Origin: Tychonema sp. LEGE 06208 | GTDB lineage: Bacteria > Cyanobacteriota > Cyanobacteriia > Cyanobacteriales > Microcoleaceae | Assembly: GCF_015207505.1 (NCBI RefSeq) | Contig: NZ_JADEWT010000005.1 | Coordinates: forward strand, 1-64,000 | DNA length: 64,000 nucleotides | Direction of reading: 5' to 3' | Shown: positions 1 to 64,000 of the stretch, piece by piece | Layout: every line of letters begins with the position of its first letter | Numbering within the stretch: the first letter of the stretch is position 1 | Notes under the pieces: model-generated | Told to the model about the DNA's origin: nothing | The model's input: only the letters and a program-made list of their open reading frames with translations | Database searches by the model: none | Made by a program: the position numbers and the translations under genes

Positions 1-3000
1 GGCCATTGGCCATGGGGCATGGGGCATGGGGCATCGGGCATGGGGCATCGGGCATCGGGCATCGGGCATTGCCGAACTTCCTGCTTCCCTGTATCCGTTA
101 AATCCCGTACATTGCTTGTTGCCGAACTTCCTTCTTCCGACTTCCCTCGGACTTCTTCCGACTTCCCTCGGACTTCTTCCTTCATTAACATTTCTTGCCA
201 AACGCGCAATTGTCGGCAAGCTTCCCGCAGCACCCAGGCTCCCAGAGGCACGATCAAACCGGTTTCCTCAGCTACAGGAATAAAGCTAGACGGCGGCACT
301 AAACCCCGAACCGGGTGCTGCCAGCGCACCAAAGCCTCAAAACCCTCGATCGCACCGCTGGCGATCGAAACAATCGGTTGGTAGTGCAAAATAAAGTGGG
401 AACATTCATTTTTACTCGCACCTAATTCTTGCTTGCCCAAAATAGCCATACGCAGGTCATTTTCTAACTGCAACAGCGACATAGTTTGGTCGTGCATCGC
501 CAAATTAAACACTTCGTGGCGGGCCTTGCCCAAAGCTTTAGCGCGGTACATAGCAATGTCAGCATCGCGCAGGAATTCTTCCGGGTGAGCGTACAGATTC
601 GATTTGCCTCTTGTGTCGGCTGCTGCGACTTCGCCTTGACTGAAAACAATGCCAATGCTAGCGGTAGTAAATACTTCGTGCCCTTCGATATGAAACGGTA
701 AAGTCAGTTCTGTTTGTATTCTGTTAGCTGCTTGGGTGGCATCGGTGAGGCTCTGAATGTGGTCTAGCAGGATGGTGAATTCGTCTCCCCCCAACCGGGC
801 GACGGTATCAGAAGCCCGCACGCAGGTTAGTAGCCTGTCTGCGAGGGCGACTAGCAATTTGTCTCCTAAAACGTGTCCTAAAGAATCATTGACTACTTTA
901 AAGCGGTCTAAATCTAGGAAAAGTAAACCAAATTTGTAATCGGAGGATTGATTCGATCGGCGGATGGCTTGTCCTAGCCTGTCGATGAACAAAACCCGGT
1001 TTGGCAAACCCGTCAGCGCGTCGTGAAAAGCACCGTGCAGCAGTTGCCGTTCTACTCGCTTGCGCTCGGTGACATCTCTGATAATAATCTGGGCGGCGGC
1101 TGCGCCTTGATAAAGGGCGGGGATGCCGGCAACTTCAACGTCGATGATTTCTCCGTCGAGCCGCATCAGTTTTTGCTCGGCAAGCTCGATGGGCTTATTT
1201 TCTTGCTCGACTTGCCTCATGCGCTTTTGGGCTGTTTCCACATAGTTTGAATGGACAAAATGCAATATCGGAAAGCCGATTAACTCTGCCGGAGAACTCG
1301 CACCGAGGAGTTTAGCACCGGCAGCATTGATGTAGGCGATTTTCTCTTGACTGTGAACGACGATCGCTTCGGGAGATAGTTCTACTAAACGGCGATAGCG
1401 TTCTTCACTTTCTTGCAGAGATAATATTAACTCGCAGCGCTCTTTTTCAGCTTGCTGGCGTTCGACTTCCATTTGGTGAACTGCCAGAATTTTACCGATG
1501 CTTTGAGCCATCAATTCTATGATTTCTATTTCCTGGTACTCAAATTTTTTCTTTTTGATTTCTCGCGAACTAAAACTCAATATACCGTAAGTTTTATTGT
1601 TAACAAATATCGGCGTTCCAATGTAAGATTCTGACTGGCATTTCTTATAAGCTGGATGTTCGCGCATCTCTATTTCTGCTCCTATATGAGAATAGAAAAC
1701 AGTTTTATTTAATTTAATTACGGCAGCACAGTAAGTGTCGCTGAGGTTCAATTCTAGACCTCGCACGAAGTATCCTACATCGGATTTCGCTGCTCGCACA
1801 ATAAAATTTTCATCCTGAACTTCAGCCATGATGCCAATAGAAAGTCCAAAGATTAAACAGCCGGCTGTTAAATAATCTTCAACCAGTTCTTGAAAATTTT
1901 GATAATGATAAGTTGTAATCCGGTGCAGGTGTTTGAGATTAGCGGTGAAAGCTGCTAAAGCTTGAGAATTTAAAAATAATTCTGCTTCCGCTCGCTGGCG
2001 GTCGGTAATGTCTGTTTGCACTCCAATAAAGTGGGTTAAGTGTCGCCGCGAGTTGTGCACCGGAGCGATCGACAGTTCGTGCCAAAAAGGCGTGCCGTCT
2101 TTCCGAAAGTTGCGTAATATAACTTGGCATTCTCTGCCTTCTTCAATTGCCGTTCGCAATTGTTTAGCAGAGGCGGTGTCCGTGTCGTTGCCCTGCAAAA
2201 ATCGGCAATTTTTCCCCATTAATTCGTCTCTGCTATAACCGGTAATCCGCTCAAAACTGGGATTGACATAAATAATCGGATTATCTGCAACCGTCGCGTC
2301 GGTGATGGCGATGCCGTTGCTGCAACTTTCGATCGCCCGTTCCATCATTTGCAAGCGCTCTTGCGATCGAATCCGCTCGATCGCCGCAGCTAACACGTTG
2401 GCGATCGCTTCTACAAAATAAACGTCATCTTGGCTGAAAACCCGCCTTTGGCTGGTGTGAACCCCCAAAATGCCCCAAGGCTGGCAGGAGGAAGTATCTG
2501 CTGGTTCTGCTTCTCCCCAGTTCCTCTCCAGTTCCCGATTGCCGGGAACGATGACAGTGACGCCGCTCACAGCCCGGTGGTTGTGCAGCAGCGGCAACTC
2601 GCTAAAGCGGGTTTCCACCCGCAAATCTTCGACGATCGTGGCTTTGCCAACTAGCAACGTGTAACCAGCTTGCGATCGGGCAGAAGCCGCAACAGTGGCT
2701 TTGCCGACAAGGCCCGGCTGCCAGCCAACCCCCGCTCGCAACAGAAAAGCATGGCCCGACGGCAACAGTTCTAACAACTGACAATAATCAACATCCAGGG
2801 TTTGAGCAATTAACACCGCAGCTTTGTCCATCAGTGCAGACAAATCTGTTTCCGCCAGGGCCTGCTGCCCCAAGTAAGCGACGGCTGCTTGCTGGCGGGC
2901 GCGCAAGTGGATTGAGGCGAGCAAATCCTGCTCCTTGGCGGCTGCTCGCTTGCGATCGCTAATATCACAGAACACCGACAGCACGGATTTTTCCGACAGC

Positions 3001-3374
3001 AATGTCAAATACCGCATCGATACACTTGCCCAAAACAGCGTGCCGTCAGCTTTTTTGAGGCGGACTTCTATCTCGCGGACTTGTCCGTTGCGGGCGAGCG
3101 CATCCAGCAGTTCGTGGCGATCTGCGGGGTTATTGTATAGTGTGGAGGCTTTTTTGCCGTCGATGTCAAATGCTTTGAACCCGAAAACCTGATGGCATAA
3201 ATCGTTGCTATACAGAATTGTGCCGTCAGCCAGACTGCTGACGATCGTAGGCATCGGCATCGAATTGGCGATCGTCAGCAGTAATTCTTTAGTGGCTTGC
3301 AGTTCTGGGTACAACTCTGGTTTGGCGGCCGAACCCTGACAGTGTTCACCATTTTCAGGGATAAAACTTTCCAT
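1..3374 (-). CDS. PAS/GAF sensor GGDEF-EAL protein (C-terminus beyond left edge)
   Basis: Probable cytoplasmic c-di-GMP synthase/phosphodiesterase with sensory input. Reading from ATG at 3374 (frame kept open to base 1, about 1124 codons), I see PAS (about 25-140), GAF (170-335), PAS (350-460, ending ITDRQ), GAF (480-625), PAS (650-768), GGDEF (780-940; intact RLGGDEF at bases 774-794) and the start of an EAL domain (LHYQPIVS then FEALVRW). The GGDEF and EAL signature residues are intact, so both activities are possible. The odd part is residues about 1060-1124, just after the helix ending LRVWQE. Normal EAL sequence gives way to [10 protein letters not shown] repeats, a SNVRDLTD stretch and a CPMPDAR heptapeptide repeat encoded by repeat DNA. 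Whether the domain resumes beyond the edge is not visible. It is divergent from acnB. Confidence 0.9.
12..70 (-). repeat. Heptamer tandem array inside the EAL coding region
   Basis: About eight units of GGGCATC/GGGGCAT on the plus strand. Read on the coding (minus) strand, three 7-bp units make 21 bp, that is seven codons, giving [14 protein letters not shown] and CPMPHGQ. No stop codon arises. The same heptamer family lies between genes at 46447-46552. Confidence 0.85.
92..128 (-). repeat. 37-bp dispersed repeat, in-frame copy A (EAL gene)
   Basis: On the minus strand this 37-bp segment begins AGTTCGGC and ends TTTAACGGATA. It matches 16443-16479 (plus strand, inside nnrE) at 36 of 37 positions by eye. 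It is translated in the same frame in both genes, giving [12 protein letters not shown] here and [12 protein letters not shown] there, although the host proteins are unrelated. Confidence 0.9.
139..180 (-). repeat. 21-bp direct repeat x2 inside the EAL gene
   Basis: Two adjacent copies of a 21-bp unit containing CTTCCCTCGGACTTC on the plus strand, encoding EEVRGKS twice on the minus strand. A related intergenic copy (CTTCCGACTTCCATCGGACT) lies near 16130-16152, before nnrE. Confidence 0.8.
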
Positions 3375-3703
3375 TTTTTAATTGATCCATTTCTGCGGAC
3401 AAATTTAAACTTGCGGTAACTAAGGATTTCAGATGCAGAGGACGATCGACATTACCCCCCGCCACATTAATTTTAACCAGAACAATGCAACTCAACGCCC
3501 GAAAACTTCTCGGCTGGAGTTTAAGCAGCACCCCAGCCGCAGAGAAGATATCTCTTTATTAGTATGAAAGTCTACTGTTTTTAAAGTTGCGTTAAGTTTT
3601 TATAAGAGCGGGTGCTTTGCCAAATATGTAGCGCCAGCGCCTAATCTAAAAAGTAATGTCACCTGCAAACAACTACCCAACACAATTTTGAGAGAGAACA
3701 CAA
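3375..3703. other. Divergent intergenic region with a hairpin
   Basis: Contains the start regions of the c-di-GMP gene (minus) and acnB (plus). No gene is seen. An imperfect inverted repeat pairs CTTCTCGGCTGG at 3506-3517 with CCAGCCGCAGAGAAG at 3533-3547. It would sit in the acnB leader if transcription starts upstream of it. The acnB start has GAGAG about 9 bases upstream. Confidence 0.5.
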
Positions 3704-6319
3704 ATGCTTGAATCTTACCGCCGTAACGCTGCTGAACGGGCTGCACTGGGAATTCCACCGCTGCCGCTAGACGCCCAGCAAACCTCCGAACTCTGCGAAT
3801 TACTCAAAAATCCGCCGCCGGGGGAAGAAGAAGCCTTAGTAGAATTATTGCGCGATCGCGTACCCCCAGGCGTAGACAGCGCCGCCTACGTCAAAGCAGG
3901 TTTTCTGACCGGCATTGCCAAAGGCGAAATCCACAGCCCCCTAATTGCTCCCAAATGGGCAGTTTACCTGCTGGGGACAATGATGGGAGGTTACAACGTC
4001 CAATCTTTAATCGATTTACTCCATCCTACTGCCGAAACAGCCATCCCCGCCACCGCAGCCCGCGCCTTGAGCAAAACGCTGTTAGTATTTGACGCCTTCC
4101 ACGACATTCTCGCCCTGTCGGATACCAATCCCTACGCCAAACAAGTCATAGATTCTTGGGCGGATGCCGAGTGGTTTACCGGCCGGCCCCAACTAGCCGA
4201 AGCCATTACCGTTACAGTCTTCAAAGTACCCGGAGAAACCAATACCGACGACTTGTCTCCGGCACCTCAAGCTACCACGCGGCCGGACATTCCCTTGCAC
4301 GCTTTAGCGATGCTGGAAAGTAAGATGCCCCAAGCTCTGGAAACCATTGCCCAATTGAAGCAAAAAGGCCATCCCGTAGCCTACGTCGGCGATGTTGTCG
4401 GCACCGGTTCCTCGCGCAAATCAGCGATTAACTCAGTGCTGTGGCACATTGGCAATGATATTCCGTTTGTGCCAAACAAGCGCAGTGGCGGATATATTTT
4501 GGGAAGTGCGATCGCCCCGATTTTCTTCAATACCGCTGAAGATTCCGGCGCATTGCCGATCGAATGCGATGTCAGCAAAATGGAAACCGGAATGGTAATT
4601 ACCATCCATCCCTACAAAGGAGAAATCACCAACGAAGCCGGAGAAATCATCTCCACCTTCACCCTCAAACCCGACACAATCATAGACGAAGTTCGCGCCG
4701 GCGGCCGCATTCCGCTATTAATTGGACGCACATTAACCGACAAAACCCGCGAAGCTTTAGGACTAGGAATTAGCCCTATTTTCACCCGTCCAACAATTCC
4801 CGCCGACACAGGTAAAGGCTTCACCTTAGCCCAAAAAATGGTAGGGAAAGCCTGCGGTTTAACAGGCGTGCGTCCCGGTACATCTTGCGAACCATTAATG
4901 ACCACAGTCGGTTCCCAAGACACCACTGGCCCGATGACTCGCGACGAATTAAAAGAACTTGCTTGTTTGGGATTTAGCGCCGACTTGGTAATTCAAAGTT
5001 TCTGCCACACCGCCGCCTATCCAAAACCTGTTGATGTCAAAACTCACCACGAATTGCCCGATTTCATGGCACAGCGGGCGGGCATAGCTTTGCGTCCCGG
5101 AGACGGCATTATTCACTCCTGGCTGAACCGGATGTTATTACCAGATACAGTAGGAACCGGCGGCGATTCTCACACACGTTTTCCTTTAGGAATTTCCTTT
5201 CCTGCGGGTTCGGGATTGGTAGCATTTGCTGCCGCCTTGGGCGTGATGCCTTTGGATATGCCGGAATCTGTTTTAGTGCGCTTCAAAGGAGAATTGCAGC
5301 CGGGAGTAACCCTGCGGGATGTGGTAAATGCAATTCCCTACGTAGCAATTCAAACAGGTTTGCTGACAGTCTCGAAACAGAATAAGAAAAACGTCTTTTC
5401 GGGGCGGATTATGGAAATTGAAGGTTTGCCCGATTTAAAGGTCGAGCAGGCGTTTGAATTGACTGATGCCTCGGCCGAGCGTTCCTGCGCTGGATGCACG
5501 ATTAAATTGAGTGTGGAGACTGTTTCTGAGTACATTCGCTCCAACGTCGCGCTGCTAAAAAACATGGTGGCGCGGGGCTATGAAGATGCGCGGACGATGA
5601 TGCGCCGGGTGGCGAAGATGGAGGAATGGCTGGCTAATCCGGTGCTGCTAGAAGCTGATTCTGATGCGGAGTATGTTGAAATCATTGAAATCGATCTCAA
5701 CGAGATTACTGAACCCATTGTGGCTGCACCCAACGACCCGGATAATGTTAAGTTGTTGAGTGAGGTTGCGGGCGATCGGGTTGACGAAGTATTTGTCGGT
5801 TCTTGCATGACAAATATCGGCCACTACCGCGCCACTGCAAAGGTATTAGAAGGTGCAGGGGAAGTTAAAACTCGCCTGTGGATTTGTCCGCCAACTCGGA
5901 TGGACGAACAACAACTAAAAGAAGAAGGTTATTACAGCATTTTTGGAGCGGCTGGAGCGCGGACGGAAATGCCGGGATGCAGTCTTTGTATGGGAAATCA
6001 AGCGCGGGTAAAAGATGCGACAACGGTGTTTTCAACTTCGACTCGCAACTTCAACAACCGGATGGGCAAAGATGCACAAGTTTATCTCGGTTCGGCGGAA
6101 TTAGCTGCTGTTTGTTCGCTGTTGGGTCGCATTCCTACCGTCGAAGAATACCAGGAAATTGTGGCCAAGAAAATCAATCCTTTTGCTGGCGATTTGTATC
6201 GATATTTGAATTTCGATCAAATTGCTGGTTTTGAGGATGAAGGGCGAGTGATTGCTGTGGAAGATATGCCGCGCATTGAGGATATTTTGGGGATTCCTGA
6301 AGGTGTGTTGAGCAAGTAG
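3704..6319 (+). CDS. acnB: Aconitate hydratase B (bifunctional aconitase / 2-methylisocitrate dehydratase)
   Basis: Catalyses citrate to isocitrate via cis-aconitate in the cytoplasm, feeding 2-oxoglutarate for ammonium assimilation; in this family it is a [4Fe-4S] enzyme. At 871 residues it is close to E. coli AcnB (865). The N-terminal HEAT-like and swivel domains precede the catalytic domains, the AcnB order. The three cluster-ligand cysteines are C701 (VGSCMTN), C759 and C762 (PGCSLCMGN), matching C710/C769/C772 of the E. coli protein. [10 protein letters not shown] and CAGCTIK blocks are intact. It starts at ATG 3704 after GAGAG and is followed by a strong terminator, so it is probably monocistronic. 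Nothing is missing. Confidence 0.97.
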
Positions 6320-6411
6320 TTTCCTCGAAATTCAGTGAAATGGTTGTTTTCAACCGCAGATGTCAGCGGTTCAAAAAAATCCCAGAATCTGGATGAATTA
6401 TCCTCGCCTTT

Positions 6412-6468
6412 GGGAGCATCTCAGTTGTGAATTTTTGCACAACTGAGATGCTCCCCCGTCTTTTGTTT
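6412..6468 (+). terminator. Intrinsic terminator of acnB
   Basis: A perfect 18-bp inverted repeat (6412-6429 with 6438-6455, 8-base loop) is followed by CCGTCTTTTGTTT. It lies 93 bases after the acnB stop. The first arm is GGGAGCATCTCAGTTGTG. Confidence 0.9.
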
Positions 6469-6566
6469 AAAATATAAGTAGAGGCGAGTTCGATCGCCAA
6501 TCTCTAATTCTCATCCAGGATATCGACCTGCCAATTCCTATAAATCCGATTGAGGAGAAAAAAAGT

Positions 6567-6950
6567 ATGTCTGAACGAGCTTTAATCACTGAAAACCCTG
6601 AGATACCAACTTCAGCGCCAGAAACTCGCATTGGCAATGAAATGGTAGAGTTTCTCAGTGTAATTCAGCAAACTCCGAGAGAATATTGGCCTAATTTACT
6701 TCAGATGATGCGCTTATTTATGGAAACGGTGACAGTAAAGCCAGTCTTGTCCGAGCCTCCCCAGACATCGGAGAAAATTGACATTACTAAACTGTCGCTG
6801 GAGGAGCGGATACAAAGAAATCAAGGTGCAATTGAATTATTGCGATCGTGGGTAGAGGAGGGAGATGAACAGGAACAAACAGAAACCGCTGAATATCTCC
6901 GTAAAGTTTTAGATGAAGACCGCCTTTCTAATCGGCCATTATTCCCATGA
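6567..6950 (+). CDS. Putative antitoxin of a PIN-domain toxin pair
   Basis: A 127-residue acidic protein with no recognised catalytic motif. The C-terminal third (RNQGAIELLRSWVEEG, then YLRKVLDEDRLSNRPLFP) resembles the short tails that precede PIN toxins in cyanobacteria, where the antitoxin C-terminus masks the nuclease. The assignment rests mainly on context: the stop overlaps the start of the PIN gene by 4 bases (ATGA), the classic translational coupling of toxin-antitoxin modules. The start ATG follows GAGGAG at a normal distance. No DNA-binding fold is obvious in the N-terminus, so self-repression is only inferred. Confidence 0.65.
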   Translation: MSERALITENPEIPTSAPETRIGNEMVEFLSVIQQTPREYWPNLLQMMRLFMETVTVKPVLSEPPQTSEKIDITKLSLEERIQRNQGAIELLRSWVEEGDEQEQTETAEYLRKVLDEDRLSNRPLFP

Positions 6951-7402
6951 GTAGAGTAATACTTTTAGATTCTGGGCCTTTGGGGATGGTAACAAACCCT
7001 AAAGCATCCTCTACTGAAGTTCAAGAGTGCAAAGTTTGGCTAAACTCTTTAATGCTCAGAGGCGAAATAATAATTTTGCCTGAGATTGCTGACTACGAAC
7101 TACGACGCGAATTGATCCGTGCAGGTAAGTCAGCAGGTATTCAACGACTTGATGAACTGAAATTACAACTGACATACCGTCCTTTGACTACAGAAGTAAT
7201 GCTTTTCGCGGCTCAGTTGTGGGCGGATGCACGAAAGAGAGGAAAGCCAACGGCACACCCCTATGCACTTGACGGGGATGTGATTTTGGCGGCTCAAGCA
7301 ATATTGGAGGCAAATCCAGGAAATCAGGTGGTAATTGCTACAACAAATGTGGGGCATTTGGATCGATTTGTGGATGCTCGTGAATGGCGGCTAATTCAGT
7401 AA
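6947..7402 (+). CDS. PIN-domain ribonuclease toxin (VapC-like)
   Basis: 151 residues with the acidic PIN set: D8 (LLDSG), E46/E51 (PEIADYELRRE), D94 and D109/D111 (ALDGDVILAA), then the ATTN signature at 131-134 and D139. Such proteins are Mg-dependent endoribonucleases held inactive by a co-encoded antitoxin. The start overlaps the upstream gene by 4 bases, so the two are one transcript and translationally coupled. All expected active-site acids are present, so I see no sign of inactivation. The target RNA cannot be read from sequence. Confidence 0.88.
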   Translation: MSRVILLDSGPLGMVTNPKASSTEVQECKVWLNSLMLRGEIIILPEIADYELRRELIRAGKSAGIQRLDELKLQLTYRPLTTEVMLFAAQLWADARKRGKPTAHPYALDGDVILAAQAILEANPGNQVVIATTNVGHLDRFVDAREWRLIQ

Positions 7403-7495
7403 TGTTTAAACCGATCGCGCTTACAGACTTGCCCGCTCCCTGATATACTTTCAACTATAGATATTTTTACATACACCGTTAGCGAGATCGACAGC

Positions 7496-7876
7496 ATGGT
7501 GGAAACAGCGGACACAATCGAAAAAACGGACGATCGCACGCAAACCCGGTTTTGGGGTAAAGTTACAGTCATAGACGCGGGCGATCGTTACAAGATCAAT
7601 CGCATCGAAGTCAAGCCGGGACACCACATCAGCACGCAAATGCACTATCACCGCAGCGAGCACTGGGTTGTCGTCTCCGGTACCGCTAAAGTGATCTGCG
7701 ATGACAAAGAGACGATTCTCATGCAGAAACAGTCAACCTACGTTCCCATGAATACTGCTCACCGCGTGGAAAACCCAGGCGTGATTCCTCTGGTGATGAT
7801 TGAAATCCAAAATGGCGAGTACCTCGGCGATGATGACATTATCCGTTTCGCCCAAGATGCTGACGAAGAAGATTGA
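7496..7876 (+). CDS. Cupin-domain protein (mannose-6-phosphate isomerase type II-like)
   Basis: A 126-residue single-domain cupin. The motif YKINRIEVKPGHHISTQMHYHRSEHW carries the metal ligands HYHRSEH, followed by the second cupin block (STYVPMNTAHRVENPG). The sequence matches the C-terminal isomerase-like domain of bifunctional GDP-mannose pyrophosphorylase/phosphomannose isomerase, here free-standing without the nucleotidyltransferase part. Free-standing versions occur in many cyanobacteria and their substrate is not settled, so I name only the fold and likely sugar-phosphate role. It is monocistronic; start ATG 7496 has a weak GAGA upstream. Confidence 0.85.
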   Translation: MVETADTIEKTDDRTQTRFWGKVTVIDAGDRYKINRIEVKPGHHISTQMHYHRSEHWVVVSGTAKVICDDKETILMQKQSTYVPMNTAHRVENPGVIPLVMIEIQNGEYLGDDDIIRFAQDADEED

Positions 7877-7939
7877 TCCGACATCAAAATATGAAGCAAT
7901 CGCAGATATCATATCAATTTCGGTTACACCGTCAGGTGA

Positions 7940-7984
7940 TTGTTGATTGTTGACTGTTGACTGTTGACTGTTGACTGTTGACTT
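7940..7984. repeat. TGTTGAC heptamer tandem array
   Basis: About five head-to-tail 7-bp units, TGTTGAC, ending in TTGACTTG. One of many 7-bp arrays in the window. Confidence 0.9.
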
Positions 7985-8090
7985 GATTTTATTATTCCTA
8001 TGCAACCGGAAACGATGTCAGGGAAAAGCGCCGCGCACCGGATAATTACCCGCGGGGCGACAGGAAACGAGATAAATCCTACAACTATAA

Positions 8091-8123
8091 CTGTAGGGGC
8101 CATTTCGGAAATGGCCCCTACAG
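8091..8123. repeat. Perfect 33-bp palindrome
   Basis: Arms CTGTAGGGGCCATTTC (8091-8106) and its exact complement (8108-8123) around a single G. It lies between convergent genes, so it could end transcription from either side, but no T-run follows. It looks like a dispersed palindromic element. Confidence 0.85.
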
Positions 8124-8177
8124 GATGATATTAAGCTTGTTAAAAACGAGCATCTGATTTAGCAATTGGCGCTCCTC

Positions 8178-8837
8178 CTACGGTAAAGCAGCATTTTTCA
8201 AATCTACATTTGCCATATTTGCATTCATTAAATTAGCACCGGTCAAGTCCGAACCGTTCAAATTAGCACCAGTCAAATTAGCACCGGTCAAATTTGCATC
8301 CCGCAAGTTAACTCCCAGTACGTCGATTCCCGACAAACTGCCACCTCTGAGGCTGACATTAGCTAAATTCGCTATGGACTGGCGAGCATTTTTCATATTT
8401 GCGCCAGCCAAATTTGCACTTTCTAAGTTAGCGCCCACTAAATTAGCGTTGGTGAGGTTGGTATTTTTCAAGCTGGCAATTACTAAACCCGCTAGACTCA
8501 GGTTAGCCTTGGTTAAATCAGCGCCCTGCAAATTTACTCCGTGCATTCTAGCCGCAATTAAACTCGCACCTTGCAATTTAGCTTGTTGCAGATTGGCTTC
8601 GTTCAGTTTTGCTTCATTGAGATTAGCACCGTTCAAATTCGCTCCGCTCAAATTAGCTCCGCTCAAGTCGGCTCCGCTGAGATCGGCACCAGCAAGCTGC
8701 GCTCCTGTCAAGTCACACTTGGTACATTCTTTAGTTTCTAATAGTTGCTTGACTTGCGATACGTTTTCTGCTTTGACTCCAGAAGCAAAACCCATTGCAA
8801 TCAGTAGCGCTGTTGTTGTTAAAATTCCAAATTTCAT
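8178..8837 (-). CDS. Exported pentapeptide-repeat protein
   Basis: 219 residues. Residues 1-23 form a Sec signal peptide (MKFGILTTTALLIAMGFASGVKA), cleaved about AxA, so the product acts in periplasm or thylakoid lumen. A short segment with a CxxC (ECTKC) follows, then about 35 A(D/N)LxG-type pentapeptides to the end (for example ADLSGANLSGANLNGANL), which fold as a right-handed quadrilateral beta-helix. The helix is interrupted once by SLAGLVIASLKN and again by a degenerate stretch near 150-170. Function is unknown for the family; the CxxC could form a disulfide or bind metal. Start ATG is preceded by GAGGGTGAG on the coding strand, a good ribosome site. Confidence 0.92.
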   Translation of the reverse strand: MKFGILTTTALLIAMGFASGVKAENVSQVKQLLETKECTKCDLTGAQLAGADLSGADLSGANLSGANLNGANLNEAKLNEANLQQAKLQGASLIAARMHGVNLQGADLTKANLSLAGLVIASLKNTNLTNANLVGANLESANLAGANMKNARQSIANLANVSLRGGSLSGIDVLGVNLRDANLTGANLTGANLNGSDLTGANLMNANMANVDLKNAALP

Positions 8838-8998
8838 ATACTCACCCTCGGCGATATCTCTCTTTTAATAATATCCCACATATTTCTAGAGAGTTGGGTG
8901 ATCGGTCTCTTCGATAAACTGTGACAATCATCACCCTATTATGCACACAACATGATAAAATTATTGACGTTTCAATTCCTCAAAATCATTGTAAACAA

Positions 8999-10639
8999 TT
9001 ATTGCTTTTTCAGGAACCAAAAGGGAAAGGATTGCGTCGGTTCTAAACGGACACCGCTGATGTTGTTCTGAGCAAAAGTATAGTCCTTATCCTGCCAAAG
9101 AGGGATGAAAGGTACATCTCTACCTAGTATGTCCTGAATTTCGCCAAACAAAGCTTTCCGGGTTTCGGGGTTTAATTCTTTGCGTTGCTTGTCGATAAGT
9201 TGATTTACTCGATCGCTATAATAAAACGAACCCTGACCCTGACTCGCACCCTTTTCGCACCCGGTGGCCGCCGAACCCGTGTCACAATCCAAAAACGGCT
9301 GAATGTAATTGTCAGCGTCAAAAAAATCGGCGTACCAATCCACCAAAACCGCAGGATAAATCCCCTTCTCTATATTTTGAAACAAAGTCGGAGATTCAAC
9401 GCTGTTAACTTCTACCTGCATTATCCCGTCCATTTTTAGCTTGGCTAGCGCCTCGATCGTACTCGCAACTAACGATCGCTTTGTGGAAGCAGAAGGATAC
9501 CAAATTTGCAGAATAAAAGGATTGGCGGCCGAATATCCCGCTTTTGTTAACAATTCCTTGGCTTTGGCTGTGTTCGCGTCGCCGTAAAGTTCTTTAAACA
9601 CGGGCTTGTTAACGTCGAAGGTTGTGGGAATCAGACTGTACAGTGGCTGGGCTTGTCCCCGGAGTACGCGATCGTTAATCAGGGGGCGATCCATCACGGA
9701 GGCGATCGCCTGTCTCACTTCTAACTTATCCAGGGGTTGAGACTTGATATTCAGCGTCATATAACTAACTGTACTGCTTTCCCCAGCGATTTCCTGCCAT
9801 TTCCCTTTTTTCGACCCCTCGTCTAAGCTGCGAACTTGGTCTGCATCCAGAGACAAATAAGCCACATCGATCGCACCTATCCGAAAAGTATTGAACAAAT
9901 TTGACGAACTAGAAAGCAGCAACAAATCAATTCCTGAATTAACAGGTTTTTCCCCCCAATACTTATCGAATGCGTCAAACTTGAGAGAATCGCTGCCGTA
10001 CTTCGCCAGTTTATAGCGTCCAGTTCCCACAAACGTATCGGGTTTAAATTTACCGTCTCCAATCTCGTAAGCTGTCGGAGAAATGGGACAAAGGCCGGCA
10101 AATGTCAGCAGGGAAGGAAAAGCAGCAAAAGGCTTTTTGAGTTGAAAAGTTAATTCGTATTCGCCCGTCGCTTTCACCGATTCTACTGCATCGCCCAGCA
10201 AGAAAGATGGACGGCCCCCATTTTTGATAAACCGCTGCAACGAAAATTCCATTGCTGCGGCGTTAAACGGTGTTTCGTCGTGAAAAATCACGCCTTGACG
10301 CAGGGGAATTGTATATGTCAATCCGTCGTTGCTAATTTTTGGCATTGCGGTGGCCAAGCTGGGGATTAACTCAGTAGTTCCCGACTTGTAGGTGTAGAGA
10401 GTGTCGCCCAAGTTGCGTAGCAGTTGTCCTGATATAATTTCGTAAGCGTCTGCAGGGTCGATCGTCCGCAATTTCAAGGTTGTGCCGATCGTAACGCGAT
10501 CGTTTTGGGGCGAATTGGGCGATCGAGAGGCCCTCTGGGAACAGCTTGCAGTTAACAAGCAGCACAGACAGAACAGAGCTATAACTTTAATCACTGAAGG
10601 TTTTATAGATATTCTCGGCTGTCGCTTGTTAATTGCCAT
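8999..10639 (-). CDS. ABC transporter solute-binding lipoprotein, family 5 (peptide/nickel type)
   Basis: About 546 residues from ATG 10639. A basic N-terminus and hydrophobic core end in a lipobox (LLTASC), so the mature protein is a lipoprotein anchored by its cysteine. The body is SBP_bac_5: IDPADAYEI, TYTIPLRQGVIFHDETPFNA, PFILQIWYPS and a C-terminal RKALFGEIQDILGRDVPFIPLW block, all typical of DppA/OppA/NikA relatives. These capture oligopeptides, dipeptides, nickel or opines for ABC import. No permease or ATPase gene lies nearby, so it is an orphan binding protein here. An in-frame TTG at 10669 would add ten residues before the signal peptide and is less likely. Confidence 0.92.
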   Translation of the reverse strand: MAINKRQPRISIKPSVIKVIALFCLCCLLTASCSQRASRSPNSPQNDRVTIGTTLKLRTIDPADAYEIISGQLLRNLGDTLYTYKSGTTELIPSLATAMPKISNDGLTYTIPLRQGVIFHDETPFNAAAMEFSLQRFIKNGGRPSFLLGDAVESVKATGEYELTFQLKKPFAAFPSLLTFAGLCPISPTAYEIGDGKFKPDTFVGTGRYKLAKYGSDSLKFDAFDKYWGEKPVNSGIDLLLLSSSSNLFNTFRIGAIDVAYLSLDADQVRSLDEGSKKGKWQEIAGESSTVSYMTLNIKSQPLDKLEVRQAIASVMDRPLINDRVLRGQAQPLYSLIPTTFDVNKPVFKELYGDANTAKAKELLTKAGYSAANPFILQIWYPSASTKRSLVASTIEALAKLKMDGIMQVEVNSVESPTLFQNIEKGIYPAVLVDWYADFFDADNYIQPFLDCDTGSAATGCEKGASQGQGSFYYSDRVNQLIDKQRKELNPETRKALFGEIQDILGRDVPFIPLWQDKDYTFAQNNISGVRLEPTQSFPFWFLKKQ

Positions 10640-11122
10640 CGTATTTTCTTGATACTCCAAATTACTCAATATATTATCAGGACTTACGCACTTTTAGACT
10701 AGAAATCCGGTTTCTTGGTAGATGCTTTGCTACTCGTTCCCAGAAATAGCCTGGAAACAAGTTAAGATTGGTTCGTTCGCAGTGTGGAATTTTTTCCAAA
10801 CGAAGCAGAACCTCTGTATATGGGTTCATTTCGCAGAGCCGGAGAACAAGTTAATCAAAGACTAATGACTAACCTTCGACTTCGCGAGCAGCTAAAATAA
10901 CCACCCTTCGATTTGCTTAGGCTACGCTGGCTCACAAATCGCGATCGGCCAAGATGACCAGCCTTCGACTTCGCGAGCAGCTAAAATAACCAATAACAAC
11001 TAACCAATAACAACTAACCAATAACAACTAACCAATAACAACTAACCAATAACAACTAACCAATAACAACTAACCAATAACAACTAACCAATAACAACTA
11101 ACCAATAACAACTAACCAATAA
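10640..11122. other. Intergenic region dominated by repeats
   Basis: Lies upstream of the solute-binding gene and downstream of the cyclase (both minus). It holds a 31-bp direct repeat pair and a 14-bp tandem array running up to the cyclase stop codon. No gene is seen. Confidence 0.7.
10873..10992. repeat. 31-bp direct repeat pair
   Basis: Copies at 10873-10903 and 10962-10992 are identical by eye (core CCTTCGACTTCGCGAGCAGC). They flank a GGCTACGCTGGCTCACAAATC segment. The second copy runs into the tandem array that follows. Confidence 0.85.
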
Positions 11123-11126
11123 CTAA
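10990..11126. repeat. 14-bp (double heptamer) tandem array
   Basis: Ten starts of the unit CCAATAACAACTAA at exact 14-bp spacing (10990, 11004 ... 11116), about 9.7 copies. The last unit overlaps the TAG stop of the cyclase gene (11123-11125, minus strand). Confidence 0.95.
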
Positions 11127-12652
11127 AGTCCCTTGAGGAGCGATCGCCAATCCCGACAGCGTTTGAGGTAAATGCGAGCTACCCGATCGCTCGGATTTGT
11201 CCGCAAACACTCTTCAAACAATTTTCCCGCTTCTCGGAACTCCTTGCGATCGCACAATAACATCGCTTCAGTATATACGGGCAAATTTGCTAGCTTCGCC
11301 CCAAGAATTTCCGCAGGATCTGCATCAAACACCTCATAGACTATGACATATTGAGATTTTCCTTTAACCTGTACTTTATCCACAATCCGAATAGCATAAT
11401 CAGCAGGATTTCGCAACCGTTCCAAAGTCTGCTGAGAAATTAACAGAGGTACGCCGTAATCTTTAGTCAACCCTTCAATCCGAGATGCCAAATTAACAGC
11501 ATCACTAATCACAGTGGTGTCCATTCGGCTTGCGCCGCCGACTGTCCCCAGCATCAAAGAACCCGAATTGATACCAATGCCAATTTGAATCGGGATGTAG
11601 CCGACACTTTGACGGTGTTGGTTGTAATCAGTCAGGGTATGTAGCATCGCAATACCAGCTTTCACAGCATCATCAGCACAGTCACTAAATAAAGCCATAA
11701 TTGCATCGCCGATGTATTTATCTATAAAGCCATTATTGCTAGTAATAGCCGGCTCCATCCGCGAGAGGTAAGCATTGATAAAATTGAAATTTTCTTGCGG
11801 TGTCATAGTTTCCGAAAGCGTCGTGAAGTCGCGGATGTCGCCAAATAACACCGACATTTCCTCCTGCACTTGGTCGCCTAAATTAACATCAAGAATACTT
11901 TCATATCCCAATAAATTTAAAAATTGATGCGGCACAAATCGCCCGTAGGCATCCGTTAAGTCTGATTCAACATCCAGGGATGTCTCTAAATTTTGATTGA
12001 GGTCAAATAGTTTTTTAATCAATTCGTGACGGTCGGTTTCAGCTTGTTTGCGTTTCGTGATATCTTGAAAAATTGCGATCGCAAAAGCAACTTTACCAGC
12101 CTCGTCAAAAATTGGCGTTCCCCAACCTTCAATGGGAATTTTCTTGTCTGGTTGATGAACTTCCATATCGTCAGCAGTCGAACTTTCACCCCTAAAAGCT
12201 CGAACGATCGGCAAATTATCGAAAGGGTAAATAGTATCAGTTCCCGCGATATAAATTTGATAAATATCTGACAAATTCTCAACTGCATTTAAGTGCAAAA
12301 CTCCTTTACCGAGTAACTGCTGTCCGGCGTGATTGACGTAGTAAGGTTTGCCTTGAGAATCGAGCACGGCTACGCCTATTGGAATCGCTTCCAGAAATTG
12401 AGCCAGCTTAATTTCGCCTTCCCGCACCGCCTCCAGTGCCCGATCGCGCAACTGGGTTTCAACCGTATCAGAATGTTGAGCCGTAGTTTCCAGCAAGATT
12501 TCCAGATCTGCTTTTTCCTCCTTCAAGTCTGCCACTTGCTGGCGCAATCTTTCTATCTCTAAAAGTAGCTGTTCTCTAGATGGTTGTTCTTCCAGCATAA
12601 CCCGAGAATTTGCACCTCTACTAACAGAAAATTGCTCAACAGCCTGCATCAT
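11123..12652 (-). CDS. PAS-domain class III adenylate cyclase
   Basis: 509 residues: N-terminal coiled coil (about 20-75), PAS domain (about 83-203, ending IFQDITKRKQAE), linker helix, cyclase homology domain (about 260-440), then a short TPR-like tail. Metal-binding aspartates are D272 (LFGDIRDF) and D316 (YIGDAIMALF). The substrate lysine (DKYIGD), the MDTTVISD aspartate and the NLASR transition-state pair point to ATP and cAMP. No membrane segment is seen, so the enzyme is cytosolic and sensed through PAS. It follows a STAS-like gene by 16 bases and is likely co-transcribed with it. Two close ATG codons mark the start. Confidence 0.93.
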   Translation of the reverse strand: MMQAVEQFSVSRGANSRVMLEEQPSREQLLLEIERLRQQVADLKEEKADLEILLETTAQHSDTVETQLRDRALEAVREGEIKLAQFLEAIPIGVAVLDSQGKPYYVNHAGQQLLGKGVLHLNAVENLSDIYQIYIAGTDTIYPFDNLPIVRAFRGESSTADDMEVHQPDKKIPIEGWGTPIFDEAGKVAFAIAIFQDITKRKQAETDRHELIKKLFDLNQNLETSLDVESDLTDAYGRFVPHQFLNLLGYESILDVNLGDQVQEEMSVLFGDIRDFTTLSETMTPQENFNFINAYLSRMEPAITSNNGFIDKYIGDAIMALFSDCADDAVKAGIAMLHTLTDYNQHRQSVGYIPIQIGIGINSGSLMLGTVGGASRMDTTVISDAVNLASRIEGLTKDYGVPLLISQQTLERLRNPADYAIRIVDKVQVKGKSQYVIVYEVFDADPAEILGAKLANLPVYTEAMLLCDRKEFREAGKLFEECLRTNPSDRVARIYLKRCRDWRSLLKGL

Positions 12653-12668
12653 AAAAGTAACCGCGTGT

Positions 12669-13013
12669 CTATACTAATTCCAACTGCAAACCAGGCATCA
12701 GGCGTTGCAAATTCTTCAACGATTTACCCTCCCAAGCTATGGGTTGAGAGCTTTGTGCTGCCATTTGCACCCGAGCTTTTTTGCGCTGCTCGATTATAAA
12801 CTTCGACAGCATATTTATGCCCGAACTGTTCAAAAATTCTAACTGCTGCAAATTGAGGGTAATTTTCGCCGGTTCGGAGTCGGCCACCTCGCCGAGCAAC
12901 TGTGCTATCGGCGGGTACACCCCAAGCCCGCTCAGCCTGAGAGAGCCAACAAAACTCACGGTTGCCGTTGCTGGATCGTAGCAGGTATGGTAATCTTGTG
13001 TCTGAATTTCCAT
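12669..13013 (-). CDS. STAS-like (anti-sigma-antagonist-like) protein
   Basis: 114 residues. The central block ITLNLQQLEFLNSSGINMLS resembles the STAS phospho-acceptor loop (DxSGxxFxDSSGxxxL) of SpoIIAA-type proteins; the serines of NSSG are the candidate phosphorylation site. STAS proteins bind partner kinases or phosphatases, and domain fusions with cyclases are known, so the 16-base spacing to the adenylate cyclase suggests a functional pair. Flanking beta strands and a C-terminal helix fit the fold, but the overall match is weak enough that I call it STAS-like only. Confidence 0.7.
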   Translation of the reverse strand: MEIQTQDYHTCYDPATATVSFVGSLRLSGLGVYPPIAQLLGEVADSEPAKITLNLQQLEFLNSSGINMLSKFIIEQRKKARVQMAAQSSQPIAWEGKSLKNLQRLMPGLQLELV

Positions 13014-13973
13014 TGTCGCGAAAAAGTCCCTTAGATATTAAGGTAAATTTTTGAGGATAGCTCAGCCGATTCATTAAAGGGATTGCGAGGGATTTTTTGT
13101 TCATAATCGATTTATTTCAACAATATCTTACTAAAAAAGTAGCGATCGCTACTAAAGTATTTTTGACTCCGCCCAACAACGGATACAGGCTGCCGCAGGA
13201 CTGTGGAAAGTTCAAAATCTTAGACTTTTGTAACACTTTCGCACTCTTTGGTGATCAACCGCGTTTGACGGGCAAAAATACTGCATCCAGACCTTTAATC
13301 CCGATCAAATCCCGGTTTATGTGGCATTGATGCGTCCAACACTGTTTGCTTAAACCTCCGGTAATTCATCTAAAATTTACCATCTACTATCTAAAATTTA
13401 AAATATACAATAATATAAAATCTACAATCTACAATCTAAAAATGACGCTTCGATCGCACTTTAAGAATAAAATGCTACAATGAAAATAATTGGCTGAAGT
13501 TGTAATGCCTGCCCGTTCTGCGGAAACAGATTGTGCTGCATCGGTTTGAGAGCGCTCGCTCAGCTCGTCTCCCACAGTCTAAAACACCTTTAGTAGTTTT
13601 GGGACAATCGATAGTTATTTGTACTGAGATTCTCGACCACCATCAGATTCTTTTCAGAATATTTACTTAGGGCTACATTTTTCTAGATACCCGCAGATTA
13701 AAAGTAAAAATTAATTAATAACTCGGTAGTGCAATTTTCTTGAAACATCAGCACCCGCAGCGAAGATAAAATACTTGTGCCGCACCGGCCCTCAAGTCGG
13801 TTCTGCACAAAGCAATAAATGGCAGCAACAGCAGTATCTAAATAAACATTTCAGTTATGGACGCATCTAGACCCCAAAAACCCGATTTCTGACTACCGGT
13901 GCGTCCGGGACTGTATTTGCTTTTGAGCGATCGCTCTCGATCGCGCCAGAGTGTAAAGTGAGGCAGAAGACCC
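13014..13973. other. Long intergenic region, no clear gene
   Basis: 960 bases between divergent genes. It holds an AT-rich stretch with ATCTAAAATTTA and AATCTAC repeats (13366-13443) and an inverted repeat GGACGCA...TGCGTCC (about 13860-13909). Short open frames here have no ribosome site or protein-like composition. Confidence 0.6.
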
Positions 13974-14537
13974 ATGATCGAACGAAGCTCCGAAAATAAC
14001 TCTCAAAAAAATCAAAACCGAACCCAAAAGCAACCGAATCCTTTGATATTGGCTGTCGTCCTGACAGGAATTGTGGTTTGGGAAATTTATCCGCCGCTCG
14101 TACATAGCGCCGAGGCTAACGCGGTAGCTCTCAAAGATTCCCTCCCCCGGTGGGAAAGCCCAGAGCAGTCAACGGCGCTTTCTCAAAAAATTAGCTCTTC
14201 CCGATTAGCACTAAATAGTTTAATTTCCTCTCCCGACAATTTGGCAGAAAACGCGCGCCCAAATCCCCCCAAACAATTGCCGGCAACTGTAGCAGCAGAA
14301 GTTCGCCAAGATTTGTCGCGCCAAACTGGAATTGCTGCTGACAAGTTGAAAGTAACTGAATCGAAACTGCAAAGTTGGCCGAATACTTGTTTGGGGCTGG
14401 CGAAGGCTGATGAAATTTGCGGTCAAATGATTGTGGAAGGTTGGCGGGTTGTAGTTTCTGACGGCCGCCAAACTTGGGTTTACCGCACCAATGCTAGGGG
14501 AAATGTGTTGCGCTTGGAAAAGAAAGTTAGTCATTAG
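13974..14537 (+). CDS. Conserved cyanobacterial membrane-anchored or exported protein
   Basis: 187 residues. A polar N-terminus precedes one hydrophobic segment (about 23-40, LILAVVLTGIVVWEIY) that ends near VHSAEA, so it is either a signal peptide or an anchor with the bulk outside the cytoplasm. The C-terminal 75 residues (VRQDLSRQTG, then WPNTCLGL, EICGQM, GWRVVVSDG, WVYRTN) form a compact domain I recognise from many cyanobacterial proteins of unknown function, with two conserved cysteines (CLGLAKADEIC). No function can be assigned. A GAGG lies about 13 bases before ATG 13974. Confidence 0.75.
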   Translation: MIERSSENNSQKNQNRTQKQPNPLILAVVLTGIVVWEIYPPLVHSAEANAVALKDSLPRWESPEQSTALSQKISSSRLALNSLISSPDNLAENARPNPPKQLPATVAAEVRQDLSRQTGIAADKLKVTESKLQSWPNTCLGLAKADEICGQMIVEGWRVVVSDGRQTWVYRTNARGNVLRLEKKVSH

Positions 14538-14839
14538 TCATTAGTCATCGGTCATTAGTTTTTAGCTGCTGCGGTATCGTAACTGCTGTGTCGTTACTAA
14601 AAACTAATAGACATCTCCTAAAAAGCAGATTTTGAACAGGCAGGATGCCTGTTCCACAATAATTATGGGAGATGTCCGACTTCTAACTAAGAATCGAAAA
14701 CTTAATAACTTAAACACCTCCTACAGTCTTCTCTCCTGTAAGTTGCCCTCTCGAAGGAGGCAGAGCCTCCGCACCTGCATTACCAGGCTCTTCCTGGTAA
14801 GGAGCAAAGCCAAGTACAGAGGCGGTTTCAACCGCTGTC
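14538..14839. repeat. Intergenic repeats before mnmA stop
   Basis: Includes a TCATTAG heptamer run (about 14527-14560), a palindrome GAACAGGCA-GGA-TGCCTGTTC (14634-14654) and a GGCGGTTTCAACCGC unit (14821-14836). The palindrome recurs in opposite orientation at 52671-52695. No gene is seen. Confidence 0.75.
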
Positions 14840-15931
14840 TTATTTGGGAAGTTGATTTCTTTCTATGATGCCACCGCCCAACAGCACGTCTCCGTCATAC
14901 CAAACTGCGGCTTGTCCGGGAGTAATACTCAACTGCGGTTCGTCAAAAATTATCTTGACTCTTGTACCGCAGGCTTTTTCGTCGGCTTGGGAGGTTTCTA
15001 CAGGAATAATTGTAGCGGGGACGGGTTGCGATCGATAGCGAATCTGTACAGAAGCCCGAATCGGAGCAGTGGGTGCGGCTACAGAAACCCAATTTACTTT
15101 CTGGACATTACACTCAGATTCTACCGCCAACTGGCGATCGCCCACAATCACCCGATTAGCACCAGCATCAAGTTCAATCACATATAGCGGTTCCGGTGCA
15201 GCGATGCCGAGTCCTTTCCGCTGGCCAATGGTGTAGTGGTGCACACCGTCGTGCTGTCCGAGCACCCGCCCGGCCTTATCTACAATGTCACCCTTTTGCG
15301 GCGCAATGTACTTATCCAGAAAAGCCCGCATCGAACCGTTGCTTTCCACCAAGCACAAATCCTGACTTTCCGGCTTATCAGCGGTTGTCAAGCCAAATTC
15401 CGCCGCAATTCTGCGAGTTTCTGTCTTGGTAATTTCCCCCAAAGGAAACTCCGTACCTGCGAGCAAATCTTGTGTTAAATCATACAAAAAATAAGACTGA
15501 TCTTTGGCTGGGTCGATCGCCCGCAGCAACTGATAGCGACCCGTATTTGTATCATAGGTAATGCGAGCGTAGTGTCCCGTCGCAATCTTTTCAATTCCTA
15601 ATTCTTCGCGAGCATACTTGAGCATCGGCCCAAACTTCACAGTTTTATTGCACTGCGAACAAGGCAAAGGCGTAACTCCTGCACTGTAACCGTCCACCAA
15701 ATAATCGACAATACTTGCTTGAAAGACCTCGCGGCTGTCCACAATGTGGTGAGGAACGCCCAAATCTTCGCAAAGTTTAGCGGCATCGACCATTCCCTCA
15801 GAGCAGCACTGACCTTTGCCTTTCATCAGCCACAGCGTTAAACCCACCACTTCATAGCCCTGATGGTGTAAAATTGCGGCTGCTGCGGAACTATCGACCC
15901 CGCCGGAGAGGCCTACAACAATCTTGTTCAT
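14840..15931 (-). CDS. mnmA: tRNA-specific 2-thiouridylase MnmA
   Basis: Transfers sulfur to U34 of tRNA Lys, Glu and Gln using ATP. 363 residues, the usual length. The PP-loop is GLSGGVDSS at 7-15. The catalytic cysteine C94 sits in PLPCSQCNK and the partner cysteine C193 in SQDLC, consistent with the disulfide pair of the family. [14 protein letters not shown] and the [10 protein letters not shown] domain-2 motif are intact, followed by the beta-barrel ending LGGGIIER. It appears monocistronic. Confidence 0.97.
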
Positions 15932-16291
15932 GATTCGGAGAGAATTTGCTATTTTACTGTTACTTTGTGCGATCGAGCTAATTGATTATACCACAAGTAT
16001 ACTACAAAATGGTACTGCTGCTGTTAGCTGAAATTTTAGCACTAATAAGTAAAGCCAGCTAATTAAACGTAAAATACCGATCGCTCAAAGGCTTACTGCG
16101 TATCTCTTCCTTCTTCTTCCTTCTTCCCTCTTCCGACTTCCATCGGACTGATGACGTTGTACCGAAAGCTCGGAGGCGACAGCACTGATGACTAATGACT
16201 GATGACTGATGACTAATGACTGATGACTAATGACTGATGACTAATGACTAATGACTAATAACTAATGACTAATGACTTCTTCCCTCTACGT
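15932..16291. repeat. Intergenic region with TGACTAA/TGACTGA heptamer array
   Basis: Contains a pyrimidine-rich CTTCCTTCTTCC stretch with a CCGACTTCCATCGGACT unit (16102-16152), related to the insert in the EAL gene. A 7-bp array of TGACTAA/TGACTGA (16184-16277) runs almost to the nnrE start. An in-frame ATG at 16265 lies inside the array, so the true start is more likely 16292. Confidence 0.8.
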
Positions 16292-17986
16292 ATGACTATT
16301 CAAAAATTTGTTGTCACCGCCGACCAAATGCGGCAAATAGAAGCGAGAATATTTGCTGCTGGAATGCCAGTAGCAGCTTTAATGGAAAAAGTCGCCGGAT
16401 TGATTGCTAAACGCATTCAGGCGCTCTTGAAGGAAGAGGAAAGTTCGGTAACAAGCAATGTACGGGATTTAACGGATAGCAGGAAAAGGGAAGAAGGGAA
16501 AAAGATTGTTAATTCGGCGTTGCCAGCGATAGGCGTATTGGTTGGGCCCGGACATAACGGCGGCGATGCTTTGGTTGTGGCTCGCGAATTGCACTTTCAA
16601 GGATTTCCCGTAGTTATTTACTGCCCGTTTTCTAAGCTTAAAGAACTCACAAAAAGTCATGCTGATTATGCCCGTTATTTAAAGATTCCCTTCGTTGACA
16701 AAGTTGAATCGCTGAACAACTGCGATTTACTAATTGATGGTTTATTTGGGTTTGGATTGGAACGAGAAATTACTAATCCCACAGCCGCAGTTATTGAGGA
16801 AATAAATAATTTAAACATACCCATTTTTAGTATAGATATTCCATCGGGAATTCATACAGATACCGGAGCAGTTTTGGGGACTGCAATCAGGGCAAAACAT
16901 ACATTGTGTTTGGGATTGTGGAAAATGGCTTTTCTGCAAGACCAAGCGTTAGAATATATCGGCAGTTGTGAATTAATTGATTTTGATATTCCCGTCGCAG
17001 ATATTGCAGCAATATTGGGTGATTCGCCAGCAATCCAACGCATTACCAAAGCATTGGCAATCCAGCATTTGCCCTTGCCCCGATCGCCAATTTCGTACAA
17101 ATACACCAACGGTCATTTACTAATTATTGCAGGTTCCCGCCGCTACACCGGAGCCGCAATTTTGTCGGCGTTGGGAGCAAGAGCAAGCGGTGTCGGAATG
17201 CTGTCAATTGCTGTTCCTGAGTCGATTAAACCGATGTTGAGCAGTCATTTGCCAGAGGCTTTAGTTATCGGATGTCCTGAAACTTCAAGCGGTGCAATTA
17301 GCGAGTTGCCGGTAGCAATAGATTTGAGCAGTTACGATGCGATCGCCGCCGGGCCCGGTCTGACATTGGAAGCCGCGATCGCTGTAGAATCTCTACTGGA
17401 TAGCGATCGACCTCTGGTTTTAGATGCCGACGGTTTAAATATCCTCGCTCAACTCGGCACAATCCCGATTTTGTCGGAACGCCGAGCACTGACAATTATC
17501 ACGCCTCACCAGGGCGAATTTAAGCGTTTGTTTCCCGAATTAGCCGGTAAAACAGGCGATAGTCGAATTGCCGCAACTCAAGCCGCGGCTGAGCTTTGCG
17601 GTGCAGTTGTGTTGTTCAAAGGAGCGAAAGTTTGCATAAGCTGGAAGGATGACGGCGATTCCCTACAGGATAGCTACGCCGCGCGTACCGTCACCTATCT
17701 CAATCCCGAAAGCACCCCAGCCCTCGCCAGAGGGGGCAGCGGCGACGTTCTCACGGGCTTGTTAGGGGGACTGTTAGCAGGTGCGTTAGCGAAGCCCTCG
17801 AAGAGGATCGCCCGCAAATCCCCAGCTCAAGCAGTGGCAGCAACAGCAGTTTGGTGGCACGCTCAAGCCGCAATCATGGCAGCCAAAGAACGGACAGAAT
17901 TAGGAGTAGATGCCTTTACTTTGACACAGTATTTAATTCCGGCGTTGCGAGAATGCGATCGGGAAACAATCAACAGTATTTTGTAG
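16292..17986 (+). CDS. nnrD: Bifunctional NAD(P)HX epimerase / ADP-dependent NAD(P)HX dehydratase
   Basis: Repairs hydrated NADH and NADPH. About 564 residues from ATG 16292. The N-terminal NnrE (YjeF_N) domain has VGPGHNGGDALV and SIDIPSGIHTDTG; the C-terminal NnrD domain has TPHQGEFKRL, LFKGAK and the RGGSGDVLTGLLGG active site with its catalytic aspartate. Three segments look foreign: residues about 48-75 between the first helix and the VGPGHNGGD loop ([12 protein letters not shown] repeat); GDSLQDSYAART near 455-466; and AKPSKRIARKS near 501-511. All keep frame and lie where the family has loops, so the enzyme may still work. Confidence 0.95.
   Translation: MTIQKFVVTADQMRQIEARIFAAGMPVAALMEKVAGLIAKRIQALLKEEESSVTSNVRDLTDSRKREEGKKIVNSALPAIGVLVGPGHNGGDALVVARELHFQGFPVVIYCPFSKLKELTKSHADYARYLKIPFVDKVESLNNCDLLIDGLFGFGLEREITNPTAAVIEEINNLNIPIFSIDIPSGIHTDTGAVLGTAIRAKHTLCLGLWKMAFLQDQALEYIGSCELIDFDIPVADIAAILGDSPAIQRITKALAIQHLPLPRSPISYKYTNGHLLIIAGSRRYTGAAILSALGARASGVGMLSIAVPESIKPMLSSHLPEALVIGCPETSSGAISELPVAIDLSSYDAIAAGPGLTLEAAIAVESLLDSDRPLVLDADGLNILAQLGTIPILSERRALTIITPHQGEFKRLFPELAGKTGDSRIAATQAAAELCGAVVLFKGAKVCISWKDDGDSLQDSYAARTVTYLNPESTPALARGGSGDVLTGLLGGLLAGALAKPSKRIARKSPAQAVAATAVWWHAQAAIMAAKERTELGVDAFTLTQYLIPALRECDRETINSIL
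16443..16479 (+). repeat. 37-bp dispersed repeat, in-frame copy B (nnrE part)
   Basis: Matches 92-128 (minus strand) at 36 of 37 positions. Encodes [12 protein letters not shown] within the N-terminal epimerase domain. A purine-rich GGAAAAGGGAAGAAGGG stretch follows, as in the intergenic DNA upstream. Confidence 0.9.
17654..17813 (+). repeat. Two in-frame repeat units within nnrD
   Basis: Unit 1 at 17654-17691 (GGCGATTCCCTACAGGATAG and onward) and unit 2 at 17786-17813 (CGTTAGCGAAGC, then CGAAGAGGATCGC). Both units occur side by side in opposite orientation inside the M61 peptidase gene (27205-27275). Unit 2 matches there at about 24 of 28 positions. Confidence 0.8.
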
Positions 17987-18032
17987 CCCTTGCACCGCGC
18001 ACCGAAGCCGTTAACAATTCACACTTTGCTAA

Positions 18033-18078
18033 CTCAAACGAGTGACACTCAAACGAGCGACACTCAAACGAGTGTCGC
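18033..18078. repeat. 15-bp triple repeat with hairpin
   Basis: Three copies of CTCAAACGAGTGACA-like 15-mers. The last two form a perfect hairpin GCGACACTC-AAAC-GAGTGTCGC (18057-18078), 71 bases after the nnrD stop. It could end that transcript but has no T-run. Confidence 0.8.
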
Positions 18079-18166
18079 TTGAAAAAGTGACTGTGCAATC
18101 ATAAAACCTAACAGTTATACCTGAAATATCAAAGACCAAAACTTAAATCTGGAAAGGAATCACATT

Positions 18167-18697
18167 ATGTATACCGAAGAAAGAAGCACGAACAATGAAA
18201 CTATGGCTCTCGCGGCCGATACTACAGCTCAATCACATATTGCATTTGCTGAAACCACTAGAGTCAACAAACCCACTTTACAAATGGGTTCAACAGGTCA
18301 AGCTGTCAAGGAACTACAACAGCTTCTATATCATTGGGCATATTATTTCGGCCCGATTGACGGTATCTTCGGCGTGCAAGTTCAACAAGCAGTCAAAGCC
18401 TATCAACACCGCGTCTTCTTAAAGGAAGATGGGGTTGTCGCTTCCCTGACTTGGGAAGCACTATACTCTGGTGCACCTGTGAATATGCCCATCCTGATGA
18501 AAGGCAGTTCTGGTAATACTGTAAAAATTGTTCAGAATGTCCTCAAAATCAATGGATACTATTTCGGTTCCATTGACGGATTCTTCGGGACAATGACAGA
18601 TGTAGCAGTGCGACAATTGCAAATTAGCAAGGCTTTACCGCAAGATGGAATTGTCGGCTACAGAACTTGGCACGCCCTCAGCAAGTTACCGCACTAA
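18167..18697 (+). CDS. Protein with two peptidoglycan-binding (PG_binding_1) domains
   Basis: 176 residues: a variable N-terminus (1-35) and two tandem PG_binding_1 repeats. The first has MGSTGQAVKELQQLL, YFGPIDGIFG, then AVKAYQ, and ends WEALYSG. The second has KGSSGNTVKIVQNVL, YFGSIDGFFG, then AVRQLQ, and ends WHALSKLP. Such domains bind cell-wall peptidoglycan. No catalytic domain is attached and no clear Sec signal peptide is visible, so how it reaches the wall is unknown. AAGGAA lies before ATG 18167; a terminator follows. Confidence 0.9.
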   Translation: MYTEERSTNNETMALAADTTAQSHIAFAETTRVNKPTLQMGSTGQAVKELQQLLYHWAYYFGPIDGIFGVQVQQAVKAYQHRVFLKEDGVVASLTWEALYSGAPVNMPILMKGSSGNTVKIVQNVLKINGYYFGSIDGFFGTMTDVAVRQLQISKALPQDGIVGYRTWHALSKLPH

Positions 18698-18724
18698 TGA
18701 CTGGTTGGATTCACTTTATTTCTT

Positions 18725-18750
18725 AGTCCGCGCAGGCGGACTTCGTTTTT
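18725..18750 (+). terminator. Intrinsic terminator
   Basis: Stem AGTCCGC/GCGGACT (18725-18731, 18736-18742) with GCAG loop, then TCGTTTTT. It ends the peptidoglycan-binding gene. Confidence 0.85.
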
Positions 18751-18753
18751 GTA

Positions 18754-18780
18754 GGCGCGGTTTCAACCGCCGTCTTATCT
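18754..18780. repeat. GCGGTTTCAACCGC dispersed element
   Basis: GGCGCGGTTTCAACCGCCGT, a short near-palindrome followed by CTTATC. Relatives lie at 14821-14846, 24908-24930 and 46373-46392, all between genes. Confidence 0.8.
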
Positions 18781-18792
18781 TTTCCTAAGTCC

Positions 18793-21700
18793 CTAATTAT
18801 CCTTGATAGGAATGCTGTGCACCGGAAGGGCGATCGCAAATTCTGTTCCCCTTCCCGGCCACGAACAACATTCTAATGTTCCCCCGTGTTTTTTTCTGAC
18901 TATATCCTGGCAAATTGGCAGTCCAAATCCGGTCCCTTTACCTTCTACTTTGGTTGTAAAAAATGGCGTAAACAATTTTTCTTTGATGTTTTCTGGCATC
19001 CCAATTCCATTGTCAGCTATCCGAATCTTTACGGTAGGATCGATAAGTTTTTCGCCAAAGTTGGCAATAGAGGTCGAAATTGTAATCGTATTGGGGTTCC
19101 TCTCAATTTCTTTGTAGGTTTTACCAACATTAGATTCTTCCAGAGCATCGATCGCGTTGGCTAGCAAATTCATAAATACCTGATTTAGTTGTCCCGGATA
19201 GCATTCTATTTGAGGCAATTCCTCGTAATTTTTGATGATTTTAATGGCAGGGCGATCGCCAGATGCTTTCAACCGATGTGCTAAAATCATTAATGTGGTA
19301 TCAATTCCTTCATGAAGATTGGCCGGTTTTTTCTCAATCCCATCGCTACGCGAATAATTTCGCAAAGATTGCATGATGTCGCCAATACGATCCGTTCCCA
19401 ATCTCATCGAGTCAATCATCTTGGGCAAATCTTCTACTAAATATTCTAATTCAATCGCTTCTATTTCATCTAAAACTTGTGGGCCTGGCTCGGGAAAGTT
19501 GTCTTGATAAATTTGGAGTAAATTTATTAAATCGCTAACATATTCTTTAGCATGATGCAAATTGCCAGAAATAAAGCTGACGGGATTGTTCACTTCGTGG
19601 GCCACTCCAGCCACGAGTTGTCCGAGTTGCGAGATTTTTTCTGTTTGAATTAATTGTGCTTGAGCTTGTTGCAATTTAACGAGTGTTGCTTCTAAATCTT
19701 CAGCTTTTTGTCTCAATTGATCTTCCGATGTTTGCAGAGCTTTTTCGGCGCGCTTGCGATCGCTAATATCCCGATTAATTACCAAGCCGTGGGGTTTGCC
19801 GCCATACTCCAAAAAGTTTCCTTTTAGCTCAATATCGCACAGCGTACCGTCTTTTCTCCGTATGATAGCTTGACAGGTAAATTCTTCGCCTCGGCTGACA
19901 GTTTGTTGGAATTCGACGAATGAATTCACATACTCTGGAAGAATATAATCTGGCGGATTTAACTGCAAAAACTCTTGCTCAGAATAGCCAAATATTTGAC
20001 AGAATGCGGGGTTAACTGCAATGACTTTACCAGTCTCCAAATCTATCAGCGAAAGTCCGTCTACTACTGCCTCAAATATGCTGCGGTACTCCTGTTCTTT
20101 TTGGATAAGTTCGACTTGGGACTGTTGCAGGCTTTCGAGAGATTCAGCCAACTGGCGGGATTTGTGTTGTTCCTGGGCGTAGATACGGGCGTTTTCAATG
20201 GCGATCGCCGCTTGTGCCGTTAATAACTGCAACAGTTCCAGCCGATCGCGCGTAAATGCTCCTGTTGCCAGATTATTCTCTAAATACACAATGCCAATCA
20301 ACTTACTTTGATACAAAATCGGCGCGCATAAAATCGATTTTGGTTGGCAATTTTGAATGTAACTATCCGCTGGGTAAATTGTTTCTTGACTTGCATCGCT
20401 CAATACCAGTGGTTGCTGAGTGATCCCAACATACTTGACTAGAGAAATAGGAACATCTAAACTGTTTTCAAGCAGCATTGACTCCTGAAAGGTTGCTGAG
20501 TCATGCAGGTTAGTATCCGAGACTTCAACAAACAGTTGCCCGTCTCTTTCTAAAATAATACAGCCTTTCTGTGCGCCAGCATTTTCTAAGATGATTTGCA
20601 GCAGTTTTTTTAACAACTTTTCTAAAACAATTTCACTATAAATTGCCCCAGAGGATTTGATTACCGTTGCTAAATCCAAGAGATTAGCATGACTAGATGT
20701 ACTCGTAGTTACAGTTGCACCGATCCGCGACTCGACAGTTTCAGGAAATAAATTCCCATAGTATTGTTCGAGTTGGCGGACTTTCGCTGTTGCGCCCCAC
20801 TGGATGTAGCAAACTCTGGCATTGCTGAGATAATTTTTGACGAAAATCAGCCGATTTTGGGATAAATAAAATCGGGCAGCTAATTCATTAATCAGCGCTG
20901 CATCTTGAATGAAGCCGTTTTCTATTGCGAGGGCGATCGCACTATCGTAGCATTCTGCCGCCTCATACTTTTGTCCGGACAACCGCCCCGCTTCCGCCCG
21001 GATGGCTAAATATTTGTGCTGGTAATTTGCAGGGCAGTTTTTCGCAAACTCTCGAAGTTCTTCCAGGCAAATGTTAAGCTGTTCTAGGTATAGTTGGCGA
21101 TCGCCCTCGCTGGCATTTGTACAAGCAGCAGCAAGGGCTATAGCCCGGTGGAAGCAAAAAACCGGACTCAGAAAAACGCCCGCAGCACCTGCCAAAAATT
21201 TAACACCCATATTGGCATATTCTAATGCTCGATCGACCTCGCCAAACCAATTCGCCACGGTTAGTCTGTAGAGATAAACCATAAAAGAAGTCATCAAATC
21301 TGCAGAGGCTTCAGCAAATTCTAATAGCGACTGTTCGTCGATGAAAGTTGGGGGATTTTCTACACTCTCGGCAGCACGAGTAAGCCGAGCAATTGCCGAT
21401 TTATTGAGCATAAAAAATGCTAGCATATTGCGGTCAATTTTTTGCAAAATCGGTAAAAATTCCTCAATAACTGCGGTGGTTTTTTGCAGCGATTCATTGC
21501 CGTAAAAGCTGAACCAAAGACAATTAATCGCAGCATATCCCGACCACTGATAAGCACCTGTCTCTAAACCGCTATTAAAAGCTTTGAGGACAAAAACCTT
21601 GGACTCATCAATATGTTTGATGTAGTGCAAACAAGCCCCCCACAGCAAGAAAATATAAGCACTTAACTCTTTAGTATCCCAGCGTTCGTAGAGAGTTAAA

Positions 21701-24684
21701 CCCAGTTCTCCTGCTGCCAAACCAGCCTCAATTTCGCCATATTTAACAATCAAAGTAAAGGCATACACAATGTAGCCAAAGGCGGAAATCCGGCAATTTC
21801 CGTGTTCGATTGTCGCCTGCACCAACTCGATCGCGCACAAAAATTGAGCGTTGGGACTGGTAAAGTAAGCAATGGGGTAAAGTTCTTTCAAAATCCGGTG
21901 GGCGGCGAGTTGCAGGGGATCGGTGAGTGTTGGTAAATCGGCTAAATTGGCGATCGAACCCCCAATCATCTCCTTTGTCTTTGCCAACTCCCGCAGCAAA
22001 TACCCATCATCCGGGTCAGCTTCAAACTCAATTCCCAACAATTGTAGCGTTTCGATACCTAACTGATAAGCCGCAGGCAAATCATTTTTCATCCGCAGAC
22101 AAGTCATTTTCAACTCATTAATCCGACACCGTTCTAACAATGTCTGAGTATGAGGCAAAATAAAGTCTAGAATTGCCAAAGCTTCGTCATTTTTCCCATT
22201 CAAATATTCAGCTTCGCCCAATTCAAAATACAGCGCCAAAGTTAACACATAATTATCTTCCCAGCTTTGGGCCGGCAAACAGTTGCAGCCCGACTGGAAA
22301 AAACTCAGCGCCGTTTCAAACGCAGAAGCAGCTTTCGCAGTTTTGCCAGCCTGCAAATTTAACTCAGCTAATTCATACTTTTCGTTTAACTCGCAAATCA
22401 ACCCGCCAGCAAAATTCAAATGATTGACAATATCAAAAATTCGTTCTTCCCGTTGGGCTGCGGTACTTCTGTGCAGTAACAAACGCCCGATCGCCAAATG
22501 AACAGGTTCTTTCTGTACGTCAGGAATCATAGCATAAGCAGCTTGTTGAACGCGATCGTGCATAAATTTGTAGCACACATCTCCGGCCGTTTCCCCCAAC
22601 TTATTCAACTCTTCCGGCTCAAATACTTGCGGAATTCGATAGCTATTACCTACAGGTAAAATCAAGCCCATCTGCAACGCTTCCCACAAATCCTGCGCTG
22701 TTTGAGTCCAAATTTGTCCGCTAGCAACCGACAGCACATCCAAAGTAAACTGATTATCTATACAAGCAGCCAATTGCAAAATTCGCTGGGTTGCAGTTGA
22801 CAAAGTTTGAATTTTGTTTACCATCAAATCAACAATGTTTTCCGAAATATCCTGCCCTTCAATATATTTAATGTCCCACTGCCACTGGGCAGCCTGCGGG
22901 TCAAATCTCAACCAGCCTTTTTGATACAAATATTTCACCAATTGTTTGAAGAAAAATGGATTTCCGTCAGTTTTTTGCACGAGGAAATTCGCCAGCGGAC
23001 TCGCTGTTTCAGCAGCACATCTCAAAGTTTCAGCAATTAGTTGAATGGCGCTGTCAATTGTTAGCGGTTCTAAAGTAATAGCTGTTATCGGAATGCCAGC
23101 GGCTCGAATTGCCTCATTTGCTAGCATAAATGGATGCGTCGGGCTGACTTCGTTATCCCGATAAGCCACAATTACTAGCAAGTAAGGGATTTTTTCGAGG
23201 CCATTTTGTTGATATAAATTGACTGTTGCAGCATCTATCCACTGGCCGTCGTCGAGAAACATTACTAAGGGATGTTCGGCGGTAGCAATTGCTTGAAGTA
23301 ACTGCTGCATCACTCGGTTGAAGCGGTTTTGAGATTCGATCGCCCCGAGTTGTGGTACGTCTGGTTGCGGGCCTAAAATTAACTTTAATTCGGGGATGGC
23401 TTCGATCGCAATTCGAGCATTCGCATCCAAAACTTGCAGCAGTTTTTCTCGCCACAATTTAATCTTTGCTTGGCTTTCAGTCAAAATCTGCTGCACCAAA
23501 TTCCGCAGGGCTTGATTGAAACAAGCATAGGGAACATTGCGCTTGAATTGGTCAAATTTGCCCGAAACCAAGTATCCGCGCTGCCTGGTTAAATTACGCA
23601 GAATTTCGTGAACTAATGCTGATTTGCCAATCCCGGAATAGCCACCTACCAAGACAATTTCACCGCTGCCTTTGCTGGCGCGATCGAAGGCTTGCAATAA
23701 TTGTGCTATTTGTTTTTCTCGCCCGTAAAGTTTTTGCGGAATTAACAACTGACTCATGGCATCTAGTTGTCCGGGAATAAAATTAGAAATTTTCCCTGAC
23801 TCCTCGACTTGATTTTGGCAGCGTTCTAAATCTGCTAACAATCCGGTTGCTGTTTGATACCTGTCTTCGGCATTTTTTGCCATCAGTTTTTCCGCAATTT
23901 GGGTCAAAACTGGGGGAATTTGCGGATTTAATTGTTGAAGGGGAATTGGTTGTTTGGCAATGTGACAGTGGACTAATTCCAGCGGATCTTTGCTGTCAAA
24001 TGGCAATTTTCCTGTCAGCAATTCGTAAAAGGTGACACCTAGAGAGTAGAAGTCGCTGCGGTAGTCTACAGCGCGATTCATCCGCCCGGTTTGTTCCGGC
24101 GACATATAGGCGAGGGTTCCTTCTAGGCGATCGGGATTTTTTAAGTGCGGGGTTTCTTTATTTAACCGCGAAGCAATGCTGAAATCTGCAAGTTTTACTT
24201 GCATTGTTTCGGGGTTAATTATAATATTAGCTGGCTTGATGTCTTTATGAATAATTTGATTTTGATGCAGGAATACTAAAGCTTTTGCTAATTGGATGGT
24301 GATGTTTAAGAATTGGGCGATCGGCAATTGGTAAGGTGCCGTTGCTGCTGCGGTAACATTTGTGCTGCTGGCTGCATTCTGGGCCCTTGCTATCCACTGT
24401 TCGAGGGAGATACCTCCAAAATCTTCTAAGACTAATACCAAGCAATTCGGGTGAGTTTCTAGGCGATCGACTTTGACAGCGTGTTCGCAATCGAGATATG
24501 CGGCGATCTGATATTCGTGTTTTAAGCGAGTTATTTGTTCTAGGGTAGGATATTCTGTATTTAAAACTTTGAGGATGGCAGGCTGTCCGTTTGTCAGCGA
24601 CACCGCCCGGTAAATAACCGTGTTAGTTCCTTGATGGATGAGTTCTTGCAAGTCATAGTCAGAAATCCTTAAAGCTGGCAGCAT
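18793..24684 (-). CDS. Hybrid Ser/Thr protein kinase - AAA ATPase - GAF - PAS - histidine kinase
   Basis: A 1963-residue cytosolic sensor of the cyanobacterial HstK type. Order: Ser/Thr kinase (about 8-290; HKDIKPANIII catalytic loop), predicted ATPase with Walker A GGYSGIGKSAL near 345, long helical repeat region (about 700-1290), GAF (about 1330-1500), PAS (about 1525-1645, ending ISDRKRAEKAL), histidine kinase with H-box AGVAHEVNNPVSF near 1695, N-box NLLANAIDAL near 1838, G-boxes DNGIGMP and GTGFGLPIC. The kinase magnesium loop reads DFS rather than DFG, which I believe is usual in this family. No receiver domain or response regulator is adjacent, so output is unknown. No membrane segment is seen. 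Confidence 0.95.
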   Translation of the reverse strand: MLPALRISDYDLQELIHQGTNTVIYRAVSLTNGQPAILKVLNTEYPTLEQITRLKHEYQIAAYLDCEHAVKVDRLETHPNCLVLVLEDFGGISLEQWIARAQNAASSTNVTAAATAPYQLPIAQFLNITIQLAKALVFLHQNQIIHKDIKPANIIINPETMQVKLADFSIASRLNKETPHLKNPDRLEGTLAYMSPEQTGRMNRAVDYRSDFYSLGVTFYELLTGKLPFDSKDPLELVHCHIAKQPIPLQQLNPQIPPVLTQIAEKLMAKNAEDRYQTATGLLADLERCQNQVEESGKISNFIPGQLDAMSQLLIPQKLYGREKQIAQLLQAFDRASKGSGEIVLVGGYSGIGKSALVHEILRNLTRQRGYLVSGKFDQFKRNVPYACFNQALRNLVQQILTESQAKIKLWREKLLQVLDANARIAIEAIPELKLILGPQPDVPQLGAIESQNRFNRVMQQLLQAIATAEHPLVMFLDDGQWIDAATVNLYQQNGLEKIPYLLVIVAYRDNEVSPTHPFMLANEAIRAAGIPITAITLEPLTIDSAIQLIAETLRCAAETASPLANFLVQKTDGNPFFFKQLVKYLYQKGWLRFDPQAAQWQWDIKYIEGQDISENIVDLMVNKIQTLSTATQRILQLAACIDNQFTLDVLSVASGQIWTQTAQDLWEALQMGLILPVGNSYRIPQVFEPEELNKLGETAGDVCYKFMHDRVQQAAYAMIPDVQKEPVHLAIGRLLLHRSTAAQREERIFDIVNHLNFAGGLICELNEKYELAELNLQAGKTAKAASAFETALSFFQSGCNCLPAQSWEDNYVLTLALYFELGEAEYLNGKNDEALAILDFILPHTQTLLERCRINELKMTCLRMKNDLPAAYQLGIETLQLLGIEFEADPDDGYLLRELAKTKEMIGGSIANLADLPTLTDPLQLAAHRILKELYPIAYFTSPNAQFLCAIELVQATIEHGNCRISAFGYIVYAFTLIVKYGEIEAGLAAGELGLTLYERWDTKELSAYIFLLWGACLHYIKHIDESKVFVLKAFNSGLETGAYQWSGYAAINCLWFSFYGNESLQKTTAVIEEFLPILQKIDRNMLAFFMLNKSAIARLTRAAESVENPPTFIDEQSLLEFAEASADLMTSFMVYLYRLTVANWFGEVDRALEYANMGVKFLAGAAGVFLSPVFCFHRAIALAAACTNASEGDRQLYLEQLNICLEELREFAKNCPANYQHKYLAIRAEAGRLSGQKYEAAECYDSAIALAIENGFIQDAALINELAARFYLSQNRLIFVKNYLSNARVCYIQWGATAKVRQLEQYYGNLFPETVESRIGATVTTSTSSHANLLDLATVIKSSGAIYSEIVLEKLLKKLLQIILENAGAQKGCIILERDGQLFVEVSDTNLHDSATFQESMLLENSLDVPISLVKYVGITQQPLVLSDASQETIYPADSYIQNCQPKSILCAPILYQSKLIGIVYLENNLATGAFTRDRLELLQLLTAQAAIAIENARIYAQEQHKSRQLAESLESLQQSQVELIQKEQEYRSIFEAVVDGLSLIDLETGKVIAVNPAFCQIFGYSEQEFLQLNPPDYILPEYVNSFVEFQQTVSRGEEFTCQAIIRRKDGTLCDIELKGNFLEYGGKPHGLVINRDISDRKRAEKALQTSEDQLRQKAEDLEATLVKLQQAQAQLIQTEKISQLGQLVAGVAHEVNNPVSFISGNLHHAKEYVSDLINLLQIYQDNFPEPGPQVLDEIEAIELEYLVEDLPKMIDSMRLGTDRIGDIMQSLRNYSRSDGIEKKPANLHEGIDTTLMILAHRLKASGDRPAIKIIKNYEELPQIECYPGQLNQVFMNLLANAIDALEESNVGKTYKEIERNPNTITISTSIANFGEKLIDPTVKIRIADNGIGMPENIKEKLFTPFFTTKVEGKGTGFGLPICQDIVRKKHGGTLECCSWPGRGTEFAIALPVHSIPIKDN

Positions 24685-24907
24685 AATTTTTGATTCCTGT
24701 CAGTATATTGATTTCTAATTCTAGAGTGCACCATGCTGAATACAAAAAATAGAGAGAAATTACCGAGATAAAAAGATTAAAAGACTACCTATTTAAACCA
24801 GGTTTATACAAACAAAATCCTGCGATAGCGGGTTGAAAAAGAGTGGACGGTTGAAATTCCATTATTTTTGCGAACCTGCAGGCAAGTGCACGCAATTTTG
24901 ACTACTG

Positions 24908-24930
24908 GCGCGGTTTCAACCGCCGATGGT
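24908..24930. repeat. GCGGTTTCAACCGC dispersed element
   Basis: GGCGCGGTTTCAACCGCCGA lies just after the TerB-like gene stop. It belongs to the same family as 18754-18780. Confidence 0.75.
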
Positions 24931-24936
24931 TTCGAT

Positions 24937-25410
24937 CTAGCCTTTGATGAAATCTTCTAATTTCTGAGCCATCTTCTCTACAATTCCCTCGGAATTATCT
25001 GCCGCTGATGCTTCGGCTTCAATACGCTTCACCGCATCCTCTGGAAGATTCAGCAACTGCACTAATTTTTGATAAGCGGCAGCTTCTTCGGCGTTAATTT
25101 TTGGTTCGTCGGGAGTGCGAGAACTAGAAGCAATGACTTGATAGCCTAGTTGCAAAACTAATTCCTTTTCTGCTTGAGTTTCTAATTGGCAAATCAACTC
25201 GTCAAGGGGAATATTTTGCATGATATAATCCCGGAGTTCCTGTTGCATTGATTCTCGATCGGCATCCGTAGCAAACAAACTGCAAAAGCGATCGAGCATT
25301 AAATTAACTTCTGCTGTGGCGAGTTCGCCGTCAGCCCAGGCCATTGAAGCAACTATTCTCAGCAGGTTCATTTGGCGGGGCGTAATTGATGGAGGTTGTG
25401 GGGTTTGCAT
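24937..25410 (-). CDS. TerB-like (tellurite resistance B fold) protein
   Basis: 157 residues, all helical. The N-terminal block (PRQMNLLRIVASMAWADGELATAEVNLM) has the WADGE...E pattern of TerB domains, in which acidic residues bind metal. Two further helical segments follow, with a C-terminal amphipathic helix (EGIVEKMAQKLEDFIKG). The fold is linked to membrane-stress and metal responses in other bacteria, but no other ter genes lie here, so only the fold is assigned. It lies in the same direction as the kinase and M61 genes, separated by repeat DNA. Confidence 0.8.
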   Translation of the reverse strand: MQTPQPPSITPRQMNLLRIVASMAWADGELATAEVNLMLDRFCSLFATDADRESMQQELRDYIMQNIPLDELICQLETQAEKELVLQLGYQVIASSSRTPDEPKINAEEAAAYQKLVQLLNLPEDAVKRIEAEASAADNSEGIVEKMAQKLEDFIKG

Positions 25411-25420
25411 AATTTAAATT

Positions 25421-25554
25421 GGTAATTTGTTATTAGTTAGTTGTTAGTTGTTAGTTGTTATTTTTTATTTGTTATTTGTTATTAGCTAATGGCAACAACT
25501 GCCAACTGCCAACTGCTAACTGCCAACTGCCAAATAACAACTGACTACTAACCA
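25421..25554. repeat. TTAGTTG and AACTGCC heptamer arrays
   Basis: TTAGTTG/TTATTTG units (25421-25485) followed by AACTGCC units (25497-25535) between the M61 stop and the TerB-like start. Both have 7-bp period. Confidence 0.85.
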
Positions 25555-25559
25555 TGATG

Positions 25560-27509
25560 TCACAATTTTGATAGAGGAACTCCCAGCCATCCAGTAAAGT
25601 TTTGTTGCTGAATCGCGCTGGGTCGATCGACCGGTACGATCGAATAACGACTCGGACACCCCTCGGCGAGAGTAACAGAACAAGTCCGCAATTCGTCTTG
25701 GTGAAACACTGTCACCTCTAACGTGTCACCAGGCTGGTAATCTTTCAGCCTTTCGCCCGCTTGTTCTGCGTTGGCTACCCGAAAACCCGCGATCGCCAGC
25801 AACTCGTCTCCAGCATCAATTCCGGCCAACTGCGCCGGAGATTCTGCTTCGACAAATTTAATCATTTCCCGCCCGTTTTCGGTTCCCAAAATCCAACCGA
25901 TGCGAGGCATTTGGTTAGTTTCACCTACCGAAATTTGCAGCCCGAACGGTTCGAGATATTCGTTGTAAGGCAGCTCTTCTGTGCCGTCTACATACCGCGC
26001 AAAAAAGTCGCTCAAATCCCGATCGGCGACGGACTCGATCGCCCTTTGCAACTGTTCGGGAGTAAAGCCGATTTCTGTCGGTCGCGCATCAGAATTTAAC
26101 CGTCCGTTTGATGTTATCTGCCCCGGCTTTGCCTCTGTTGGCGGCTTCAGGTCAAAATCTTCATTTTCAGCAGAACCACCCTTACCAAACTGCTGCCACA
26201 TCAAACGCATCACATCATCGAGCGATCGGGCGTTACCGTGCTTGGCTCGAATCAACAAATCGAGCAAAAACGAAACAAGTTCCCCTTTCAAATAATAGGA
26301 AATCTGCGAATTGTCGCTGTTAGCATCTCTGCGATAAAGTTTAATCCAAGCATCCCAGCTCGATTCGCTTGCCGGCTGCACCTTCCGCCCCGGAGTCGTC
26401 TCCAAGCGAGTAATTTCCTTCGATAAATTTTGGAAAAAACCTTTCACATTGTAGAGACCAGAACGAAAAGGAATCACCAAATCGTAATAACTGGTCGTGC
26501 CTTCAGAAAACCATAAAGAAGGAGTATAATTTTCTTGTTCATAGTCAAATACTTCGAGAGCTTTCGGTCTAATTCGCTTGACATTCCAGAGGTGAAAAAA
26601 CTCGTGAGCCACCAATTGAATAAAGCGTTCGTACTTTTCCTTAGCCCGAAAACCAAAACGCGGATAGTTGAGAGTGCAGCTTTCCTTGTGTTCCAAGCCG
26701 CCAAAACCGGAGCCGGACAAATGCAGCAAAAACACATACCGTTCGTAAGGCAAACCGCCAAACATTTCGGCCTCAACTTCAATGACTTTCTTGATATCTT
26801 TAATCGCCCGATCCGGTGCTAAATTGCCTTTCCCCCAAACCACTAGCTGGTGGGGTTTTCCCATTACTTCAAAATCGTACACTTCGTGACAGCCAATCTC
26901 AAAAGGACTGTCGGCCAGGGTATCAAAATCGGCAGCAGCAAAAGTCATATCCTGCCCGGAAACCGGAGGCAAAGTAGTCACTGTGCGCCATTGGGGCTGC
27001 GGCGGTACAGCGGTCACGATGTAGGAGTTGCGCTCAAAACCGGGCAAGAAAAAGCACAAAGCTGCTGGATTGAAATAACCGTGAGTCGAGTCTAAATGAT
27101 TGGTTCGCACTGTCAGTTCGTTGGCAAAAATCCGGTAGCAAACGGTGACATCTGACACTGAATTTGTCTCGATTTGCCAATGATTTTTGCTTTGCTTGCG
27201 CCAAGGTAAAGTTCGTGAAGCAGAGCTATCCCGCAGGGAATCGCCCGTTAGTGAAGACTCCGAAGAGGATCGCGCTCGAAAATCTTGCAGGTGGCGGGCG
27301 TACTCTCGAATCAAGTAAGAACCGGGAGTCCAGACAGGCATTTTCAAATCCAGCACCGGCTGCGACCAACCTTGCACGCGCAAAGTCACTTCAAACAGGT
27401 GGGATTCGGGATTGGGCATCGCCACCCAATATTGAATTGTCGGTGCTGTTCGCTGCGCGATCGACTTGCCGGCAGCGGAGGAGATATCCAAAGAAGTAAC
27501 ATCAGTCAT
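25560..27509 (-). CDS. M61-family metallopeptidase with PDZ domain
   Basis: 649 residues. The zinc motif is AHEFFHLWNVKRIRP near 300 with the downstream glutamate in WFSEGTTSYY, as in glycyl aminopeptidases. N-terminal beta domain (WTPGSYLIREYARHLQDF near 60-77) and a C-terminal PDZ domain (LGTENG, SPAQLAGIDAGDELLAI near 555-575) complete the family layout. No signal peptide is seen, so it appears cytosolic. Residues about 78-100 (RARSSSESS, LTGDSLRDS, SASRT) are foreign-looking and encoded by repeat DNA between the LQDF and LPWRK blocks, a surface loop. The start overlaps the stop of the Crp gene by 4 bases, so the two are one operon with the regulator first. Confidence 0.95.
   Translation of the reverse strand: MTDVTSLDISSAAGKSIAQRTAPTIQYWVAMPNPESHLFEVTLRVQGWSQPVLDLKMPVWTPGSYLIREYARHLQDFRARSSSESSLTGDSLRDSSASRTLPWRKQSKNHWQIETNSVSDVTVCYRIFANELTVRTNHLDSTHGYFNPAALCFFLPGFERNSYIVTAVPPQPQWRTVTTLPPVSGQDMTFAAADFDTLADSPFEIGCHEVYDFEVMGKPHQLVVWGKGNLAPDRAIKDIKKVIEVEAEMFGGLPYERYVFLLHLSGSGFGGLEHKESCTLNYPRFGFRAKEKYERFIQLVAHEFFHLWNVKRIRPKALEVFDYEQENYTPSLWFSEGTTSYYDLVIPFRSGLYNVKGFFQNLSKEITRLETTPGRKVQPASESSWDAWIKLYRRDANSDNSQISYYLKGELVSFLLDLLIRAKHGNARSLDDVMRLMWQQFGKGGSAENEDFDLKPPTEAKPGQITSNGRLNSDARPTEIGFTPEQLQRAIESVADRDLSDFFARYVDGTEELPYNEYLEPFGLQISVGETNQMPRIGWILGTENGREMIKFVEAESPAQLAGIDAGDELLAIAGFRVANAEQAGERLKDYQPGDTLEVTVFHQDELRTCSVTLAEGCPSRYSIVPVDRPSAIQQQNFTGWLGVPLSKL
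27205..27275 (-). repeat. Two adjacent in-frame repeat units within M61 gene
   Basis: On the plus strand: GAAGCAGAGCTATCCCGCAG and onward (to about 27245), then CGTTAGTGAAGACTCC with CGAAGAGGATCGC (about 27247-27274). Both units recur in nnrD. Part of unit 1 also occurs between genes at 32303-32323. Confidence 0.8.
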
Positions 27510-28186
27510 TGACTTGCCAAATTAATCAAGTGCTTGAGGTTGATCAAATGGATAGTTTGGCGCTCTGGATCGACTTTGAGCCAGCCTTTACTATCGAGTT
27601 TTTCCATAATTTTGCTGGTTTCATCTAAGGTGATATCTGTCACATCAGCTAAGTCTTGATAGGGGATGTTAAAGATATCTTTGCCTTCAGCAGTTTTTTG
27701 ACCGTAGTTTTCTGCCAGCTCGACTATAGTATTTGCTAGTTTAACCGCTGGTTGGCGGTTGCGGAGTTGAGAGCGCAGATTGGTTTGGCGGAGCCGCCGC
27801 ACCATCAATTGCAGCATCCGGTGGTGCAGTTGCGGATCTTTAAACAGGGTTTGGATAAATCGCTGGGCCGTGACGCTGATCAGCCGCACGGGCGATAGAG
27901 CAAGTACGTCATTCGATCGCGGAGATTCGTCAAGAATCGCCATTTCGCCGAAGAAAGCACCCCGTCCTAAAATAGCCATCGATACAGCTCGATCGTTTGA
28001 GAGTCGCCGGACTTTTACCCAGCCGGACACGACAAAGTAAATAGCGTTGCCCCAAGAATCCTCCATGACTACAGCTCGGCCTGGGGGATACTCATGTTTG
28101 ACGGCATTGGATAGCAGCCCTCCCAAGGTTTCTGGGTTAGCACCCTTAAATAGGGGGAACAGCTCACTGAAAGCTTCTGTCTTCAT
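27506..28186 (-). CDS. Crp/Fnr-family transcription regulator
   Basis: 226 residues: cyclic-nucleotide-binding beta-barrel (about 10-125) followed by a dimer helix and C-terminal Crp-type winged helix (about 145-222; DLADVTDITLDETSKIMEKL is the recognition region). The binding cassette FFGEMAILDESPRSN keeps the glutamate, arginine and serine that contact cAMP in E. coli CRP, so ligand binding is plausible. No Fnr-type cysteine cluster is present. It overlaps the M61 peptidase by 4 bases as first gene of that pair. The window also has an adenylate cyclase, which could supply its ligand; that link is inference. Confidence 0.92.
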   Translation of the reverse strand: MKTEAFSELFPLFKGANPETLGGLLSNAVKHEYPPGRAVVMEDSWGNAIYFVVSGWVKVRRLSNDRAVSMAILGRGAFFGEMAILDESPRSNDVLALSPVRLISVTAQRFIQTLFKDPQLHHRMLQLMVRRLRQTNLRSQLRNRQPAVKLANTIVELAENYGQKTAEGKDIFNIPYQDLADVTDITLDETSKIMEKLDSKGWLKVDPERQTIHLINLKHLINLASQ

Positions 28187-28418
28187 GCAAACTCGCGGGA
28201 GGTGGGAAATATGATTGAGCCACAGCGAACAGCTAGGGAACGATCGCTGTTAGAGAAAACCAACAATTTGTTGCTGCTACGATAAGATTGACACAAAGTG
28301 AACGAGACCGACATCTCAGACACAGTGAAACTTGCTTCTGGCAGCTTATCTAATTGATGATAAGGGTACAGAGGCGCGCTTCACTTAAAATTGGCAGATT
28401 CTTTAATTTTAAACGGGT

Positions 28419-29267
28419 TTACAAAAGTGTCAGTGCCTTTTGAACTTTGCCCAACAGAGATTCTATGTAGTCCGGCCAGCCGATCGCGATCGACTGTGTG
28501 TGAGCCAGGGACTCAGGATCGATCGCGTCTTTAGTCCACCTCAGCGGTTGACCTTGCAAGTCGCAACAAACCAATCCGGCGGCTTTTGCTAGAGCCAGGG
28601 GGCCGGCGGTATCCCACACTTTAACTCTGCCGTTGAAATACAGGTACAAACCGGCTCGACCTTGTATGACTTCCATCACTTTTAAGCCAAAACTGCCGAG
28701 GGAGTAAAATTCGGCACCGGGGATGCTTTGGGCGATCGCCCCGCCGTAGTTTTTTTGGTCTTTGTCTCCGAGAATAATTTTACAGTTTTCTGGTGTCGGA
28801 GCCTCCGGCTGGCACGGGGCGATCGGCTGTGCCGCTTCGACTCCGACACTTTGGAACAATCCCCAATCTTTGCCCCCAAAATACATTTTGTCAAAAGCCG
28901 GGGCATAGATCCAACCGGCGACTGGTTCGGCCTCAACCAGCAGTCCCACCATCACGGCGTAGTGCTGTTTTCCCTGAATAAATCCCTCCGTCCCGTCGAT
29001 CGGATCGATGCACCACAGCCGCTGGTAATTGGCCGAGTAAGCTGCTCTGGAGGCGATGTTTTCCTCTGCGATCGTGCCGTCTTCAGGAAACAAAGCGTTA
29101 AATGCTGCCGATAATTGTCCGTCTAAGTAGCGATCTATACTCGTCACGTAGTCGTCCGGGCCTTTCTGGCAAACTTCAAAAGGTTGCGCCGCCAGCTTGT
29201 AAGCTTCCTGACCGCACTCGCGCATAATGTAGCGAATTTTTAGGTCTTGCTCTGGAGAAATATACAT
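28419..29267 (-). CDS. Inositol-monophosphatase family, 3'(2'),5'-bisphosphate nucleotidase-like
   Basis: 282 residues. Metal-site motifs are EEN (about 68-70), WCIDPIDGTEGFI (about 85-97) and the late VWDTAGPLALAKAAGL block (about 219-234). The wording DPIDGTEGFI suits CysQ/HAL2-like enzymes that hydrolyse 3'-phosphoadenosine 5'-phosphate formed in sulfate assimilation, though inositol or other sugar phosphates cannot be excluded. Mg-dependent, Li-sensitive in the family. ATG 29267 has GGAGA-like bases upstream on the coding strand. It stands alone, with 232 bases to the Crp gene. Confidence 0.9.
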   Translation of the reverse strand: MYISPEQDLKIRYIMRECGQEAYKLAAQPFEVCQKGPDDYVTSIDRYLDGQLSAAFNALFPEDGTIAEENIASRAAYSANYQRLWCIDPIDGTEGFIQGKQHYAVMVGLLVEAEPVAGWIYAPAFDKMYFGGKDWGLFQSVGVEAAQPIAPCQPEAPTPENCKIILGDKDQKNYGGAIAQSIPGAEFYSLGSFGLKVMEVIQGRAGLYLYFNGRVKVWDTAGPLALAKAAGLVCCDLQGQPLRWTKDAIDPESLAHTQSIAIGWPDYIESLLGKVQKALTLL

Positions 29268-29518
29268 GAGGTTTAAAATAAATGTTTTAGCTAACTTTCA
29301 GGATAAAATCTTAGTTCATTTGAATCGATCGACCTCTGTCACTGTTTTTTATTCGTACAGGATTTGATCGCGGGTGTCCTTGAAACCCCCGTTTGCACGA
29401 GGTCGATCGGGCAGTTGCTGTACCAGCCCCAGACAGGATTCGCCTCGCAATCTCCTAGGAGAGAATCTTCTGAGGTTAAGTTAATTCGTGCCAGCACCAG
29501 TATTATAAGGAGAATATT

Positions 29519-29945
29519 TTGAAATACCATTTAGCGTTAGGTCGCAAAATAGACCTCGATGGCATTGAACCCTATCCCAACTCGGAAAATGCCCCAGACA
29601 CGTCCTGCAGGCTCTGAGAGACCGCTAAAATGCCACCGTTTACGCTCCCGACGGCGAGGCGATATCCTCCCTCGACAAACTGCGATCGAAAATTTCTTCC
29701 AAACCCGAACATTGGGCCGCCGCGCGCAAATTGTCCGAGCAAGTCAGCAGCGGCGACGTGATATTTTGTACGGGCGAGGACATTGGCATTCCAGTGGCGG
29801 CGGTGTGCAGCGCTAAACCAGATCGCCCCAAAATTGTTGTATATTTCCCCAATTATCGATCGGCTGCGCGGCCGAGTCGCCCTGAAACTATTCGGTTTAG
29901 CCGACAAAATTGATTTGTTCACCGCCTGCGCCAGCCCTCAAACAA
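29519..29945 (+). pseudogene. Decayed N-terminal part of a cyanobacterial glycosyltransferase
   Basis: Start TTG 29519 with AAGGAG at 29507-29512 still looks usable: KYHLALGRKIDLDGIEPYP. A frameshift near 29590 leads to PRHVLQALRDR, then an in-frame TAA (29619-29621), then KLRSKISSKPEHWAA, SGDVIFCTGEDIGIPVAAVC and DRPKIVVYFPNY. A second shift near 29853 gives DRLRGRVALKLFGLADKIDL and FTACASPQTN, after which homology stops. The joined translation matches the start of a group of cyanobacterial GT4-type glycosyltransferases as I remember them. At least two frameshifts, one stop and loss of the C-terminal two thirds make it non-functional. Confidence 0.8.
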
Positions 29946-30114
29946 ACGGGGACTTGCATACGCCCTGGGATTGCGGACTCAACTGCACTACGAACCAATT
30001 TTATATCGGTAAATCGATCGGACATGATATCAAACCCTAGCTTCCTTGTAGCGCAACAAAAATCACGTCACCGGGCGCGCAATCCCCATCATAAATCTGA
30101 CACGCCTATCATCA

Positions 30115-30139
30115 GTAAGGTGCGCGCTGCACACCTTAC
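30115..30139. repeat. Hairpin between pseudogene and amylase
   Basis: GTAAGGTG (30115-30122) pairs with CACCTTAC (30132-30139) around a GC-rich loop. AATTCTTT follows on the plus strand, so it is a weak terminator candidate. Confidence 0.55.
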
Positions 30140-30167
30140 AATTCTTTAAAAAAACCGCACCAAACTA

Positions 30168-32096
30168 TTAAGATTCCCGTCCGCTAGCCCACTTATCCCG
30201 CCATTTCACAGTGCCCTCGCTAGCCAAAACCCAGCGGCGACAAACCAGATTTTCTCGCAGCGGCGACTGTCCTTCCCGTAACAGCGCATACTTGTAAGCA
30301 ATCAACTTCCCCGCACTTTCATCAAAAGGAATTTCCCCAAACCAAGTATTAGTATTAATGTATTCCAGCGGGTAAGCCTTGCTAATATCCCAATTCCCCA
30401 ATTCAGGACAATCTCCAACCACCACAATTCTTTCCCCAGGCTGAGTTTCAACGCTGTTAAGCTGCGCCCGCACAATAGTTTTCGCTTTAACTCGCTCTCC
30501 GACGCGGCTAAAAATCATTACTTCCCGCGCACCAAGCTCTAAATTGTACAGATTCCCATCTTTCACTTCAAACTTGCGGCGCGATAAAACCTCCGTATGC
30601 TCTCCATCAGGGAGCTCAGTATCAACCGCTTCAAGCGTCGTAACCGAATCGCCGCGATTCATCGCCACAAACACCACAGAATCCCGATAGCGCCGCACGT
30701 AACAATAAATATCAGGAGTTAAATATTTTTGCCACTGACTGCCCATCGAAATAGCAGGATTCAGCCGCCGCAATCCAGACAGCAGCCGCACATCTCGGTA
30801 AATCTGGGAGTCACTATCCCACTTTTCCATCATCGGGCGGTTGTAAGGGTCATTTCCCCCTTCTGTATCATCGTGCAGATACTGTTCGGTGCCGTAATAA
30901 ATGCAGGGAATGCCGCGAGTCGTCATAATTAAACATATCGCCAATTGCAGTATTTGCGGATCGCCATTCAACGACTGAAACCTCGGCATATCGTGATTGT
31001 CGATAAACGTGATCAACTCCGTCGCCCCGTAGTAGCGGTGATCCAAATCCAAGACATCTTGGATTAAATGAAATCCACCTTCTGCCCCCTGTCCCAAAGC
31101 TTCTCGAATTGCCACGCACAAACCAAAATCTAAAATAGTCATCCCCGACTCGTTGACAAACTCCACAGAACGATCGTTTCTCGGATCGCTGTAAATCCAC
31201 TCGCCAAAAATGAAAACATCAGGTCTGTGAGTGGTAATGTCAGCATTGAATTCCTGCCAAAACCAAATCGGCATATGCTTGACCGTATCAACCCGCAAAG
31301 CATCAACACCTCTGTCCAGCCACTGTTTAATTGCTGACTTAATGTAACTGCGATAGGCAATATTATTTTCATTGAAAGTTGCTAAGCCCGACAGTTCGCA
31401 GTTTTGGACTTGCCATTCATCTTCCCAGTTTTTAACTTCGCCGTAGTGGTGATACCAGTTATCTTTATCGTCGTTAAAGTCAGCTATTTTTACGCCGTCG
31501 TCGTAGAGTTCCCCTTTCTTGCCACTAAAATCTGGGTTGCTGTGATTGCAGACAATATCGAGGACGAGTTTCATGTTTCGCTGGTGCAACTCGTGTACTA
31601 ATTTGTCAAATACGGTATCTTTAGTTTCTTGTGTTTGGTTGATTGAAGGATTATCGCCTTTGGCAATAAATCGGGGATTTAGTCGCTTAAAATCTTTGAT
31701 CCAGTAGCCGTGAATCGCAGCTTGTTCGACAAATAATGCTTCTACTTGCTCGAATAAAGGAGTCAACCACAGTGCGGTAACACCCATGTCTTTTAAGTAA
31801 TCGAGTTTGTCTATAATTCCCTGCAAATCGCCGCCCCAATATTTTCCCCAGTCTTTGCCTTCGGGATCGTACAGTTCGGGATTTGGGCCTTCGTTATTTT
31901 CTGGATCGCCGTCATGAAAGCGATCAACTACAATGAAATAAATTGTTTCTTGGCGAAATTCAATGTCTCTGGTGTAGAGGAATTCTAAATCGAGTTCGCT
32001 TTCTGGTTGAACTTCTGCTACCAGAGACTCAATTTTTTCTTCGGGTTTGGTAGTTTCGTATTGAGAGGAAGTTTGAGTGGGAGTGACTGGTGTCAT
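30168..32096 (-). CDS. GH13 alpha-amylase-family enzyme with C-terminal starch-binding (CBM20) domain
   Basis: 642 residues with no signal peptide, so it acts on glycogen or starch-like glucan in the cytoplasm. The GH13 barrel shows ALWLTPLFEQ, DIVCNHS, the nucleophile in ALRVDTVKH, acid/base in IFGEW and the third aspartate in FIDNHDMPR, all intact. The last about 100 residues form a CBM20 (VRAQLNSVETQPGERIVVVG, CPELGNWD, then YKYALL). The combination is found in cyclodextrin glucanotransferases and some amylases; the exact product specificity cannot be read here. An acidic low-complexity N-terminus (1-40) precedes the barrel. Confidence 0.93.
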   Translation of the reverse strand: MTPVTPTQTSSQYETTKPEEKIESLVAEVQPESELDLEFLYTRDIEFRQETIYFIVVDRFHDGDPENNEGPNPELYDPEGKDWGKYWGGDLQGIIDKLDYLKDMGVTALWLTPLFEQVEALFVEQAAIHGYWIKDFKRLNPRFIAKGDNPSINQTQETKDTVFDKLVHELHQRNMKLVLDIVCNHSNPDFSGKKGELYDDGVKIADFNDDKDNWYHHYGEVKNWEDEWQVQNCELSGLATFNENNIAYRSYIKSAIKQWLDRGVDALRVDTVKHMPIWFWQEFNADITTHRPDVFIFGEWIYSDPRNDRSVEFVNESGMTILDFGLCVAIREALGQGAEGGFHLIQDVLDLDHRYYGATELITFIDNHDMPRFQSLNGDPQILQLAICLIMTTRGIPCIYYGTEQYLHDDTEGGNDPYNRPMMEKWDSDSQIYRDVRLLSGLRRLNPAISMGSQWQKYLTPDIYCYVRRYRDSVVFVAMNRGDSVTTLEAVDTELPDGEHTEVLSRRKFEVKDGNLYNLELGAREVMIFSRVGERVKAKTIVRAQLNSVETQPGERIVVVGDCPELGNWDISKAYPLEYINTNTWFGEIPFDESAGKLIAYKYALLREGQSPLRENLVCRRWVLASEGTVKWRDKWASGRES

Positions 32097-32423
32097 GAGA
32101 AATATTTTTTGATTTAGTAAGATTGGTCAGTTATTCGGAGCTAGAGTCGGAGATAGCCTTCTCATCTGACTAACTTTTACTGCATCATACGGAATTTACT
32201 GGTTGAATAAAATCTGTCTAAAGACAGATGGTGGAGTCGTCTATAGGTTTGTATTGAGGACTTCAGTCCTCAAAGTTTGATGGTAGTTGTGCAATTCCCT
32301 GGTTGATAGCTACGCTTCACGGACTTTTCCCCCTTTTTTTATCCCTTCCGCAAATTTTGGATATCTTCTTTTTTGAGTTTTTTGTGGGGTGGGCAGAAGA
32401 TCCCGCCTCTATATTCGATTTAA
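32097..32423. other. Intergenic region with palindrome and repeat fragment
   Basis: Holds a perfect palindrome TTGAGGACT-TC-AGTCCTCAA (32254-32273) and GATAGCTACGCTTCACGGAC (about 32304-32323), which matches part of the repeat found inside the M61 and nnrD genes. No gene is seen. Confidence 0.7.
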
Positions 32424-32648
32424 ATGCCGATCGACTTTTTCAAGAAACTCCATCAAATGCTTGACGAATTTGGTTGAAATTTTGGTGCGTTCGACATCAT
32501 TCGCGACGAGGACGACACGCTCTATTTTATCGAACTCAATCCTAACGGACAGTGGTACTGGAGCGAAATTCTCGCGGAAATGCCGAGGGTTCGCGCCATG
32601 GTCGAACTCATTGAAAATTTGGCGCTGCAATATCAACAGGATTGCTGA
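32424..32648 (+). pseudogene. Remnant of an ATP-grasp ligase C-terminus
   Basis: One frame reads MPIDFFKKLHQMLDEFG, stop (TGA at 32475), then NFGAFDIIRDEDDTLYFIEL, NPNGQWYWSE and a helix to a final stop at 32648. The FGAFDII...YFIELNPNGQW block is the metal- and ATP-binding end of ATP-grasp enzymes; the NPNGQWYW wording is like ligases that crosslink ribosomal peptides (microviridin/graspetide type). The N-terminal two thirds are absent and a stop interrupts the frame, so this is a relic. Family choice within ATP-grasp is a guess. Confidence 0.7.
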
Positions 32649-32703
32649 ATTCGATCGCGAATTACACATTTTATTGAGATTGCTTTCTCGCAACTATCGA
32701 GAA

Positions 32704-33567
32704 TCAACGAACTACAGCCACTTCCTCAACTTCCACTTCAGAATGCTCCACCCGAAACACATTTGCATTCAGATTAGCGACAATTTGTTTCCCCTGCTGC
32801 GTCAGTTCCAAATAGCCGATCGCATCTTTGACATAGCTATACACCACATTCCAATAAAACTTAGGATACCCGTCCCGCAAATCCCCCGGATTGCGATATC
32901 CCAACACCTGATTTTGACCAGTCTCCTCAAACTCGTAAAACAGCGCAGCCACCTTTTGCAAATATCGCGGATCGCTCAACTGACCGATTAAATCCGCCGC
33001 CCGCAGCAAACCCGGATAATTCGCAGTATTTTGATGATCTTCCCCTGCTGGAACCGGGAAACGAGTTAACTCAATATTCCGCTTAACTTCCTCGGCATCA
33101 ATCAGTCTGTGACCTCCAAAACGCTCTTCAATAAACATTTTTGCGCGATCGACATGATAAGGGGTCAAACTCGCATCCGTCGCCCCCCGAGGCAGTGTTA
33201 ATTTCAAGTCGCCTATGCCCGTCGCATACAGTCGCAAATCTGTTCTATCTTGCTGACAAACCCCCTTGACGTACCCGATATCGTGGCACAGCAAAGCAAT
33301 GTGGAAATGCAGCCAATGTTCGCAGCAAACACCACCCTCGCGGATGTGCTTGCCTCGCAGAATTTCTTGTCCTACCAATGTCACTAAAATAGTGTGTTCT
33401 ACATTGTGGTAAAGAGCATCGCTATTAGCAATATTTTGTAAAGCCATATCGGCTACCCAACCAATAATCTCGCCATAGTCAGATTTGAACCCGCCGTAGG
33501 TGTGGCGGTAGCCTTCAATTAGCCGATTTACAAAAGTATTAATCAGCAGTTCAGTTGCGTTAAACAT
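32704..33567 (-). CDS. HD-domain metal-dependent phosphohydrolase-like protein
   Basis: About 287 residues from ATG 33567. The HD signature is spread over YHNVEHTILV (about 55-64) and ALLCHDIGYVKG (about 90-101), giving the H...HD metal set, with a later aspartate in LRAADLIGQLSD. It resembles a cyanobacterial HD family without a determined substrate; nucleotide or second-messenger hydrolysis is possible. An in-frame TTG at 33585 would add six residues but has no better ribosome site. The C-terminus is acidic (SEVEVEEVAVV). Confidence 0.88.
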   Translation of the reverse strand: MFNATELLINTFVNRLIEGYRHTYGGFKSDYGEIIGWVADMALQNIANSDALYHNVEHTILVTLVGQEILRGKHIREGGVCCEHWLHFHIALLCHDIGYVKGVCQQDRTDLRLYATGIGDLKLTLPRGATDASLTPYHVDRAKMFIEERFGGHRLIDAEEVKRNIELTRFPVPAGEDHQNTANYPGLLRAADLIGQLSDPRYLQKVAALFYEFEETGQNQVLGYRNPGDLRDGYPKFYWNVVYSYVKDAIGYLELTQQGKQIVANLNANVFRVEHSEVEVEEVAVVR

Positions 33568-33953
33568 ATTCACTTGCTCGAGCAAAAGTAGCTTGTTAAA
33601 TTATTTATATACTTGTTGTTTTTTTAATGCTACCGTTTGATGTTTTAGTATTTGTCAAAATTAATGCTACACAATAATTTTTATTTTCCACCCTGTGTGT
33701 TAGGTGCGCGGCACGCTCGAAACAGCCGATCGCATTTCAAGATTTTTTGAGCGTGTGACGCACCCTAGAACTACTATTGCATAATTAAGATTATTTTTTA
33801 CTTATCTGCCACGATGAATGCCCGCTCCTATCTAGAGGCATTCACTAATATTATCAAATATAATGGCTTAAATTTGGAATCTCGCAACTAGCAGAGCAAT
33901 GCACCCGGTAAACAATCGATCTCGACGGGCGATCGAGGTATAACACCCCTCAA
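33568..33953. other. Intergenic region with long imperfect inverted repeat
   Basis: GGTGCGCGGCACGCTC (33703-33718) pairs imperfectly with GAGCGTGTGACGCACC (about 33750-33765). It lies between the stop of the 104-residue gene and the start of the HD gene, both on the minus strand. No gene is seen. Confidence 0.6.
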
Positions 33954-34268
33954 TCAGCAGTACCGCGTTACATCTTCCCCGCATACGTCAGCCAAAAACG
34001 AGAGAGAGCGAAAACGCAACCCCACTAATTCTTCATATACCGGATTGAGTTTGCACATCGGGGGTATGTGGAAAAGATGGTGTCCCCATAGCTGGATATC
34101 TCTCTCAAAAGGACACTGTGCGGGTATAAGTTGGCACAACCACCGAGCTACTTGCCGATCGCCCACTGCAATGCCATCCAGCCACCGTCGCGCTGGTTGG
34201 ACGAGAAACTTGCCAAAACTTAAGTATTGACACCGATTTTTAGGAAAAATACTTGTAGTCGAATTCAT
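33954..34268 (-). CDS. Mo-dependent nitrogenase C-terminus-like small protein
   Basis: 104 residues. The core (ARWLCQLIPAQCPFERDIQL, then GHHLFHIPPMCKLNP and YEELVGLRFRSLSFLADVCG) matches the small cyanobacterial family annotated as Mo-dependent nitrogenase C-terminal domain, with conserved cysteines in AQCPFER, PMCKLNP and DVCGED. Despite that family name it is not a nitrogenase subunit, and members occur in non-fixing strains. Function is unknown; the cysteines and histidines might bind metal. It is divergent from the next gene. Length and motif spacing fit the family. Confidence 0.85.
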   Translation of the reverse strand: MNSTTSIFPKNRCQYLSFGKFLVQPARRWLDGIAVGDRQVARWLCQLIPAQCPFERDIQLWGHHLFHIPPMCKLNPVYEELVGLRFRSLSFLADVCGEDVTRYC

Positions 34269-34587
34269 GATTGACCTCAGTAGTTATTACCAACAAAAAG
34301 CTCTGAATCACTCTTCTCAATCATCAATCAAACCCGCCGTTACGACAGTGACGTGAATAAGTTTTTCCTGTGATACCAAACGCCCTAAAATGTGATATAT
34401 TAAGTTCATAGTCGTGATTCTAAGTCCGCAAAAATGTGAGACAGATCACTGGGTGCACTCCTTAGGCCGTGTAGCATCACATAGAGCAAAAAAATTATGA
34501 TATTGTCTAACTCCCTGCATCTGCCTTATCCTACTATTTGCCTGCGAAACATTACCTGCTCAATTTACTAACAGAAGGTTTCAGGCA
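34269..34587. other. Divergent intergenic region
   Basis: Shared upstream region for the 104-residue protein and the 271-residue protein. A TATGATATT box at about 34497-34505 could be a -10 for the plus-strand gene, but I see no good -35. Nothing else stands out. Confidence 0.4.
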
Positions 34588-35403
34588 ATGATTCAACAAA
34601 ATGATAAAAATGCCGACCTTTTTCAACGCCCCCACACAAATACCGTGCTGGAAAAACTCCCTGTAGAAGTTAAAGCTTGGGCCGAAAGTTTACCTTGGAA
34701 CCAGCGGCGCTACGTCTTGTCCCTTTCTTACATATTGTGCGCCACTACTCCAGACTTGCAAGCAGAATTTTTAGATGACTATACAGCCGACGGCTTAGTC
34801 TCAAAAATGTTTGAAGATGTCGATACTCTCCACCGAGTCAAAGAGTATTTAATCAGATTCCAAGTCAAAAAAGAATTGAACGAATCTGATTTGAGAAGCT
34901 ACATCAAACAATTTTACATCCACTCAGCTCAACAAGCGCGCCGAGAAACCGATCAATATTTAGAATCCGCGCTCCGCTTTGTCTTGAGCACAGAAGAACG
35001 CAATAATGTTTTTAACTACATTTTGGGTTTTGAGTTTATTAAAATTGTGTTTCAAATGAGTTGGTTGCAACATGAAAGATTAGCCAGACTGCAAAAAAGT
35101 CAGTCGCAGTTTATTGAAAGTTACATCAAGCCGATTCAACACGCCCACAGAATTAATGGCATAATTGTACCGAAAGATGAGAGAATATTTTTTGCCAGAC
35201 GCACATATTACGTTCAACAGCCCAACATTTCTTACAGAAAACTCATTGAGTTAGTCATGGCCAGTTTTACTACAGAAATGGTGACTCAATGCGGATTTTC
35301 CATCAGCCGCCACTCTCAAGCTTTCCAGTTTGACTGCGACTACATTTACGATCCAGAACCGGAAGAAGAAAGATTTCCTACTGACTTGCAATTTATTCAT
35401 TAG
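34588..35403 (+). CDS. Conserved cyanobacterial hypothetical protein
   Basis: 271 residues, soluble, mostly helical in the first 190 (VLEKLPVEVKAWAESLPWNQ, RRYVLSLSYILC, then QAEFLDDYTADGLVS) followed by a mixed segment with RRTYYVQQPNISYRKL and a C-terminal FQFDCDYIYDPEPEEE. No catalytic motif or known domain is recognisable to me. The composition, good start (AGAAGG before ATG 34588) and length show a real gene. It stands alone between a divergent gene and a VOC gene 69 bases downstream. Confidence 0.75.
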   Translation: MIQQNDKNADLFQRPHTNTVLEKLPVEVKAWAESLPWNQRRYVLSLSYILCATTPDLQAEFLDDYTADGLVSKMFEDVDTLHRVKEYLIRFQVKKELNESDLRSYIKQFYIHSAQQARRETDQYLESALRFVLSTEERNNVFNYILGFEFIKIVFQMSWLQHERLARLQKSQSQFIESYIKPIQHAHRINGIIVPKDERIFFARRTYYVQQPNISYRKLIELVMASFTTEMVTQCGFSISRHSQAFQFDCDYIYDPEPEEERFPTDLQFIH

Positions 35404-35472
35404 ACTGGTTCTATTAATTGTGAATCGGGCATCTTACCCGATCGCGCTTACTGGCTTTTGAGGATTCGTCAA

Positions 35473-36423
35473 GTGCAGAAAATTAGATCCATTGGATTGA
35501 CGGTCAAAAATGCCGATCGCTCCCAGGAGTTTTATACCAAAGCACTCTCCTTTGAATTGGTTTCGGATATTACGGTTGAAGGCCAAAATTACAGCGAGAT
35601 CGAAGGTGTTGATCGGGCAAAAATCCGCATTGTTACTTTGCAGCTTGGAGATGAACAAATTGAGTTGATGGAATATCTGAATGTTGAGGGAAAACCCATT
35701 CCCAAAGATTCCCAAAGTAATGACTTGTGGTTTCAACATTTGGCAATTGTAGTCAGTGACATCGATCGCGCCTTTGCACACCTGCGCTCTTTTCCCATTG
35801 TCCCCATCTCCACTGCACCCCAAACAATACCGCCGGAAAATCAAGAAGCTGCTGGCGTGCGAGCTTTTAAATTTAAAGATATTGACGGCCACAATTTAGA
35901 GCTAATTTGGTTCCCGGAGGACAAAGGACAAGAAAAATGGCATCAAAAGAGCGATCGCTGCTTTTTAGGAATCGATCACAGCGCGATCGCGATTAGCAAC
36001 ACCGAGCAAAGTCTCCACTTTTACCGCGACTTACTGGGAATGCAAATTAAGGGAGGCAGCCTCAACCAAGGCGAAACCCAAGTTCGCCTCGATAATTTGC
36101 CACAAGCTAAAGTCAAAATCACCGCACTGCGGCCGATTCAAGGCGGTTTAGGAATTGAACTGTTAGACTATTTAGTTACTCCAAAAGGCCGCCCCATACC
36201 GAGGGATTGGAAAAGTTGCGATATTGCTCATATGCAAGTCCAACTAATTGTTAACGATCTCGATCGACTATTGGAAAAGTTGCGACAAAATAAAGTTGAG
36301 TTGAGCTCGCCGCAGCTCGTGCAATTTGGAGATAATTCCAGTTTTTCCCGCCAAAGTTGCCTCGTCAAAGATCCTGATGGACACGCAATCTTACTGACAT
36401 CAATTCCGGTTGAACCGGAATGA
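35473..36423 (+). CDS. VOC-superfamily protein with two glyoxalase/dioxygenase-like domains
   Basis: About 316 residues made of two vicinal-oxygen-chelate domains. Domain 1 (about 5-150) runs from IRSIGLTVKNADRSQEFY to FKDIDGHNLELIWFPED. Domain 2 (about 160-315) runs from LGIDHSAIAISNTEQSLHFY to VKDPDGHAILL. Both end with the DG-H-x-(L/I)-E/L metal-ligand strand, typical of glyoxalase I, fosfomycin resistance and ring-cleaving dioxygenase relatives. The substrate is unknown. No ATG exists near the start; GTG 35473, nine bases after GAGG, is preferred over TTG 35458. Confidence 0.85.
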   Translation: MQKIRSIGLTVKNADRSQEFYTKALSFELVSDITVEGQNYSEIEGVDRAKIRIVTLQLGDEQIELMEYLNVEGKPIPKDSQSNDLWFQHLAIVVSDIDRAFAHLRSFPIVPISTAPQTIPPENQEAAGVRAFKFKDIDGHNLELIWFPEDKGQEKWHQKSDRCFLGIDHSAIAISNTEQSLHFYRDLLGMQIKGGSLNQGETQVRLDNLPQAKVKITALRPIQGGLGIELLDYLVTPKGRPIPRDWKSCDIAHMQVQLIVNDLDRLLEKLRQNKVELSSPQLVQFGDNSSFSRQSCLVKDPDGHAILLTSIPVEPE

Positions 36424-36426
36424 TGT

Positions 36427-36477
36427 TAACAGTCAACAGTCAACAGTTAACAGTTAACAGTCAACACTCAACAGTCA
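36427..36477. repeat. AACAGTC heptamer array
   Basis: About seven units of AACAGTC/AACAGTT just after the VOC stop. 7-bp period. Confidence 0.9.
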
Positions 36478-36551
36478 ATTTACTATTCCGATGAAGAGAG
36501 GATTTGATATCAGAAACTAAGCTATTTCAAAAGATTGCTAAATTTTAGCCA

Positions 36552-37916
36552 TTAACTAGCTGTATTGTCTTGGCTATCTCCTAACATTTGCATCAATTTT
36601 CGGGCGACGACAACGCCCACTACCGCACCGCCAACCCATTTAACCACATCGGCAGTATGAATCGGGTGCAAGTGGCGATCGAAAATTTCATCTTTCAGCC
36701 ATTCCTCTGTTACTTTAAAATTATGAACTGGAGTCGGCAATAACTCTAAGTAACTACCTTGGCGGATTAAGTGACCGAGTTCTCCGGTTACTTCAAAGCT
36801 ATTGTAAATGTTAGCCACACTTTCTTCTATCCCAAGTTTTAGCAGCGTTCCCCGCAGGTTAACTTCCGCAGGTTTTAGCTCATTTCCCAAAGCCAGAGCA
36901 TTCAAATTGTGAGCGATTGCAGCTCCCTGCTGATAAGCAACTTGAGCGGTGGGAGGTAAAGAATTGCCTTGCACTGCTGCACAATCTCCCCCTGCAAAAA
37001 CTTCAGGAAAATCTAGCAGTTGCAGTGTAGGGTTCACGAAAGGGCGACCGTGTTTGTCTCGCGATTCATCAGAAATTGCTAAACCTTTAATTAGCGAATT
37101 AATGTTAGTTCCTGTCGTCCAAATCACTGTACCTGTTGATAAAGTTTTCGCCTGTCCGTGGCGCTGATATTCTACTTCGTTGGGGCGAATAGCTGTCGCT
37201 TTTGCCTCCATAATAAATTCTACTGGTACTGTGCGTTTTTGCAGAGCATTTGTCGCAATTTCGCGCAGGTGACTATTAATATCGTTCTCCAGGATTTGCT
37301 CGCCGTGATTCAGTAAAACGACCCGCACTTCCTCTGCATTGCCGCCCATTGCAGCATACCAATTTGGCAGTAAATCGCCTAAGGTACCTGCCATTTCCAC
37401 CCCGGAAGCTCCCGCACCTATGACGGTGACAGTCAGGAATTTGCGGCGCTTTTGGGCATCTTGAATCTGAAGAGCTTGTTGCAAGCAGTCGCGCAGGTGT
37501 TTGTCAATGGCGATCGCATCTTCTCCGGTACGCAGAGGGAACGCATTCTCTTGAGCTCCCTCGACTCCAAAATATCCTGTAACGCTACCTAAAGCCAAAA
37601 CTAAATTGCTGTAATTGTAAGCATCTCCCGATGTTACTTTGACTTCTCGCTGTTGTAAATCAATCGATTGAACGGCATCTTTAACAAAAATTACACCGCT
37701 ACCTTTTAGCAATTCCTCATAGCGCGGCCAAACTTCTTCTGCACCCATTTCGCCGCTCAAATATTCGTAAAGTAACGGCTTAAAGCAAAAGCGATCCTCT
37801 TTTTCGATCAAAATTACAGAACGGGGATAGTGTTGGTGGCTCAAGTGTAACGCTGTAAATAGTCCAGCAAAGCCGCCACCTACAATTACAGTTTGATAGA
37901 TTGTGTTGTTCATCAT
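36552..37916 (-). CDS. Type II NADH dehydrogenase (NDH-2 family FAD oxidoreductase)
   Basis: 454 residues. It moves electrons from NAD(P)H to membrane quinone without pumping protons. The FAD-binding fold is VIVGGGFAGLFTALHL (about 10-25), the NAD-binding fold is VTVIGAGASGVEMAGTL (about 163-179), and the FAD tail loop is VFAGGDCAAV with LPPTAQVAYQQG. A C-terminal hydrophobic segment (VVKWVGGAVVGVVVARKLMQ) can act as the membrane anchor. It lies divergent from the glucose dehydrogenase gene, which makes NAD(P)H. Two adjacent ATG codons (37916, 37913) are possible starts. Confidence 0.92.
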   Translation of the reverse strand: MMNNTIYQTVIVGGGFAGLFTALHLSHQHYPRSVILIEKEDRFCFKPLLYEYLSGEMGAEEVWPRYEELLKGSGVIFVKDAVQSIDLQQREVKVTSGDAYNYSNLVLALGSVTGYFGVEGAQENAFPLRTGEDAIAIDKHLRDCLQQALQIQDAQKRRKFLTVTVIGAGASGVEMAGTLGDLLPNWYAAMGGNAEEVRVVLLNHGEQILENDINSHLREIATNALQKRTVPVEFIMEAKATAIRPNEVEYQRHGQAKTLSTGTVIWTTGTNINSLIKGLAISDESRDKHGRPFVNPTLQLLDFPEVFAGGDCAAVQGNSLPPTAQVAYQQGAAIAHNLNALALGNELKPAEVNLRGTLLKLGIEESVANIYNSFEVTGELGHLIRQGSYLELLPTPVHNFKVTEEWLKDEIFDRHLHPIHTADVVKWVGGAVVGVVVARKLMQMLGDSQDNTAS

Positions 37917-38155
37917 ACTGTCTGTTTGTTAAATTTGATAATTTTCTGGATGCACTAATTATACAAAAATGCAGCTTGATTCTAACTAACCTCAACTTAG
38001 ATCCGGTTCGGTCGATTGCGATCGCCAAAATGATTCGCGCGTGCGTCAGTCAGTGTCCGCTCCCTGTAGACAACCCAACTCCGCACGCGCGATCGAATCT
38101 GACTGCGGTTAATTGACAGGACATGATATTAGGGTAATTCTTATTCAAAGGTATC

Positions 38156-38200
38156 TGCCTTAGGAAAGACATAATTTAAAATTATATATTTCCTAAGGCA
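38156..38200. repeat. 12-bp inverted repeat around an AT-rich loop
   Basis: TGCCTTAGGAAA pairs exactly with TTTCCTAAGGCA; the loop holds an inner near-palindrome ATAATTTAAAATTAT. Could be a terminator-like or protein-binding site. Confidence 0.7.
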
Positions 38201-38282
38201 TAAATAAATTTAAGTGGTAATGGCTAGACGCTATAACTAGCATGAGATTCAATTAAAACAATCTCTTGTATAGACTATTTTT

Positions 38283-38309
38283 ATAACAAATTTGACACAA
38301 GTTTGTTAT
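38283..38309. promoter_or_regulatory. Operator-like palindrome upstream of glucose dehydrogenase
   Basis: ATAACAAATTTG-ACA-CAAGTTTGTTAT: 12-base arms, one mismatch. It ends 21 bases before a TATAAT box (38331-38336) and about 65 bases before the ATG. Position and symmetry suit a dimeric regulator acting at the -35 region; no good -35 hexamer is present at normal spacing. Confidence 0.55.
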
Positions 38310-38374
38310 CAATTTGACAAAGAGAGTCTATATAATAAATGTCAAATAAATTTTCAAAATGACGGAGAAAAAAT

Positions 38375-39187
38375 ATGAGCTTTTCCCCTGAGCTTCTTAA
38401 AGGCCAAAAAGCTCTGGTAACGGGCGGAAGTTCTGGTATCGGCGAAGCGATCGCCCGTGCTTTAGCAGCAGCAGGTGCATCTGTTGCAGTCAATTACCAC
38501 TCGGAAGCTGAAGACGCGCAGAAAATTGTCGAGGATATCAAAGCCGGGGGTGCAGAAGCGATCGCCATTGGTGCCGACGTCAGCAAAGAAGACGAAGTTA
38601 AGGCTATGTTCCGTCAGGCGATCGAGGAATTTGGTACCATCGACATCCTGGTTAATAACGCAGGTCTGCAAAAAGATTCGCCCTTGGTAGACATGACACT
38701 CGACCACTGGAACCTAGTCATTGGAATCAACCTAACCGGACAGTTTTTGTGTGCTCGCGAAGCTGCCAAAGAATTTATGCGGCGGGGCGTACAGCCTCAT
38801 ATTTCTGCGGCTGCGGGCAAAATTATTTGCATGAGTTCAGTACATGAGGTAATTCCTTGGGCGGGTCACGTCAACTATGCTGCTAGTAAAGGCGGTATAA
38901 ATATGATGATGCGGAGTATTGCCCAAGAACTTGCACCCCATAGAATTCGAGTTAATAGTATTGCGCCAGGGGCAATCAAAACCCCCATCAATACATCAGC
39001 ATGGAATACACCAGAAGCGGAAGCAAAATTGTTAAAACTTATTCCTTACAATAGAGTGGGAGAAGTAGAAGATATTGCTAAAATGGCTGTTTGGCTCGCT
39101 TCTGATGACTCGGATTATGTCTGCGGTGCAACGATGTTTGTGGATGGTGGCATGACGTTGTATCCAGGGTTTGCTGCGGGCGGATAA
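38375..39187 (+). CDS. SDR-family glucose 1-dehydrogenase
   Basis: 270 residues. Oxidises glucose to gluconolactone with NAD(P). The short-chain dehydrogenase motifs are TGGSSGIGEA (coenzyme loop), NNAG, the catalytic serine in CMSSVHE, and YAASK with catalytic tyrosine and lysine. The wording SSVHEVIPWAGHVNYAASKG followed by RVNSIAPGAIKTPIN is close to Bacillus-type glucose 1-dehydrogenases, so substrate assignment is fair though not proven. ATG 38375 follows GGAGA. It is followed after 39 bases by the GH63 glucosidase, so glucose could pass directly from one to the other. Confidence 0.9.
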   Translation: MSFSPELLKGQKALVTGGSSGIGEAIARALAAAGASVAVNYHSEAEDAQKIVEDIKAGGAEAIAIGADVSKEDEVKAMFRQAIEEFGTIDILVNNAGLQKDSPLVDMTLDHWNLVIGINLTGQFLCAREAAKEFMRRGVQPHISAAAGKIICMSSVHEVIPWAGHVNYAASKGGINMMMRSIAQELAPHRIRVNSIAPGAIKTPINTSAWNTPEAEAKLLKLIPYNRVGEVEDIAKMAVWLASDDSDYVCGATMFVDGGMTLYPGFAAGG

Positions 39188-39226
39188 TCGAGATTATGCA
39201 ATCAGAAATATTCTCGGATAACTGCA

Positions 39227-41857
39227 ATGGATGCTGAACAGAAACGAATTCAAGAAAATGCTGAAATGAAAGCGCACTGGAACCGCTGGGGTTCTTATTT
39301 AAGCGATCGCCAGTGGGGAACAGTCCGCGAAGATTATTCGCCAAACGGTGAGGCTTGGGAGTATTTCCCTCACGATGCTGCGCGATCGCGCGCCTACCGT
39401 TGGGGTGAAGATGGATTAGGGGGATTTTGCGATCGCCACGGTCAACTATGCTTCGCCCTAGCAATGTGGAACGGCCGAGATCCGATTTTGAAAGAGCGTT
39501 TATTTGGACTTACCAACCGTCAAGGAAATCACGGAGAAGATGTCAAAGAATACTACTTTTATTTAGACAATACCCCAACTCATTCTTATATGCGGTGGCT
39601 GTACAAATATCCGCAGCAGGAATATCCCTATACCTTGTTGGTTGAGGAAAATGCCAAGCGCGACAAATGTCAGCCAGAATATGAGTTGATGGATACGGGA
39701 ATTTTTGAGGGCGATCGCTATTTCGACATCGTTGCTGAATACGCCAAAGCATCCCCAGAAGATATTTGTATTCGGATCAGCGCAACTAACCGAGGTTCAG
39801 AAACAGCAACCCTTGACTTATTGCCTACTTTATGGTTTCGCAATACTTGGTCTTGGACGGACAGCAAAAAATCAGCGTATGTGGCTCGATCGGGCGATGG
39901 AGTTATCAAAACTAACCATCCAAAATATGGCGATCGCTGGCTATTTTGTCAAGACAATCCTCCCCTGCTATTTACTGAAAATGAAACCAACCTACAGCGC
40001 CTGTACGGGACAGCTAATACCTCACCTTATGTTAAAGATGCTTTCCACGAATTAATCGTTCACAATCGCCAAGAAGCTGTCAATCCCGCTCAAATCGGTA
40101 CTAAAGCCGCCGCCCACTATCACCGGGAAATTGAGCCAGGAGAAACAGCAGTTATTAAACTCAGATTTACTGATGTTTATACCGACAATGCTTTTAGCCA
40201 AGAGTTTGCAGACACCTTCATTCAAAGGCAAAAAGAAGCCGATGAATTTTACGAATCGCTAACTCCAAATCTTGAGGAAGATGTCCGCAACGTACAGCGT
40301 CAAGCCTTTGCTGGCTTATTGTGGACTAAACAGTTTTACGCCTACGATGTTCGCACTTGGTTGCAAGGCGATCCCGCAGAAGCAATACCACCGGCGCAGC
40401 GTTTAAATGGTCGCAATGCTGACTGGCGAAATTTCTATGCAGAAGAAGTCATTTCCATGCCAGATACATGGGAATATCCTTGGTTTGCAGCTTGGGATTT
40501 GGCATTTCACTGCATTCCGATCGCCTTAATCGATGCTGACTTTGCCAAGCGGCAATTGCTACAGCTAACTCGCGAGTGGTATATGCACCCAAACGGTCAA
40601 ATTCCCGCCTATGAATGGGCGTTTGGAGATGTCAACCCGCCCGTGCAAGCTTGGGCGGCCTGGCGAGTTTATAAAATTGAAGAAAAGCGAGTAGGTAAAG
40701 GCGATCGGGACTTCCTAGAACGGATGTTTCACAGAATGCTGCTCAACTTTATTTGGTGGGTAAACCGCAAAGATCCTCAAGGTGCAAATTTGTTTCAAGG
40801 CGGCTTTTTAGGGTTAGATAATATTGGGGTATTTGACCGCAGCAAACCATTACCAACTGGCGGCTATTTGGAACAAGCAGACGGCACGGCATGGATGGGA
40901 ATGTTTGCGCTAAATATGTTAGCAATTTCCTTAGAACTTGCCCGCGAAGATCGAGTGTACGCGGACATGGCGCTTAAATTTTTTGAACACTTCCTTCACA
41001 TAGCCGATGCTGTTAACCATGTCGGTTCCCAAAAAATCGGTTTGTGGGACGATGAAGACGGCTTTTATTACGATGCTCTGTCTCAGGCTAACGGTGAATG
41101 TTGCTTGCTCAAAGTGCGCTCAATGGTGGGGATGACGCTACTATTTGCCGTCGATACTTTGGAAACTGAATTATTAGAAACAGTGCCGGGTTTCCAAGAG
41201 CAAATGGATTGGTTTCTCAAGAACCGCCCAGAACTAGCAAAGAATATTGCCAGTATGGAAATTCCCGGAGTCGGTGAGCGCAGGCTGCTTTCAATTACCA
41301 CCGCCGAAAAATTGCAGCGCGTCCTCAAAAAGCTGCTCGATGAAAATGAATTTCTTTCGCCCTACGGCATTCGCTCCCTCTCTCGCTATCATTTAGAACA
41401 TCCGTTTATCTTTGAGTGGGATGGCATTAAATATCAGGTAGACTATGAGCCTGCTGAGTCTACAACTGATCAATTTGGTGGGAACTCAAACTGGCGCGGC
41501 CCGATTTGGTTTCCGTTAAATTTCTTATTAATTGAATCGTTGCAAAAATATTACCATTATTTCGGCGATGACTTCCAAGTAGAATTTCCTACTGGCTCTG
41601 AAGTTATGATGAATTTATGGGAAGTTGCCTTGCAATTAGAGCAGCGGCTAAATAGCATTTTTATCATAGGTAAAGATGGTAAAAGACCAGTCTATGGCGG
41701 TTTAGAAAAGTTTCAAAACGATCCTCACTGGCACGATTTGATTTTGTTTCACGAATACTTTCACGGTGACAACGGTGCAGGATTGGGCGCGTCTCACCAG
41801 ACGGGATGGACTGCTGTGGTGGCGAAACTGATCCAGCAAGTGAGCGACAAACCATGA
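39227..41857 (+). CDS. GH63-type glucosidase
   Basis: 876 residues, no signal peptide. The (alpha/alpha)6 barrel region shows [12 protein letters not shown], the [18 protein letters not shown] block and a late [10 protein letters not shown] stretch, all typical of the bacterial branch of family 63 (mannosyl-oligosaccharide glucosidase-like). Family members release glucose from alpha-linked di- or oligosaccharides by inversion; in bacteria mannosylglycerate, glucosylglycerate or small alpha-glucosides are substrates. It forms a pair with the glucose dehydrogenase just upstream (39-base gap). Confidence 0.9.
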
Positions 41858-41950
41858 AACTGACAATGTTTTGTTTAAATCGATGTTTAGATATGAAATT
41901 GGCAATTTTCAGCAAACCGCATTGCCCTCTAACCATAAAGACAAGATTGG

Positions 41951-42004
41951 TTTGTAGTGAGGACTTTAGCCCGCAATTATAAGAACTAAATTCCTCACTA
42001 CGAA
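41951..42004. repeat. Palindromic element with GTAGTGAGGA arms
   Basis: TTTGTAGTGAGGA (41951-41963) and its near-complement TCCTCACTACGAA (41992-42004) bound a 54-bp element. Related arms occur at 47904-47916 and, as a tight palindrome, at 60305-60338. Confidence 0.75.
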
Positions 42005-42043
42005 CCTGTGAATTGTTGATACTTGGTAATTGATTGGATATGA

Positions 42044-42122
42044 TATAGCCTTTCTTAAAAAAGTGAGGTATGCCCTATGCCCTATGCCCGACAGTACCTC
42101 ATCTTTCTGAGAAAGGCTATAT
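42044..42122. repeat. MITE-like inverted repeat with heptamer loop
   Basis: TATAGCCTTTCTT...GTGAGGTA pairs with TACCTCATCTTTCTGAGAAAGGCTATA. The loop is TGCCCTATGCCCTATGCCCG, that is a TGCCCTA heptamer run. It lies 29 bases before the first DUF2231 gene, within its likely leader. Confidence 0.75.
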
Positions 42123-42150
42123 AATTTATTGATGCCGTAAGGACAAAGCA

Positions 42151-42645
42151 ATGCCTGCTCTACCTCTCAATAGCGAAAATCTACCTTATCCCGATCCGCT
42201 CCATCCGATTCTTGTCCACTTTGTAATTGCGATGGTAATTTTCTCATTTTTCTGCGACCTTGTTGGATATTTTACTCGCAATCACCGCTTGTTTGAGGTG
42301 AGTTTCTGGAACTTGTTTGTGGCGACAGTTTCCATATTCCTAGCTGTGATGTTCGGTCAGTTTGAAGCTGGTTTGGCGCAACCTTACGAGGTGGTTAAAC
42401 CGGTACTAGATTTGCACACGATTACGGGATGGTCACTGGCGGCAATTCTGGCGGGAATTATGGGTTGGCGCTTTGTAATTCGCAGGCGCAGTCCCTTGAA
42501 AGTACCGCCGGCTTATCTGGGGGCGACAACTTTTTTGAGTTGTTTGGTTTTATTTCAAACATATCTGGGAACTCGGCTGGTTTGGGTTTACGGGTTGCAC
42601 GTAGAGCCGATCGTTGAAGCGACGAAAAGAGGGATTTTGCAATGA
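42151..42645 (+). CDS. DUF2231 membrane protein, first of pair
   Basis: 164 residues with about four transmembrane segments. The family motif DPLHPILVHFVIAM (about 15-28) places two histidines at the start of helix 1; others lie in LDLHTITGW and VYGLHVEPI. The function of DUF2231 is not established. Here the gene starts the oxidase operon: AAGGA lies before ATG 42151 and the stop overlaps the next start by 4 bases (ATGA). This gene order before an alternative oxidase is known from other cyanobacteria. The conserved membrane histidines would allow heme binding, which is an inference. Confidence 0.85.
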   Translation: MPALPLNSENLPYPDPLHPILVHFVIAMVIFSFFCDLVGYFTRNHRLFEVSFWNLFVATVSIFLAVMFGQFEAGLAQPYEVVKPVLDLHTITGWSLAAILAGIMGWRFVIRRRSPLKVPPAYLGATTFLSCLVLFQTYLGTRLVWVYGLHVEPIVEATKRGILQ

Positions 42646-43259
42646 ATTCGCAACTCGTGCAGCAACTTACCGATCAATTGGGGTTCAAGCTAGGTGCAAA
42701 TAGACTGCCCTACGAAGTGCCAATTCATCCGAATTTGGTGCATTTTACCCTGGGTTTGTTTATAATTGCCATCTTGTTTGATATAGCAGGAAATCTTTTT
42801 CCCTTAGAAAGACCGATTTTGAAATTTTTGGCTGTCCCTGCGCTGCGATCGGGCTTTTATGATGTGGGCTGGTACAATTTGGTCGCAAGTGCGATCGTCA
42901 CATTTTTTACTGTCGCAGCCGGATTTTTCGAGATTATGCTCGCAGATCCCCCTGCGAATGTCAAGAGTGCGTGGGGGTTGGGTGCAGCGCCGACGATGGT
43001 ATTGCACGGTTTAGGCGGAGTTTTGCTCTTGGGGGCGATCGTTGCCCTGACCGTGTGGAGGGGGTTTCAGCGCTACCGCTGGCGCAAAGACGCCAGCAGA
43101 CAAGTGCAGTGGAGCTATTTGCTAGCAGGCGTTGTCATGCTGGGTTTACTATTCGTTCACGGGACGCTCGGAGCACACATGGGAGACCAGTTTGGGATTC
43201 ACAATACGGCTGCGGGTTTGCTCCGACAGGGATTAAATCCTAGTTCTGCCCTCCAGTAA
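42642..43259 (+). CDS. DUF2231 membrane protein, second of pair
   Basis: 205 residues, about four to five membrane spans. It repeats the family motif (PIHPNLVHFTLGLF, about 27-40) and adds histidines in MVLHGLGGVLLL and the FVHGTLGAHMGDQFGIH segment near the C-terminus. It is clearly a diverged duplicate of the preceding gene, translationally coupled to it by a 4-base overlap, and precedes oxidase subunit II by 62 bases. The two proteins probably assemble together, possibly with the oxidase. Confidence 0.87.
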   Translation: MNSQLVQQLTDQLGFKLGANRLPYEVPIHPNLVHFTLGLFIIAILFDIAGNLFPLERPILKFLAVPALRSGFYDVGWYNLVASAIVTFFTVAAGFFEIMLADPPANVKSAWGLGAAPTMVLHGLGGVLLLGAIVALTVWRGFQRYRWRKDASRQVQWSYLLAGVVMLGLLFVHGTLGAHMGDQFGIHNTAAGLLRQGLNPSSALQ

Positions 43260-43321
43260 ATAGGTAAATAAATTAAGAGTTTCGACTTAGAATACGCATC
43301 TTTTCAAGCAGCAGGAATTTT

Positions 43322-44239
43322 ATGAAAGTTTTCATGAGCTTGCTATTGGCGATCGCGATCGCCTTAGATATGATAGCCAGCCACTGGGTAGGACAGCAGG
43401 CCTATTCTTGGATGCCCAGTCAGGGAACCGCAGAAGCCCAACAAGTTGACAATCTGTTTAGCTTCTTGGTGTCTATCGGAACGTTTATTTTTATCGGAAT
43501 TGCTGCCATTATCCTCTATTCTATCCTCACTTCCCGCGCACCGAAAGGAGACTTCAGCCACGGTCATCCTGCGAGGGGAAATTGGAAAATCGAGGTTCTT
43601 TGGGTAGTTGTTCCGGTGTTGTTAGTGATGTGGGTTGCGGCTCAAAGCTACATGATTTATCAAAAAATCAACATCCAAGGTTTGACACCGATCGCCCACT
43701 TGCACCTGCCTCTAGAAGAACCTGTTTATGCCGCCGAAAAACCTACGGAAAACAACAACAATTCTAAATTAGTTTCTGAAGAAATTGAGGTAATTGCTAA
43801 ACAGTGGTCTTGGTCTTTCCGCTATCCGCGCCAGAATGTTACCAGTACAGAATTGCACCTACCAGTCAATCAAAACGTGCGGCTGACATTGCAATCGCTG
43901 GATGTTATTCACGGTTTCTACGTTCCTGAATTCCGCATCAAGCAAGATATCATTCCCAACCGCAGTATTAATTTTGTGTTTGCGCCGATCCGAGAAGGCA
44001 AATATCGGTTGAGAGATTCTCAATTCAGCGGCACTTACTTTGCCCTGATGGATGCGGATGTGTACGTTGAATCCCCCGCAGCTTACGATCGCTGGCTGAC
44101 CCAAGCTGCGACACAATCGCCAACTCCTGCAAAGAATCAGGCGGTTTCCGAATACAAAAAGCAAGTGCAGAAAACCAGAAGCAGCTTCTGGCCCACTGTG
44201 ACACCGGCTCCGCCTCCTGTGGTAAATCATCCCAACTGA
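43322..44239 (+). CDS. ctaC: Heme-copper oxidase subunit II lacking CuA (alternative/quinol oxidase type)
   Basis: 305 residues: N-terminal signal/anchor, a second membrane helix pair (about 45-115) and an extramembrane cupredoxin domain. The WSWSFRYP entry motif and H197 (DVIHGFYVPEF) are present. The CuA loop C-A-E-L-C-x3-H-x2-M is replaced: aligned positions are D232, S236, F240 and M243 (RDSQFSGTYFALM). That resembles quinol-oxidase subunit II (CyoA: YSGPGFSGM). I therefore read it as the ARTO/Cox3-type oxidase fed by plastoquinol rather than cytochrome c. AGGA precedes ATG 43322. Confidence 0.92.
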   Translation: MKVFMSLLLAIAIALDMIASHWVGQQAYSWMPSQGTAEAQQVDNLFSFLVSIGTFIFIGIAAIILYSILTSRAPKGDFSHGHPARGNWKIEVLWVVVPVLLVMWVAAQSYMIYQKINIQGLTPIAHLHLPLEEPVYAAEKPTENNNNSKLVSEEIEVIAKQWSWSFRYPRQNVTSTELHLPVNQNVRLTLQSLDVIHGFYVPEFRIKQDIIPNRSINFVFAPIREGKYRLRDSQFSGTYFALMDADVYVESPAAYDRWLTQAATQSPTPAKNQAVSEYKKQVQKTRSSFWPTVTPAPPPVVNHPN

Positions 44240-44298
44240 TCGAACTATTCGGCAAAAAAACAGAATTTGCTCTCGATTAATAACTAAGTAACTGAAAA

Positions 44299-45972
44299 AT
44301 GACAAATAACTCGATGGAAAACATAGCCAACGGTGGCGATCGTGAAAGCGATCTCCGCGAAAATCCGATTCCTTGGCGGCGCTACATCAGCTTCAGCAAA
44401 GATCACAAAGTTATCGGCATTCAGTACCTAATTACTGCTTTTATCTTCTTTTTAATCGCGGGTTTATTCTCGATGATTATGCGCGCCGAACTGATCTCTC
44501 CAGCATTAAATCTAGTCGATCGCCCGCTGTACAATGGCCTGTTCACCATGCACGGGACAATAATGATCTTCCTGTGGGTTTTCCCCTGCATGGTGGGTCT
44601 AGGCAACTACCTGGTACCGCTGGCGATCGGGGCGCGGGACATGGCGTTTCCCCTCCTCAATGCCATCTCCTTCTGGATAATTCCCCCCGCAGGCATCCTG
44701 CTGATTTCCAGCTTCTTGCTCCCCAGCGGCACCGCCCAGGCTGGCTGGTGGTCTTACCCGCCGGTCAGCATCCAAAACCCGTCAGGCGATTTAATCAACG
44801 GCCAACTGATCTGGCTGGTGAGTGTGGCGCTGCTGGGCATCTCGTCGATTATGGGGGGAGTTAACTTCGTAACGACGATCGTCAGAATGCGAGCACCGGG
44901 CATGACTTGGTTCCGAATGCCAATCTTTGTGTGGACGGTTTTGAGCGCCCAGTTGCTGCAACTGTTTTGCCTGCCAGCCCTGACAGCGGCTGCGGTGCTG
45001 ATGTTGTTCGATTTAGCCTTGGGGACAACCTTTTTCGATCCTTTTAACGAAGGTAGCCCGATTCTCTACCAGCACTTATTCTGGTTTTACTCGCACCCTG
45101 CAGTTTACGTAATGGCGCTGCCGGCCTTCGGTATTTTCTCGGAGATTTTGCCTGCTTTTTCCCGCAACCCTTTGTTTGGCTATAAATCCGTAGCGGTTGC
45201 ATCCTTTGCAATTTCTCTACTCAGCATCTTCGTTTGGGTACACCATATGTTCGCCAGCGGCACTCCCGGCTGGATGCGGATGCTGTTCATGTTCTCCACC
45301 ATGTTAGTCGCCGTGCCGACTGGCGTTAAGGTATTCGCTTGGACTGCTACCGTTTGGGGCGGAAAGCTGCACCTACAAACGCCGATGCTGTTTGCCTTGG
45401 GTGGCGTAGTCATGTTTCTGTTCGGCGGCATCACGGGCGTTATGCTGGGGGCAGTGCCTTTTAATCTGCACGTAAATAATACTTATTTTATAGTCGGCCA
45501 CTTCCACTACATTGTGTTCAACACCATCACAATTGCGATTTTTGGAGCAATTTACTACTGGTTTCCCAAGATGACTGGGCGGATGTACGCCGAGGGCTGG
45601 GGCAAAATCCACTTCTGGCTAACTTTTATCGGGGCTAATCTGACTTTCTTTCCGATGCACCCGTTGGGCTTGCAAGGGATGGTGCGCCGGGTTGCTTCCT
45701 ACGATCCGCAATACCAAGGGTTGAACGTCATTGCCAGTTTGGGGGGATTTCTGCTGGGGGTATCGACGCTGCCTTTTATCGTCAATATGGTGGTTTCCGC
45801 GCTGCAGGGCCCGAAAGCAACGGACAATCCTTGGCACGCTACGGGGTTGGAGTGGACTGTTTCTTCGCCGCCGCCTGTTGAGAATTTTGCCCAGATTCCG
45901 ATTGTGACTTTGCCGCCCTACCACTATGTCGATTCTCCCGATCCGATTACCCAGGCTTCTGCTCAAGATTGA
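44299..45972 (+). CDS. ctaD: Heme-copper oxidase subunit I
   Basis: 557 residues, twelve membrane segments. It reduces O2 to water and pumps protons. Heme and copper ligands are visible: MHGTIMIF (low-spin heme), FYSHPAVYV (CuB histidine with crosslinked tyrosine), WVHHMF (CuB), and GHFHYI (both hemes). FYSHPAVY in place of GHPEVY marks the A2 proton-channel subtype. The last 25 residues are soluble and proline-rich. The stop TGA (45970-45972) is formed by the end of a mobile-element remnant, so the C-terminal residue or two may differ from the ancestral protein. It follows subunit II by 59 bases. Confidence 0.97.
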   Translation: MTNNSMENIANGGDRESDLRENPIPWRRYISFSKDHKVIGIQYLITAFIFFLIAGLFSMIMRAELISPALNLVDRPLYNGLFTMHGTIMIFLWVFPCMVGLGNYLVPLAIGARDMAFPLLNAISFWIIPPAGILLISSFLLPSGTAQAGWWSYPPVSIQNPSGDLINGQLIWLVSVALLGISSIMGGVNFVTTIVRMRAPGMTWFRMPIFVWTVLSAQLLQLFCLPALTAAAVLMLFDLALGTTFFDPFNEGSPILYQHLFWFYSHPAVYVMALPAFGIFSEILPAFSRNPLFGYKSVAVASFAISLLSIFVWVHHMFASGTPGWMRMLFMFSTMLVAVPTGVKVFAWTATVWGGKLHLQTPMLFALGGVVMFLFGGITGVMLGAVPFNLHVNNTYFIVGHFHYIVFNTITIAIFGAIYYWFPKMTGRMYAEGWGKIHFWLTFIGANLTFFPMHPLGLQGMVRRVASYDPQYQGLNVIASLGGFLLGVSTLPFIVNMVVSALQGPKATDNPWHATGLEWTVSSPPPVENFAQIPIVTLPPYHYVDSPDPITQASAQD

Positions 45973-46360
45973 CACTCTCCGGCGTGAACGCACGGAGATT
46001 CTTAAGAAGCTTTGACACTCTTAAAGGCGCTGTCAAGACACCTCTAGACGTTCAAAACAACTACCTTTTGGTGTTGCAATTACGCTTACTTTTTGCTTTA
46101 TGCTTTCGTTCGCACTTTTCAACACTCTTGCCAGTTCGGTACGCTCTCCATCCTGCGCTGCTTGGCTGTACCATAGTCTTTCTCAAACAAAAATGTTGAG
46201 GGTGTCTTACTGCCCGGAATCTCACCGTTCTAGGAATGGTTTAACACGTAGTTGATACGCCTACTTGTTCCGCATTGTTAAAATTATAACACAGATTACT
46301 CGCAGCCTAAAGGCTGCAACTGCGTTTCATCCCCGGCTTATTGACCGGGGTTCTCACGCG
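45969..46360 (-). mobile_element. IS200/IS605-like remnant without transposase; possible orphan omega-RNA-type element
   Basis: Read on the minus strand, this segment begins with a hairpin CCCCGGTCAATAAGCCGGGG (46331-46350) and a TGTGTTATAAT extended -10 (46283-46293). It ends with a hairpin in ATCTCCGTGCG...CGGAGAGTGTCAA (45969-46003). The closing stem plus GTGTCAA is, as I remember it, the usual right end of cyanobacterial tnpB-type elements. No TnpB frame remains in its 390 bases. Boundaries are approximate. Confidence 0.5.
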
Positions 46361-46446
46361 ACGCGCTATAGCTGCAATTTCAACCGCTGATTTCAGGCGG
46401 ATCAACACAGATTATAGGCTTTCAAGCTCTCATAGGAGCTGCTGTC

Positions 46447-46552
46447 GGGCATTGGGCATTGGGCATTGGGAATTGGGAATTGGGAATTGGGCGGAGCGAA
46501 GCGGAGGGATTGGGCATTGGGGATAGGGCATTGGGCATTGGGCATTGGGCAT
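46447..46552. repeat. GGGCATT/GGGAATT heptamer array
   Basis: About twelve 7-bp units in two blocks split by GCGGAGCGAAGCGGAGGGA. It is the same heptamer family as the array inside the EAL gene at 12-70. Confidence 0.9.
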
Positions 46553-46636
46553 ACCTCACCACGCGATCGAACCGCCATAACGCAGATATTTTCAATAATT
46601 GAGATCGATCGAATGCTAGAGGTATGTTCTTCCTGA

Positions 46637-46893
46637 TGACCAATAACCAATAACCAATAACCAATAACCAATCACCAATAACCAATAACCAATCACCAAT
46701 CACCAATCACCAATCACCAATCACCAATCACCAATCACCAATCACCAATAACTAATAACTAATAACTAATAACTAATAACTAATAACTAATGACCAATGA
46801 CTAATGACTAATGACTAATGACTAATGACTAATGACTAATGACCAATGACTAATGACTAATGACTAATGACCAATAACCAATAACCAATAACT
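46637..46893. repeat. Compound heptamer array (CCAATAA, CCAATCA, CTAATAA, TGACTAA)
   Basis: About 36 consecutive 7-bp units whose sequence drifts along the array: CCAATAA, then CCAATCA, then CTAATAA, then TGACTAA, then CCAATAA. It ends two bases before the ctaE start codon (46895), so no normal ribosome site exists for that gene. Confidence 0.93.
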
Positions 46894-46894
46894 T

Positions 46895-47491
46895 ATGGCA
46901 AATCCTACGCATTCAGGGCGATCGCCCCAAGAAACCAACGAAAATTCTCAAGATCGCAAAAAGCGGATGTTTGGCTTTACCGCATTCTTGCTTTCCGAGA
47001 GTATGGTCTTCCTCAGTTTTTTCGCCGCCTACATCATCTTGCGGCAGACAACTCCCAACTGGATCCCTCCTGGTATCCCGAAATTAGAGGTGCTTAAACC
47101 TGCGATTAACACGGCGGTACTGGTTTCGAGCAGTTTTGTCATTTACTTTGCCGAACAAGCCCTCGATCGCCGGAAACTGGGTTTATTTCGCTTGCTGTGG
47201 CTGGCGGCATCCTTGATGGGAACTTACTTTTTAGTTAATCAGGCGATCGAGTGGAACAACCTATCTTTTGGGCTGACTACAGGGTTGTTCGGCGCGACAT
47301 TTTATCTGCTGACAGGGTTTCACGGTTTGCACGTTTTTGTCGGGATTATCTTGCAGCTAATTATGCTTGTCCGTTCTTTCCTTCCGGGGAACTACAACGG
47401 CGGCCACTTCGGCGTGAGTGCGGCTTCTTTGTTTTGGCACTTTGTTGATGCGATCTGGATTGTTTTGTTCTCGCTGGTTTATCTGTGGTAG
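46895..47491 (+). CDS. ctaE: Heme-copper oxidase subunit III
   Basis: 198 residues, five membrane helices, the short bacterial form. Helix blocks LLSESMVFLSFFAAYIIL, FVIYFAEQAL, FLVNQAIEW, TGFHGLHVFVGI and the C-terminal SLFWHFVDAIWIVLFSLVYL carry the family's conserved glutamate (SES) and histidines. It completes the oxidase, but 922 bases of repeats part it from ctaD. The ATG directly follows an ATAACTT heptamer array with no purine-rich ribosome site. Confidence 0.95.
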   Translation: MANPTHSGRSPQETNENSQDRKKRMFGFTAFLLSESMVFLSFFAAYIILRQTTPNWIPPGIPKLEVLKPAINTAVLVSSSFVIYFAEQALDRRKLGLFRLLWLAASLMGTYFLVNQAIEWNNLSFGLTTGLFGATFYLLTGFHGLHVFVGIILQLIMLVRSFLPGNYNGGHFGVSAASLFWHFVDAIWIVLFSLVYLW

Positions 47492-47512
47492 TTCTATTTC
47501 TTTGCCAAAACC

Positions 47513-47857
47513 CTACCCTTGCGGTTTTGATAGTGCTTGTAATTCTTCCCAAGTGTAATGTTTGGGCAATTCAACTGGCTTAGCATTAGCGCCTAAACCC
47601 AACCCGATCGCCGGCTCAATTTCGGCGATCGCCTCTGAAGCAACATCAGCCACTGCATTGCCGGCAATTCCGCCCGCGATCGCCCCTGCGATGCTACCAA
47701 TGGCCGCACCAACCTTTCCGCCAACAGAATTACCAATGGCCGCACCAGCTACACCGCCGCCGACTGCGCCCAATCCTGTGGCGATCGGGTGAGACTCGGA
47801 TGTTTCTGATTGCTCTTTATCGTTTTCATTCGGCTGTTTAACATCATTCATTGCCAT
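47513..47857 (-). CDS. Glycine-zipper protein
   Basis: About 114 residues from ATG 47857, which follows GAGGAAATA; an in-frame upstream start at 47887 lacks such a site. A polar N-terminus precedes a long G/A-rich segment (LGAVGGGVAGAAIGNSVGG, VGAAIGSIAGAIAGGIAGNA) with GxxxG spacing that forms paired membrane helices, then an acidic tail ending YTWEELQALSKP. Such zippers occur in small stress-related membrane proteins and some bacteriocins; no more can be said. It is convergent with ctaE. Confidence 0.85.
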   Translation of the reverse strand: MAMNDVKQPNENDKEQSETSESHPIATGLGAVGGGVAGAAIGNSVGGKVGAAIGSIAGAIAGGIAGNAVADVASEAIAEIEPAIGLGLGANAKPVELPKHYTWEELQALSKPQG

Positions 47858-47901
47858 TATTTCCTCACAAATTTTGCGGGTTTTCAATTTTTTCTTAATT
47901 G

Positions 47902-47926
47902 GTTCGTAGTGAGGACTTTAGTCCTT
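47902..47926. repeat. GTAGTGAGGACTTTAGTCCT element
   Basis: TTCGTAGTGAGGACTTTAGT with an inner AGGACT-TT-AGTCC stem, between the GMC stop and the glycine-zipper start. It shares arms with 41951-42004 and 60305-60338. Confidence 0.7.
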
Positions 47927-47950
47927 TCTTTCTCAAGGGATAAAATGAGT

Positions 47951-49525
47951 TTATTTTAACCGCTCAGCGATGCGATCGCCAACCCGCAGCGCATTTGCCA
48001 TAATCGTCAGCGTCGGGTTAACCCCCGAATTTGACGCGAAAAAACTGCCATCCACAACATAGAGATTCTCAACATCGTGGGTGCGGCAATTCACGTCAAG
48101 CACTGAAGTTTTGGAGTCTGTACCAAACCTACAAGTGCCGCATTGATGACCAACTGATTGTACCGGCATCTCGGCGCGAGGATACAGGCTAAAAGGAATG
48201 ACGTGCTTGGCCGAACGGTGGAGGGATTTGACTACAGATGTCCAGCGGTGAATTAGCCGATCGCCCGCTTCGGTATTGTTCGGCGTATAATCCAAGTAAA
48301 TTCGATCGCCCTCCACCCGAACGCGATTGTTTGAATCTGGCAAATCTTCTGTTTGCAACCACCAACCAACCGATCGCTCAGCAATCAAATGCCGCTCGTA
48401 TTTAGGAATCAATTTTACCAGCGGAGCCATCAGCGCCGGAGCCTCAGCCGGCAGCATATCAGCTAACACATTGCCCGTATTTTGTACCATACCCATTGGA
48501 TAAGGAAAATCCGGCTCTCCCCAATAATAATCATTGACAGCAATAGTTTTTTGAAAGTTAGCTGCATTCACATCTAAGTGCATAGCAACTAAAGCAGTCG
48601 CCAGGTGTTTCATTAAATTTCTGCCCACCTGATCTGAACTATTTGCTAATCCATTGGCGTGCTGCTCGTTAGCAGATTGCAACAACAAAACAGCCGAATT
48701 AATCGCACCGCAGGAAACCACCACAATATCGCCTGTAAATTGCTGTCGTTTCCCTAAAATTTCGGTTTCTACCCCCGTCACTTCTCGCCCGGATTTGCTG
48801 GTATGCAGCCTCAAGACTTTGGCATTAGTTATTAGGGTGAAATTAGCATATTTTTCGCGGGTTGGACGAATCGCATTCACCTCCGCATCGGCTTTCGCAC
48901 CTACTAAACAAGGATAGCCGTCAAAAGTATCGCAGCGAATGCAAGGGCTGTTTGTGCGATCGGCTTCATTCAGCTTTAATCCTAAAGGTAAATGAAACGG
49001 ATTGTAACCGAGCGATCGAATATCGTCCGCGAGCACCTGCATATCAGGTTCGTGGCTCACAGGAGGATAAGCATAAGGTTCGCTGCAGGGCGGTTCAGTC
49101 GGATCGGTTCCCCGCTCTCCATGAACGTCATAGAGTGCTTCAGCTTGCGTGTAATACGGCTCAAAATCTGCGTATTTGAGCGGCCACTCTGGAGAAAATC
49201 CTTGTTTGTGAATTACGCGATCGAAATCTCGTTCCCGCAGCCGTAAAAGAGCCGCACCATAAACTTTTGTATTGCCGCCAACCCAATAGCCCGTCTGGGG
49301 TCGAAACTCCTTTTCTTCCCTGTCGTACCAGCACTCATCCGTATGATAGCGCTCTTTTTGATAAACTTCCAGCGCGCTCCAATTTGCTTTTTCCCTGGGT
49401 AAAAAGTCGCCTCTTTCTAGCACCAAAATCCTTTTACCAGTCGGTGCGAGACGGTGAGCAAGCGTACCTCCGCCCGCTCCCGTGCCAATAATAATGATAT
49501 CGTAGTGGTTCGCCGAATTTACCAT
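47951..49525 (-). CDS. GMC-family FAD oxidoreductase
   Basis: 524 residues. FAD-binding start YDIIIIGTGAGGGTLAHRLA with LVLERG; GGNTKVYGAALLRLRERDF; late GMC signature HQCGTCRFGTD and NLYVVDGSFFASNSGVNPTL with the terminal NPT. GMC enzymes oxidise alcohols and sugars (glucose, choline, gluconate-type substrates) with oxygen, quinone or cytochrome as acceptor. A four-cysteine patch (PCIRCDTFDGYPCLVG) mid-protein resembles that of the gluconate/sorbose-type branch. No signal peptide is seen. It starts a minus-strand group with the fasciclin-domain and yellow-like genes upstream. Confidence 0.93.
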   Translation of the reverse strand: MVNSANHYDIIIIGTGAGGGTLAHRLAPTGKRILVLERGDFLPREKANWSALEVYQKERYHTDECWYDREEKEFRPQTGYWVGGNTKVYGAALLRLRERDFDRVIHKQGFSPEWPLKYADFEPYYTQAEALYDVHGERGTDPTEPPCSEPYAYPPVSHEPDMQVLADDIRSLGYNPFHLPLGLKLNEADRTNSPCIRCDTFDGYPCLVGAKADAEVNAIRPTREKYANFTLITNAKVLRLHTSKSGREVTGVETEILGKRQQFTGDIVVVSCGAINSAVLLLQSANEQHANGLANSSDQVGRNLMKHLATALVAMHLDVNAANFQKTIAVNDYYWGEPDFPYPMGMVQNTGNVLADMLPAEAPALMAPLVKLIPKYERHLIAERSVGWWLQTEDLPDSNNRVRVEGDRIYLDYTPNNTEAGDRLIHRWTSVVKSLHRSAKHVIPFSLYPRAEMPVQSVGHQCGTCRFGTDSKTSVLDVNCRTHDVENLYVVDGSFFASNSGVNPTLTIMANALRVGDRIAERLK

Positions 49526-49570
49526 TGCCTAATCTTTTCTTAATTGTGCTGGTTTGGGAATAATGTTCCC

Positions 49571-49993
49571 TTAACTCACTGATTCAATCTTACCCAGAAA
49601 TTCAGGAATCACAACTGTATCGATAATGTGAATTACACCGTTATCTGCTTCCACATCTGGCTTGACTACCTTAGCATTGTTTACCTTAACTCCATTAGCA
49701 GTATCAATCTTGAGAGTTGAACCTTCGGAGGTGGTGGCTGAATTAGTTTTGCCAATTTCTGCTGCCGCGATTTTCCGCTCGCGAATCACATGATAGGTTA
49801 AAACTTTCATCAAATCCCGGATATATTTTAGCAAAGCTTTTACAGTTCCCGACGGCAGTTTAGAAAACGCTAAATCAGTTAGTTCCAACACGGCAAAAAA
49901 GCCTTCTGTTTTTAAACCTTCTACCAAGCTAGCAGCATTTAGAGCTGTTATTAAATTACTCCAAAAAACCGCATTAATTGCAGTATTTACCAT
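49571..49993 (-). CDS. Fasciclin (FAS1)-domain protein
   Basis: 140 residues, one FAS1 domain. The H1 box reads GFFAVLELTDLAFSKLP in place of the usual FTVFAPTDxAF, and the H2 box is NGVIHIIDTVVIP. YH motif is present in LTYHVI. FAS1 domains mediate adhesion and are normally exported, but no signal peptide is visible here (the protein starts MVNTAINAVFWSN). The alteration APTD to ELTD is unusual. It lies 45 bases upstream of the GMC gene on the same strand, so the two are probably co-transcribed. Confidence 0.87.
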   Translation of the reverse strand: MVNTAINAVFWSNLITALNAASLVEGLKTEGFFAVLELTDLAFSKLPSGTVKALLKYIRDLMKVLTYHVIRERKIAAAEIGKTNSATTSEGSTLKIDTANGVKVNNAKVVKPDVEADNGVIHIIDTVVIPEFLGKIESVS

Positions 49994-50068
49994 AAATATC
50001 AGATCTCGATCTTTCTCCTGAATATTTCAGGTAATCTTGCAAAAAATAATGAATTTGCCAACTAGATT

Positions 50069-51217
50069 TTAGCTGCGATCGAGCAACACTTGCCCCGCAT
50101 TAATTTGGATGCGAAACAGGCTGTAAGGTTTCTCGCGCAAGTCTTGCCCGTTATGATAGCTGGGGTTCCTATTCCACTGATCTACAGTAAAGTAGAGATA
50201 GCCATCTTGGGCAACAAATAGGCAATTCGGCCACAGCATTCGCGCATCGTGGGCGAGTGTTTCCCACGTACCATCAGGGAGGTGGCGCAAAATTGAATTG
50301 TTTTCGTAGTTTGTCACGTAAAGGTGATTTTTGTCGTCGGAAACCATGCCGCCAGAAGCGCCTTTTTCACCGTGATCGATGACTGTGGCGGCAACATTTT
50401 CATCAGGTAAATTTTGATTAACTAATGCTTCAATACTGACGCTGTAAAGGTGTCGGCTTGCTAGGGGACAATAGAACAGTCTTTGACCGTCACCGCTGAG
50501 GGCAATGCCATCGCTGCCGGTGTGAATGTGCTTGGCCGGTTTGTTGGGATGCCGCACCATCATCGGTTGACCTTCGACTATGGGCAAAAAGCCGGGAATT
50601 GGTTTAGTTGAAGGATGGTCATTGAGTTTTCTCCAACTATTTCCGGTGGCTAAATCTACGACAACAATGCCGTTAGGCCCTTCTTCCGAGGAGTCGGTAA
50701 TAAATGCAATCCCATCCTCTCCCCAGCGCAAATCGACGCGCACGTCATTCAAGGTAGAATTGGCAGAGGCGACGGATTCGGGAAACAGAATTTTCTTGAC
50801 AATACGATCGCCATTCAGGTCAATTCCCACCAGTTTCGGGCCGCCGGAGGGAACTAAATTTTGCTTAATTTTTGCATGATCTAACAGCCAAAGGCGATCG
50901 CGCGCGTCGATGGTCATCCCTTGAACGCACAGCAACTTTTCTGAGGGCGAAGCTAAATCTAACTTGTGGATTTCTGCATTGGGGTAGGGAACAGGATTGC
51001 CGTTTTTTTCTAGTGGCTGTTTGAGTTCCGCAACGGTGAATTCTACATCGTCAACCAGTCGGGGATAGCTGATGAAAATTCGCCCTTGCTTGGATACCGC
51101 AACCCCGATCGGCATGGCATCCTCGAATAGCGTTATTAGCTCTAAATTGCCAGCAGATTTGTCGGCTGGCAGTGAAGGCACAGCGGCCATAGATTTGGTT
51201 GCGGCTAAGTTCGCCAT
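50069..51217 (-). CDS. Yellow / major royal jelly-family beta-propeller protein
   Basis: 382 residues. Blocks include GVAVSKQGRIFISYPR, GMTIDARDRLWLLD, KLVGIDLNGDRIVKKILFP, NDVRVDLRWGEDGIAFITDS, HTGSDGIALSGDGQRLFYCP and YVTNYENNSI, the repeat pattern of the insect Yellow and royal-jelly proteins and their bacterial homologues (L-dopachrome-tautomerase-related). The propeller is related to SMP-30 lactonases. No clear signal peptide (N-terminus MANLAATKSMAAVPSLP). AGGATT lies before ATG 51217. It heads a likely three-gene group with the FAS1 and GMC genes. Enzymatic activity is unknown. Confidence 0.88.
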   Translation of the reverse strand: MANLAATKSMAAVPSLPADKSAGNLELITLFEDAMPIGVAVSKQGRIFISYPRLVDDVEFTVAELKQPLEKNGNPVPYPNAEIHKLDLASPSEKLLCVQGMTIDARDRLWLLDHAKIKQNLVPSGGPKLVGIDLNGDRIVKKILFPESVASANSTLNDVRVDLRWGEDGIAFITDSSEEGPNGIVVVDLATGNSWRKLNDHPSTKPIPGFLPIVEGQPMMVRHPNKPAKHIHTGSDGIALSGDGQRLFYCPLASRHLYSVSIEALVNQNLPDENVAATVIDHGEKGASGGMVSDDKNHLYVTNYENNSILRHLPDGTWETLAHDARMLWPNCLFVAQDGYLYFTVDQWNRNPSYHNGQDLREKPYSLFRIQINAGQVLLDRS

Positions 51218-51727
51218 TGCACTAATCCTATTGAGAGTTTGAAGAATTTTAAAAACTAGAAAATTGGACGTTGATTGTATCTAAAAAATCTCTGCCATGC
51301 TATTGCTATTTACCATAAAAAATGGGTGTAAAGCCTCCCCCTGTAGGGTGCAAGGAAAAATCCATTTCCTTCGCTGACAATCACTTTGCGCTTGAGTCCG
51401 AGGTAACTGTCAACTGTCAATTGTTTACTGTCAACTGTTGAAAAAATTTGCATGACCCACCAAAAAATCTATTTTTTTTACCGAATTATAGGTTTTCAGC
51501 AAGTATTTTGGTTGAAAAACGGGATTTTGAAGTACCAGTTCGCAATTCCTCTAGTTAATTGACAAAGCAGTTCTTTTAGAGATTCTCATGGGTTCAACTT
51601 TACATTGTTGATGATTTTTTTATATCTATCGAATGGATGAGATTAAATTTATATCAAAAGACTGATTAGTATTTGAGCGCTCGTTGTTTAAGGATAAGAA
51701 TAACGTTAAAAATAATATAAAATATCA
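51218..51727. other. Divergent AT-rich intergenic region
   Basis: 510 bases between the yellow-like gene (-) and the SMP-30 gene (+). It contains a CTGTCAA heptamer run (51405-51440) and then AT-rich DNA to the SMP-30 start. No gene and no clear promoter hexamers are seen. Confidence 0.6.
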
Positions 51728-52630
51728 ATGTCTGAAGTCATCAATATTTATGACGATCGCCTGAAATCGCTTTTGCGCCCTGATGCTTCACTCCAGAAAG
51801 TTGTCAGCGGTGCCGTCTGGAGCGAAGGCCCGGTTTATTTCCATGAAGATGATAGCGTGGTGTGGAGCGATGCTCACGGCAATCGCTTACTGCGCTGGAG
51901 TCCCCGCCAGGGAATGAGCGTTTTGCGCGACCCCTCCGACTATCAAAGCGGTAATTACCGCGATCGCGAAGGTCGCCTTGTCTCGTGTTCGTCGGGTTTG
52001 CGCGCGATCGTCCGGCGCGAACACAGCGGCGAATGGCGGGTGTTGGTCGATCGCTACCGAGGATCGCGCCTCAACAGCCCCAATGACTTGGTAGTCAAGA
52101 GTGACGGCACGATCTGGTTCACTGACCCCCCCTACGGCCTGACGCAGCCCGACCAGGGATACGGCGGACAACAGGAACAGCCTGGATGTTTTGTGTACCG
52201 CTTCGATCCGGCGACGGGTGCGATCGATGCGGTGGTGACGGATATGTTACGCCCCAACGGCCTCGCCTTCAGCCCCGACGAAAGCATCCTCTACGTGTCG
52301 GATAGTTCTGCTTTCAATATGCCCCAAGGCTATCACCACCTCCGCGCCTATGATGTTGTAGCCGATCGCGCTGCAGACAACGGCCGGGTGTTCGCAGTCA
52401 TCGAACCCGGTGAACCCGACGGGTTGCGAACCGACGAACACGGCAATATTTTTACAACTTCCAAAGATAGCGTGCAGGTGTACGCCCCCGACGGTACTCG
52501 TTTGGGGAAAATTCCGGTACCGGAGACTTGCGCTAACCTGACTTTTGGGGGAAAAAAACGCGATCGCCTCTGGATCGCTGCTGGCACATCTTTATATGCG
52601 ATCGATCTCAACACTCGCGGGTGTCAATAA
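51728..52630 (+). CDS. SMP-30/gluconolactonase-family protein
   Basis: 300 residues, six-bladed propeller. The metal-site residues are visible: glutamate in VWSEGPVYF (about 34), asparagine in LNSPNDLVV (about 117-125) and aspartate in EPDGLRTDEHGN (about 235). Family members hydrolyse aldonolactones such as glucono-1,5-lactone, which is the product of the glucose dehydrogenase encoded 13 kb away. No signal peptide. The gene is visibly more GC-rich than its flanks, with many CGATCGC words, which may hint at transfer. No ribosome site precedes ATG 51728. Confidence 0.92.
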   Translation: MSEVINIYDDRLKSLLRPDASLQKVVSGAVWSEGPVYFHEDDSVVWSDAHGNRLLRWSPRQGMSVLRDPSDYQSGNYRDREGRLVSCSSGLRAIVRREHSGEWRVLVDRYRGSRLNSPNDLVVKSDGTIWFTDPPYGLTQPDQGYGGQQEQPGCFVYRFDPATGAIDAVVTDMLRPNGLAFSPDESILYVSDSSAFNMPQGYHHLRAYDVVADRAADNGRVFAVIEPGEPDGLRTDEHGNIFTTSKDSVQVYAPDGTRLGKIPVPETCANLTFGGKKRDRLWIAAGTSLYAIDLNTRGCQ

Positions 52631-52670
52631 AGCTGTTCTCGCCACCTGCAATAGACCTCTCCCGTCATTC

Positions 52671-52695
52671 TTGTGGAACAGGCATCCTGCCTATT
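52671..52695. repeat. TTGTGGAACAGGCATCCTGCC dispersed repeat
   Basis: The first 20 bases, TTGTGGAACAGGCATCCTGC, are the reverse complement of the segment at 14634-14661. One arm is degraded here, so the palindrome is imperfect. Confidence 0.75.
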
Positions 52696-52727
52696 TTTTA
52701 CAAGCTTTTGGAACAGAAGTCTAATAG

Positions 52728-53327
52728 ATGTTTAATGATGTCCAATTTAGAATATCTCAATCGATTGGAAATGACCAAATGATTTACAAATTTGCTCTGG
52801 GTGTGGCGATCGCGCTGCTGTTCGCTCAAGTTTCAACTCATCTACCCGAACTAAGTTTCAAACTGCTCAGTTCACTCAATCCCGTCTATCCGACCGGCAT
52901 TCTCGGCTGGGCACTTTTATTGCTGAGAGTTGGTGTCGGCGGGCTATTTATGCTGCACGGCTACCCAAAAATAACACATCTTCGAGAGTGGTCTGATGCT
53001 ATGAAAATGCCGCTGTTTCTGTGCTTTCTCTCAGCAGCTTCCATGTTGGCTGGCGGAGTTTGTCTGATTCTGGGATTTCTGACACTATTAGCAAGTCTGC
53101 CGATTCTTGGTTCTATGCTATTCGCAATTTATTTAGATTTATCCAAAGGGTTGCCTTTTGTTGCTAGCGATCCCTATTTAATTCCCCAAGGGCAGTATGA
53201 AGGGCCAAATGGCAAGGGCGAACCGCCAAGCTGGGAGAAAGCTTTTATGTACTGTTTGATGCTGGTGGCGATCGCAGTTTTAGGGCCTGGTGCCTATTCG
53301 CTGGATGCTCTGATTTTTGGAGGGTAA
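52728..53327 (+). CDS. DoxX-family membrane protein
   Basis: 199 residues with four membrane helices. The DoxX core is GWALLLLRVGVGGLFMLHGYPKI, then AASMLAGGVCLILGFLTLLA and a loop with FVASDPYLIP. DoxX proteins are quinone-linked in archaeal thiosulfate:quinone oxidoreductase and form a redox complex in mycobacteria; in most bacteria the role is unknown. Its place next to the gluconolactonase and near a quinol oxidase fits a membrane redox job, by inference. The start could also be ATG 52779 (MIYKFAL), which would remove a polar extension. Confidence 0.87.
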   Translation: MFNDVQFRISQSIGNDQMIYKFALGVAIALLFAQVSTHLPELSFKLLSSLNPVYPTGILGWALLLLRVGVGGLFMLHGYPKITHLREWSDAMKMPLFLCFLSAASMLAGGVCLILGFLTLLASLPILGSMLFAIYLDLSKGLPFVASDPYLIPQGQYEGPNGKGEPPSWEKAFMYCLMLVAIAVLGPGAYSLDALIFGG

Positions 53328-53665
53328 AGAACCTGCAAGCGAACTCGATCGGTAAGCATTACCGGAGATGTCTGTTGCAAAAATTGGGAGGGGTGCCCTT
53401 CACCGCAAGTACGATCGCCACCAAGGCCGAATCAAACACGCCCGCGATCAAACAAACAGCCTTTGTGACTCTACAACCGCCCCGGAAACTGTTGGCGGTG
53501 CCCGCATTTGCATCTGCAAACGCTCAAACTCAAGTTCGCGCCCGCACACCCGGTTTCACTACCAGCAACCAAAAATTACAACTCTACCTCGTGGCAGATA
53601 GTACGAACAGCTCAATTTTTGGGATACTAGAAACTAGCACTCAACTTATTATCTGAGGAACAAAC
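53328..53665. other. Intergenic region before gshA
   Basis: A weak open frame (53375-53656) lacks an ATG, a proper ribosome site and protein-like composition, so I do not call it. The end holds the gshA ribosome site (GAGGAAC). Nothing else is seen. Confidence 0.6.
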
Positions 53666-54817
53666 GTGCTGCTATCAAAAGGCTTTGAAGTAGAAATGTA
53701 TACCGGCACGCCCCAAGGTGAGGTTGTCGGTCTTTCCGATCGCATAGTCGCCAATTTAGAGGGATTTGTCCGGGAGCCTGATAGCCGCAATGTGGAGTAC
53801 ACGACTGCCCCGCTGTGCAGCTACGATCGCCTGCTGTGCGCCCTAGTTAAGCCCAGAGTCCGGCTGCGCGAGTATCTCAAACAATTGGGCGACTATACCT
53901 TGCTGCCTGGAAGTACCCTATCTCTCGGCGGGAGCGATCGATTTTACCGCTCCGATCCCAACAACCCCTACCATACCTACATTGAGCAAACCTACGGCAC
54001 CAAAGTCGTTACCGCCAGCATTCACATCAACATCGGCATCTCCCAACCAGAACTGCTGATGCGCGCCATCCGCCTCGCCCGCGTCGAAGCACCGCTTTAC
54101 CTTGCCTTGAGCGCCTCTTCTCCGTTTCTCGACGGCGAAGTCACGGGCTACCATTCCACTCGCTGGGGTTTGTTTCCCAAAACTCCCGCCGTCGTCCCCC
54201 TGTTTGAAAGTCACAAGCATTACATCCAGTGGACTGAAGAACAGTTAGAACTCGGCACCATGCAAAATGTCCGCCATTTGTGGTCTGCTGTGCGCCCAAA
54301 TGGCGATCGGCGCCCCTACTGTCTCAACCGCCTCGAACTCAGAATTTGCGACCTCGAAGTCAATCCTCTGGCTTTATTGGCCATCACTGCCTTGCTAGAA
54401 GCTCGCATTTGGCAATTGATGGAAGACCCCAGTTTAGATCCTTTACAACTGAGCACCTTGTCGGCGGCTACCCGCAACCAAGACTTAGTTGCTCTCACAG
54501 ATGCCAACGAAATTTCTGCATCCAGGCAAAGTTTGGATGCCGAACTCATCCACTGGCAAGATGGCAGAAAGATTTTGGCACGAGATTGGATTGAGGAAAT
54601 TTACCAGGAGGTGTTCCCTCTTGCCAAGAAACGCGGCTTTAGTTGCTTTCTCTCGCCTCTCAAAAAGATTCTCCGGGAAGGTAACACCGCCCAGCAGTGG
54701 TTGAAGCTGCACGAGGACGGTTTGGACACCCGCAGTATTATTCTCCAAGGGATTGATGGCATGGCTCACCAAGAATGGGAGCTCGAAGACAATTTGTGCG
54801 CCCAGTTAGTTGCCTAA
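53666..54817 (+). CDS. gshA: Glutamate-cysteine ligase, cyanobacterial type
   Basis: Makes gamma-glutamylcysteine, the first step of glutathione synthesis. 383 residues, the size of the cyanobacterial family. It starts GFEVEMYTGTPQGEVVGLSD with the substrate-binding acids (E9/M-Y-T-G-T), and contains VTASIHINIGI, GYHSTRWGLFP and RLELRICDLEVNPLALLA. Start codon is GTG 53666 eight bases after GAGGAAC; no ATG is available nearby. It stands alone. The C-terminal helical part ends QEWELEDNLCAQLVA. Confidence 0.95.
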   Translation: MLLSKGFEVEMYTGTPQGEVVGLSDRIVANLEGFVREPDSRNVEYTTAPLCSYDRLLCALVKPRVRLREYLKQLGDYTLLPGSTLSLGGSDRFYRSDPNNPYHTYIEQTYGTKVVTASIHINIGISQPELLMRAIRLARVEAPLYLALSASSPFLDGEVTGYHSTRWGLFPKTPAVVPLFESHKHYIQWTEEQLELGTMQNVRHLWSAVRPNGDRRPYCLNRLELRICDLEVNPLALLAITALLEARIWQLMEDPSLDPLQLSTLSAATRNQDLVALTDANEISASRQSLDAELIHWQDGRKILARDWIEEIYQEVFPLAKKRGFSCFLSPLKKILREGNTAQQWLKLHEDGLDTRSIILQGIDGMAHQEWELEDNLCAQLVA

Positions 54818-55063
54818 ACTATCTGCCATTCCCATCGCGGGGGCTTCTCACTAGCCCCTGGCTGTCCGTACTCAGCCCACAATTCCCATAGCCCGAATTT
54901 TGGACCCAGAAAAATTTGCCAAGCACAGCCCCAAAAAACAAATCAGAATATTTAATCAATCGCACTTTACAGAGGTTATAAATAAAAGCTATAACTGCTA
55001 TCTACTTTTTAGGTATATTTATACTTCTCCCCAGAGCTGTCTTTTGCGTTTTTAATTAGCTTC

Positions 55064-55525
55064 ATGCCCCAACTTGTCTTGATTCACCCGCAAATCCCCC
55101 CGAATACTGGCAATATTGCCCGCACTTGTGCTGCTACAGGCACGGAACTGCATTTAGTCGGCCCGCTGGGCTTTGAAATTACCGATCGCTACCTGAAACG
55201 CGCTGGCTTAGATTACTGGCCCTACGTTAACCTCCAATGTCACGAAGATTTGCCGGCTTTTCTGGCTTGTCGCCAACAGCGAGGGGGGCGATCGATCGGA
55301 TTCAGCACTGGCGGGCGATGCAATTATGCCGAATTCCAATTTCAGCCAGACGATTGGCTGATGTTTGGCTCGGAAACTGTCGGCATTCCCCAATTCGTCT
55401 TAGATGCCTGCGATGCCACAGTTTTTATTCCCATGAGCCAGCCTGGAGTTAGGAGTTTGAACCTCTCTGTTAGCGCCGCTGTGGGTTTATTTGAGGCTAA
55501 ACGACAGTTGGGCGAACTCGGATAA
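55064..55525 (+). CDS. trmL: tRNA (cytidine(34)-2'-O)-methyltransferase
   Basis: 153 residues, SPOUT class. Methylates the 2'-O of the wobble base of tRNA Leu with S-adenosylmethionine. The trefoil-knot motifs are IPPNTGNIARTC (9-22), LMFGSETVGIP (about 98-108) and VRSLNLSVSAAVGLFEA (about 128-144), all intact. Start ATG 55064 has no strong ribosome site. It appears monocistronic. Confidence 0.96.
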   Translation: MPQLVLIHPQIPPNTGNIARTCAATGTELHLVGPLGFEITDRYLKRAGLDYWPYVNLQCHEDLPAFLACRQQRGGRSIGFSTGGRCNYAEFQFQPDDWLMFGSETVGIPQFVLDACDATVFIPMSQPGVRSLNLSVSAAVGLFEAKRQLGELG

Positions 55526-56115
55526 ATCTCGATCGACACCTACATACACATATAGATATTTAATCGCTGCTAGGGGCTGCTAAACCTTGATTTAAATATA
55601 AGAAATTTGTATCAAAGCGGTGAAATTCTAGATAGCTTTGATTAATATATTTTATTCATCCCAAAACATATTGTTATCAGCAATACAAAATTGCTCCCTA
55701 GATGATTAAGCCAGAAAAACAGAGGATTTCAGGGACTTAGGATACCAGGGATCGCCGTATTGTGCCTTGCTGCTATTGATATCTAGTAAATATACGGTTG
55801 TAGGTTGTCCGGAAATTAGCATAAAGTCGGATAATAGGTGAGAATCTTAGGCCGTGCCGGAACGCAAATTTTATTTGTTCGTTCCAGCTATTGCCGCGTA
55901 AGGCTTGTGGGTGTAAATTCAGCAGGTTTGACCGAGAATTTGAAAATTAATTACGGTTCGAGCTTGTCTAAATTTAAAAAGCAAGGTAATCTTGCCTAAG
56001 CATGATAGCTGTCAACAATCAAAATATTTTTGGTGGTTGATTTAAATTCAGCGTCATGGAATACCCTTGAGTGTTTCCAAGGACAGTTAGCGCTTCTCAG
56101 TAGGAGGTCGTTTTT
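55526..56115. other. Long leader/intergenic region before the M23 peptidase gene
   Basis: 590 bases. The first 200 are AT-rich. From about 55745 the DNA has several stems suggestive of a structured leader, then a GTAAGGCTTGTGG segment and an AT-rich stretch to the ribosome site GGAGG at 56102. No gene is seen. Confidence 0.7.
55745..55912 (+). ncRNA. Candidate divergent c-di-AMP (ydaO/yuaA) riboswitch
   Basis: Elements in order: ATCGCCG (55751), stem TCCGG...GTCGGA (55808-55831), AGGTGAGAATCTTAGG (55836-55851), stem GGAACG...CGTTCC (55859-55864, 55880-55885), then CCAGCTATTGCCGCGTAAGG. This resembles the ydaO order GGGGUGAAUC, UAGGG, hairpin, GUCAGCUAACCUCGUAAGC. Genes with LysM and M23 domains, as here, are typical targets. 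The match is loose. Confidence 0.4.
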
Positions 56116-58533
56116 TTGAAACGAACATATCCCCAAATTAAGCCTGTTCAGGCTAGTGAAATCGACGGAGACGGTTCATCAGAACCGTCCAAGCAGACAA
56201 CGCTCAGCACTGGCAGAGTTCGCTCTCTCGCCACGATCGGGCTGGCAATATCTGTAGGTGCTTCAGGCATCCTGCTGCCGAGAAATGGAGACAGCGCTCG
56301 CGCGTCTGAACTCGCAACGGCAGCAAAATCTACCGCAGAAGTACAGCCAGTTTCGGCAAATGCACCCGCTACCTCGGCACAAGTTGACGGTTCCCGGGCC
56401 GAACAGGCAGGGGTTAAGGTTCAACAGGGACAAACCCTCTGGGAGTTGTCTCGGGACTATGAAGTTGCACCGCAGGCACTAGCAACTGCCAACGGCATCA
56501 AACTCGATACCGTACTCGAAGTTGGCCAAGAACTCAGAATCCCGACTGCGATGGCAGCGGCTCTACAACAGAACCCCGGCAATACTGCCGCGGTCGATCC
56601 CGAACAAAAGTTAAATCTGACTGGCTCCGAGTCGTTGGATAGTACAACTTCGTCATGGCAGCCAAACTCCGCGCCAGACCAGGAGACGATATCGGCACAA
56701 AGCTCGATCGAAGACCCTAACGCAGACTGGGCGATAGACAGTCTGAAAAAACAGGAAAACCGCACCACAGCATCAGGTCGGCCCCTGTCAGATTCCTCGG
56801 TAAGAGCAAATTCATCTACATCTGCTGTAACGACTCTGGCATCCCCAGACTCTCCTACTCAGACAGCAATTCCAGACCTCAATACTACACCAATACTTCT
56901 CAATGGCGGTGTCGGTCAAGCAGGCTCTGGCGATCGAGCCTTCGAGTCCATTGAACAGTCTCTGGTAACACCCGGTTTGCCTTCGGCTGTGGTAGTCCCC
57001 CCCGCAGGCAGTACCGCCGCGCCGGAAACGGTACTGTACAGCGTCCGTCCGGGAGATACCCTAGATGCGATCGCCAAAGGTTACGGCGTATCGCCCAAAG
57101 AGCTGATCGCAGCCAACAAGCTCGGCAACCCCAACTTGCTGAATGTAAATCAACAGCTAAAAATTCCCCAAGTTGGGTCAAATAATCCAGCGGTGCAGGC
57201 GGCAGCCTCTGATTCTGCCTCCTACTCTAGATCTCTGTGGTCAGCAGCTTCGGTTCCCGCATCTTTGAACCAGAGTTCCTCTACCCCGGAAAGAACCGAC
57301 TCGATAGTTGCAGCATCCGCTCCTACAGCGCCTGTTGTCTCTCCCCTAGGGAACTTGGAAGGCCTGAACAATATTTCAGCGCCGATGGTTCCCAAAATCA
57401 ACAGCATTTCGCTAACTCAAGTTTCTCAAACTATTAGCGACCCCGGTAAACTGGAGCTTCAAGGCGAACCAACTTTTACAGGTGCCGTTGACACCAGTTC
57501 CCTGCCTCAGCCAGCAAGTGCAACTGCTACCGCCATCGCTACGGGAGAATACCCCCAGCCGGTCAGCTTTCTGCCAAATGCTAGCACCCAGGGTTTAAAT
57601 GCCGCTCCCGCTAGCGCTTTACCTGAGTCAAATTCCGAGGCCCGTCCCGCAGGTCAGGCTCTCAACCCTTATGCCGAACGCTTGAGGGCTGAAGTTGTCA
57701 GGCTGCGAGAGGAATATCGCGCCGAACGCAATTCGATCGGCCCAAATGCAGTCTCCCTAGCTCCAACTGAGCAGGAGACGACTTTCGCCTCGACCAACCC
57801 GTCTCAGGAACTCCCAAGTGTCAATCCCGACCTCTACACCCCCGAGTACGCTGGGGCGGTGCAGAACGAAATCAGCAGACCGCCTTCGAGAGCTTGGTCT
57901 GACGAGGTTCAGAAGCAGCAGCAAGAGCGTTTTGACCCAGCTCGCGCCGCGGAACTCCAACCGATCGACCTGATGCCGAACTCTAGTCTGGATAGGCCTG
58001 TGGTAGCAACGGCTCCTTTGGGTTCCGAGGGTTACGACCCCCTCAGCAACCCGTCTTTGGGACGCATGGTTTCTCCGGAACTGCCTCCGCTTTCGGGCGC
58101 TGATACTTATCTGCCTAACGGCAAACAACGGTCTGCCAACGGGTTTATTTGGCCGGCTAAGGGCGTTCTCACTTCTGGCTACGGCTGGCGTTGGGGACGG
58201 ATGCACAAGGGAATTGATATTGCAGGGCCGATCGGTACGCCAGTTATGGCCGCCGACAACGGGGTGGTTACCTATGCACAGTGGAACGATGGCGGCTACG
58301 GCTATCTGGTGGAAATTACCCATGCAGACGGCTCAGAGACGATCTACGCCCACAACAGCCGAATTTTGGTGCAGAAGGGTCAGAAGGTCGCTCAAGGCGA
58401 ACAGATTTCAGAAATGGGCAGCACCGGCTTCAGTACCGGGCCGCACGTGCATTTTGAAGTCCATCCCGCCGGACAGGGCGCCGTCAATCCAATGGCTTTT
58501 CTGCCTGACGATAGCTCTAGCGCTTCTAGGTAA
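56116..58533 (+). CDS. LysM-LysM-M23 murein endopeptidase-like protein
   Basis: 805 residues. A hydrophobic segment (about 36-55, TIGLAISVGASGILLP) serves as anchor or uncleaved signal. LysM 1 (about 102-142) starts VQQGQTLWELSRDYEV; LysM 2 (about 310-353) starts YSVRPGDTLDAIAKGYGV. A long proline/serine-rich linker with a coiled coil (YAERLRAEVVRLREEYRAER) leads to the M23 domain: HKGIDIAGPIGTPV, TIYAHNS and GPHVHFEVHP give the zinc ligands H..D..HxH. It probably cuts peptidoglycan cross-bridges or activates amidases. Start TTG 56116 follows GGAGG; no ATG fits. The leader may hold a riboswitch. Confidence 0.93.
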   Translation: MKRTYPQIKPVQASEIDGDGSSEPSKQTTLSTGRVRSLATIGLAISVGASGILLPRNGDSARASELATAAKSTAEVQPVSANAPATSAQVDGSRAEQAGVKVQQGQTLWELSRDYEVAPQALATANGIKLDTVLEVGQELRIPTAMAAALQQNPGNTAAVDPEQKLNLTGSESLDSTTSSWQPNSAPDQETISAQSSIEDPNADWAIDSLKKQENRTTASGRPLSDSSVRANSSTSAVTTLASPDSPTQTAIPDLNTTPILLNGGVGQAGSGDRAFESIEQSLVTPGLPSAVVVPPAGSTAAPETVLYSVRPGDTLDAIAKGYGVSPKELIAANKLGNPNLLNVNQQLKIPQVGSNNPAVQAAASDSASYSRSLWSAASVPASLNQSSSTPERTDSIVAASAPTAPVVSPLGNLEGLNNISAPMVPKINSISLTQVSQTISDPGKLELQGEPTFTGAVDTSSLPQPASATATAIATGEYPQPVSFLPNASTQGLNAAPASALPESNSEARPAGQALNPYAERLRAEVVRLREEYRAERNSIGPNAVSLAPTEQETTFASTNPSQELPSVNPDLYTPEYAGAVQNEISRPPSRAWSDEVQKQQQERFDPARAAELQPIDLMPNSSLDRPVVATAPLGSEGYDPLSNPSLGRMVSPELPPLSGADTYLPNGKQRSANGFIWPAKGVLTSGYGWRWGRMHKGIDIAGPIGTPVMAADNGVVTYAQWNDGGYGYLVEITHADGSETIYAHNSRILVQKGQKVAQGEQISEMGSTGFSTGPHVHFEVHPAGQGAVNPMAFLPDDSSSASR

Positions 58534-58671
58534 CAACTGGTCGGAAGTTATGGGTTTTGACTCATTATCAAAACTCATGACTTTGACTAGGAGTTATTAG
58601 AAATAATGTTGGATGGCAAGCAGCCATAGCTCGCCATACCGTGCTACGATAGTAAATCGTGAAGTGAATTT

Positions 58672-58744
58672 GGCTCAGTGGCGCAGTGGTTAGCGCAGGG
58701 GACTCATAAGCCCAAGGTCGCAGGTTCAAATCCCGCCTGAGCCA
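58672..58744 (+). tRNA. tRNA with CAT anticodon (elongator tRNA-Met likely)
   Basis: 73 bases including discriminator A; CCA is not encoded. Acceptor GGCTCAG/CTGAGCC is perfect, D stem GCGC/GCGC is perfect, anticodon loop CTCATAA has CAT at 58705-58707. A G1-C72 pair argues against the initiator. The anticodon stem has mismatches at both ends and the T stem has one A-C mismatch (GCAGG/CCCGC), so it is weaker than usual. tRNA-Ile(CAT) is the alternative. Confidence 0.85.
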
Positions 58745-58764
58745 TCATTTCATTGAAAAAACCG

Positions 58765-58793
58765 CGCTCTCAATTTTGAGAGCGTGTTTTTTT
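58765..58793 (+). terminator. Intrinsic terminator of the tRNA gene
   Basis: Stem CGCTCTCAA/TTGAGAGCG (58765-58773, 58776-58784) with two-base loop, followed by TGTTTTTTT. It begins 21 bases after the tRNA. Confidence 0.93.
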
Positions 58794-58870
58794 GATTTTT
58801 TGACAACATACTTGTAGTCGTTATGACTATGATATATTTGTAACAGTTCGTAAAAAAGGAAACAAAATCT

Positions 58871-59470
58871 ATGACAAGTGAATGCCTCCGGGTTGGTCAA
58901 GCTGCACCGGATTTCGCAGCAACAGCCGTAGTGGATCAGGAATTCAAGACAGTTAAACTGTCAGACTATAAAGGCAAAAAGTATGTAGTCCTGTTCTTCT
59001 ATCCCTTGGACTTCACCTTTGTGTGCCCGACTGAGATTACAGCATTTAGCGATCGCCATGAGGACTTCAAGAAAATCGATACCGAAATCCTCGGCGTATC
59101 CGTTGACAGCGAATTCTCTCACCTCGCTTGGATACAAACAGACCGCAAATCAGGCGGTATCGGCGACATCAACTATCCCTTAGTTGCTGACCTCAAAAAA
59201 ACAATTAGTTCCGACTACAACGTCCTAGACCCTGAAGCCGGTATTGCCCTCAGAGGTCTGTTCATTATCGACAAAGAAGGCATCATCCAACACTCTACTA
59301 TCAACAATCTTGCCTTCGGCCGCAACGTAGACGAAACCCTCCGCACGCTGCAAGCTATTCAACACGTCCAGTCTCACCCCGATGAAGTTTGTCCCGCAGG
59401 CTGGCAGCCCGGTGACAAGACTATGACTCCCGACCCGGTTAAGTCCAAAGTATTCTTTGCTGCGGTCTAA
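58871..59470 (+). CDS. Typical 2-Cys peroxiredoxin
   Basis: 199 residues, full length for cyanobacterial 2-Cys Prx. Reduces H2O2 and organic peroxides with thioredoxin. Peroxidatic cysteine in DFTFVCPTE (C52) and resolving cysteine in [11 protein letters not shown] (about C174). The GGIGD loop is present, and the C-terminal YF motif appears as VFF (SKVFFAAV), so the two features linked to sensitivity to over-oxidation are largely retained. GGAAAC lies before ATG 58871. It is followed by a second redoxin gene after 122 bases. Confidence 0.97.
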
Positions 59471-59592
59471 CTTCATACTTTTGAGTCAGCGAGTTTTGAA
59501 TTAAAAAGTTTTTAATTCAAAACTCCCAACTGTCCGGGCTTAAAATATCTGGTATTACCAATTACCAATTACCAATCCCCAAATTAGGAAAT

Positions 59593-60156
59593 ATGCTGAC
59601 TTCTACAGATTTTAGCGGCTTGTTAAATCAGCGGTTTTTCCAAAATTTATTGCCTGTTCCCGCCACTAATGTTTTGAAGCTGGGACAAATAACTCCTGAT
59701 TTTGAACTGCCGGATATTAATAATGGTAAATTGGTGCGACTGTCGAATTACCGCGGCGATAGACCGGTAGTTCTGGCTTTTACGCGGATTTTTACTGAAA
59801 AGCAATATTGCCCTTTCTGTTTTCCTCACATTAAGGCTTTGAATGAAAGCTGGGAAAAATTTGCCGATCGCAATATAGAATTATTGATGGTCACCAGCAC
59901 CGACGATCGCCAAAGCGAAATTGTGGTTAAAGATTTAGGCTTGAAAATGCCCCTGCTTTCCGATCCCGGCGTAAGAGTGTTTCGCACTTATCAAACCGGT
60001 CAAGCGTTGGGCGCTCCTTTGCCCGCTCAGTTTGTTTTGGATCGAGATGGAAAACTGCTATTTAAACATTTGTTTTCTTTCATCGACCACAATGCTAGTG
60101 TGGAAACTTTGCTGAAATATTTCGACAAGCAAGAAGACGGCCATACCCTATCCTAA
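59593..60156 (+). CDS. Redoxin / peroxiredoxin-like protein
   Basis: 187 residues with a thioredoxin fold of the AhpC/TSA type: LGQITPDFELPDINNGKLVR, VVLAFTRIFTEKQYCPFCFP with a CPFC pair, LLMVTSTD, LPLLSDPG-like strand and PAQFVLDRDGKLLFKHLF. The CxxC arrangement at the active site is like PrxQ-related or thiol-disulfide proteins rather than the 2-Cys Prx beside it. No signal peptide. A short ATTACCA heptamer repeat (59554-59579) separates it from the Prx gene, so co-transcription is uncertain. Confidence 0.88.
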   Translation: MLTSTDFSGLLNQRFFQNLLPVPATNVLKLGQITPDFELPDINNGKLVRLSNYRGDRPVVLAFTRIFTEKQYCPFCFPHIKALNESWEKFADRNIELLMVTSTDDRQSEIVVKDLGLKMPLLSDPGVRVFRTYQTGQALGAPLPAQFVLDRDGKLLFKHLFSFIDHNASVETLLKYFDKQEDGHTLS

Positions 60157-60447
60157 TACTTTGGTTGAAAAACCCGCTTTCTAAATACCCCTGCTTCCGC
60201 ACACTATTGAAGTTTTTAACCGCAGATACACGCAGGTGTAGGCGGTTATTTTTATGTTTGGCGATAAATCATATCATGTCCGGTCTACTACCATAACAAA
60301 AAGCGTTCGTAGTGCGGACGACCGTCCGCACTACGAACAGGGACACGATATCACTCGTTGTGCCAATTCTCAGGGCGGAATACTCCGATGTTCGATCGGC
60401 ATTAATCTAGACTATAGCTGGAATGTAGCTAGCACCAGTTTAAGCCG
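60157..60447. other. Intergenic region with perfect palindrome
   Basis: Holds a TTTTAACCGCAGATACACGC...GGCGGTT hairpin (about 60206-60252) and the 34-bp palindrome at 60305-60338. No gene is seen before ATG 60448. Confidence 0.7.
60305..60338. repeat. Perfect 34-bp palindrome (GTAGTGCGGAC arms)
   Basis: Arm GTTCGTAGTGCGGACG (60305-60320) and its exact complement (60323-60338) around AC. The outer GTTCGTAGTG is shared with the elements at 47902 and 41951-42004. Confidence 0.9.
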
Positions 60448-63400
60448 ATGTCGTCTCCAAAAGGTCGATCGAGTAAAATTGAATTCAGCGTCTTAGCCTC
60501 GCACCCTGAGTTGTTGACAGGTTTAGATGCGTGGCTGCGGCTGGGCTTGATCGAGCCCGCTGAGGTTGAGCAATTGTGCCGACAATATTTAGTTTGTCCC
60601 CTGCCCGAACCCTCAAAGACGATCGCCCCAATTACTCAATCAAAAATACCCGCTCTCTCAACACAAAAAGCATTACCCAGCACCGCTAAAAACGTTGTAG
60701 AGCGCGCAGAAACAGCTCGCACCCCTAATTTTGTCGCTCAAATTTTGCACTCGTTCATAGCCGAAATTAGCGTCGTGTGGCTGCTATTTTTAGGAGTGTT
60801 CATGGTAGTTGTCTCCTCTGGAGTCTTAGCTGCTAGTCAGTGGGAAAGATTTCCGGCTGCCGGACAATATGGAGTTTTGTTAGCTTATACTTTAACATTT
60901 TGGGCGATTAGCAGTTGGGCTAAAAAACAGGCTAATTTGCACTTGACTGCTCAAACTTTGCAAGAAGTGACGCTGTTACTGGTGCCGATTAATTTTTGGG
61001 CGATGGACACTTTTGGATTGTGGCAATATCCCTGGAATTGGGCCGTAGCAATCGCCGCTGCACTTATTTTGACTTGGATAACGCGCGGGATTATCAAATC
61101 TCAGTATGAAAGCTTGTCGGGTAAAAACGTCACTTGCTCGATCGCCCTAAATCATTTGGGATTGAGTTATTTGCACTGGGGTTGGGGATTTGTAGGCTTT
61201 TCCCTAGCAGCAGTTTATTTGGGTACTGTCGGAACTACGGCGGCTGGTGTTTATCAAGTTCAACAACAACGCTTACAATCTGTCCGACGCGGGGAAAACG
61301 CTGAAACCATCGCCGCTGCTTTTACTTCCAGCCCAGATTTTCTGACTTACAAAAAAGCTGCTTTAGTAGCCTATTCTCTAGGAATTTTACTAGGTCGGGC
61401 GATATTTGTCAAGGGCGTAGATATCGCTCAAATGGGTTTAGCTTTGGGGATTTGCGGCGTGCTTTTAGCATGGTTGGATTGGCAGCACCCTCTCGCATCT
61501 CGGACTATTACAAACAATATATCCGACAACCAAAATCCCGGCAGCTTTTTTAACTGGCAATTAGCCGGAGGGGCTTTATTAGGTTTAGGCTGGCTGGTTT
61601 GTTTTCGCGAAATTCCCCTACAGGCGATCGCAGTTAGCGGATTGGCTATTTGGTTTTTTTATAGCCGCTTAGTGCGATTTTGGCAAAAGTTTGATTTGCT
61701 AATGCTTGAAGCTGCAGGAATTCAAACGATTTGGCTGTTTTGGCGAGTTGTTCCTTTAGGGATTAAAACACAATTTTCTACATTTTTAACTCAGCTTACC
61801 AACTCTGGGCAAACTCCTTGGGTTTTGTGGGGTGTTTTGCTCTTGCCTTATTTAATTTTAACCGCAGGTGTGGCGCAGTGGCTCTACCGATCGCGAAAAT
61901 TTCAACTTTCCCGTTTTGGTGAAAATCTTGCTCTCGGTTTGGGCAGTGTTTTCACTATTATTAGTTTCGTCAATCCTTTTTGGCGATCGATCAATTTATT
62001 GGTTTCTACTTTAACTTTAGCTTGGATTGCTTGGAAATACGTCATCCCCGATAATTCCCGGCGATTCTCAATCCCAGATTCGGCAGTCGATCGCCAGCGA
62101 AATCCGGCATTTTTAGTTTACCTGACTCACATTCTGGGTTTAGGCGCGATCGCTTCGACGATTGACTTATTTTTGCCGAACCAAACACCCCATATTTGGA
62201 CAGGAATTTTATTGCTGTTTATGGCGGCTGAGTGGGGATTTTTTGTCTGGATGAAAGCCGCCAATATCCGAGAAAGTTCTGCCTTTTTCCGCTGGCATCC
62301 TGCATGGTTTCAAAGTTCTTGGAATCTAGGTTTAGGATTAGCGGGATTCAGCTTTATGTTGCTCTACAGTAATTTGCAGTCTCCCTGGGGTTTGATTTGG
62401 ATGGTGGCACCTTTGGCTTTGACTGCTGTTGCTAAATATACTGATTTTCCCCACAAACAACTCGCCAGTACCTGCAGCGCGATCGCCCTAATATTAGCGC
62501 AATTTCTCATTTTGAGTTTCCCCGGATATCAGTTAATCGCTTTGGGTTTGGCTGCTGCGCTGATGTTAGTCAATACTTACTATTTGGTAGAGGTACCGGC
62601 GGCTGCAATTTGTGTCGGATTTAACTTGGGTTTTGTAGCTGCGGTAATCGATCGATTAGGTTTTGTATCTGGTTGGGCTTGGGGAATTGCTGGGGCGATC
62701 GCACTTTTGTGTCTCTGGTTGTTTCGCAGCACGATTGTTCGTGTTTCCAGCCGTTTCCCTCAGCCTTCTCGATTAGCTCAAATTTACGATCGAGCTTTAG
62801 ATGGTTGGGCTGTATTACTCGCTAGCTTGCTGTTAACAACTATTACTTTTTATTCTTTTGAACTTTACGCACGCCCTACCTTCAATTTATCCGCCTCTGC
62901 TGAAGTATTGGCTGCTACTTTGGTAATCATGGCTGCGATTGTTTTCCGAAGTTTCCACCAACTTTCGCCTCTGGCAATTTATGCTTTGGCTTGGAGTTTG
63001 GAGTTGCTGACAGCAGTCGGTTTGAGTTTTGTAGATCGCACTGCGATTAATTTGGCTGTGGCGAATATTGCGATCGGGTTGTTTGCACAATTGATGGGCG
63101 ATTGGTGGCGGCGGCGCAATTGTGACAATCGCACAATTTTACCCAGCATTCACGTTATACCTTTGGTTTACGGGTTGTTGGGTTTGATTTTGCGATCGCA
63201 AACTTTTGCCAATTGGACTGGTTTAACTGTGTGTGGTGCGTCTTTAATTGCGATCGGCATTGGTAGGCGCGAGCAACAATTCAAACCCCTGGTTTATTTA
63301 GGATTAATTGGTGTCTCGGTTTCTGCTGGCGAGTCAGTGATTTATCAACTTTTGCAAACACCGGGAGGCTCTTTTGGTGACGGTTTAATTGTGCTGGCAA

Positions 63401-64000
63401 CCCTCGGTACAACTTTAACCTATATATATCGTATTTTGTCTCCTTGGCTCAGCAACTATTTGCATTTAACTAATGCGGGGTTGAAAATATTTGCTCACCT
63501 GCACTGGGTTTTGAGCAGTGTATTCCTGATTTTGGCTTCTACCAACGATATTAAATCTGGGATAAATTTAGGATTAGTCACCGGTGCTTTATTAGTGCAA
63601 TACGCTTTCTTGCAAGGGCGAAATAATCTCGATCGCCTGTGGGCAGAAATTTGGATTTACTTGGGCTGGCTAGAAGCCTTTGGCATCCGGCTTTATTGGA
63701 TAAATACGCCTTTAGTCAAGTACATTTCCGGGCCGCTGGGGCCGTGGAAAGTTGCTTTCGCTTCTTTATTTGCCTATTTCATTTATATTTTACCTTGGGA
63801 TAACTGGGGTTGGTCAAAAAAACCTTGGCGGATAATTGCTTCTCTGATTCCCGCAGTAGCTATTTTGGAATCTCCGGCTAAGTTTTATCCGATTAGCTGG
63901 TTGATAGCTGCCGCGTTTTATATTTTCCTAGCTTGGGAAAAGCAGGAAGTCCGTTTTACCTACGTGAGTGTGGCCATAATTGACTGGCTATTGTTGCAGT
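60448..64000 (+). CDS. Very large multi-spanning membrane protein, DUF2157-like (C-terminus beyond right edge)
   Basis: Open from ATG 60448 to the edge, at least 1184 residues. The N-terminus (FSVLASHPELLTGLDAWLRL, then PAEVEQLCRQYLVCPLPE) is a soluble helical segment typical of cyanobacterial DUF2157-like proteins. From about residue 95 on, some thirty hydrophobic helices follow, many tryptophan-rich (for example VVWLLFLGVFMVVVSSGVLA, LAAVYLGTVGTT). No catalytic motif is visible, and the function of the family is unknown. It might act as a scaffold or transporter in the cell envelope. The ATG has no clear ribosome site. Start choice rests on in-frame continuity with the family-like N-terminus. 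Confidence 0.82.
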   Translation, partial: MSSPKGRSSKIEFSVLASHPELLTGLDAWLRLGLIEPAEVEQLCRQYLVCPLPEPSKTIAPITQSKIPALSTQKALPSTAKNVVERAETARTPNFVAQILHSFIAEISVVWLLFLGVFMVVVSSGVLAASQWERFPAAGQYGVLLAYTLTFWAISSWAKKQANLHLTAQTLQEVTLLLVPINFWAMDTFGLWQYPWNWAVAIAAALILTWITRGIIKSQYESLSGKNVTCSIALNHLGLSYLHWGWGFVGFSLAAVYLGTVGTTAAGVYQVQQQRLQSVRRGENAETIAAAFTSSPDFLTYKKAALVAYSLGILLGRAIFVKGVDIAQMGLALGICGVLLAWLDWQHPLASRTITNNISDNQNPGSFFNWQLAGGALLGLGWLVCFREIPLQAIAVSGLAIWFFYSRLVRFWQKFDLLMLEAAGIQTIWLFWRVVPLGIKTQFSTFLTQLTNSGQTPWVLWGVLLLPYLILTAGVAQWLYRSRKFQLSRFGENLALGLGSVFTIISFVNPFWRSINLLVSTLTLAWIAWKYVIPDNSRRFSIPDSAVDRQRNPAFLVYLTHILGLGAIASTIDLFLPNQTPHIWTGILLLFMAAEWGFFVWMKAANIRESSAFFRWHPAWFQSSWNLGLGLAGFSFMLLYSNLQSPWGLIWMVAPLALTAVAKYTDFPHKQLASTCSAIALILAQFLILSFPGYQLIALGLAAALMLVNTYYLVEVPAAAICVGFNLGFVAAVIDRLGFVSGWAWGIAGAIALLCLWLFRSTIVRVSSRFPQPSRLAQIYDRALDGWAVLLASLLLTTITFYSFELYARPTFNLSASAEVLAATLVIMAAIVFRSFHQLSPLAIYALAWSLELLTAVGLSFVDRTAINLAVANIAIGLFAQLMGDWWRRRNCDNRTILPSIHVIPLVYGLLGLILRSQTFANWTGLTVCGASLIAIGIGRREQQFKPLVYLGLIGVSVSAGESVIYQLLQTPGGSFGDGLIVLATLGTTLTYIYRILSPWLSNYLHLTNAGLKIFAHLHWVLSSVFLILASTNDIKSGINLGLVTGALLVQYAFLQGRNNLDRLWAEIWIYLGWLEAFGIRLYWINTPLVKYISGPLGPWKVAFASLFAYFIYILPWDNWGWSKKPWRIIASLIPAVAILESPAKFYPISWLIAAAFYIFLAWEKQEVRFTYVSVAIIDWLLLQ

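Follow-up and report, generated by a model that had tools for sequence, protein, structure and literature searches.

Two short units, A and B, which lie in frame within unrelated genes of Tychonema sp. LEGE 06208, are with a probability of roughly 0.88 two subfamilies within a single, very small mobile repeat of SDR5 type, whose copies would be mostly passengers filtered by selection and which may conceivably travel as single-stranded DNA (ssDNA). Mobile insertion plus selective filtering is the firmest part of this reading, a shade more probable than the whole. The genome holds 79 copies, 38 of A and 41 of B.

Units A and B in nnrD and the M61 Gene

Within the window, the whole stretch of 64,000 nucleotides analysed here, one host is nnrD (16265..17986, plus strand), an open reading frame (ORF) of 573 aa for a bifunctional NAD(P)H-hydrate repair enzyme with the Pfam domains YjeF_N (PF03853) and Carb_kinase (PF01256) and the relative 2ax3 (TM0922). 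Alignment to empty alleles delimits in it one A unit of 24 nt (17660..17683, residues 466-473, SLQDSYAA), whose NCG[..]ATCGC reading is on the minus strand, and one B unit of 21 nt on the plus strand (17786..17806, residues 508-514, LAKPSKR). The other host is an ORF of the M61 glycyl aminopeptidase family (25560..27509, minus strand, 649 aa; PF17899 and PF05299; solved relative 4fgm). Its two inserts, likewise defined by empty alleles, are adjacent: A (27216..27239, 24 nt, residues 91-98, SLRDSSAS) has its NCG[..]ATCGC reading on the plus strand, and B (27248..27268, 21 nt, plus strand) occupies the CGATCG adjoining that of A. Both genes are open, with the expected Pfam domains on either side of the inserts.

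The preliminary description of this DNA had located these segments, separate in nnrD and side by side in the M61 gene, within two open genes, and the sequence and ORFs bear it out. Its statement that they lie in opposite orientation is correct when the window strand is the reference; judged against the gene, it is correct for B alone, which is flipped between nnrD and M61, whereas A has identical orientation and frame in both (GDSL.DS.A.RT). What it took for a fragment between genes is present and proves to be a nearly whole, decayed copy of A (32296..32319, minus strand, 3 mismatches), with no ORF of at least 100 aa across it.

In the structural models, the A insert of nnrD forms a low-confidence loop between two strands and the B insert one between two helices; the loop position of the former also emerges from comparison with 2ax3. 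The A insert of M61 corresponds to a gap in 4fgm, again a loop position. An inserted loop of 7 or 8 residues is apparently harmless to the protein.

Copy Number and Architecture

A genome search allowing up to 3 mismatches returned 38 A and 40 B copies, to which the B copy of the M61 gene, found at 4 mismatches, was added; reversed patterns returned 0. In the window, the 20-nt core of A has 2 matches against 0.00 expected from shuffles, and the 16-nt core of B, in the window alone, has 2 matches against 0.62 expected, which is not significant (13 of 100 shuffles reach 2). Genome-wide, the copy numbers of A and B are far beyond chance. Furthermore, A occurs at up to 1 mismatch in all 29 of 29 genus genomes, with 12-59 copies each and 0 for the backwards control. 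A gene on a Calothrix plasmid carries an A-like 24-nt insert, and a hairpin scan of two other Nostocales plasmids (100 kb) detected no unit.

Both units are precise inserts, of 24 and 21 nt, at CG|ATCGC in one reading, a position that falls within HIP1 or overlaps it, and the clean alleles compared show insertion without duplicated or lost bases. The preliminary description had proposed an alignment to define the insertion edges, and the empty alleles have supplied them exactly. These lengths are kept in 22 A and B units detected with indels permitted, and one A copy of 21 nt occurs in genome G023. The unit ends are mostly T..GGGA or T..GAGG, and in both units a hairpin adjoins ATCG. A and B are better seen as two subfamilies, of 24 and 21 nt, with one architecture and one target word.

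Starting at the first hairpin, variation is highest at the N positions of the GNA loops, with G and A kept, and in A the 4-nt tail preceding the first hairpin is as variable as the loops. Two candidate proofs of structure were dropped: compensatory stem changes, because they are too scarce (4 cells among 123 A and 1 among 55 B), and folding energy, because its z-scores are ordinary (-0.03 to -1.9).

Further units recur. The word GCGNAGCGGGGYGTAAGCCATCGC appears in at least five rows among the matches listed for its pattern, which has 130 matches in total vs. 18 for its backwards control. Six copies of this 21-nt unit, one of them with two substitutions, share the edges NCG[TA GCGNAGC ...]ATCG, and because of these shared edges the unit is likely a third subfamily. 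Its hairpin is GGC-GTAA-GCC, with a GNNA loop, and five of the six copies lie in an ORF. A fourth unit, of 22 nt, has at least three copies, none of these three in an ORF. The counts for the third and fourth units are lower bounds and are kept apart from the 79 A and B copies.

Target Word and Alleles across the Genus

Removing the insert rejoins CGATCG in 66 of the 79 copies and full HIP1 (GCGATCGC) in 23 of them. At the 66 sites the base to the right is C in 57 and the base to the left G in 28; full HIP1 at 23/66 (35%) is not clearly more than at sampled CGATCG sites (685/2499, 27%). The search patterns contained the right-end ATCG and, for B, the left-end CG, and the search was therefore biased towards these parts of the target; the position following ATCG was unconstrained, as was the left side for A. 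The target looks, from the sequences recovered, more like CG|ATCGC than like whole HIP1. Among 96 empty alleles, CGATCG lies up to 8 bases from the junction in 50, exactly there in 48; the other 46 have no CGATCG near the junction, and 24 of these belong to the B site of M61.

These alleles come from six sites, spread over four genes that were compared throughout the genus (49 filled, 96 empty, and 7 partial), and filled and empty alleles coexist in all four genes. The A site of nnrD is filled in 22 of 27 genus genomes, our own included, empty in 4, and partial in 1, and the insert is therefore long-lasting in one gene. The B site of nnrD is filled in 6 of the 27 and empty in 21, of which 20 carry CGATCG, in G004 off the exact junction. 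The 12 more distant nnrD sequences in the alignment lack both inserts; conservation across cyanobacteria, which the preliminary description had named as an outcome that would count against it, was not encountered, and presence is patchy even in the genus.

The A site of M61 is filled in 6 of 29 genus genomes, with two tail types, TTCA and CGCG. It requires 4 changes on the tree and is filled in about four lineages, a count in which gain, loss, and recombination are inseparable. G007, whose site is empty, and G016, whose site is filled, share 97.15% identity in their M61 genes. The B site is filled in 2 of 29 genomes, and 24 of its 27 empty alleles have no CGATCG there; in the near relative G021 the empty site reads AGCGCGAT|CGGGCGAT. 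The M61 gene of the outgroup G054 has no insert.

Copies in Genes and a Probable Frame Filter

With ORFs of at least 100 aa serving as a proxy for genes, 52 of the 79 copies lie in ORFs: 22 A copies are open and 0 stopped, and 25 B copies are open and 5 stopped. Five stops compare with 14.8 expected in 52 under random insertion (P ~0.0009). The shortfall is significant for A and for A and B together, and not for B tested alone (5 stops of 30, P 0.27). In a second genome, G011, 30 copies of A are open and 2 stopped (P ~0.00015). The genes stay open because the lengths are multiples of three and stop-bearing copies are rarer than expected; since 21 and 24 are divisible by three and most frames are stop-free, the usual effect of an insert is no more than 7 or 8 extra residues. 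Copies are also under-represented in ORFs, at 52/79 vs. 566/685 HIP1 sites (P ~0.0002). Of 42 in-ORF copies checked, 18 lie inside a Pfam match that continues on both sides (Pfam was run on 40 proteins, 9 of them without a match).

Both orientations are observed, as are genic and intergenic copies. Open A copies use 4 orientation and frame classes and open B copies 5, giving several peptides per unit. The preliminary description had held that the element can be translated in different frames and in either direction, which is true genome-wide, but not for A in the two window genes. Its central proposal, that the segments are repeats lying in frame within two unrelated genes, stands, and many further copies exist; a lack of other genomic copies, which would have spoken against it, did not materialize, and the tally of coding and intergenic copies by frame and orientation that it had suggested gives 47 copies that leave their ORF open.

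Comparison with Known Repeats

SDR5 is said to measure 21-27 nt, a range that includes the 24 and 21 nt of A and B, and to have a shared secondary structure that compensatory changes support; Elhai and coworkers, in 2008, reportedly found it confined to HIP1. SDRs have been proposed as perhaps the smallest mobile elements known. In the available part of PMC4390886, SDR5 is described as a small dispersed repeat of cyanobacteria, found in Nostoc and relatives (Elhai et al., 2008, via PMC4390886), with precise insertion between HIP1 bases 3 and 4, GCG|ATCGC. A and B resemble it, by this description rather than by its sequence, in precise insertion at NCG|ATCG, tiny size, and a cyanobacterial host; they differ in a target apparently nearer CG|ATCGC than whole HIP1, in at least two lengths, and in having about two-thirds of their copies in ORFs. 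HIP1 itself is an over-represented word, whereas A and B are mobile units; together with orphan methylases (PMC4390886, in the part available) it supplies the word that is targeted and may also supply the cut. PMC4390886 was the sole match in a literature search for SDR5 with HIP1, and no in-frame SDR5 insertion was described among the matches listed.

Rickettsia palindromic elements (RPE) are likewise in-frame repeats in unrelated protein genes, and in-frame insertion into many genes is a trait shared by A and B. However, RPE are ~150 bp long and insert 20-30 residues with a conserved peptide, unlike the 24- and 21-nt units with their several peptides, and the portions available of PMC10969869 and PMC3733652, from which these statements come, mention no HIP1-like word. 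REP and REPIN sequences are small hairpin repeats, some of them intragenic, but they carry a GTAG or CGTC tag and lie mostly outside genes (PMC3733652 and PMC3116915, each in part), whereas A and B have a fixed target word; the REP/RAYT combination of tag and linked tyrosine transposase was not found for A and B. The Planktothrix element of PMC4766695 is, in the part of that paper available, an IS element and distinct from A and B.

Mechanism and Alternative Explanations

We suggest that inserts mostly survive as passengers, in loops, and that selection would remove copies that break or harm a gene. The unit might move as a short single strand folded into two mini-hairpins with GNA-type loops and might be inserted where CG|ATCGC is nicked, a target that includes CGATCG, the word of an orphan methylase. 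This ssDNA route is plausible because the GNA-type mini-hairpins are conserved, and we hold it at somewhat below even odds, a little higher than before the third unit with its GNNA loop was found. A fuller version is more tentative still: each unit of 21-24 nt would consist of a pair of extra-stable DNA mini-hairpins in tandem, the first GC-GNA-GC and the second a short stem closed by a GNA or GNNA loop, and would move as ssDNA into CGATCGC, generating in-frame loops of 7-8 residues in housekeeping enzymes genus-wide, with frame-breaking lengths surviving only outside genes. For some SDR elements, Elhai and coworkers reportedly proposed in 2008 a reverse-transcribed RNA copy, and here such a copy might have entered a HIP1 nick. 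Copies in ORFs, in either orientation, would be transcribed if their host genes are, and RNA folding energies are lower than those for DNA, a weak point that is general to the two parameter sets. However, the GNNA loop of the third unit, and the match of the loops to the extra-stable DNA mini-hairpin with G and A kept and N variable (PMC4686876, in the part available), argue for DNA, and an RNA intermediate is unlikely.

A Y1 (HUH) tyrosine transposase, either a RAYT or an enzyme like those of IS200/IS605, might instead move the unit as a REP-like element; this would account for a small hairpin with precise, duplication-free insertion, and RAYTs are thought to mobilise GTAG-tagged REPs (PMC3733652). 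That source, in the part available, makes no tie between REPs and HIP1, and the genome has only 4 Y1_Tnp matches, one of which is partial while two carry an internal stop. In their fetched flanks (up to 1.5 kb, all 4) there was no A, B, or GCGNAGC..ATCGC pattern, and none of them showed a link to the units there; no mobilising enzyme was found, and this explanation is quite improbable. It is less probable still that the peptides were selected as adaptive loops improving the host proteins. The retention of nnrD A would suit such a role, but one and the same unit gives rise to different peptides, being translated in several frames and in either direction, presence is patchy, the inserts sit in loops, and ORF copies are fewer than HIP1 sites would give. 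Finally, that the segments are conserved parts of both protein families, or an assembly artefact, is refuted: nothing favours it except that nnrD A has persisted for so long within the genus, the distant nnrD sequences and the outgroup M61 gene are without them, and the units occur in many separate assemblies.

Implications

Matched by the description of the insertion site, A and B are of a kind already known from cyanobacteria, SDR5. Because near relatives carry both filled and empty alleles, movement can be tested directly. A and B illustrate how protein evolution can draw on selfish DNA when its length is divisible by three, its stops are few, and its target word is common in genes, and the repeated filling of the M61 site shows the target word channelling where new loops arise. 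The DNA mini-hairpin design, if confirmed, would suggest an ssDNA route and a role for HIP1 methylation.

Insertions in nnrD and the M61 Gene

The NAD(P)H-hydrate repair enzyme gene nnrD (16265–17986, + strand) and the gene of the M61 glycyl aminopeptidase family (25560–27509, − strand) each carry two short units that are inserts relative to their congeners: the 24-nt unit A (17660–17683 in nnrD, 27216–27239 in M61) and the 21-nt unit B (17786–17806 and 27248–27268). A decayed copy of unit A lies at 32296–32319, overlapping the intergenic fragment of the preliminary description. Alignment with congeners located these units as insert pairs, separate in nnrD and adjacent in M61, as the preliminary description had it; that description also had the units translated into different peptides with both genes left open, and both genes are indeed intact ORFs. 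Its further proposal, that the element tolerates translation in more than one frame and in both directions, holds genome-wide, where open copies fall into four (A) and five (B) orientation/frame classes, but not for A in nnrD and M61, where its sense and frame agree.

The A core is beyond chance within the window alone and the short B core is not; genome-wide, both are. The 64-kb window (G000:C188:1-64000 of the 6.55-Mb, 232-contig draft genome) holds five unit copies versus 0.8 expected from the genome average (P ~0.001, post hoc). In addition, the nnrD linker (residues ~56–84, window ~16425–16520) is of low complexity and very variable, differing in length and sequence among congeners. The commonest 14-mers in the window plus an own-genome sample (loci L086–L125) come from tandemly repeated heptamers, for example runs of AATAACC and AATGACT.

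Unit Architecture and Copy Number

In their common reading direction, unit A is NCG[TGAA GCGNAGC TA TCCC GNA GGGA]ATCGC and unit B is NCG[TTA GCGNAGC CCTC GNA GAGG]ATCGC, a shared plan of a GCGNAGC word and then, abutting ATCGC, a hairpin of 4 bp whose loop is mostly GNA. At ≤3 mismatches the own genome holds 38 A and 40 B copies, with no match to backwards control patterns of either; adding the M61 B copy gives 79, in which the second loop is GNA in 27/38 A and 40/41 B. An indel-tolerant search of a 0.86-Mb sample (own genome plus window) returned 22 A and B units, all of the two lengths bar one edge change, and again no match to backwards patterns. In the same sample, among hairpins with 4-bp stems and 3-nt loops abutting ATCG, the loop is GNA in 16 of the 20 with the upstream word versus 2 of the 46 without it; most of the 20 are copies of one family and hence not independent.

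Two rarer units have the same edges as A and B. The third, NCG[TAGCGNAGCGGGGYGTAAGCC]ATCG, is 21 nt long with a GGC-GTAA-GCC hairpin and has at least six copies, five of six in an ORF and one with two substitutions. The fourth, NCG[TTAGCGAAGCTTGCAGNAGAGG]ATCG, is 22 nt long and has at least three copies, none of the three in an ORF; this fits a frame filter, three copies proving nothing. The third unit lies at loci L410–L412, L092 (289–312), L124 (3862–3885), and L088 (18019–18041) and the fourth at L281, L413, and L414, and both counts are lower bounds.

Unit A occurs at ≤1 mismatch in all 29 genus genomes, with 12 to 59 copies each. Among 388 genomes drawn from the class, exact A is found in nine and exact B in five, and more than one copy is confined to the three genus members drawn. 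Outside this order of cyanobacteria, plasmid pCAL6303.01 of Calothrix sp. PCC 6303 also has an A-like 24-nt insert (locus L304, 1499–1522); the host gene encodes a DNA cytosine methyltransferase and adjoins an Eco29kI-family restriction endonuclease gene. In the own genome, two A copies ~3.6 kb apart (L243 and L244; G000:C109:48991 and 52568) occupy nonribosomal peptide synthetase condensation domains.

Insertion Target and Possible Mode of Movement

Six sites in four genes, compared across the genus, gave 49 filled, 96 empty, and 7 partial alleles, and no flanking duplication or loss was seen at clean sites. Of the 96 empty alleles, 50 have CGATCG no more than 8 bases from the junction (M61 A 14/23, M61 B 3/27, nnrD A 1/4, nnrD B 20/21, panC-cmk A 4/11, DUF3616 B 8/10); it is off the exact junction in two of these 50 (nnrD B of G004, panC of G006). 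The low figure for M61 B, whose empty site is intact in the near relative G021, counts against a simple target reading at that site. With the insert removed, 66/79 copies rejoin to CGATCG and 23/79 to full HIP1, the overrepresented word containing it, figures raised by search patterns of which ATCG and, in the case of B, also the left CG were part. Among the 66 rejoining copies, CGATCG is followed by C in 57 and preceded by G in 28, against a background of ~53% for either, and the working target therefore looks like CG|ATCGC rather than whole HIP1.

The small dispersed repeat SDR5 is described as a precise insertion that separates base 3 of HIP1 from base 4, with cutting directed to HIP1 offered as part of a possible explanation (PMC4390886). 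A route through single-stranded DNA has also to be weighed: DNA mini-hairpins with a GNA or GNNA loop and at least two G-C pairs are reported to be unusually stable (GCGAAGC, 78 C; PMC4686876). Across 123 A and 55 B contexts, taken from several genomes at ≤5 mismatches with orthologous copies counted in, the N of both GNA loops is the most variable position from the first hairpin onward, a pattern favoured by a search that left loop positions free; yet the loop neighbours in the second hairpin were equally free and are less variable, and in A the 4-nt tail preceding the first hairpin varies as much as the loop N. This pattern and the GNNA loop of the third unit favour a single-stranded DNA form, the latter slightly raising the odds of such a route, whereas ordinary folding z-scores, few compensatory changes in the same contexts, and the failure to find a Y1 transposase linked to the units in the own genome speak against it.

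Presence and Absence Across the Genus

Trees built from M61 plus nnrD, inserts excluded, require four changes each for M61 A and nnrD A and two each for M61 B and nnrD B (four for nnrD B on the nnrD tree), counts that do not separate gain, loss, and recombination. M61 A is filled with a TTCA tail in the own genome, G021, and G028, with a CGCG tail in G006 and G016, and with a unit 3 nt shorter in G023, and it is empty in the sisters of G006, G016, and G023; M61 identity between G007 (empty) and G016 (filled) is 97.15%. The nnrD A insert dates far back within the genus, and G027 and G028 seem to have lost it in a nearly precise manner. At nnrD A and panC-cmk A the block tail varies by genome between TTCA and CGCG, as if units had been replaced or converted in place.

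Residence in Reading Frames and Proteins

ORFs (≥100 aa) were called on insert-free sequence, so the call gives open frames no advantage. Of the 79 own-genome copies, 52 lie in ORFs and 27 outside, a lower share than that of HIP1 sites (566/685, P ~0.0002) and below the plain coding fraction of 0.776 (P 0.011). Within ORFs, all 22 A copies are open, and 25 B copies are open and 5 stopped. Random placement at the 566 in-ORF HIP1 sites of the sample predicts stops in 35% of A (44% when the first loop carries T) and 23% of B, and the deficit is significant overall (5 versus 14.8, P ~0.0009) and for A alone (P ~0.00007), not for B alone (P 0.27). In G011, with 59 A copies, ORFs contain 32, and the frame stays open in 30 of these and is stopped in 2 (P ~0.00015). 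The five B copies that introduce a stop into an insert-free ORF (L185, L188, L195, L202, L203), near the ORF end in L203 and L188, may truly break genes or may reflect mistaken ORF calls.

A Pfam check of 40 proteins, covering 42 of the 47 open copies, placed 18/42 copies inside a match extending on both sides, in hosts including PriA, PanC-cytidylate kinase, UreF, and a histidine kinase; nine of the 40 proteins had no match. An AlphaFold2 model of NnrD built from 17 sequences has a mean pLDDT of 74.7. In it, the A insert (residues 466–473) falls between strands 456–462 and 474–480, with pLDDT <50 at 465–471, and the B insert (508–514) between helices 492–508 and 521–542, with pLDDT <50 at 511–516; the model has nine stretches below 50, and low confidence is thus not special to the inserts. 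Both are missing in the 12 more distant sequences of the 17-sequence alignment. The nnrD A insert is a gap versus 2ax3, whose alignment stops at residue 509 and does not reach the B insert, and the M61 inserts are gaps versus 4fgm.

Overall, the units are a real, well supported set of very small mobile elements that belong with SDR5, a membership resting on target and size rather than on sequence comparison. That kind of repeat is already known; the notable point is its in-frame residence in genes.
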